From an uncultured Anaerolineae bacterium (GTDB taxonomy: Bacteria; Chloroflexota; Anaerolineae; J036; Brachytrichaceae): a stretch of DNA of 35,905 nt. The notes below the pieces were generated by a model. It saw nothing but the letters and a program-made list of their open reading frames with translations. It had not been told where the DNA came from and did no database searches. The DNA is taken from NCBI GenBank assembly GCA_938034415.1, contig CALHLE010000060.1, positions 1 to 35,905 of the forward strand, given 5' to 3'. Both the position numbers and the translations under genes were made by a program. This document shows, piece after piece, positions 1-35,905 of the stretch. The stretch's first letter is position 1; each line of letters begins with the position of its first letter.

Positions 1-1
1 G

Positions 2-1270
2 CTGCGCTACCGCACGCAGCAGGAGCTGCTGGATGTGGCGCGCGGCTATCGGTCGCGCGGCTTGCCGCTCTCGGTCATCGTGATTGACTTCTTCCACTGG
101 ACGAAATACGGCGACTGGCGCTTTGACCCTGAGAAGTGGCCAGACCCCGCCGGCATGGTGCGCGAGCTGGAGCAGATGGGGGTGAAGGTGATGGTGAGCG
201 TGTGGCCGGCGCTCAACCCCGACAGCGAGAACTTCCAGCGCGCCCTGCGCCAGGGCTGGCTGTTGCGCGCGCTGCGCGGCCAGCCGGCGCACATGAACTT
301 TAGGGATCAATACACCGACGCGCGCGTGTATCTGGCCTACTACGACGCCACGCATCCCGAGGCGCGGCGGTTCATCTGGGAGCAGGTGAAGCAAGGCTAC
401 TACGACCACGGCATCAAGGTTTACTGGCTGGACGCCTGCGAGCCGGAGATGTATCCGGTGCAGTATGACAACCTGCGCTACTACGCCGGCGATGGCCGCG
501 CGGTGGCCAACATTTACCCCTTGCGCCATGCTCAGGGCTTCTACGAGGGGATGCGGGCAGAGGGCGAATCGGAGATCTTGTTCCTCGCGCGCTCGGCGTG
601 GGCCGGCAGCCAGCGCTACGGCGCCGCGGTGTGGAGCGGCGACATTCAATCCACTTGGGAGGCCCTGCGGGCGCAGGTGCCCGCCGGCCTCAACATTGGC
701 CTGAGCGGGATCCCGTGGTGGACGACCGACATCGGCGGCTTCTACGGCGGCGAGGTGACATCCGACTACTTTCGGGAGCTGATCGTGCGCTGGTTTCAGT
801 ATGGGGCGTTTTGCCCGCTCTTCCGCCTGCACGGCTACCGCAAGCCGTATGGGCCGATCACCGGCAGCGGCGGGCCGAACGAGGTTTGGGAGTTTGGCGA
901 GCGCGCCTACGGGATCATCCGCGAAGTGATGTTCCTGCGCGAGCGGCTGCGCCCCTACGTGATGCGCCTGATGCGCGAGGCCCATGAGCACGGCGACCCA
1001 CCGATGCGCCCGCTGTTCTACGACTTCCCGACGGACGCCCATGCTTGGGCCGTGGAGGATGCTTTCATGTTCGGCCCGGAGCTGCTGGTTGCGCCGGTGT
1101 TGCATCCCGGCGCCGCCCAGCGCGAGGTATATCTGCCGGACGGCGCGCGCTGGACCGACGCTTGGAGCGGCCAAACGTTCGCCGGCGGCCAGGTCGTCCG
1201 CGTTGATGCACCGTTGGAGCGCATCCCGCTCTTCCTGCGCGACGATGCCCAACTGCCGATCCGCGCATAA
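2..1270 (+). CDS. GH31 family alpha-xylosidase/alpha-glucosidase, C-terminal part (5' end outside window)
   Basis: Hydrolyses terminal alpha-linked xylose or glucose from oligosaccharides. The reading frame is open from base 2, so the true start lies upstream and only about 422 residues are seen; the family usually has 650-800. The catalytic domain shows the GH31 nucleophile motif WLDACEPE (Asp at 431-433) and the acid/base region WSGD (Asp at 641-643), followed by the family-typical QYGAFCPLFRLHG. The end (about nt 1060-1270) is the usual beta-sandwich after the barrel. WLDACEPE is closer to XylS-type alpha-xylosidases (WLDATEPE) than to YicI or classical maltases, which suggests xyloside specificity; this is an inference. 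No signal peptide can be judged. A dehydratase and dehydrogenases follow on the same strand, consistent with use of the released sugar. Confidence 0.93.
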   Translation: MRYRTQQELLDVARGYRSRGLPLSVIVIDFFHWTKYGDWRFDPEKWPDPAGMVRELEQMGVKVMVSVWPALNPDSENFQRALRQGWLLRALRGQPAHMNFRDQYTDARVYLAYYDATHPEARRFIWEQVKQGYYDHGIKVYWLDACEPEMYPVQYDNLRYYAGDGRAVANIYPLRHAQGFYEGMRAEGESEILFLARSAWAGSQRYGAAVWSGDIQSTWEALRAQVPAGLNIGLSGIPWWTTDIGGFYGGEVTSDYFRELIVRWFQYGAFCPLFRLHGYRKPYGPITGSGGPNEVWEFGERAYGIIREVMFLRERLRPYVMRLMREAHEHGDPPMRPLFYDFPTDAHAWAVEDAFMFGPELLVAPVLHPGAAQREVYLPDGARWTDAWSGQTFAGGQVVRVDAPLERIPLFLRDDAQLPIRA

Positions 1271-1339
1271 CCCATCGCTCATCGGCAAGTCGTCAGGTCT
1301 GCTCCGGTCGGGTCATCCAGCCAAAGCGAAAATGAGGCC

Positions 1340-2518
1340 ATGAAGATCGCTGCTATCAAAACCTGCGTGGTTAACGCCGAGATGCGCAACTGGGTGTTCG
1401 TCAAAGTAGAGACCGACCAGCCCGGCCTCTTCGGTTGGGGCGAGGCTTCGCTGGAATGGAAGACGCGCGCCGTCGTCGGCGCAATCGAAGACTTCGCCCC
1501 CATGCTGATCGGCGAAGACCCACAACGCATCGAGTTCCTCTACCAGAAGATGTATCGCCAGAGCTTCTGGCGCGTCGGGGTGATCGGCCTGAGCGCGATC
1601 AGCGGCATTGAGCAGGCGCTTTGGGACATCCAGGGCAAGCTACTGGGCGTGCCGGTCTATCAACTGCTGGGCGGGCGCGTGCGCGACAAGGTGCGCATGT
1701 ACACCCACCTCGGCGGCGGCGACATGCGCGCAGTGTACGAAACGCAATACAGCGCCGACCCCAAGCCGTTTGTGGAGTTGGCCCTGGCGGTCGTGGCGCG
1801 TGGCTATACCGCCGTGAAAGTGCTCATCACACCGCCCACCGAGACGCTGAACAGCATCGCCGCCTATCGCTATGCTGAGAGGATGATGGCGGCTATTCGT
1901 GAGGCCGTGGGCGAAGCGGTGGACATCATGATTGACTGTCACGGCCGGCACAGCGTGGCCAACGCCATCGAGTTCTGCCGCGTGCTGGCGCCGTATCGCC
2001 CATTCTTCATCGAAGAGCCGGTGCCGCCGGAGAACGTGGACGCGCTGGCCGAGGTGCGCCGCGCGTCGCCCGTGCCGATCGCCACCGGCGAGCGGCGCGT
2101 GACCCGTTTTGAGTTCCGCGAGCTGTTCGAGAAGCAGGCTTGCCATGTCATCCAGCCCGACCTGTGCCACTGCGGTGGGCTGTGGGAGGCGAAGAAAATC
2201 GCTGCGATGGCCGAGGCATACTACATCGGCGTCGCGCCGCACAACCCACTCGGGCCGGTGGCGAACGCTGCCGCGCTGCACTTTGCGCTCAGCACGCCGA
2301 ACTTCCTGATCCAAGAAGACATGCTCACCGACGTGCCATGGCGGTTCGACGTGGTGAAGCATGCGCTAAAGACGGAGAACGGCTATTGGCTGCCCCCCGA
2401 CGCGCCCGGCTTGGGGGTCGAAGTGGACGAAGAAGCAGCTAAGAAGCACCCATTCAAGCAAGAGGTCATTCACGCCACCACCGTGCGCGCGCACGATGGC
2501 GCGATCCTGGACTGGTAG
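1340..2518 (+). CDS. Enolase-superfamily sugar-acid dehydratase, D-galactonate dehydratase type
   Basis: Predicted to remove water from a sugar acid to give a 2-keto-3-deoxy acid, in the cytoplasm and with Mg2+. The 392 residues match the mandelate racemase/muconate lactonizing fold. The metal ligands D199, E225 (FIEEP) and E251 (ATGER), and the acid/base histidines H201 (DCHGRHS) and H301 (APHNPLGP), fall at the same relative spacing as D183/H185/E209/E235/H285 of E. coli galactonate dehydratase. The catalytic set is therefore complete. The substrate is not fixed by these residues: galactonate, arabinonate, xylonate, fuconate or rhamnonate are all possible. The gene lies 69 nt after the GH31 gene and 30 nt before an SDR gene, so an operon is likely. 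Confidence 0.9.
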   Translation: MKIAAIKTCVVNAEMRNWVFVKVETDQPGLFGWGEASLEWKTRAVVGAIEDFAPMLIGEDPQRIEFLYQKMYRQSFWRVGVIGLSAISGIEQALWDIQGKLLGVPVYQLLGGRVRDKVRMYTHLGGGDMRAVYETQYSADPKPFVELALAVVARGYTAVKVLITPPTETLNSIAAYRYAERMMAAIREAVGEAVDIMIDCHGRHSVANAIEFCRVLAPYRPFFIEEPVPPENVDALAEVRRASPVPIATGERRVTRFEFRELFEKQACHVIQPDLCHCGGLWEAKKIAAMAEAYYIGVAPHNPLGPVANAAALHFALSTPNFLIQEDMLTDVPWRFDVVKHALKTENGYWLPPDAPGLGVEVDEEAAKKHPFKQEVIHATTVRAHDGAILDW

Positions 2519-2534
2519 CGCATGGCGGGCGCGT

Positions 2535-2542
2535 GGGAGGAG
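2535..2542 (+). promoter_or_regulatory. Shine-Dalgarno GGGAGGAG that sets the SDR start
   Basis: A near-perfect ribosome binding site 6 nt before ATG 2549. It favours that start over the in-frame ATG at 2522, which would lie upstream of this site. Confidence 0.7.
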
Positions 2543-2548
2543 CGATGC

Positions 2549-3313
2549 ATGAGCAACCTGGACTTATCTAGCAAGACCATTCTGATCACCGGCGGCGCCG
2601 GCGCGATCGGTCAGGTGATCGCGCGCAAGCTGCTGGAGCATGGCGCTGCAGTGGCCGTTAACGATGTGCTGCCGCAAGAGGACGCGGAGGCCGTCCTGCC
2701 GAGGTCTGAGCGCTTGCGCTACTTTCAGGCCGATGCTGCCCGCGCCGAGGCAGTAGCAGCGATGTTCGACGCCGTTGAGTCGGCGCTGGGCTTGCCCAAC
2801 GTGGTGTGCTGCCATGCCGGCATGGTCGGCGCACACCCGGTGACCGACTACCCGCTGGCCGAATACGACAAGCTGATGGAGGTCAACGTGCGCGCGGCGT
2901 TCGTCGTGGCGCAGGAGGCCGCGCGACGGTGGTCGGCGCGCGGCGCAGCCGGTCACTTGATCTTCACCAGCTCGTGGGTGCAAGATGTGCCGTGGCCGGA
3001 GATCACCCCCTACACCATGAGCAAGAGCGCGATGAAGGCGATGATGCGCGGCTTCGCGCGCGAGTTGGCTTCGAAGGGCATCCGCGCCAACGCCATTGCG
3101 CCGGGCATCGTCGGTGTGGGCATGGCCAAGCGCCAGTGGGACACCGACCCCAGCTACCGGGCGCGCGCCTCCAGAGCGATTCCGCTGGGCTACATGCAGC
3201 CGCCGGAAAGCGTGGCCGATGCGTTTGTCTTCCTGTGCTCTGATATGGCCGCCTACATGACCGGCGCTACATTGCTGGTGGACGGCGGATGCAGCCTATA
3301 TCCGATGGATTAG
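2549..3313 (+). CDS. Short-chain dehydrogenase/reductase (SDR), probable sugar or sugar-acid dehydrogenase
   Basis: NAD(P)-dependent oxidoreductase of 254 residues, normal for a classical SDR. The cofactor-binding motif TGGAGAIG is at residues 14-21. The catalytic Ser142 (TSSW), Tyr155 and Lys159 (YTMSK) are present. The usual NNAG is replaced by CCHAG, a tolerated variant. The start at 2549 is chosen because the ribosome binding site GGGAGGAG lies just upstream; a longer start at 2522 would add nine residues with no homology value. The gene follows the aldonate dehydratase by 30 nt and is probably co-transcribed. It could oxidise the parent aldose or a 2-keto-3-deoxy acid; the sequence alone does not decide. 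Confidence 0.88.
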   Translation: MSNLDLSSKTILITGGAGAIGQVIARKLLEHGAAVAVNDVLPQEDAEAVLPRSERLRYFQADAARAEAVAAMFDAVESALGLPNVVCCHAGMVGAHPVTDYPLAEYDKLMEVNVRAAFVVAQEAARRWSARGAAGHLIFTSSWVQDVPWPEITPYTMSKSAMKAMMRGFARELASKGIRANAIAPGIVGVGMAKRQWDTDPSYRARASRAIPLGYMQPPESVADAFVFLCSDMAAYMTGATLLVDGGCSLYPMD

Positions 3314-3419
3314 GTATGAGCCGGCGCGCCGTGCGCTGTTGCAGGCAGCGTGTGCCGACCATCATGATGGTCATCCCCGCTGGCGCAAATGCGAGTAATG
3401 CGCTACAAATCGCGCTGGG

Positions 3420-4238
3420 ATGCTCAACGCCTTTCAACCGGTCGAGCACGAAACGACGCTGCGGCGATTCCAGGGCCATGTTGCCATCGTCACCGGCGCG
3501 GCCAGCGGCATCGGCCGCGCGTGTGCGCTGCGCTTTGCCCAAGAAGGCGCAAACGTCGCTTGTTTGGACGTGAACGGCGCCGGCAACGATGCGACCGCTG
3601 AAGCCTGCCGTCGCTATGGCGTCGGCGCGGTCAGCCTGCGCTGCGATGTGTCGAGCGAGCATGACGTACCGCGCGCCATCGCTCAAGTGATGAGCCGCTG
3701 GGGGCGAATAGACGCGCTGGTTGCCGCGGCTGGCATCTATGCCGGCGGCTTGCTAAGCGAGGTAACGCTTCAGCAGTGGCGGCGCGTGCTGGAGGTCAAC
3801 CTGACCGGCGTCTTCCTGTGCAACCAAGCGGTCGCGCCAATCATGATGCAGCAACGCAGCGGCAGCATTATTAACATCTCATCCATGTCCGGCAAAACTA
3901 GCTGGGCAGGCACCCACGAATACTCAGCATCCAAGAGTGGCGTGATCGGGTTAACGCGCGCGGTGGCAATGGAGTTGGCACGGTATGGCGTCACGGTCAA
4001 CGCAGTGTGTCCTGGCAACACCAAGACCGAGTTAGTGCTCAGCGCCGCACGGCAAAACGCTCCGCGCGAAGGACTCACGGCCGAGCAGTGGCTGGCGCGT
4101 CGAGCCGCCGATTGCCCGATGCAGCGACTGGCCGAACCCTGGGAGATCGCCGGTCTATGCGCCTACCTGGCCAGCGAAGATGCGCGCTACATCACCGGAC
4201 AAGCGATCGAGATTGACGGCGGGATGGTCATGAGCTAG
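3420..4238 (+). CDS. Second SDR-family oxidoreductase
   Basis: A classical SDR of 272 residues with TGAASGIG at 25-32, a CDVS turn, AAAG in place of NNAG, and catalytic Ser155, Tyr168 and Lys172 (YSASK). The end INGG-like segment (IDGGMVMS) is typical of the family. It is not a recent duplicate of the preceding SDR: the two differ throughout outside the motifs. The start at 3420 has no clear ribosome binding site, and the first 18 residues precede the first beta strand, so the true start could be slightly different. A gap of 106 nt separates it from the first SDR. Two SDRs, an aldonate dehydratase and an FAH-family enzyme make up the gene set of oxidative rhamnose/fucose/arabinose-type pathways (inference). 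Confidence 0.86.
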   Translation: MLNAFQPVEHETTLRRFQGHVAIVTGAASGIGRACALRFAQEGANVACLDVNGAGNDATAEACRRYGVGAVSLRCDVSSEHDVPRAIAQVMSRWGRIDALVAAAGIYAGGLLSEVTLQQWRRVLEVNLTGVFLCNQAVAPIMMQQRSGSIINISSMSGKTSWAGTHEYSASKSGVIGLTRAVAMELARYGVTVNAVCPGNTKTELVLSAARQNAPREGLTAEQWLARRAADCPMQRLAEPWEIAGLCAYLASEDARYITGQAIEIDGGMVMS

Positions 4239-4276
4239 TTCAAGCCAACGAAGAAGGGGCAAACCACTCAAATGAC

Positions 4277-4293
4277 CCGCTACCTTTTAGCGG
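4277..4293 (+). promoter_or_regulatory. Small inverted repeat (hairpin) before the DUF4352 gene
   Basis: CCGCTA and TAGCGG are separated by 5 nt and end 3 nt before the ribosome binding site. There is no U-tract, so a simple terminator is unlikely. It may shield the ribosome binding site or be a protein site; this is tentative. Confidence 0.35.
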
Positions 4294-4296
4294 TGG

Positions 4297-4302
4297 AAGG
4301 AG
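4297..4302 (+). promoter_or_regulatory. Shine-Dalgarno AAGGAG
   Basis: Lies 7 nt before ATG 4310 and supports that start. Confidence 0.6.
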
Positions 4303-4309
4303 TGATCAG

Positions 4310-5659
4310 ATGAGCTGGATGACTAACGAACCACTTTATCAGATCTGGGATCGCAGCACTACTTCCGAGAAGATCGGCTTTTTGTTCGGCATAGCTAATG
4401 GGGCCTTGATCGGGTTGCTGAGCGGGATCATCGTTGGGGTTGCGAGTAGCCCGTGGATAGTTGTTGTTGGCGCTCTAGCGGGCGGCGTATTGGGGGCGAT
4501 CGGATTCAGCCTGCTATTTAGCAGGCTGAATCAAAAAGTAATTGTTATATGTATAGGACATGTACTTTGGCCGATAGTTTTGGTCATCGCAATAGTCCTG
4601 ATAGGGGGGATTCTAGGATTCTTGATTGGGGCTTTCCTCGCTGGGGTATTGGCAATAGGAGTTGTGATTGTATTGGGCGTGGTGGGCTGCGCTTTGCACG
4701 CGCGGGTCGGGGCCGGGTTAGGAGTCAGTCTTGCCGGACGGCTGGGTGCAGTGTTGACCGGCTTGATCCTGACTGCGATCACCGGTTCGGTCATCGGGCT
4801 AGTTTGGGTGAGAGCTGTGCTCAATGTTTATCCTCAGTTGGCGCGGGAGGCTTTGGCCTTTTGGGCGCTGGCCGCAGTCATAGCAGCAACGCTGGGAGCA
4901 GGAGCCGGCGCAATTGCCTTGTGGTATCTATCGCGGCAGCGGGGCGAACGCTTGCTTCCCCACGAGCGACGCAACACGGCTATCAGCGTGCCGATAGGGG
5001 TAGGAACAGCTTGCCTGCTCCTCCTCACGTCGCCCATCTCGCGCGAGTGGTCGAACGTCAGCGCAGTAGCCGCGCGCTGGTATCAAGAGAACGCGGGGGC
5101 TTCTGCGAGACAAATCAACACGGCGACTGCTACAGCAACGGCTGAGCCTGATGCGAAGACAGCCCCGGCGCTCATCTCTGCCGAAGGAGTTACTCCGGGT
5201 GTCTCGCAACCCACATCGGCCCAATCCGCCTCTGAAGTTGCGCCCGTCAATGCTTCTGCCGAGGAGGGGACAGCGCTGAGCGTAGCCGCCCCAACTTACG
5301 CAGTGGCAGAGCTGCCCACTCCTACCGCAGTGGCGGAGCTGCCCACTCCTACGCCGGAACCCACCTTCACACCAGAACCTACCCCCACGCCGCTGCCGGA
5401 CACGCCGGCAGGTTCAATCTTGAAACCAAAGGAGAGTTGGCGCCAAAATGGCATGGAACTAAGCCTGGACTACTACACATTTCTGCCAAAGTGTGCAGGC
5501 TATTTCTTAGAATTCAGATTCGTTGTCAAGAACAACACCGATGCTGAAATAGTCACTACTATTAGCGGAGACGACTTCGTCCTCTCGGATGACACAGGTA
5601 GAACTTATCAGGGCGACGACGTGAGGGCGCAGTTTAGTGAATGCATAAGTAACGTTTAA
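4310..5659 (+). CDS. Multi-pass membrane protein with Pro/Thr linker and interrupted DUF4352-like domain
   Basis: No enzymatic function is recognised. Residues about 20-245 form roughly seven or eight Gly/Val/Ile-rich membrane segments. Residues about 265-365 are an Ala/Thr/Pro-rich linker with a two-copy AVAELPTPT repeat and further PTP runs. From about 370 a beta-rich segment (FRFVVKNNTDAEIV..FVLSDDTGRTY) looks like an extracellular DUF4352-type immunoglobulin-like domain. That domain is cut by TAA at 5657-5659, but the same frame continues with plausible domain sequence to a second stop at 5828-5830, so the intact protein would be 506 residues. Codon use is visibly richer in A/T (ATA, TTG, AGT) than in neighbours, which may indicate acquisition. 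A strong ribosome binding site supports the start. Confidence 0.75.
   Translation: MSWMTNEPLYQIWDRSTTSEKIGFLFGIANGALIGLLSGIIVGVASSPWIVVVGALAGGVLGAIGFSLLFSRLNQKVIVICIGHVLWPIVLVIAIVLIGGILGFLIGAFLAGVLAIGVVIVLGVVGCALHARVGAGLGVSLAGRLGAVLTGLILTAITGSVIGLVWVRAVLNVYPQLAREALAFWALAAVIAATLGAGAGAIALWYLSRQRGERLLPHERRNTAISVPIGVGTACLLLLTSPISREWSNVSAVAARWYQENAGASARQINTATATATAEPDAKTAPALISAEGVTPGVSQPTSAQSASEVAPVNASAEEGTALSVAAPTYAVAELPTPTAVAELPTPTPEPTFTPEPTPTPLPDTPAGSILKPKESWRQNGMELSLDYYTFLPKCAGYFLEFRFVVKNNTDAEIVTTISGDDFVLSDDTGRTYQGDDVRAQFSECISNV
5299..5352 (+). repeat. Two-copy 27-bp tandem repeat inside the Pro/Thr linker
   Basis: Units 5299-5325 and 5326-5352 differ at one base and encode AVAELPTPT twice. 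Such repeats expand and contract by slippage; here it lies in a spacer between membrane part and outer domain. Confidence 0.85.
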
Positions 5660-5830
5660 ATTTACCCAGCATCCCGCACGAAAATCAGCGCGCTGGCGCC
5701 GCGCCAATCTGTCATGATCAGGTTCTTTGTTGTCGGTGAACTGGGGAAGGACGTGAACAAATTCGTAATAACGGTCGCCAAAGCCGGCAGAATTCGTGAT
5801 GCGGTATGGGAGATTGAAGTACCGCGATAA
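5660..5830 (+). pseudogene. In-frame remainder of the DUF4352 domain after the premature TAA
   Basis: Reading on in the same frame from 5660 gives 56 residues starting IYPASRTKISALAPRQSV and ending WEIEVPR before TAA at 5828-5830. The pattern LAPxQS..(I)RFFV..G... followed by alternating hydrophobics is what ends many DUF4352 domains. This stretch has no start of its own near its beginning, so it is the separated end of the preceding gene, not an independent gene. One base change (TAA from CAA, GAA or AAA) explains the break; recoding or readthrough is less likely for TAA. Confidence 0.75.
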
Positions 5831-5881
5831 CTTAGCAAATTCTCGCTACTGAGCTGACACGCCAGGAACAAACACGAGACA

Positions 5882-6709
5882 ATGACGCATAAACTCGCTC
5901 GCCACGCGACGAGCGCCGGGCCGCGCTGGATTCTGGACGGTCAACCGCTCGTCGCGGGCTTCACCCTGGCCGAGCTGCTCCGGCAGCCGGCCAACGCGAT
6001 TGCCGACTGGCTGACACAGCAACGGGACGCCGCCGCCGGGAATATCCAGATACAGACCGCGCTGCCGCCCATCGAGCCGTTGCAGGAAGTCTGGGCCAGC
6101 GGCGTCACCTACCTGCGCAGCCGCGACGCGCGCAAAGCGGAATCATCGGTCGCCGATGTGTATCAAAAAGTCTACGAAGCCGAGCGGCCAGAACTCTTCA
6201 TGAAAGCCGTCGGTTGGCGCGTCGTGACCGGTGGACAACTGGTGCGCATCCGCAAGGACAGCCGGTGGAACGTGCCGGAGCCAGAGCTGACGCTGGCCAT
6301 CAACTCGCACGGGGAGATCGTCGGCTACACGGCCGGCAACGACATGTCGTCGCGCGACATCGAGGGCGAGAACCCGCTCTACCTGCCGCAAGCCAAGATC
6401 TACAACGGCGCGTGCGCGCTGGGGCCGGAGATCGTGCTGGCAGACGCCGAAGCGATGCGGTCGCTGCCGGTGACGTTAGAGATTCGGCGGAACGGCGCGG
6501 TCGTCTTCAACGGCGAGACCAACATCGCGCGCATGAAGCGCCGGCTGGAAGAATTGGTCGGCTACCTTTACCGGGAGCTCACCTTCCCGGACGGCGCGTT
6601 TCTGATGACCGGCACAGGCATCGTGCCGCCGGAGAGCTTCTCGCTCCAACCAGGCGATCGGGTCATAATCAGCGTCGGCGAGGTGACGCTGGAGAACGAC
6701 GTCGCTTAA
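5882..6709 (+). CDS. Fumarylacetoacetate hydrolase (FAH) family protein, possible 2-keto-3-deoxy-aldonate dehydratase or hydrolase
   Basis: A 275-residue member of the FAH fold, which binds a divalent metal and cleaves or dehydrates 2-keto acids. Predicted metal ligands are E133 and E135 (VPEPEL) and D154 (GNDMSSRD). The stretch [20 protein letters not shown] resembles 2-keto-3-deoxy-D-arabinonate dehydratases (KdaD type) more than true fumarylacetoacetases. An N-terminal domain of about 75 residues precedes the catalytic part. With the dehydratase and SDRs upstream it would complete either a dehydratase route to 2-oxoglutarate semialdehyde or a 2,4-diketo-3-deoxy-acid hydrolase route. The start ATG has only a weak ribosome binding site. 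The gene stands 51 nt after the broken DUF4352 gene. Confidence 0.85.
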
Positions 6710-6760
6710 TCCCCGGGCGGCGGTCAAGCGGAGCTTAGCGCGCTCGGCCGACGCATCGTT

Positions 6761-8179
6761 TCACCACGCGCTTAGTTCAAGCAGGCGGTCTTCGTAGAAC
6801 CACAAGATGGCGCGGTCGAAGTCTTCCTCGTCGGCCTGGGAGATGAGCAGATCGCAGATGTCAGGCTCAAGCGCGATCAGGTCATGGATGAGCACTTTCT
6901 TCCGCGCGCCGCTCGGCACCGTGTCACACACGCGGAGCATCGTGCGCCAGTCATGGTCGAAGGCGCCGGCCCACACCATGAGCAAGCGTTGATGGTTGAA
7001 CGTATAACGCTCTTCCCGGCCGGTGTTGGGATTGAGGCGGATGAAGACCAGCTCGCCGCCCAACGGCGGCGGCCTGCGAATCAGGTTAAGCTTACGCTTG
7101 CCGCTCACCAAGCGCGCGCAGGCGCTGCGCACCTCATCGCGTGTCTCCGCCAAGACGCGCCCGCGCTCATACAGGCGGTCATACAAGAAACACACGAGAT
7201 CGATCAGGTTGCGCCGCTCATCCAGCGTCCAGCGCTGTATGAAGCTCGTGTCTATGAAGCTGGAAGCCAACTCGCTGATGTGATAACCGCACAGGTCATC
7301 GAGCGATTGGATCTCGTGCAACTGGGTTTCGATGAACATCAGGAAGATCTCGACGCCGAGCCAGGCCATGACGGGATCGAAACCGCACCGGCTGACGTAG
7401 CGCAGGAAGTCCTCCACGTCGCTCTGCATGAGCGGCAGTTGCAAACCGAGGGCGTCATAATAGCTGCGCGCAGCGGCAATCGCGTCGTTGAGCGCATCCG
7501 CCGGCGTCGTCAAGCGCTGCGCCAGAACTGCCCACTCCTCTGCGCCAGTCGGCATCTCGGAAAGGACACTGAGCAACAAAGCGCGGATATCCCTGGGCAC
7601 GACGGCCACCTTGAACATCCGTTTGCCCAGTTTGCCGTCTTTAGTTCGGGAGGTGCGGCCTACAAAGAGCAACGCTCTGCGGCGTAACTCGCCCAGACAA
7701 GATGTGGGAGGCTCTTCGTCCCAGAACCAGCCGTCGCCGTCCATCGAACCGAAGTCGCGCGTCAGTTCAGCCAGGCGCATCCACCCGCCGTTGTCCATCA
7801 CCCGGCGCAGGGCACTCCGGGCACGAGGGGGCAACTCGGCCACACAGCGCCGGAGTTCGTCCTCCGAAGTCAGGCAAGCGACCAGGGCCGTGACCTTGGC
7901 GCGCCGGCTTTGGCATCGCTCACCTTGCAAAACTAACCGATTTGCCTGGCAAGCGGCATCCAACCATTTGCCGGGGAGCTTATTGAGCGCGGCTGTAAGC
8001 GAGAGGTTGACGCAGATGGCTTTATTCTCTTCCTCGATGCGCCAGCGGTCGCCCCAGTAGCGCACCAGTTCATCCGTCAGCTCGCTTGCCAGCGACGAGA
8101 CGTCGAGGCCGAAATCATTGGCGTCGTCGTGATCGTCGAAGTCGCCATCCTCGAATTCGTCATCAGACTTGGTGTGCAT
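6761..8179 (-). CDS. Uncharacterised protein with acidic N-terminus, helicase-associated (XPB/Ssl2-like) resemblance
   Basis: Function not known. The 472 residues begin with a strongly acidic tail (about residues 4-24). Around residues 110-190 the pattern LPPRARSALRRVMDNGGWMR..ELTRDFG, then LGELRRRALLFVGR, recalls the winged-helix/helicase-associated domain of XPB/Ssl2-like proteins. No Walker or helicase motifs are present, so it is not itself a helicase. The C-terminal half is alpha-helical with no membrane segments. The start at 8179 is chosen because GGGAGGAG lies 8 nt upstream; an in-frame ATG at 8224 would overlap the upstream gene. It shares strand with the YesL-like gene 41 nt upstream, so co-transcription is likely. 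Domain assignment is tentative. Confidence 0.7.
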   Translation of the reverse strand: MHTKSDDEFEDGDFDDHDDANDFGLDVSSLASELTDELVRYWGDRWRIEEENKAICVNLSLTAALNKLPGKWLDAACQANRLVLQGERCQSRRAKVTALVACLTSEDELRRCVAELPPRARSALRRVMDNGGWMRLAELTRDFGSMDGDGWFWDEEPPTSCLGELRRRALLFVGRTSRTKDGKLGKRMFKVAVVPRDIRALLLSVLSEMPTGAEEWAVLAQRLTTPADALNDAIAAARSYYDALGLQLPLMQSDVEDFLRYVSRCGFDPVMAWLGVEIFLMFIETQLHEIQSLDDLCGYHISELASSFIDTSFIQRWTLDERRNLIDLVCFLYDRLYERGRVLAETRDEVRSACARLVSGKRKLNLIRRPPPLGGELVFIRLNPNTGREERYTFNHQRLLMVWAGAFDHDWRTMLRVCDTVPSGARKKVLIHDLIALEPDICDLLISQADEEDFDRAILWFYEDRLLELSAW

Positions 8180-8187
8180 CAGACCCG

Positions 8188-8195
8188 CTCCTCCC
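8188..8195 (-). promoter_or_regulatory. Shine-Dalgarno GGGAGGAG (minus strand)
   Basis: Lies 8 nt before ATG 8179 on the minus strand and decides between that start and the in-frame ATG at 8224. Confidence 0.65.
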
Positions 8196-8220
8196 GGTGA
8201 ACACCACAAAACTTGTGGAT

Positions 8221-8889
8221 TCAAACCTCGTGCTTGTTGCCTTGCATCTCAGCGCCAACCGCTGCTTGCATCTCCATGCGCTTGCGATAGAGGTTGACGC
8301 GGTTGACGACGGCCTCGCTGCCAAACATCGCCCAAGTGGACAGCCCCAGCAACACGAATAACGGCGTAATGGCCAGCGCCACGACCATTAACAACCCAGC
8401 AACGGCCAGCAACGTCAACGTGAACAACGGACTCGCTCCCGCCACCAGCGCCGAATTCCGCAGGGCGACCCGCCAGCGCCGATCCTGTTGTTCCATGTAG
8501 AAGGCGCAGACGTAGAAGTTAATCGTCAGCCAGAAGAACGTAGCCGCGAGCCATGCGCCCTGCACCCACTGCGCCCACACTTCGCGGCCGAACGTCGCGC
8601 CATACCACCAAAAGTTGAAGACGAGCAGCGCCGTGACCACGAACGCAACGATCGCGTAGCGCCATGCCTTGCCAAAGTGTTCACGAAACGCGGCGAAATA
8701 GTGATCCCAGGACACCGCGTAGTCATTCGCGATTCGGTTGCACACCGCGTACAAGGCCAGCACCGCCGGCGGCCCGGGGATGATGACGATGAGGCACAGC
8801 AGCGTGAACACGTTCATCAGCACCAGGTTGAACATCTCGCCCCAGATGTCTTTGAACGTCTTCACAGCTACGCGGAAAGCGTCAATCAT
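8221..8889 (-). CDS. YesL-like (DUF624) multi-pass membrane protein
   Basis: A 222-residue integral membrane protein of unknown role. It shows about five to six hydrophobic segments: residues about 20-50 (containing the break PGPP), 78-98, 108-132, and a long pair around 150-190. The N-terminal IDAFRVAVKTFKDIWGEMF, a short amphipathic helix before the first membrane segment, and the overall length match DUF624/YesL proteins, which often sit beside sugar-uptake genes in Firmicutes. Here it is followed by the helicase-associated-like gene instead. A -10-like TACAAT lies 10 nt before the start, so the transcript may have almost no leader. Confidence 0.75.
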   Translation of the reverse strand: MIDAFRVAVKTFKDIWGEMFNLVLMNVFTLLCLIVIIPGPPAVLALYAVCNRIANDYAVSWDHYFAAFREHFGKAWRYAIVAFVVTALLVFNFWWYGATFGREVWAQWVQGAWLAATFFWLTINFYVCAFYMEQQDRRWRVALRNSALVAGASPLFTLTLLAVAGLLMVVALAITPLFVLLGLSTWAMFGSEAVVNRVNLYRKRMEMQAAVGAEMQGNKHEV

Positions 8890-8899
8890 GCTGCCGAGT

Positions 8900-8905
8900 A
8901 TTGTA
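8900..8905 (-). promoter_or_regulatory. -10-like box TACAAT for the YesL-like gene
   Basis: TACAAT on the minus strand ends 10 nt before ATG 8889. No convincing -35 is visible. Confidence 0.45.
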
Positions 8906-8934
8906 GCGGCGCGCGCAAATTGCGCGACCCGCGC

Positions 8935-11538
8935 TCACAGCACGCTCACCGGGTCCACATCCACGATGCAACCGCGCGGCACATCCAAATCGGCCAGCAG
9001 CTCGCGCGGCGCGAGCGTGCGCGCAAGCATCTGCCATCGGTAGCAGTTGTTGCGCCGAGGGAAATACGCCGGCGCCGGGCCGATCACGCCCAACTGATGG
9101 GGCGAACGGCGCACTTGGCGCGCCAGCAGCTCGCATGCCTGGCGCGCCGCGTCGTTGTCTGCATGTGCGTATTCAAAACGCACCAGCCGCACGAACGGCG
9201 GCAAGTTCAGCAGCCGGCGCTGCGCCAGCTCATACGCCACGAAGCCCTGCACATCGTGCCGGGCGGCGAACGTGATCGCCGGATGCTCCGGGTTGTAGGT
9301 CTGCACGATCACCCTGCCAGGCAACAAGCCCCGCCCCGCGCGGCCGGCCACCTGCAACAGCAAGTCGAAGACGCGCTCGCCGGCGCGAAAGTCCGGCAAA
9401 AACAGCCCCACGTCGGCCAGCACCACGCCCACCAGGGTCACCATCGGTAAATCGAGGCCCTTCGCGATCATCTGCGTGCCGACCAGCACATCGGCCTGGC
9501 GATTGACGAAGCGTTGCAGGATATGGTCGCCGCCGCCGCGCCCGGCCGAGTCGCGATCCCAGCGCAACACCCGCGCTTCGGGGAAGCGCTGCAAGACGGC
9601 TTGTTCCACCTTCTGCGTGCCGACGCCGATGAAGCGGATGCGCCGACTGCCGCAGGCCGGACAACGCGACGGCACCGGCGCGACGTGCCCGCACTGGTGG
9701 CACTTGAGATGAGGAGCCAGAGGGCGCGTAGGCGATATTTGATTGACCGCCTCCGCGTGATACGTGAGCGGCATATCATCGTTGGGGCAACGCGGCACAT
9801 GCCCGCAGTCGCGGCACAGCACGCTGGACGCGGCGCCGCGCCGGTTGAGGAAGAGAATGGCCTGCTCGCCGCGTCGCAGCGTCTCGGCCAACGCCTGCAT
9901 CAGCGCGCCGCTGAACATATCGAGGTTGCCGCCGCGCAACTCGGCGCGCATGTCAACCACCTGGACGGCCGGCAGGGGCTGGTAAGCGACGGCCTCGGTC
10001 TCCGGCTGCTGTGCAGCCGGCACGCCCAAGCGCGCCTGCTGATCGGCGATGCGACGCGTGTGGCCGCGCACCCGATTCGGCAATTCGAGCAGCCTCAGGC
10101 GACCCTCGCGGACCATCTGCCACGCTTCCAGCGCGGGCGTGGCGCTGCCGAAGATCAACGTTGCGCCGGTCAATTCGGCGTAGCGCGCAGCGACGCGCCG
10201 GGCATCGTAATAGGGCGGACTGTTCTGCTTGTAGGATGGGTCGTGCGCCTCGTCGAGCACGATCAGCCCGACTTGGGGCAGCGGCGCAAACAGCGCCGAG
10301 CGCGCGCCGACGACCACGCGCAGCTCACCGGCCCGGATGCGCCGCCAGGTATCGTAGCGCTCGCCGGGCTTAAGGCCGCTATGGATGAGCGCAACCTGGC
10401 CGGGGAAGCGCTCTAGGAAGCGCCGGGCGGTCTGCGGCGTGAGCGCAATCTCCGGCACCAGGATCAGCGCGCCGCGCCCCTGCCTGAGGACAGCTTCGGC
10501 CGCGCGCAGGTAGATCTCGGTCTTGCCGGAACCGGTCACGCCGCGCAGCAGAAACTGCGCGCCGGGTGAAACATCACTATTTCTCCGCTCTAGGTTCGCG
10601 ATGCTTGCCCGAATCGCGCGCCAGGCCTGCTCTTGATCCTCAGTGAGCGGCGGGGGCGACTTGGCCACGTAATCCACATCGGCCAATGGATCGCGCCACT
10701 GCTCTGCGTCACCGAGCGCGATATAGCCGCGCGCGGCCAACCAGCGCAAGTCCTCGCTCGTCGCGCCGGTCTCCGCAAAGATCCACTCCGCAGCGGCCAG
10801 GCCGCTGTGAGATTGTAGGTAGTTCAGCACAGCCGCGCGGCGCGCGCGCACCTCCGGCCTCAACTGCCGATTGGCCTGCAGGTTCGCCAGGGCCAAATCC
10901 AGGGTGTCGCTGCCGACGACGAGCTGCGCCAGCGTGGTACGCCTCGGCCGCGCCGGGGGCGGCTGTAACGTAGATGCGCGCGATACCAGGCCGGCTCTGA
11001 CCAGCGCCTTCAACGCGCGACGCCAGTCCGGGGCACCGCGCATCGCGCGTGCCAGCTTCGACTCAACCAGCGGGCCGCGCAAATACAACGCTTTGAGCAG
11101 CCGCGCGCGCGGGTCGGCTGCGCTCGCGCCCTCGCCGTCCAACCTGACAGCCCGCTCGCCCTGCTCCGTCAAGCGATACACGTAGGCGGATCGCGGCGTA
11201 AAGCCCGGCGGCGTCATGAGCGCGCAGCAGCGACCGAGCGGCGCGTAATATTCGGCGGCGATCCAACGCGCCAGCTCAAGCTGCGCCGAGTTCAAAGCCG
11301 GACGCTCGTCGAGCGCGGCGCGGATTGGCCTGAGTTCGGCTTCGGCGAGCGTAGGCGGGGCGCCCCATCCGACGACAATGCCACTCGTCAAGCGGCGCTG
11401 CAGTGGCACGACGACCGCTGAGCCGGTCGAAATCCGGCCGCGCAGACCTTCAGGGACGAGATATGCCAGCGGCTCAGCGATGGCCTGCGATAGGAGCGCG
11501 ACTAAGGCGACATGTCGCGAGGTAGATGTGTCTGCCAT
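8935..11538 (-). CDS. priA: Primosomal protein N', replication-restart helicase PriA
   Basis: DNA-dependent ATPase/helicase that reloads the replisome at stalled forks. Order: 3'-end-binding domain (about 1-110), two winged-helix-like segments (about 140-290), helicase core with Walker A GVTGSGKT at 333-340 and DEAH at 429-432, zinc-binding insert, and C-terminal helicase lobe. Its 867 residues exceed E. coli PriA (732), the excess lying before Walker A, as in Gram-positive-type PriA. In the zinc insert, cysteines occur at 575, 578, 584, 613, 616, 626 and 629, but the expected eighth (CPxC) is Asp587 (CPND). Asp can bind zinc, so loss of function is not implied. The stop lies 45 nt before the YesL-like start. 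Confidence 0.96.
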   Translation of the reverse strand: MADTSTSRHVALVALLSQAIAEPLAYLVPEGLRGRISTGSAVVVPLQRRLTSGIVVGWGAPPTLAEAELRPIRAALDERPALNSAQLELARWIAAEYYAPLGRCCALMTPPGFTPRSAYVYRLTEQGERAVRLDGEGASAADPRARLLKALYLRGPLVESKLARAMRGAPDWRRALKALVRAGLVSRASTLQPPPARPRRTTLAQLVVGSDTLDLALANLQANRQLRPEVRARRAAVLNYLQSHSGLAAAEWIFAETGATSEDLRWLAARGYIALGDAEQWRDPLADVDYVAKSPPPLTEDQEQAWRAIRASIANLERRNSDVSPGAQFLLRGVTGSGKTEIYLRAAEAVLRQGRGALILVPEIALTPQTARRFLERFPGQVALIHSGLKPGERYDTWRRIRAGELRVVVGARSALFAPLPQVGLIVLDEAHDPSYKQNSPPYYDARRVAARYAELTGATLIFGSATPALEAWQMVREGRLRLLELPNRVRGHTRRIADQQARLGVPAAQQPETEAVAYQPLPAVQVVDMRAELRGGNLDMFSGALMQALAETLRRGEQAILFLNRRGAASSVLCRDCGHVPRCPNDDMPLTYHAEAVNQISPTRPLAPHLKCHQCGHVAPVPSRCPACGSRRIRFIGVGTQKVEQAVLQRFPEARVLRWDRDSAGRGGGDHILQRFVNRQADVLVGTQMIAKGLDLPMVTLVGVVLADVGLFLPDFRAGERVFDLLLQVAGRAGRGLLPGRVIVQTYNPEHPAITFAARHDVQGFVAYELAQRRLLNLPPFVRLVRFEYAHADNDAARQACELLARQVRRSPHQLGVIGPAPAYFPRRNNCYRWQMLARTLAPRELLADLDVPRGCIVDVDPVSVL

Positions 11539-11548
11539 AGCCCGCGGC

Positions 11549-12616
11549 TCACTTGGCGCAACGAAAGCCCACGTCGCGATGCGAGCTGGTGGGATCGTCC
11601 TTGATGCGCCGGGTCACCCTCAGATCGCCGGGCGGGTTGGTGAAGCTGCCGCCGCGCATCACACGCTGATCGGCCTGCGGCGGGCCTTGCGGATTGTCGC
11701 TCTCGTTTTGCGCGTAGTAGTCGGGGCGATACCAATCGTTTACCCACTCCCACACGTTGCCGGCCATATCGTACGCACCGATTGGACTGCGATTGCCTAG
11801 GTAAAAGCCGACGGGCGCAGTGTCCTCGGGCGACGCAACGCGCGCCGGGTCAAAGTCGTTGCCCCAGGGGTAGCGGCGCCCGTCGTTGCCCCGGGCCGCG
11901 TATTCCCACTCGGCCTCGGTCGGCAGGCGCTTGCCCGCCCAGCGGCAATACTTGTCGGCGTCCCACCAGGACACGTAACGCACCGGATGATCGAAACGCG
12001 AACCGATGTTATCCACGCGCCACGTTTCGTCGAACGGCTTGCCGGCCATCTCAGCGCTGGTCTGATAGTTGGTCGCCTTGACGAACTCGCGGAACTCGCC
12101 GACGGTCACTTCGTAGCGGTCAATCTGATAGGCCGGCATGTTCACGATGCGCTCAGGTCGTTCATCTTCAGCGCCGGCGTTGCTCCCCATCAGAAACGCG
12201 CCGGCCGGCATTTGCAACATTGAGCCAAGCGGGCCATCTGCGCCGCGCACGGGGAGGATCGCCGGCTGCGAGCGCAACCGCCGCCCGGCGCGGTCGGTCG
12301 CCTGGACTTCAATTCGGAAGTCGCCGTTGGCCGCCGGCTGCCAGCCCAAGATGACGTTGACCTTCGTCGCGCCGTTGACGGGCTTCTCGGCGACGCGCTG
12401 GCCATCGGCAAACAACGCGACGCCGGTGATGCCGCTGGCGCTCGTAGCGTGCACGGCGAAGAAGAGCATACGACCGGCGCGGGCCGGTCGCAGCGCGCCG
12501 CCTTGAACCGCCGGCGACAGCATTTCGACGCCGGACGAGTCGACAGCCCGCGACGGCACCGGCGCGCAGGCCGAGGCTGCAATCAGCAGCAGCGCGACGG
12601 CGAGTGTCCTGCGCAT
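11549..12616 (-). CDS. SUMF1/FGE-like domain lipoprotein
   Basis: Predicted exported lipoprotein of 355 residues. MRRTLAVALLLIAASAC looks like a lipoprotein signal with Cys17 as the acylated residue. About residues 30-135 form an immunoglobulin-like beta domain (EVQATDRAGRRL). The rest is a formylglycine-generating-enzyme/SUMF1 domain with typical MPAGAFLMGS, LPTEAEWEYAARG, YPWGN, GNVWEWVNDW and RGGSF..DVGFRCAK. The copper-binding cysteines of true sulfatase-activating FGE, which follow RGGSF, are absent (RGGSFTNPPGD). It is therefore unlikely to make formylglycine and is probably a binding or other oxidase-like member. Start 12616 is preferred because TAGAAT ends 7 nt before it and the signal peptide begins there; in-frame ATGs at 12625 and 12664 are alternatives. 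Confidence 0.88.
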   Translation of the reverse strand: MRRTLAVALLLIAASACAPVPSRAVDSSGVEMLSPAVQGGALRPARAGRMLFFAVHATSASGITGVALFADGQRVAEKPVNGATKVNVILGWQPAANGDFRIEVQATDRAGRRLRSQPAILPVRGADGPLGSMLQMPAGAFLMGSNAGAEDERPERIVNMPAYQIDRYEVTVGEFREFVKATNYQTSAEMAGKPFDETWRVDNIGSRFDHPVRYVSWWDADKYCRWAGKRLPTEAEWEYAARGNDGRRYPWGNDFDPARVASPEDTAPVGFYLGNRSPIGAYDMAGNVWEWVNDWYRPDYYAQNESDNPQGPPQADQRVMRGGSFTNPPGDLRVTRRIKDDPTSSHRDVGFRCAK

Positions 12617-12623
12617 AGCGCGC

Positions 12624-12629
12624 ATTCTA
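12624..12629 (-). promoter_or_regulatory. -10-like box TAGAAT for the SUMF1-like lipoprotein
   Basis: TAGAAT on the minus strand ends 7 nt before ATG 12616, the spacing expected for leaderless transcription. No clear -35. Confidence 0.4.
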
Positions 12630-12684
12630 GCGGCCGGCGCCCCCTCTGGGGCAACACAGAACATCGCGCCGTGCGACCGTCTCT

Positions 12685-13728
12685 CTACAGCAAACTCGGC
12701 TGAGCCGGCGGCGCGTAGTCGAAGCCGAGGTGCTCGTAGGCGCGCTGCGTGGCGACGCGGCCGCGCGGCGTGCGGTCGAGAAACCCAAGCTGAAGCAGAT
12801 ACGGCTCAACCACATCCATGATCGTATCGCTCTCCTCGCTGATACTGGCCCCTAACGTCTCCAGGCCGACCGGCCCGCCGTTGAACTTCTCGATGATCGT
12901 CCGCAGGACGCGCCGGTCCAGGTCGTCCAAGCCAAGCGGATCTACTTCGAGCAAGTTCAGCGCCGTGCGGGCCAGTGGGGCGGTGATCCGGCCTTGGCCG
13001 TGCACCTGGGCATAGTCGCGCACGCGCTTGAGCAAGCGCAACGCCACGCGCGGCGTGCCGCGCGACCGGCGGGCCACTTCGGACAACGCGTCGGCATCTA
13101 TCGGCGTGTTGAGCAAACCGGCTGCGCGCGCCACGATTTTCTCGATGGCCTCGACGGGATAGAAGTCCACGCGCAACACGGCGCCGAAGCGCGCGCGCAG
13201 CGGCGCTGTCACCAGCGCCAGCCGGGTGGTCGCGCCGATGACCGTGATCGGCGGCAGCTTCAGGCGGACGCTGCGCGCGCTCGGGCCTTTGCCGATCACG
13301 ATGTCGATCGCGTAATCTTCCATGGCCGGATACAGCACCTCTTCGACAGCGCGGTTGAGACGATGGATCTCGTCAATGAACAAGATGTCGTTGGCGCGCA
13401 GGTTGGTAAGGATGGCGGCCAGGTCGCCGGCACGCTCGATGGCCGGGCCGCTGGTGACGCGCACCGTCGCGCCCATCTCATTGCCCACGACGTGGCTGAG
13501 CGTCGTCTTGCCAAGGCCCGGCGGTCCGTAGATGAGGATGTGATCCAGCGCGTCGCCCCGCGCCTTGGCCGCCTGGATCATCACGCGCAGGTTTTCGCGC
13601 ACCTTATCTTGGCCGATCAACTCGTCGAGCGTTTGCGGCCGCAGGGCACGATCAAGCGCGCCGTCGTCGCCGGGCAGATTGCTGCCGGAGACCATGCGCG
13701 GCTTTTCGGGCGGGCGGGCGTCAGCCAT
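12685..13728 (-). CDS. ruvB: Holliday junction branch-migration ATPase RuvB
   Basis: Hexameric AAA+ motor that drives branch migration with RuvA. Walker A GPPGLGKT lies at about residues 68-75 and Walker B DEIHR at about 119-123 (numbered from the start used here). Sensor GATTR, the arginine-finger region RARFG and the C-terminal winged helix ([18 protein letters not shown]) are all present. The 347 residues are normal length. Two tandem ATG codons (13731 and 13728) exist; 13728 is chosen because the TATAAT box then lies 8 nt upstream, as in the divergent yacP-like gene. No ruvA or ruvC is in the window. Confidence 0.97.
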
Positions 13729-13736
13729 CATCGTGG

Positions 13737-13742
13737 ATTATA
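13737..13742 (-). promoter_or_regulatory. -10 box TATAAT for ruvB
   Basis: A consensus TATAAT on the minus strand ends 8 nt before ATG 13728. A TTGAGC lies 19 nt upstream as a possible weak -35. The spacing implies a leaderless mRNA. Confidence 0.6.
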
Positions 13743-13780
13743 GGACAAGCGTTCTATGGCTGCTCAATCGGCCTGCTCTT

Positions 13781-13786
13781 TATAAT
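13781..13786 (+). promoter_or_regulatory. -10 box TATAAT for the YacP-like gene
   Basis: A consensus TATAAT ends 8 nt before ATG 13795, again implying leaderless transcription. No convincing -35. It faces away from the ruvB box 38 bp away. Confidence 0.6.
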
Positions 13787-13794
13787 CATGAGCG

Positions 13795-14382
13795 ATGCCG
13801 TTGCTAATTGATGGCCACAACCTGATCGGTCACACCCCCGACCTGTCGCTCAGCGACCCGAACGACGAAGCGAAACTGATCGCCCGGTTAAAGACCTACA
13901 GCGCGCGCACCGGCAGGGAGATCACCGTCGTCTTCGACCCAGGCCCAGACAGCGTCTCGGCCGGCTTCGACTACAGCCGGTTTCGCGAGGGTCGGTTAGA
14001 AGTGATCTATGCGCAGGCATGGCAAAAGGCCGATGACGTCATCCGCGAGATCGTCGGAGAGGTCAAAGACCGGCGCGGGCTGATCGTCGTCACCTCGGAC
14101 GGCGCACTGGCGAACTTCACGCGGCAGTGCGGTGTGCGCGTGCGTTCGTCGGCAGCATTCGAACGCGAGATGCGGCAAACGCTGCTCGCAGCACCCGAAG
14201 AGGACGAGAAGCCGGCCGCCGGCGCGTCGGAGGTCAGCTTCTGGGCGGAGGTCTTCAAAGAGCCGGAGCCGGCGCCCAAGCTGCAGCCCGCTACACCTGC
14301 GCTCACCCCTCAAGAGCGCAAACGCCAGCGCCGCATGGCGCAGTTAAAGAAGCAAGTGCGCGGCGGCGGCCAACTGAGATAG
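13795..14382 (+). CDS. YacP-like NYN-domain protein, predicted endoribonuclease
   Basis: A 195-residue PIN-like NYN-domain protein of the YacP family, whose studied Bacillus member (Rae1) cleaves mRNA at the ribosome. MPLLIDGHNLIG at the N-terminus carries the acidic residue Asp6 and Asn9. VVFDPG (about 41-46) and VVTSDGALANF (about 99-109) supply further conserved acidic positions. The last 45 residues are a basic, Ala/Pro-rich tail (QERKRQRRMAQLKKQ) that could contact RNA. It is divergent from ruvB with 66 bp between starts and has a TATAAT 8 nt upstream. Confidence 0.85.
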   Translation: MPLLIDGHNLIGHTPDLSLSDPNDEAKLIARLKTYSARTGREITVVFDPGPDSVSAGFDYSRFREGRLEVIYAQAWQKADDVIREIVGEVKDRRGLIVVTSDGALANFTRQCGVRVRSSAAFEREMRQTLLAAPEEDEKPAAGASEVSFWAEVFKEPEPAPKLQPATPALTPQERKRQRRMAQLKKQVRGGGQLR

Positions 14383-14436
14383 ACCGCGCAGCGCAGCTTA
14401 CGCTCCCTGAAATTCCACTTGCATTTATCACGTTTT

Positions 14437-14447
14437 CATAATAACCT
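14437..14447 (+). promoter_or_regulatory. A/T-rich -10 region before the multidomain hydrolase gene
   Basis: CATAAT (14437-14442) and the overlapping TAACCT (14442-14447) lie in an unusually A/T-rich patch, 11 and 6 nt before GTG 14454. No ribosome binding site is seen, so a very short leader or none is likely. Confidence 0.4.
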
Positions 14448-14453
14448 AGACGC

Positions 14454-17400
14454 GTGCTTAAAAACTCGGCTTTGATCAATGCAGCCAACCGCGCAGCCGA
14501 GATGCTCAACTTGCCTGCCTTGCTCATCAAGGCGTTCATGGCGGTTGAGGGGGCAAACCCCAACTCACGCGACGGCGTGCTGCAAGTCACACCGGCAACG
14601 CGCCGAGGAGTAATTGCGCGCATCCCTCGCGCGCTCAAGCTCGCCGCGCTCAACCTAAGTGCTGCTTCCACATTGAGCGACGCGGCGCTCAACGATCGCT
14701 TCGGACAAGCCTTCGCCAACAAAGACCTGCTCGTTCAGACGCTCACCGGCGCGTGGTATATCAAGGAACAACTCGAGCGCTTTGAGGGGTATGTGGCGTT
14801 GGCCGGCCTAGCCTACAACGCCGGCCCGGCGCGCGCGCAACGCGAGGTTGAGCAAAAGTGGGGCGGCAGCCTGCTCAACGCCGCGCTGCAGTATCATAAG
14901 CGCATCGGGAAGGGCATCAACGAGGTCACCGTTCATCCCGGCATCCCTGCTGTGGACGCCGCCACAGGTGCAAAGTGGATCCGTTACCCGGTGACGGCGA
15001 ACGACACCCAGAAGGAAATCTTTCAATACCTGTACCTGCGCCAGGTGCCCAGGCGCAACTTTGGCTTGTTGGACTTCATATTTCGGCCGGCTCTCCTGGA
15101 GCGCACGCGCCTTTTCGATAACGACGCTCCGCCAGGCGAAGACCTCCCCGATCGCGCGCTCGCGATCCGCGACGGTCAATTTACGTTTATATCGCCGCCA
15201 TCTCCAACCATCATGTTCAGAACACACCCACTCTCACAACGCGACCCGCAGTGGAAGGACATTCCGCTCGGCTTCTCCCAAGGCCGGCACACTATCGGCT
15301 CATCCGGTTGCACGCTCACCGCGCTCACCATGTTGGCCAATGGGTTCGGCTTTCAAGAGACGCCGGCTACTTTGAACGATAAGTTGAAGGCGCTCGGCCC
15401 TAATCAAGGCTTCTTCGGCGCGTTGATCGCCTGGTTCGGTCTGCCGCGCGTCCTGCCAGGATTGAAGCTGAACAAGTTGATCGAATGTCGTCGCGTGCCT
15501 GCGCCCATGGACGAGATCAACGCCGCGCTGGACGCCGGCAAGCCGGTTGTGGCCGAGCTGGACATGTCGCCCAGCCCTGGCTTCCAAAACCACTGGGTTT
15601 TGATCTATGGGCGGCAGGGCAGCGACTATCTCATCCACGACCCATGGCCCTGGCCAACGGAGCAGAGCGCCCTGCTCACCCAGCGCTACGGCTTCGCCGG
15701 CTCGCCCGCTCAGATCATCACCTACTGCGTCTTCTACGACAACCCGAACTTCGTCCCGCCGGACGGCCAGACGCAACCCCAGGCGCCGAGCTTCGTGCTC
15801 GTGGTGAACGACATGCCGGACATCCATGCTGTCGGCGGCTTAGCCTTGCGCGACCAGGCCAGCGTAATAGGCTCGCGAATCCTACAACGTTTGCCGGCGG
15901 GCACAGCGCTCACGCCGTTAGAACCCGTCTCGTCGGTGCAGCAGAAGGTAGGCGTCTATAACCAATGGTTGAACGTTGTTGCCCCCGACGGCGCGCGCGG
16001 CTGGGTCGCGGCATGGTATGTGCATGCCCGTGAGGTTGGCGCGCCTAGAGCCGAGCCGCCGCCCGCCCGGCGCGGCGCTCCGCGCGAGTTGCCCGAGGAC
16101 AGCGCGGTTGAGCCGCCGCTGCGTGACAAGTGCTTCGTGCGCGCCAAGAAGACGCGCAAGCGCGTCGCGATCTACGAGACAAACAGGCGCGCGGTGATGT
16201 GCAATGCCAAAGGCGGGACGAAGCTCGAAGCGCTCGGCGAAGCCGCATCATTGGAGCGCAAACTGCGCGCCCAAAAGACGGCAAAGGCGTTCTGGATCAA
16301 GGTGCGCATCGGCAAGCGCATCGGCTACGTTCAGTCGCGCGACTTAGAGCCGGAGCTGATCGGCGCACCCAAGCCGCGTAAGCCACTCATCAGAAAGTCG
16401 CTCGACGAAGGCCCGATCGCGTGCACCGAGCCTGACGCGCGACCGACGCTGCGCGTGATCGCGCAGGCCGGGCTGCGCTTGCGTGACGCGCCCAGCCTAT
16501 CGGCCAACACCAAGATGGTGCTCACGTATGGCACGCTGGTGCTGCTGCGCGAACCGCCGGACGCGGCGCTGCCCAAGCTCGGCCATTCCGGCGAGTGGGT
16601 CGCGGTGTCCACGTTGAGCGGGGTGACCGGTTTTGTGGCGGCAGAGTGGATCGCGCTCGCCACGACGCCGCCGGACGCCTCAGAGGTGCGCGCGCAGGGA
16701 GTCGTCTTGGCCAGTATGACGGTGCCGCTGCGCGAACAACCGCTGGACGACGGCAGGAGCGAATGGCATGTGACGGCCGGCGCGCCGCTGCGCTTGCTCG
16801 ACTCTGCCGACTGGGGCCGAATCGGCGACGAGCATGCCTTCATCCCGGTTGAGTCGTACGCCTTCAAACGCGGCTACGTGCGCGGGTCACACGTGCGCGC
16901 GCCGGATTTCGCCGATCGCCGCGTGAAAGTCGAGGATGCGCCCTTGCCCTTCGGCATCTGCGCCTGGAACTATGGCCTGCACGACCCGTTCGACCGCGAC
17001 TTGTTCGCCGGCAGCGGCAAGACCGGCTGGGTGCTGTTCACCCATCGCGTTGTGAACGGCGAGGGCTACAACTACGAAGATTGGTCGCGCAGTGGCTATG
17101 GGGTGATCGCCCGGCTCAACAACGACTATGGCGGCAGCGGCACCATCCCCACGCCGGAGCATTACGATGCCTTCGCCGACCAGTGCCGGCGCTGGGTGTT
17201 GAACTCGCGCGGCAACCTCATCTGGGTGATCGGCAATGAGATGAATAACCCGCGCGAGTGGCCCAATCAAGACCCTTGGAACCCTGGAAACAACCTGGCC
17301 GACGCCATCACGCCGGAGCGCTACGCCGCTTGCTTCAACAAAGTGCGCGCCGCAATCAAAAGCGTGCAACCGCGGGCTATCGTTGTGCCCGGCGCCATTG

Positions 17401-17873
17401 ACCCATTTCAGGGGCCGCGCGAAAGCTGCTTGGAGTACTTCGAGCAGATGCTAGCCAGAATCACCGAGCTGGACGGGATCGCCCTGCATTGCTACACCCA
17501 TGGCTACACGCCCGACCTGGTCACGTCGCTCGACCGGTTCGAGCACGATCCGCTGCGCTGGCAGTATTATCACTTCCGCGCCTATACGACGCTGCTGGAC
17601 GTCATCCCGCCGCGCCATCGCCTCAAGCCGATCTACATTACCGAGACCAATCCCCATGGCGCGCAGCCGTGGAGCGGCGGCGAAAATGGCTGGGTGCAGG
17701 CCGCCTATGCCGAGATCGCGCGATACAACAACCAGCCGCACGCACAGCAGATACAATGTCTTTTGCTCTATCGCTGGTCGCGCGATGACATCTATAGCAT
17801 CGTGGACAAGCCCGGTGTGCAGAACGATATCCGCGCGACGATCAGGACAACTGACTACCGCTGGAGGGGTTAA
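14454..17873 (+). CDS. Multidomain protein: lytic transglycosylase, C39-like peptidase, SH3-like repeats, clan-A-like glycoside hydrolase
   Basis: A 1139-residue protein starting at GTG. Residues 1-165 resemble an SLT lytic transglycosylase (Glu32 in AVEGANPN, GVLQVTPATR, AYNAGPARA). Residues about 255-410 resemble a papain-like C39 peptidase, with Cys286 (GSSGCTLT), His380 (NHWVLIYG) and Asp396 (IHDPW) as a likely triad. Residues about 455-835 contain three or four SH3-like wall-binding segments (LALRDQ..WLNVV, LRLRDAPS..GEWVAVS). Residues about 845-1139 look like a TIM-barrel hydrolase with candidate acid/base Glu929 (GNEMNN) and nucleophile Glu1064 (ITETN). No signal peptide or membrane segment precedes the first domain, which is odd for a wall-acting enzyme. 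Two small genes follow closely. The overall architecture is not one I recognise. Confidence 0.85.
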   Translation: MLKNSALINAANRAAEMLNLPALLIKAFMAVEGANPNSRDGVLQVTPATRRGVIARIPRALKLAALNLSAASTLSDAALNDRFGQAFANKDLLVQTLTGAWYIKEQLERFEGYVALAGLAYNAGPARAQREVEQKWGGSLLNAALQYHKRIGKGINEVTVHPGIPAVDAATGAKWIRYPVTANDTQKEIFQYLYLRQVPRRNFGLLDFIFRPALLERTRLFDNDAPPGEDLPDRALAIRDGQFTFISPPSPTIMFRTHPLSQRDPQWKDIPLGFSQGRHTIGSSGCTLTALTMLANGFGFQETPATLNDKLKALGPNQGFFGALIAWFGLPRVLPGLKLNKLIECRRVPAPMDEINAALDAGKPVVAELDMSPSPGFQNHWVLIYGRQGSDYLIHDPWPWPTEQSALLTQRYGFAGSPAQIITYCVFYDNPNFVPPDGQTQPQAPSFVLVVNDMPDIHAVGGLALRDQASVIGSRILQRLPAGTALTPLEPVSSVQQKVGVYNQWLNVVAPDGARGWVAAWYVHAREVGAPRAEPPPARRGAPRELPEDSAVEPPLRDKCFVRAKKTRKRVAIYETNRRAVMCNAKGGTKLEALGEAASLERKLRAQKTAKAFWIKVRIGKRIGYVQSRDLEPELIGAPKPRKPLIRKSLDEGPIACTEPDARPTLRVIAQAGLRLRDAPSLSANTKMVLTYGTLVLLREPPDAALPKLGHSGEWVAVSTLSGVTGFVAAEWIALATTPPDASEVRAQGVVLASMTVPLREQPLDDGRSEWHVTAGAPLRLLDSADWGRIGDEHAFIPVESYAFKRGYVRGSHVRAPDFADRRVKVEDAPLPFGICAWNYGLHDPFDRDLFAGSGKTGWVLFTHRVVNGEGYNYEDWSRSGYGVIARLNNDYGGSGTIPTPEHYDAFADQCRRWVLNSRGNLIWVIGNEMNNPREWPNQDPWNPGNNLADAITPERYAACFNKVRAAIKSVQPRAIVVPGAIDPFQGPRESCLEYFEQMLARITELDGIALHCYTHGYTPDLVTSLDRFEHDPLRWQYYHFRAYTTLLDVIPPRHRLKPIYITETNPHGAQPWSGGENGWVQAAYAEIARYNNQPHAQQIQCLLLYRWSRDDIYSIVDKPGVQNDIRATIRTTDYRWRG
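17863..17867 (+). promoter_or_regulatory. Shine-Dalgarno GGAGG inside the end of the multidomain gene
   Basis: Lies 8 nt before ATG 17876, within the last codons of the upstream gene; supports translational coupling of the two genes. Confidence 0.6.
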
Positions 17874-17875
17874 CG

Positions 17876-18436
17876 ATGAGCACAAAAAAGATCAACCATG
17901 ATTCGCATCTCGAATCGGCCAACAAGGATGAGGATACTATCACCAGGCCGCCGTCTGCGCCGTCTCAGCCTGAGGGCGACCCGGCCATGGATGAGCTGCG
18001 CGCGCTGGTGTTGCCCTCGGCAACACTGGCAGGCAGAGGCTTCGCGGAAGCGGCAGCCAGGGGAGACCTGCGGCCTGGTCAGACGCTCGGTGATGCGCTC
18101 AAGTCGTTCATCCGGCAGCTCACCGATTCGCTCGGCCAGATGGCTGACGATTTAAGCAGCCTGGAAGTGCGCACCTTCAGCACTGACGACATGAGCCAGG
18201 TGCGCTACGATTTCGGCTCAGGCGCGTTCAGCGGGTCAGTCAAGCTGCGCGCGCTCACGCGCGTCAACCTGGATGGCGACATGCAAACCGTCGTGCCGGA
18301 GAAGGGCGACGAGCTGGACGAAACGCTGTGGGCAGCGCACGTGTCCATGGTCAAAGAAGCGCAAGCCACGCGCGCCCAGTTCATCGGCTCGATGACCGAG
18401 ATGGCCACGCGGCTGATCGCGATGTTTAAGCCGTAA
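17876..18436 (+). CDS. Unrecognised 186-residue protein linked to the multidomain hydrolase
   Basis: No family recognised. The first 40 residues are polar and probably disordered (Lys/Asp/Ser/Pro rich). Residues about 40-95 are helical, followed by a beta-rich segment (EVRTFSTDD, YDFGSGAFSGSVKLRALT) and a C-terminal helix ending MTEMATRLIAMFKP. There is no signal peptide, membrane helix or cysteine. It starts 2 nt after the stop of the multidomain hydrolase with a good GGAGG site, so co-expression is nearly certain. Possible roles are a chaperone, adaptor or structural partner of that protein, but nothing in the sequence chooses between them. Confidence 0.8.
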   Translation: MSTKKINHDSHLESANKDEDTITRPPSAPSQPEGDPAMDELRALVLPSATLAGRGFAEAAARGDLRPGQTLGDALKSFIRQLTDSLGQMADDLSSLEVRTFSTDDMSQVRYDFGSGAFSGSVKLRALTRVNLDGDMQTVVPEKGDELDETLWAAHVSMVKEAQATRAQFIGSMTEMATRLIAMFKP

Positions 18437-18495
18437 AGGCTTCGGGGAAAGGCCCAGCAAGCCGTCGCTTGAAGGCGCAGCAAGCGCCGCAGCCC

Positions 18496-19191
18496 ATGGA
18501 TACCGCACAAGCGTTGCTCGGCGCCTGGGCAGCCGCAGACGCGCAAAACCTCGACTCACCCCTCGTCTGGCGCTGGGAAGCGCCGTCTAACTCGCGCGCT
18601 GCGCGGCAAGGGGCGCTCGCCGGTCTCGATCGGGACTACGCGCACATCGAGCAAGCGGCCGAACGCCTGAGTCGGTTTGCGGATGCATGGCAGCCGGATC
18701 GGCGTCCACAAGCGAAATCGCTCGAAGCGCAGGCCAGATCGCCCGAAGACGCGCTGGCCGATGCGCTCGAGCGCCTCAGCACGCCACAGGCGAAAGGCTT
18801 GTTCGACCCACTGCAAAGCGCCCAGGAAGAACTCGACGCATTCATCCGACGCGTGCGCGCGCTGGTGTCGCACTATGCAGTGATCGAGACCCAGTGCAAC
18901 GGCGCAGTGATAGCGCGCACCCTCGTCAGTTGGACGGGTGATTTCAAGTCGCTGTGGCGCAACGACCTCACGCCGGAACAGATTCGCCTGCACGAGCACA
19001 ACGCGCGCGCAGCGCTGGCGCGCCGGGCCGCGCTCATCCGGCTCATGGGCGTGATCGGCGTGAGCGCAACGAAGATCGCCCTGCGCCTAGCGACGCCCGG
19101 CGGGCAGCTCCTCGTGCTGCCCGCCTTGTGGCAATTCGTGCGCGATGTCATCGAGGAGCTGCGCCGGTTAGAAACGCATCCCGTCAGTTGA
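18496..19191 (+). CDS. Unrecognised, mostly alpha-helical 231-residue protein, third gene of the hydrolase cassette
   Basis: No family recognised. Residues about 40-135 are charged and helical and may form coiled coils (IEQAAERLSRFADAW, AQEELDAFIRRVRALVSHYA). Near residues 180-220 a run of small and hydrophobic residues (LIRLMGVIGVSATKIALRL, LLVLPALWQFVRDVIEEL) could be one or two membrane-associated helices. ATG 18496 is used; an in-frame TTG at 18469 would add nine residues and neither has a good ribosome binding site. It lies 59 nt after the preceding gene. Its end overlaps the convergent GH4 gene by 8 nt. The neighbourhood suggests a function with the multidomain hydrolase. Confidence 0.72.
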   Translation: MDTAQALLGAWAAADAQNLDSPLVWRWEAPSNSRAARQGALAGLDRDYAHIEQAAERLSRFADAWQPDRRPQAKSLEAQARSPEDALADALERLSTPQAKGLFDPLQSAQEELDAFIRRVRALVSHYAVIETQCNGAVIARTLVSWTGDFKSLWRNDLTPEQIRLHEHNARAALARRAALIRLMGVIGVSATKIALRLATPGGQLLVLPALWQFVRDVIEELRRLETHPVS

Positions 19192-20485
19192 AGGGCGGCA
19201 GCAGGCCGGTCGCCTCGTGCGCGGCGAGCAGGTCATCTATCAGCGCGCGAATCTGGTTCAGGTCCAACTCCGCAGCCGTGTGTGGGTCAAGGTAAGCCGC
19301 CTGATAGATGTAGTCGCGCCTTCCGGTGAGCGCCGCCTCGACGGTCAGCTCTTGCACGTTGATGTTGGTGCGCATCAGCGCGGCGAGCTGCGGCGGTAGC
19401 TTGCCGATCTTGGTCGGCTGTAGGCCGTTCTTGTCCACCAGCACCGGCACCTCCACACAGCAGCCTTGCGGCAAGTTGTCAATCAGCCCCTCGTTCGGCA
19501 CGTTGCCATAGATCACGCGCGGCTGGCCGGTCTCCAGGCTGTGGATGATGAGCGAGCCGTATTCGTGGCTGCGGCGCACCTCGATGTCTTCGCCGGCCTC
19601 CAACCGGGCGCGCATGTCTTGCCAGCCGGCGATCTGCGCCTCGCAGCGACGAATGTATTCGTCCAGCGGAATGTTGAACTGCTCTATCAGATCGGGACGG
19701 TCGCGCTTGATGAACCACGGCACATATTCGCTGAAGTGCTCGCTGGACTCGGTGACGAAGTAGCCAAAGTGCTTGAACACTTCATAGCGCACCCGGTTCC
19801 ACGTTGGTTGCTTGCCCTCCTCCAGCACCGTGCGGATGCGCGGGTAGAGGTCCTCGCCGTTGCGCTCGAATCGCAAATAGAAGGCCATGTGGTTGATGCC
19901 GGCGCACAGATAGTTAATCTCCTCGATCGGCACGCCGATGTCCTGGGCCAACTGCTCCGCCGTGCCCTGCACGCTGTGACACAGGCCGACCGCCTTGATT
20001 TTCGTCGCCCGGCTGATGGCCCAGCAGTTCATCGCCATCGGATTGACGTATTGCAAGAAGGTCACATGCGGGCACAGTGATTCCATGTCGCGGCAGATGT
20101 CCAGGAGGACCGGGATGGTGCGCAGTGCGCGCATGATCCCGCCTACGCCCAGCGTGTCGGCGATGGTCTGGCGCAAGCCGTACTTCTTGGGAACCTCGAA
20201 ATCAATCACCGTGCTCGGCTTGTAGCCGCCGATCTGAAACATGCTGATGGCATAGTCTGCGCCGTCGAGGGCACAGCGTCGGTCCTGGGTCGCCTCGATC
20301 TTCGGCCGCGCGCCCAGCTTGGCGGCCACCTTATGAGCCACGATCTCCGAAGTTCGCAGGCGTTCAGGATCAATATCGAATAAACTGATGTGCGCATCGG
20401 CCAGTTCGGGAAAGCTCAGAATGTCGCCGAGCAGGTTCTTCGCAAACACTGTGCTGCCGGCACCGATGAAGGTGATCTTTGGCAT
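19184..20485 (-). CDS. GH4 family alpha-galactosidase (MelA type)
   Basis: NAD- and metal-dependent glycosidase that cleaves alpha-galactosides such as melibiose and galactomannan side chains by an oxidation-elimination mechanism. The N-terminal Rossmann motif FIGAGS is at residues 6-11. NPMAMNCWA (about 148-156) and the Mn-binding Cys169 (GLCHS) and His199 (GINHM) match MelA-type GH4 enzymes. Its 433 residues are normal length. Start 20485 gives the family-typical MPKITFIGAGS; an in-frame ATG at 20524 adds 13 residues with no homology. No signal peptide, as expected for a cytoplasmic enzyme acting on imported sugars. Divergent from threonine synthase across 125 bp. Confidence 0.92.
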   Translation of the reverse strand: MPKITFIGAGSTVFAKNLLGDILSFPELADAHISLFDIDPERLRTSEIVAHKVAAKLGARPKIEATQDRRCALDGADYAISMFQIGGYKPSTVIDFEVPKKYGLRQTIADTLGVGGIMRALRTIPVLLDICRDMESLCPHVTFLQYVNPMAMNCWAISRATKIKAVGLCHSVQGTAEQLAQDIGVPIEEINYLCAGINHMAFYLRFERNGEDLYPRIRTVLEEGKQPTWNRVRYEVFKHFGYFVTESSEHFSEYVPWFIKRDRPDLIEQFNIPLDEYIRRCEAQIAGWQDMRARLEAGEDIEVRRSHEYGSLIIHSLETGQPRVIYGNVPNEGLIDNLPQGCCVEVPVLVDKNGLQPTKIGKLPPQLAALMRTNINVQELTVEAALTGRRDYIYQAAYLDPHTAAELDLNQIRALIDDLLAAHEATGLLPPFN

Positions 20486-20610
20486 ACTTAGGTAGAGATA
20501 TGTCGGTTGCGTCTTCGACGCCAAGGGTTTCGTGTGCGGCCAATGTTAATCCCTAAGTCGCAAAACGCGAAACCCCTCTCAAACATCCACTCTTCCCTAC
20601 TCGAACTGGC

Positions 20611-21864
20611 ATGAACCCTTCCCTCATCGGATTCCGCTGCTCAGTATGCGACACGGTGCACTCTCCCGAAAAAGTTGCCTACACCTGTCCCGAAGACGGC
20701 GGCAACCTAGATGCGGTCTACGATTACGCGCATCTCTCACGACATCTCGATCCGGCTACCATCACGCGCAACTCCGACCGCTCGATCTGGCACTATGCCC
20801 CGCTGTTGCCCGTCATCCCTCACGCGCCGCCGCACACGCCGCTCGCTTTGCTCGGCTGGTCGCCGCTATATCGCGCGCCGGCGCTTGAGCAAGCCTTGCA
20901 AGTGCGCGCGGTATGGCTCAAGGACGACACACGCCTGCCCAGCTCTTCGTTCAAAGATCGCGCCAGCGCGATGGTCATCGCCCGCGCCATGGAGATGGGC
21001 GTGAAGACGATCTGTGTGGCTTCCACCGGCAACGCCGCCGCCGCTTTGGCCGCGCTCTGCGCCGGCACCGACTTGCAGGCAGTCATCTTTGTGCCGGAGA
21101 GCACGCCTGAAGCCAAGCTGGCCGGCATCCTCATCCATGGCGCGCGGGTGTACACCGTGCGCGGCTCGTATAACGACGCCGTCGCGCTGGCCGATGCTGC
21201 ATGCCGCGCGTTCGGCTGGTACAACCGCAGCACCGGCATCAATCCCTACACGCGCGAGGGCAAAAAGACCGCCGGCTTCGAGATTGCCGAACAGCTCGCC
21301 CTGCAAGACTCACAGAGGGCAGACAGCGGCTTCCGTGCGCCGGACGTGATCATCGTGCCGGTCGGCGATGGCAACATCATCAGCGGCGTGCACAAGGGGT
21401 TCTGGGAGCTTCATGCGCTCGGTTGGATCGAACGCGTGCCGCGCTTCATCGGCGTCACGGCAACGCTGGCACCTTCGTTTCACCGTGCCTGGCAATCCGG
21501 CAGCGAGCATTTCGAGACCATCCCATCGCAAACTATCGCCAGCGGGATCAGCAGCGACCGCCCCTGTGACGGTGTACTAGCACTGCGGGCGATTCGCGGC
21601 ACCGGCGGCGCCGTCATCGAAGCGACCGACGAGGAGATGCTGGCAGCCATGCGCGAGCTGGCGACTCGCGCCGGCGTCTTCGTCGAGCCGGCCTGCGCGG
21701 CAGCGTATGTCGGCCTGGTGAAAGGCCGCCGCGCCGGCTTCATCGGCAGCGACGACGAGGTTGTGCTCCAGCTCACCGGCAGCGGCTTCAAGGACGTGCG
21801 CTCGGCGCTGCGCGCCGCCGGCCAAGCGATCAGCATAGAATCGCTCGCCGACGTTCGGCCCTAA
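20611..21864 (+). CDS. thrC: Threonine synthase
   Basis: PLP enzyme converting O-phosphohomoserine to threonine. A zinc-ribbon-like start (CSVCDTVHS..YTCPEDGG, residues 10-31) is followed by the PLP domain with Lys115 in SSSFKDRAS. The phosphate-binding glycine-rich GDGNIISG and the late TGSGFKD, equivalent to TGHGLKD of many threonine synthases, are present. The 417 residues fit the class II-like/archaeal-type enzymes. A closely related pyridoxal enzyme such as threonine dehydratase is less likely because of the zinc-ribbon N-terminus and C-terminal motif. It is followed after a single base by the DUF2298 gene. Confidence 0.93.
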   Translation: MNPSLIGFRCSVCDTVHSPEKVAYTCPEDGGNLDAVYDYAHLSRHLDPATITRNSDRSIWHYAPLLPVIPHAPPHTPLALLGWSPLYRAPALEQALQVRAVWLKDDTRLPSSSFKDRASAMVIARAMEMGVKTICVASTGNAAAALAALCAGTDLQAVIFVPESTPEAKLAGILIHGARVYTVRGSYNDAVALADAACRAFGWYNRSTGINPYTREGKKTAGFEIAEQLALQDSQRADSGFRAPDVIIVPVGDGNIISGVHKGFWELHALGWIERVPRFIGVTATLAPSFHRAWQSGSEHFETIPSQTIASGISSDRPCDGVLALRAIRGTGGAVIEATDEEMLAAMRELATRAGVFVEPACAAAYVGLVKGRRAGFIGSDDEVVLQLTGSGFKDVRSALRAAGQAISIESLADVRP

Positions 21865-21865
21865 T

Positions 21866-24361
21866 ATGCGCGATGCGCTGTTGTGGTATCTGTGGCTGCA
21901 AGCCTTCGCCTTCGGCGGTTGGCTGATCGCGTCGCATTGGCTGGCGCGTCTGCCCGACCGAGGCTATGGCGTCAGCAAGGCGCTGGGGCTGGCGCTCGGC
22001 GGCTTCGGCTACTGGGCCGCCGTCACCTTGGGATTCTCGACGAATCACGTCGGCGCAGCGCTGCTGGCGCTGGCCGGCGTGTGGGGCGTCGGCCTCTGGC
22101 TGCGCTACGGCGCGCGCGATACAAGTCGCGCGACGCAAGCCCCGGCCCGCCTTGCGAACTTTGTCATTGCCAGTGAGGCGCTCTTCGCGCTTGCCTTCGC
22201 GGGTTGGTCACTCGCGCGCGCCTATAGCCCGGACATCATGAGCGCGGGCGGCGAGAAATTCATGGAATCCATGATGATCAACGCCATTCTGCGCAGCCCC
22301 AGCTTCCCCCCGAACGACGCCTGGTTGTCCGGCTTTAGCATCAGCTATTACTACTTCGGCTACATCATCAGCGCCATGCTGATTTTGCTGAGCGGCGTCG
22401 CGCCGGCAGTTGGGTTCAACCTGGTCGGCGCAACGGTCTTCGCGCTCACCATCATCGGCGGGTTCAGCATCGGATACAACCTCTGGGCATTGAAGTCAAG
22501 TGCCGAGAACGGAGCATCGAGCAGCGCCAAAGCCTCACTCCTGGCTGGCTTGTTGACCACGTTGATGCTGGCGCTGATGGGCAACCTGGGCGGGCTGATG
22601 GGCGCGCTCAAGTGCGGCGACGCCTTGCCGCAGTCGTTTTGGGAATGGCTGGATGTGCGCGACACGGCGACGCAGGTCTATGCGTGCAACGGCCTCGCGC
22701 CGAGCGAATTCTACGGCTGGTGGTGGGATTGGTCGCGCGTGGTGAAGGACACGACGCCGACCGGCCAATACCAGGAAACTATCACGGAGACGCCCATTTT
22801 CAGCTTCGTGCTCGGCGACAACCACCCGCACGTGATGGCGCTGCCACTTGCGCTGCTGGCGCTCACCCTGGCGCTGCGCAACTTCACGGGCGATGCTGGC
22901 GACGCGCAGGACGCTAGACGCGACGCGCGCGATTCGCCTTCTGCATCACGCATCCCGTTCGTCCCCCTCCAGGTCGCGACTTCCTACGTCTTGCCAGCCA
23001 TCATCTTCGGTGGACTAGCGTTCACGAACACCTGGGACTTCCCGATCTACGGGGCGCTCTTCATCGCAGCGTCGCTGCTCAGGCGATGGCTGCGCCACGA
23101 GCCGCTATCGCCGGCGCTCCTGCACGGCGCCGGCGTAATGGTGCTGGGGTATTTGCTCTATTTGCCCTGGCACGTGACATTCGCCTCGCAGGCGCGCGGG
23201 ATTGGGGTCAACTTGTTCAACGGCACGCGCTTCGTGCACTTCTTCCTCATCTACGCGCCGTTCTTGATCGCTGGGGCCGGCTTCATCGGTCTGATGATGC
23301 ACGATGCGAAAGCAGCAACGTGTGCAGTCGTCGGCCGCGCTGCCAGGCTGACGGCGGCAACCCTCATCGCCTGTTTCGTTGTGGTGTTAGCGGTCGGACT
23401 CGCCTCGCCGCAGGGACGCGCCGTAGCACAGGAACTCAGCAGCACCGGCCCCGTGATGGGCATGCCGCGCGAACAGGTGTTACAACGGCTGCTGGAGCGC
23501 ATCACCAACCCCTGGACGGCGCTGGCGCTGAGCGGGGGCGCAGCCGCGTGCGCTGCGCTGATCCTGGCCTGTCGCACGCCAAGATCGGCATCACACCTGT
23601 CAGAAGCAGCGGATGCCCCCACCCCACCGGCGCCGTTCATCCTGCTGCTCTTCGGTGCCGGCGCGCTGCTCACCCTGAGCGTTGAATTCGTCTTCCTGCG
23701 CGACTTGTTCGGCACGCGCATGAACACGGTGTTCAAGTTCTACTACCAGGCCTGGACGCTGTGGTCAGTCGCCGGCGGATTCGCCATCGTCAGCCTAATC
23801 GCCGCGCGCCGCGCCGCGGCAAAGTGCGTCGGCGGAATCGCGTTGGCCTTCGTCGCGCTGGGGCTGATCTATCCGATCATGGCCATCCCCGCGCGCGCGA
23901 ACCACTTTCGCGGCGAGCCAACGCTGGACGGCGCCGCTTACCTGCGGCGCATCCACTCAGAAGATGCGGCGATGATCGCCTGGCTGAACGCCAACGTCGC
24001 CGGCGCCCCATACATCATCGAAGCGCCGCCGGACAGCGCATTCGGCGCATACACCTACGAGGGACGCATCTCGACGTTCACCGGCCTGCCGACTGCACTC
24101 GGCTGGGGCGGCCACGAGCATCAATGGCGCGGCACAACCGACGAACAGGCGCGGCGCTTCCCGTTGATCGAGCAACTCTACAACACGACCGACCTCACAG
24201 AGGCGCGCGCGCTGCTGCGCGAGTTTGGCGCGCGGTATGTGATCGTCGGGGAGACGGAGCGCCGGCGTTTCTCATCTGAAGGGCTGGCCAAGTTCGAGTC
24301 GCTGTGCATGTCGGCATTTCAATCAGGTGCCAGCGTCATCTATCGCTGCGGCGGCAATTGA
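21866..24361 (+). CDS. DUF2298 ('YYY' family) multi-pass membrane protein
   Basis: An 831-residue membrane protein with about twelve or more hydrophobic segments. Family hallmarks include [17 protein letters not shown], the tyrosine run [11 protein letters not shown] that names the family, [11 protein letters not shown] and [13 protein letters not shown]. These proteins are found in Chloroflexota and Archaea and are thought to be GT-C-type glycosyltransferases, though no reaction is established. The last 150 residues form a soluble domain ([31 protein letters not shown]) likely on the outer face. The start ATG is 1 nt after the threonine synthase stop, so the two are translationally linked even though no shared pathway is evident. 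Confidence 0.9.
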
Positions 24362-24381
24362 TTCATGGTTCAATTCCCCGC

Positions 24382-25350
24382 ATGGCATTCTTCGATCTCC
24401 CACTCGACCAACTCAAAACCTATCGCCCCGACCGCAACGAACCAACCGACTTCGACGCCTTCTGGCGGCGCACCCTAGACGAGGCGCGCGCGCATCCGCT
24501 CGACCCGCGCTTCGAGCCGGTAGACTTTGGGCTGCGCAGCGTCGAGACGTTCGACGTCACTTTCAACGGCTATGGCGGCCAGCCGATCAAGGGCTGGCTC
24601 ATTCTGCCCCGGCATCGCACCGGGAAGCTGCCGTGCGTCGTCGAGTTCATCGGCTACGGCGGCGGGCGCAGCTATCCCACGAGCTGGCTGCTTTGGAGCG
24701 CAGCCGGCTACGCCCACCTCGTTATGGACACCCGCGGCCAGGGCAGCGCCTGGAGCCACGGCGACACGCCCGACCCCGAAACCGAGGGCAGCAACCCCCA
24801 CCACCCCGGCTTCATGACCCGCGGCGTGCTAAAGCCGGAGACGTATTACTACCGGCGCGTGTTCACCGACGGCTGCCGCGCCGTTGAAGCCGCACAGTCG
24901 CACGACGCCATAGACGCGGAACGCATCGCCGCGACGGGCGGCAGCCAGGGCGGCGGCATTACCATCGCCGTCGCCGGGCTGACGCCGGCCGTCCAGGTCG
25001 CCATGCCGGATGTGCCGTTCTTGTGCCACTTCCGGCGCGCCGCAACGCTGACAGACAGCAGTCCGTATGTCGAGTTGCAACGCTTCCTCATCGCCCAGCG
25101 CGACAAAGTGGAGCAGGTCTTCACCACGCTGAGTTACTTCGATGGCATGAACTTCGCTGCCCGCGCGCGTGCCAAAGCCCTGTTCTCCGTCGGCCTGATG
25201 GACGACGTCTGCCCGCCTTCAACCGTGTTCGCCGCCTACAACCACTGGGCCGGCGAGAAGGACATCCGCATCTACGAGTTCAACCGGCACGAAGGCGGCG
25301 GGGAATATCAGGCCGTGGAGAAGGTCAAGTTCCTGCGCGCAATATGGTGA
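24382..25350 (+). CDS. CE7 family acetyl-xylan esterase / cephalosporin-C deacetylase
   Basis: Alpha/beta hydrolase of 322 residues that removes acetyl groups from short xylo-oligosaccharides and related esters. The family motifs RGQGS, GGSQGGG and HEGGG are all present. The triad Ser188, Asp274 (DDVCPP, or the adjacent Asp275) and His303 has the same numbering as I recall for the Thermotoga maritima CE7 enzyme. The ATG at 24382 gives the family-typical [16 protein letters not shown] start; longer in-frame starts overlap the upstream gene and add a non-homologous tail. No signal peptide, so it is cytoplasmic and acts on imported oligomers. It follows the DUF2298 gene by 20 nt. Confidence 0.95.
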
Positions 25351-25434
25351 AACGCGCAGACTAGCCGCTTGACCAGCCCATAACCCGTCGGACGAAGGAC
25401 GACGCGGCGCGCGAGACAAGCTACAAAGGTCGGC

Positions 25435-29067
<3,633 letters not shown>

Positions 29068-29068
29068 A

Positions 29069-29608
29069 GTGGGCGGGAACAACAAGGTGCTCGTCGCCTA
29101 CGCGAGCAAATACGGTTCTACCACCGAGATCGCCGAGCGGATCGGTCAGGTGCTCGCGCGCGCCGGTCTGGATGTGGATGTGCTGCCCGCCGAGCAGACC
29201 GGGGATATCGAGCGCTACCGGGCTGTGGTGTTAGGCAGTGGGGTCTACGCCGGCCACTGGCTTAAGGAAGCCGTCGCATTCCTCGAAGCAAACGAAGCAG
29301 CGCTGGCCCGACGGCCGGTCTGGTTGTTCTCCAGTGGGCCGACCGGAGAGGGTGATCCCGTTGAGATCCTAGACGGCTGGCGCTTCCCCCACGCCCAGCA
29401 GGCCATCGCCGACCGCATCCGGCCGCAGGACATCGCTGTATTCCACGGCAAGATTGATTTGAGCGCCCTGCACTTGGGCGACAAACTCATCATCAAGGCA
29501 GTTAAGGCCAGGGTGGGCGATTATCGCGACTGGCCTGCCATCGAGGCCTGGGCCGACAAGATCGCCCAACAACTCGCTCGATTGGAGCAGGGCGCAAACG
29601 TCGCATGA
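29069..29608 (+). CDS. Flavodoxin-domain protein (HemG-like flavodoxin family)
   Basis: A 179-residue FMN-binding flavodoxin fold. The phosphate-binding loop ASKYGSTTEIA follows the first strand, then GSGVYAGHW and LFSSGPTGEG flank the isoalloxazine site. This order and the SGVYAGHW motif match the flavodoxin_5 group, which includes menaquinone-dependent protoporphyrinogen oxidase (HemG), more than electron-carrier flavodoxins. The start is taken as GTG 29069, 1 nt after the PFOR stop; the upstream extension to 29024 is Arg-rich and overlaps PFOR. The tight linkage to PFOR makes an electron-transfer role attractive, but heme synthesis or another redox role is equally possible. Confidence 0.85.
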   Translation: MGGNNKVLVAYASKYGSTTEIAERIGQVLARAGLDVDVLPAEQTGDIERYRAVVLGSGVYAGHWLKEAVAFLEANEAALARRPVWLFSSGPTGEGDPVEILDGWRFPHAQQAIADRIRPQDIAVFHGKIDLSALHLGDKLIIKAVKARVGDYRDWPAIEAWADKIAQQLARLEQGANVA

Positions 29609-29638
29609 GCCGGCGGCTCAAACTGCGGGGGCAGAGTG

Positions 29639-29800
29639 ATGCCGATCACCATCGGCATCTTGCTCCTGATCGCGCAGGTGTTTCGCTGGGAATGGCTATC
29701 GCGGCTCGTGATGCTGCTGCTGGGCGCAGCCTTCATCGTTTGGCGCATTGCGGTGCGCATACTCGGACTCCTGGGCGTAGGAATCCTGCTGATGCCCTGA
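29639..29800 (+). CDS. Small hydrophobic membrane peptide (53 residues)
   Basis: ATG 29639 opens a 53-residue frame ending at TGA 29798-29800. It encodes two hydrophobic stretches (about residues 3-14 and 22-52) around a Trp/Arg turn (VFRWEWLSRL), consistent with one or two membrane helices. A GGGGGC site lies about 8 nt upstream. The overlapping 97-residue frame from 29605 is Arg/His-rich and looks like a shadow. No family recognised. Confidence 0.5.
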   Translation: MPITIGILLLIAQVFRWEWLSRLVMLLLGAAFIVWRIAVRILGLLGVGILLMP

Positions 29801-29809
29801 GCGACAGAA

Positions 29810-29825
29810 CTGGTCACCTGACCAG
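29810..29825. repeat. Perfect 16-bp inverted repeat
   Basis: CTGGTCA-CC-TGACCAG lies just after the small membrane peptide gene and 203 bp before maeB. It may be an operator or a short hairpin; there is no T-run for a terminator. The rest of 29801-30028 has a GC-rich dyad (CCGGCG at 29901-29906, CGCCGG at 29925-29930) and nothing else I can identify. Confidence 0.5.
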
Positions 29826-30015
29826 AGCAGAACCGATCGCATCACGGATGCGCTGCGACAGCGCCGAGCGTAGGTTCATGGCGCGGGCTGGCCATTGACG
29901 CCGGCGGCTGCGCGCCGCGCGAGGCGCCGGATACCGCACAATGAGGCTACGGGCAAGAGCGCCATGGCCGCCAATCTGCCGTCACGGTTCGCCAGCCCTC
30001 ACCGAAATTGAGTTG

Positions 30016-30022
30016 AAAGGAG
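30016..30022 (+). promoter_or_regulatory. Shine-Dalgarno AAAGGAG for maeB
   Basis: Lies 6 nt before ATG 30029 and fixes the start of the N-terminal maeB fragment. Confidence 0.65.
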
Positions 30023-30028
30023 TAAGCC

Positions 30029-30406
30029 ATGTCTCGCACTCATGGAAGCGCCATCGGACTCGAATCGTTGGAATACCACCGGCGCGCGCCGCGGGGCAAG
30101 TTGGAAATCACCCCCACAAAACCTTGCGCCACACAACACGACCTGACGCTGGCCTACAGCCCAGGCGTTGCAGAACCTTGCCTGGCAATCTACGAACGTC
30201 CTGACGACATCTACGAATACACTGCCAAGGGCAACCTAGTTGCTGTGATCAGCAACGGCACGGCGGTGCTCGGCCTCGGCAACATCGGCGCAGCGGCCGG
30301 CAAGCCGGTAATGGAAGGCAAGGCCCTGCTATTTAAGCGCTTCGCCGACGTGGACAGCATAGACATCGAGCTAGCCACTGAGGACCCGGATGCGTCGCAG
30401 CAGTGA
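30029..30406 (+). CDS. maeB: NADP-malic enzyme MaeB, N-terminal fragment (frameshifted)
   Basis: First 125 residues of a MaeB-type malic enzyme, which decarboxylates malate to pyruvate. It holds the malic domain start with the active-site tyrosine region [10 protein letters not shown] and the lysine region [14 protein letters not shown]. The frame is correct up to ATEDPD and then runs into TGA at 30404-30406. The homologous sequence resumes in the -1-relative frame at once ([14 protein letters not shown]). Adding the missing bases gives a 758-residue protein, against 759 in E. coli MaeB. A good ribosome binding site indicates the gene was functional until recently, or that the break is a sequence error. 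Confidence 0.85.
30391..30406 (+). other. Frameshift site in maeB
   Basis: Between the Asp of DPD and the Glu of MEP there are 23 nt where the family has 27 (nine codons in E. coli MaeB). Loss of 4 nt fits, for example TTCG from a TTCGTCG run now reading TCG. The stop TGA overlaps a GTG start (GTGA) at 30403-30406. Confidence 0.75.
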
Positions 30407-32301
30407 AGCTGATGGAGCCGAGCTTTGGCGGCATCAACCTCGAAGACATCAAAGCGCCGGAGTGCTTTTACATCGAGGAGCGGCTGCGCGCCGAGATGAA
30501 CATCCCGGTGATGCACGACGACCAACACGGCACGGCGATCATCTCCGGCGCGGCGCTGCTGAACGCCTGCGAGATCGTCGGCAAGCGACTGTCCGACGTG
30601 CGCATCGTGATCAACGGCGCCGGCGCGTCGGCCATCGCCTGCGCCAATTTCTACATCGCGCTGGGCGCGCGCCGCGAGCACATCCTCATGTGCGATAGCA
30701 AAGGCGTGATCTACCAGGGCCGCACCGCTGGCATGAACCCGTATAAAGCGGCCTTCGCCGCCGACACGCCGCTGCGCACGCTCGAGCAAGCCATCGCCGG
30801 CGCCGACGTGTTCGTTGGGCTATCGGTCGCCGGGGCGGTGACCCCAGCGATGGTGAAAACGATGGCGTCGCGCCCAATCATCTTTGCCATGGCTAACCCC
30901 GATCCGGAGATCGGTTACGAAGAAGCCAAAGCTGCGCGGCCGGATGCTATTGTCGCCACCGGACGCAGCGACTACCCCAACCAAGTCAACAACGTGTTGG
31001 GCTTCCCGTTCATCTTCCGCGGCGCGCTTGACGTGCGCGCCACTCAGATCAACGAAGCGATGAAAGTCGCCGCTGCTCACGCGCTGGCCGCGCTGGCGCG
31101 TCAGGACGTGCCCGACGAAGTTGTGAAGGCCTACGGCTTGGAGCGCCTGAGCTTCGGCCCGGATTACCTCATCCCTAAACCGCTCGACCCGCGCGTGCTG
31201 TTGTGGGAAGCGCCGGCGGTTGCGCAAGCGGCGATGAACTCCGGCGTCGCGCGCATCCAGATAGACATCGCGGCCTACCGCCAGCAACTGGAGGCGCGTC
31301 TGGGCAAGAGCCGCGAGATGATGCGCATCATTTACAACAAGGCCGCCGCCAATCCAAAGCGGATTGTGCTGGCGGAGGGTGAGCACGAGAAGGTCATCCG
31401 CGCAGCGCGCCAGCTTGTGGACGAAGGCATCGCTCACCCCATCCTGCTGGGCGACGCACACGTCATCCTGCGCAAAGCGCGCGAGCTCAACCTCGACGTG
31501 TCGGATATCCAGGTGCTGGATCTGCGCACGTCGCCCGACCGCGATCGTTACGCCGAGCGCATCTACGCGCTGCGTCAGCGCAAGGGGGTGACGGCCAGCG
31601 AAGCGCGCGAATTGATCGCCAACCCGAACTACTTCGCAGCCGTGATGGTGGCGCTGGGAGACGCAGACGGCATGATCTCCGGCCTCAGCCTGCACTACCC
31701 CGACGTGATGCGGCCGGCGCTGCGCATCATCGGCGTGAGCGACGGCAATCAGATCGCCGCCGGCGTATACATGGTGACCTTGAAGGAGCGGGTGCTGTTC
31801 TTCGCCGACACGACGGTGAACATTGATGTGGACGCCGAGAAGCTGGCCGAGATCGCCTTACTCACCGCCAACTTAGCGCGCCAGTTCGACGTCGAGCCGC
31901 GCATCGCCATGCTCAGCTTCTCCAGCTTCGGGAGCACACGCCATCCGCGTGCTGAGATGGTGCGCCAGGCCGTCGAAATCGCGCGACGGCGCGCGCCCGG
32001 CTTGCACATCGAAGGCGAGCTGATGGCGGACACAGCGCTCTCCGAGGAGCTGCTGCGCGACTATCCGTTCAACACGCTCGGCCAGCCGGCCAACGTGCTC
32101 ATCTTCCCCAACCTCGAAGCCGGCAACATCGCCTACAAGCTGATGCGCGAGCTGGCGCATGCGGAAGTGGTCGGCCCGATCCTGGTGGGCATGCGGCGGC
32201 CGGTGCACGTGTTACAGCGCGGCGATTCGGTGCGGAGCATCGTCAATCTGGCTGCGCTGGCCGTAGTCGAGGCGCAACGCATGGACAACGCGCGCGCCTA
32301 G
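30403..32301 (+). CDS. maeB: Malic enzyme MaeB, remaining malic domain plus phosphotransacetylase-like domain (frameshifted)
   Basis: The larger part of MaeB, 632 residues from GTG 30403. It carries the metal/substrate region HDDQHGTAI, the NADP-binding [12 protein letters not shown] (about residues 73-84) and [11 protein letters not shown]-like catalytic loop. From about residue 320 it has a phosphotransacetylase-like domain ([32 protein letters not shown]). In studied MaeB proteins that domain is regulatory and senses acetyl-CoA, not catalytic. The GTG overlaps the stop of the N-terminal fragment as GTGA, so a separate product by coupled restart is conceivable, but no ribosome binding site is evident. 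Without the first 125 residues it would lack the active-site Tyr and Lys and be inactive alone. Confidence 0.85.
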
Positions 32302-32334
32302 GCCAGGGAAGGGCAACTGGCAACCCACTGCTGG

Positions 32335-32340
32335 TAGCAT
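32335..32340 (+). promoter_or_regulatory. -10-like box TAGCAT before the first GT-C gene
   Basis: TAGCAT ends 7 nt before GTG 32348, and no ribosome binding site is present, consistent with leaderless transcription. Confidence 0.4.
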
Positions 32341-32347
32341 CATCCCT

Positions 32348-34000
32348 GTGCGCAATCCGAGATCGCCATCTTTACCCACCGAGCGGCGCTGGCTGCGCAA
32401 CGCAGCGCTGGCGCTTGGCGCGCTGGCGCTCGGTGCGCTGGCCGCGCCTCAGCTCGTGTATCCCTTCGGCCACGACCAGGGCATCTTCTCAGCATGCGGC
32501 GATGTGATCCGGCGCGGCGGCGTGCCGATCCGCGACTGCTTTGAGAGCAAAGGGCCAGGTGTGATGGTGCTCTATGCCGTCGCGCTCTCGATCGCATTCA
32601 GCACGGTTGCCGTGCACGCCTTCACGTTAGCCTGGCAGGCAGTCACAGCGGCGCTCGTGGGCTGGACGGCGCGTGCGATGTTCCATCCGTCTGCAGCGCT
32701 GCCCGCTGCCGCGTTCTACTGGCTGATCTACGCCGGCATCAACTACTGGTCTATGAACCAGGCCGAGACGTTCTCGAATCTGTTCATCGTGCTGGCGCTG
32801 TATCTGGCCTGGCGCGGCGTGGGCGACTCACCACAATCGGCGCTTGACCTGCGCCGGCTGTTCATCAGCGGCATCAGCGCAGGCGTCTTGATGTGGTTCA
32901 AGTACACCTTTGGCCTGCAGATCGCGGCGATCGGCGCAGGTCTGCTGTTGCACATCGGGTTACGCACGCGCTCGCTGCGGGAGATGCTGCGCGGGGGCGT
33001 CGCGTTTGCAGCCGGCGCAATTACGATCAACGCGCTCGTGCTGATCTATTTTGCGCTGGCCGGCGGCATCCCGGCGTTGATCGAGCAACTGAACGTCTTC
33101 CGCGAGCTGTTCCCGCTCGGCCCACCGCGCACCTTCCCGGAGATCGTGCAATTTCTGTGGCGTTTTACCGATAACGGCGCCGACCTCACCGGCGATTACA
33201 AGGCGACGGTAGCACAGTGGACGTTCTTCGGCGGCGGCTTCCCCTTGCTGTTCGTCCTTGCCATCTTCGGCAGCGCGCGTTTCATTCGTCCGGCCACGGG
33301 CGATGGACTGGCGCGTTACGCCTACCTGGTTGGGCTGTTCGTCGCCGGCCTTGCGGTGGTCGCCATCCAAGCCAAGTATGTGCAGTACCACTTCACCATC
33401 CTTCACGGGCCGTTGGCCATCATGGCCGGCGGCGGCGTCGCGGCAGCAGGGCTGTGGCTGCACGAGCCAAGCATCGCTCGGCGAATATCAGGCGCGCTGG
33501 GCGGGCTGGTCGGCGTCGCCGCATTTGCCTTGCTTAGCGCGCGCATGTTGCCGTGGGTGTATGACACCTACATCAACGTAATCGTGCAGGGCAAATCGCT
33601 GCGCGAGATCCACCTGGAGAGTCGCGTCGCGCCGCAGCTCTACGTGGCCGATTACATCGTCGCGCATACCGGGCCGGATGAAACGATCAGCTTGTTCGCC
33701 GACGCGCCGTGGGTCTATATGCTCACGCAGCGGCGCAACGCCACGCGATTTCCTTTCGCCGACGTATGGGCGCCGGCGCACGGCTCCTGGACGAACGCCG
33801 AGTTCGGCCGGCAATTCTACGAACAGATCGTCGCCAACCGGCCAACCTATTTCATCCTTACACGGGACGATTACCCCTGGCTGGGCGTGCGGCACATTGA
33901 CAACTGGAAACGGCTGACCGACCTACACGCCTACGTGGAGGCTAACTACCGCTACGAGGCGGAGAACGGGCCGTTTCTGCTCTTCCGCCGCAAGGAGTGA
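32348..34000 (+). CDS. GT-C-like membrane glycosyltransferase-family protein, copy 1
   Basis: A 550-residue protein starting at GTG with about nine to ten membrane segments. The first outer loop carries HDQGIFSACGDVIRRGG followed by RDCFESKGPG. This resembles the acidic first loop of GT-C enzymes (ArnT/PMT-like, GT39/GT83), where Asp is catalytic. The C-terminal 120 residues form a soluble domain (VADYIVAHTGPDETISLFAD..YVEANYRYEAENGPFLLFRRK). The donor would be a polyprenyl-linked sugar and the acceptor lipid, protein or polysaccharide; neither can be read from the sequence. It is a tandem paralogue of the next gene, 6 nt downstream. Confidence 0.8.
   Translation: MRNPRSPSLPTERRWLRNAALALGALALGALAAPQLVYPFGHDQGIFSACGDVIRRGGVPIRDCFESKGPGVMVLYAVALSIAFSTVAVHAFTLAWQAVTAALVGWTARAMFHPSAALPAAAFYWLIYAGINYWSMNQAETFSNLFIVLALYLAWRGVGDSPQSALDLRRLFISGISAGVLMWFKYTFGLQIAAIGAGLLLHIGLRTRSLREMLRGGVAFAAGAITINALVLIYFALAGGIPALIEQLNVFRELFPLGPPRTFPEIVQFLWRFTDNGADLTGDYKATVAQWTFFGGGFPLLFVLAIFGSARFIRPATGDGLARYAYLVGLFVAGLAVVAIQAKYVQYHFTILHGPLAIMAGGGVAAAGLWLHEPSIARRISGALGGLVGVAAFALLSARMLPWVYDTYINVIVQGKSLREIHLESRVAPQLYVADYIVAHTGPDETISLFADAPWVYMLTQRRNATRFPFADVWAPAHGSWTNAEFGRQFYEQIVANRPTYFILTRDDYPWLGVRHIDNWKRLTDLHAYVEANYRYEAENGPFLLFRRKE
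33992..33997 (+). promoter_or_regulatory. Shine-Dalgarno AAGGAG for the second GT-C gene
   Basis: Lies 9 nt before ATG 34007, inside the last codons of the first copy, coupling the two genes. Confidence 0.55.
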
Positions 34001-34006
34001 GCGCAC

Positions 34007-35584
34007 ATGAGATGGGTAAAGGTCGGTCTGACGGCGATTGCCGCGCTCGGTCTGCTGGCCGTCGGATTGCCGCAGGTCTGGTATCCGATGTGGTTTGACC
34101 AAGGGGCGTTCGCCGCGTGCGGCGACGTGATCCGGCGGGGCGGCGTCTTTTTGCGCGATTGCTGGGATGTGCGCGGACCGCTCACGCCGGCGCTCTATGC
34201 GTTGGCGGCGGCGATCAGCCCGACGCAGCCGGCTGTGTTCGCCTTCAACTTAGCTTGGCAGGCTGCTTCGGCCATCTTGCTTGGCGTGCTGGCCTGGCGC
34301 ATGTTCGGCTGCCGAATCGCCGGCGCAGCAACCGGCGCGCTGCTTTGGCTGACCATGGCCACGCTGAACTATTGGTCGGTCGCGCAGGCCGAGGGATTCG
34401 CCAACCTGTTCTTCATCGCGGCGACGCTGTGCGCCTGGGAATCAGGGCAGCACCTAGGCCGACGGCAGGCGCGCTGGCTCTTCGCCGGCGGCGCATTCGC
34501 CGGCGCGTTGTTCTGGTTCAAGTATCCCTTCGCGCTTTACGCCATTGTGCTCATGGTTTGGGCGCTGGCGCAGCGCAGGCACATCGGCGCGGCCGCGTCG
34601 GTTGGCGCCGGCGCAGCGCTCATGGCCGGCCTGGGTTTCGTCTACTTCCTTGCCCATGGCGCGTTCGATGATCTGCTGCTGCATCTGCGCTACGCCGTTG
34701 CCAACTTTCACGACAAACCGCTGGACGAGCGCTGGGAATGGCTCACCGGCCTGTTCTGGATTGAGATCACGACGTTCGCGCAGATCGGCAGCACACCCAC
34801 CGCCGGCTTCAAGGACACCGTGCCCCAAGTGCAATGGCTGGGGCGCGGCTATCCATTCATCCTGCTGCTGGTCGCCTGGGGCACATTGCGGTCGCTGTGG
34901 GACGACGCGCGACGCGAAGCCGGCGGGCTGGCCATCATCTGGCTGTTGACGACCTTGGCGCTGAACATCTGGCAGGGTCATTCCTATCGCTACCATTTCA
35001 TCATCTGGCTGCCGCCGATGGCGCTGCTGGCCGGTGCGGCGCTGACCGACCTGAGCAAAGCCGCTCTGCTCACGCGCGCGGCTGCGCCGGCGCTGTTCAT
35101 CGCGGCTGCGGCCGGCCAAGTACTCACGATGTGGCCGTGGATGCGCGACGCCTATGACAACATCGTCACACAAGGCAAGTCGCCGCGCGCGCTGCACATC
35201 GAATCGAAGGAGTCGGCACAGTTACTGCTGGCCGAGTTCCTGCGCGATAACGCCGCGCCGGGGGAGCGCATCGCCGTGTTCAGCGATACGCCGGTTGTCT
35301 ACTTCTTGGCGCAACGCCCAAACGCGACGCGCTTCCCATACCTGCGCTGGGCCGACGAGTCGCGCGACGCCACTGCGCGCGCGGCGCTGGCCGAGGCTTA
35401 CCTCGGCGACCTGACACGCCATCCGCCGCGCTTCTTCGTACTCAGCCGGGACGGCTTCCCATGGGAAACGGCGCGCTTCATCGAGACGTGGAAGCGCATG
35501 CCGGAGGTCCACCGCTTCGTCGAGGCGAACTACGAGTTCATCGGAGAGAACGGGCCGTACCTCTTGTTTCGGCGGCGATCGTGA
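34007..35584 (+). CDS. GT-C-like membrane glycosyltransferase-family protein, copy 2
   Basis: A 525-residue paralogue of the preceding gene, with the same layout: first outer loop FDQGAFAACGDVIRRGG then RDCWDVRGP, about nine to ten membrane segments, then a soluble C-terminal domain ending FVEANYEFIGENGPYLLFRRR. GDVIRRGGV and the chain end are almost the same in both copies while most of the rest differs, so the duplication is old. The KGPG of copy 1 is RGPL here, which may reflect a changed donor or acceptor. Translation is coupled to copy 1. The reaction is unknown. Confidence 0.8.
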   Translation: MRWVKVGLTAIAALGLLAVGLPQVWYPMWFDQGAFAACGDVIRRGGVFLRDCWDVRGPLTPALYALAAAISPTQPAVFAFNLAWQAASAILLGVLAWRMFGCRIAGAATGALLWLTMATLNYWSVAQAEGFANLFFIAATLCAWESGQHLGRRQARWLFAGGAFAGALFWFKYPFALYAIVLMVWALAQRRHIGAAASVGAGAALMAGLGFVYFLAHGAFDDLLLHLRYAVANFHDKPLDERWEWLTGLFWIEITTFAQIGSTPTAGFKDTVPQVQWLGRGYPFILLLVAWGTLRSLWDDARREAGGLAIIWLLTTLALNIWQGHSYRYHFIIWLPPMALLAGAALTDLSKAALLTRAAAPALFIAAAAGQVLTMWPWMRDAYDNIVTQGKSPRALHIESKESAQLLLAEFLRDNAAPGERIAVFSDTPVVYFLAQRPNATRFPYLRWADESRDATARAALAEAYLGDLTRHPPRFFVLSRDGFPWETARFIETWKRMPEVHRFVEANYEFIGENGPYLLFRRRS

Positions 35585-35699
35585 TCGGCCAGCCGCGCCA
35601 TAGAAGCTCGACATATCGTTTTGCGCAACATTTTTGCCGGCGGCGGCACCTACGCGCGCCATCATATTCCCGCCTGCTTGCATTTCCTGAGCTCTCGAA

Positions 35700-35705
35700 T
35701 ACCAT
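35700..35705 (+). promoter_or_regulatory. -10-like box TACCAT before the ABC ATPase gene
   Basis: TACCAT ends 8 nt before ATG 35714; TTGCAT lies 16 nt upstream as a weak -35. The 129 nt between the GT-C gene and the ABC gene hold nothing else recognisable. Confidence 0.45.
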
Positions 35706-35713
35706 CTGATGCG

Positions 35714-35905
35714 ATGCCTATCAGCTCCGAAAGAGCGCCGATCCTAGAGATGCGGCGCATCTCCAAACGCTTTGACGCAACTCAGGCGCTTAACAACGTC
35801 TCGCTGACCCTATATCCGGGCGAAGTCCACGCCTTGCTTGGCGAGAACGGCGCCGGCAAATCCACCCTGATCAAGATCATGACCGGCATCCACCAGCCCG
35901 ACGCC
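35714..35905 (+). CDS. Sugar ABC transporter ATP-binding protein, N-terminal part (runs off window)
   Basis: The first 64 residues of an ABC ATPase; the frame is open at the window edge. [19 protein letters not shown] is followed by [16 protein letters not shown] (Walker A) and [12 protein letters not shown]. The [19 protein letters not shown] wording is typical of the double-domain ATPases of sugar importers (RbsA/MglA/XylG, about 500 residues) and of the related BmpA-type nucleoside systems. The substrate cannot be told from this part. The short space and a new -10 box suggest it starts its own operon. Its position next to carbohydrate genes agrees with sugar import. Confidence 0.85.

Follow-up and report, generated by a model that had tools for sequence, protein, structure and literature searches.

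Bacterial nonsense pseudogenes follow a simple pattern: there is one in-frame stop, the ancestral frame runs on to the original end, and the relatives are intact across the position. The gene analysed here follows the same pattern and has nothing distinctive to set it apart, while the age and the reality of its stop rest on the assembly. It lies in a window of 35,905 nucleotides (the whole stretch of DNA that was analysed) from an uncultured Anaerolineae bacterium. A literature search found no published account of premature-stop pseudogenes in Chloroflexi metagenome-assembled genomes.

The same uncharacterised C-terminal domain occurs in class-level relatives, such as loci L069, L070 and L097, with the same spacing and the same ending, which consists of a conserved W, about 6 residues and a stop. 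The domain is intact in these relatives and broken in the window gene. The N-termini also differ. In the class-level relatives the domain is attached to a zinc ribbon plus a transmembrane segment or to other N-termini (zinc-ribbon-like in L069-L072 and PASTA in L073); the N-terminus of the window gene is instead hydrophobic and multi-pass.

The original prediction placed the protein in DUF4352 (PF11611). This name is not earned, since a Pfam search at E values up to 1 found no family for the ORF, for either half, or for the read-through domain, and, when 28 genomes from the order were searched with DUF4352, the only match in this genome was on contig C37, below the cut-off and away from this gene. 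NCBIfam likewise gave no match for the ORF or its read-through forms. Membership is thereby rejected, although a distant relation of the first half of the domain to DUF4352 is possible; a profile-profile comparison of that half with DUF4352 members (hhalign) gave a weak similarity, at 62.5% probability over 63 columns.

Layout of the interrupted gene

The plus-strand frame that opens with ATG at 4310 closes at a TAA at 5657-5659. Past this stop, as the original prediction described, the same frame continues for 56 sense codons until a second TAA at 5828-5830. The two stops are separated by no frame shift, so a single substitution suffices to explain the break, again as first proposed. The features of the locus are listed here, with genomes other than our own given as G numbers.

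4310-5659, plus strand: ORF of 449 aa, with a multi-pass hydrophobic N-terminus, a Pro/Thr-rich linker and the first part of a C-terminal beta-rich domain (from the translation)
5081-5398, plus strand: linker rich in Pro/Thr/Ala (approximate limits, placed by eye on the translation)
5399-5656, plus strand: the 86 aa of the C-terminal domain that precede the stop (67.9 bits against a model of 10 intact relatives)
5657-5659, plus strand: premature in-frame TAA within a variable-length loop (stop absent here in 18 of 18 spanning relatives)
5660-5827, plus strand: the 56 codons of the domain that follow the stop, with a conserved AKAGRIRDAVWEIEVPR ending (35.7 bits against the same model; matched in a relic copy in G013)
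5828-5830, plus strand: original gene end, TAA (15 of 18 relatives terminate at this alignment position or at most 2 residues away)
3320-5885 (approximate limits), plus strand: block made up of a short-chain dehydrogenase (SDR) gene at 3420-4238 and the broken gene, missing between the same neighbours in G008 and G003

A putative ribosome-site-like sequence, GGAAGGAG, is located 7 bases upstream of the ATG, and the linker contains a 27-base tandem repeat (5299-5352). The coding part also holds a perfect 14-base inverted repeat with a 2-base loop (4503-4532), which is present in a single copy genome-wide when up to 3 mismatches are allowed. The openness of the tail is itself weak evidence, since at the local base composition a run of 56 open codons is not rare (P about 0.07).

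Relatives of the tail and the position of the stop

The 86 residues before the stop and the 56 residues after it were searched separately against 41 genomes (our own and 40 relatives). Each query returned one clear match besides the window, and both matches fall on the same contig of G013, which belongs to another genus of the same family (E 5.6e-7 for the pre-stop part; E 5.0e-14 with 60% identity for the post-stop part). Across 396 genomes of the class, the read-through domain (with X at the stop) has matches in 11 at E up to 0.01, several of which cover the whole length without a stop. An eight-row profile (A1) has matches in 18 of the 396 genomes at E up to 0.001. These matches number 25 and comprise one from our own genome, 18 relatives that span the stop and were counted, and six partial matches that were left out, none of which spans the stop (the second copy in G260 in two pieces, the G013 tail, two halves in G298 and one match in G115). 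The intact relatives share at most about 38% identity with the window domain, and the only closely matching relative within the taxonomic family, that of G013, is itself a pseudogene. A whole-ORF search for relatives in a collection of genome contigs gave three loci, each matching merely a short repetitive piece of the Pro/Thr linker, and these were set aside.

None of the 18 spanning relatives outside this genome has a stop at the position of TAA 5657-5659. The sole TAG counted, in G014, sits at the penultimate position and was taken as that gene's own end. The frame ends at the alignment position of the second TAA, or within 2 residues of it, in 15 relatives, and the remaining three (two from G298 and one from G052) continue beyond it. 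The score of the tail alone was obtained with the domain model, built from 10 intact relatives that are a subset of the 18. We made 2000 shuffled tails, and none of the 1837 that were scored reached 35.7 bits (best 8.6 bits); the other reading frames of the tail DNA gave values below 0 bits or no score.

The tail, which the original prediction took for a plausible domain ending, is thus homologous to the C-termini of the relatives, and sequence comparison confirms it as the C-terminal part of a domain that other genomes of the class also carry. Two outcomes were named in advance as counting against this reading, namely homologues that end at the same place and an absence of similarity beyond 5659. 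Neither was observed: no spanning relative ends at 5659, and similarity extends to the second TAA. In the proposed comparison of homologues at the stop itself, no single ancestral residue can be read from the relatives because the position falls within the variable loop. Judged on these alignments, the stop at 5657-5659 is premature and is seen in this genome only, since the frames of the relatives stay open across it, the tail shares homology with their ends, and the G013 relic aligns past it.

An open and conserved tail would also be expected if programmed readthrough or a reassigned TAA restored the full protein. We regard this as highly improbable, as there is no conserved stop and none of the 18 relatives has one to read through, and as TAA normally terminates other genes of the window, among them those for the GH31 and FAA hydrolase proteins, a 1139-aa ORF and a 417-aa ORF. 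Just as little credence attaches to a TAA kept as a switch, which would yield mostly a short membrane form and, by rare readthrough, the complete C-terminal domain.

The predicted domain fold and the probable shortened product

A profile search of solved structures returned one match, to a gamma-adaptin chain, at a non-significant E of 0.69. Single-sequence structure prediction of the read-through domain gave a beta-rich model of low confidence (mean pLDDT 57.4, pTM 0.51). A Foldseek search with this model found no match at E up to 0.001; its best weak matches include the adaptin ear (appendage) domains, which are beta-sandwiches, and are a hint only. The stop corresponds to residue 87 of the low-confidence model, in a stretch with pLDDT under 50, and the predicted strands at 94-99, 104-112, 121-128 and 135-140 would be lost on truncation.

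The 449-aa product could alternatively be a functional shortened form in which the membrane part does its work unaided and the domain has become superfluous. The start, the ribosome-site-like sequence, the 449 open codons and the part before the stop do all look intact. The cut nevertheless falls inside the domain and not at its edge, as judged from the alignment and the low-confidence structure model, and not one of the spanning relatives ends there, which leaves a functional short form improbable.

Our preferred explanation, to which we give good odds, is that a nonsense mutation in this lineage removed the last 56 residues of a membrane-anchored protein whose C-terminal domain is beta-sandwich-like. 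Translation would halt after 449 aa, and the C-terminal domain, minus its last strands, would fail to fold. The protein would then be lost, or a mere membrane stub would remain, and the gene would be in early decay. The nonsense change is probably recent, because the tail still resembles the intact family and contains no further stop or shift.

Damaged copies, genomic setting and the reality of the break

The G013 copy lies on a contig of 6505 bases and is a heavily decayed relic that has lost segments, changes frame and contains several stops. It aligns with the window on both sides of the window's stop. Where the window has its premature TAA the relic carries no stop, so that stop is not common to the two. 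Differences between the window and the relic number 23, 18 and 37 of 76 at codon positions 1, 2 and 3 before the stop (one-sided Fisher P 0.001), and 13, 14 and 25 of 55 after it (one-sided Fisher P 0.006). Since third codon positions are the most divergent both before and after the stop, translation of the tail in this frame took place for at least part of the divergence between the two copies. A further damaged copy was observed in G260, where the second of two tandem domain genes (L078; contig C17, 3790-5341) is split by about 1.2 kb with a minus-strand ORF, which by eye we take to be of the IS630 transposase type.

The main rival to a real nonsense mutation is an error of sequencing, assembly or binning, or a strain mixture, such that the organism's gene would be intact and the consensus base wrong. 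The draft genome comprises 83 contigs, one base accounts for the break, and a single miscalled base in the assembly would look identical; the tail also keeps its coding pattern and shows no further damage. Wrong consensus bases are, however, rare in assemblies of ordinary depth, and the domain family is also broken in other genomes (the G013 relic and the split copy in G260), which makes a real loss plausible. We consider an error unlikely on balance. A real nonsense mutation or a sequence error, the case is one of ordinary gene decay or miscalled sequence and not of a new mechanism.

The genes upstream of the broken one encode a GH31 glycosidase, an enzyme of the mandelate-racemase/enolase-like kind and two short-chain dehydrogenases, and downstream is a fumarylacetoacetate-hydrolase-like gene. 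In the same-genus genomes G008 and G003 the first dehydrogenase and hydrolase genes are nearly adjacent and the block of about 2.6 kb is absent. The second dehydrogenase is found elsewhere in G003, G004, G005 and G006, beside a third dehydrogenase-like gene. The GC3 of the broken gene is 0.59, compared with 0.74-0.87 in the other genes examined, and looks foreign. A plasmid search found no relative at E up to 1e-2. Taken together, the absence of the block in same-genus genomes, the low GC3 and the plasmid result suggest an acquired and dispensable gene, and the broken gene appears to be a passenger in a sugar-catabolism-like cluster. An origin of the block as a mobile element was rejected, as a repeat search of 3200-6100 found no clear terminal repeat pair at its ends.

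Two further observations concern the surrounding genes. The GH31 gene (window 1-1270; L025, 914-2178) has 96% DNA identity with that of G013, a genome of another genus, whereas pieces of the G013 relic just after GH31 are only about 67-75% identical to the window and same-genus G003 has 93% identity over GH31 and the next gene. These values suggest a recent transfer of the GH31 gene. Further along the window, two overlapping ORFs run in opposite directions, at 6761-8224 (minus strand) and 6884-7687 (plus strand), and neither has a Pfam match. The minus-strand ORF is the likelier gene because it is better conserved in relatives (87% in G003, against 67% for the plus-strand ORF).

The value of the finding is mainly annotational. 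Annotators should flag the gene as broken or test it for a miscalled base, and domain censuses should still count its C-terminal part. For the family, an uncharacterised domain with several damaged copies hints that its members are dispensable.
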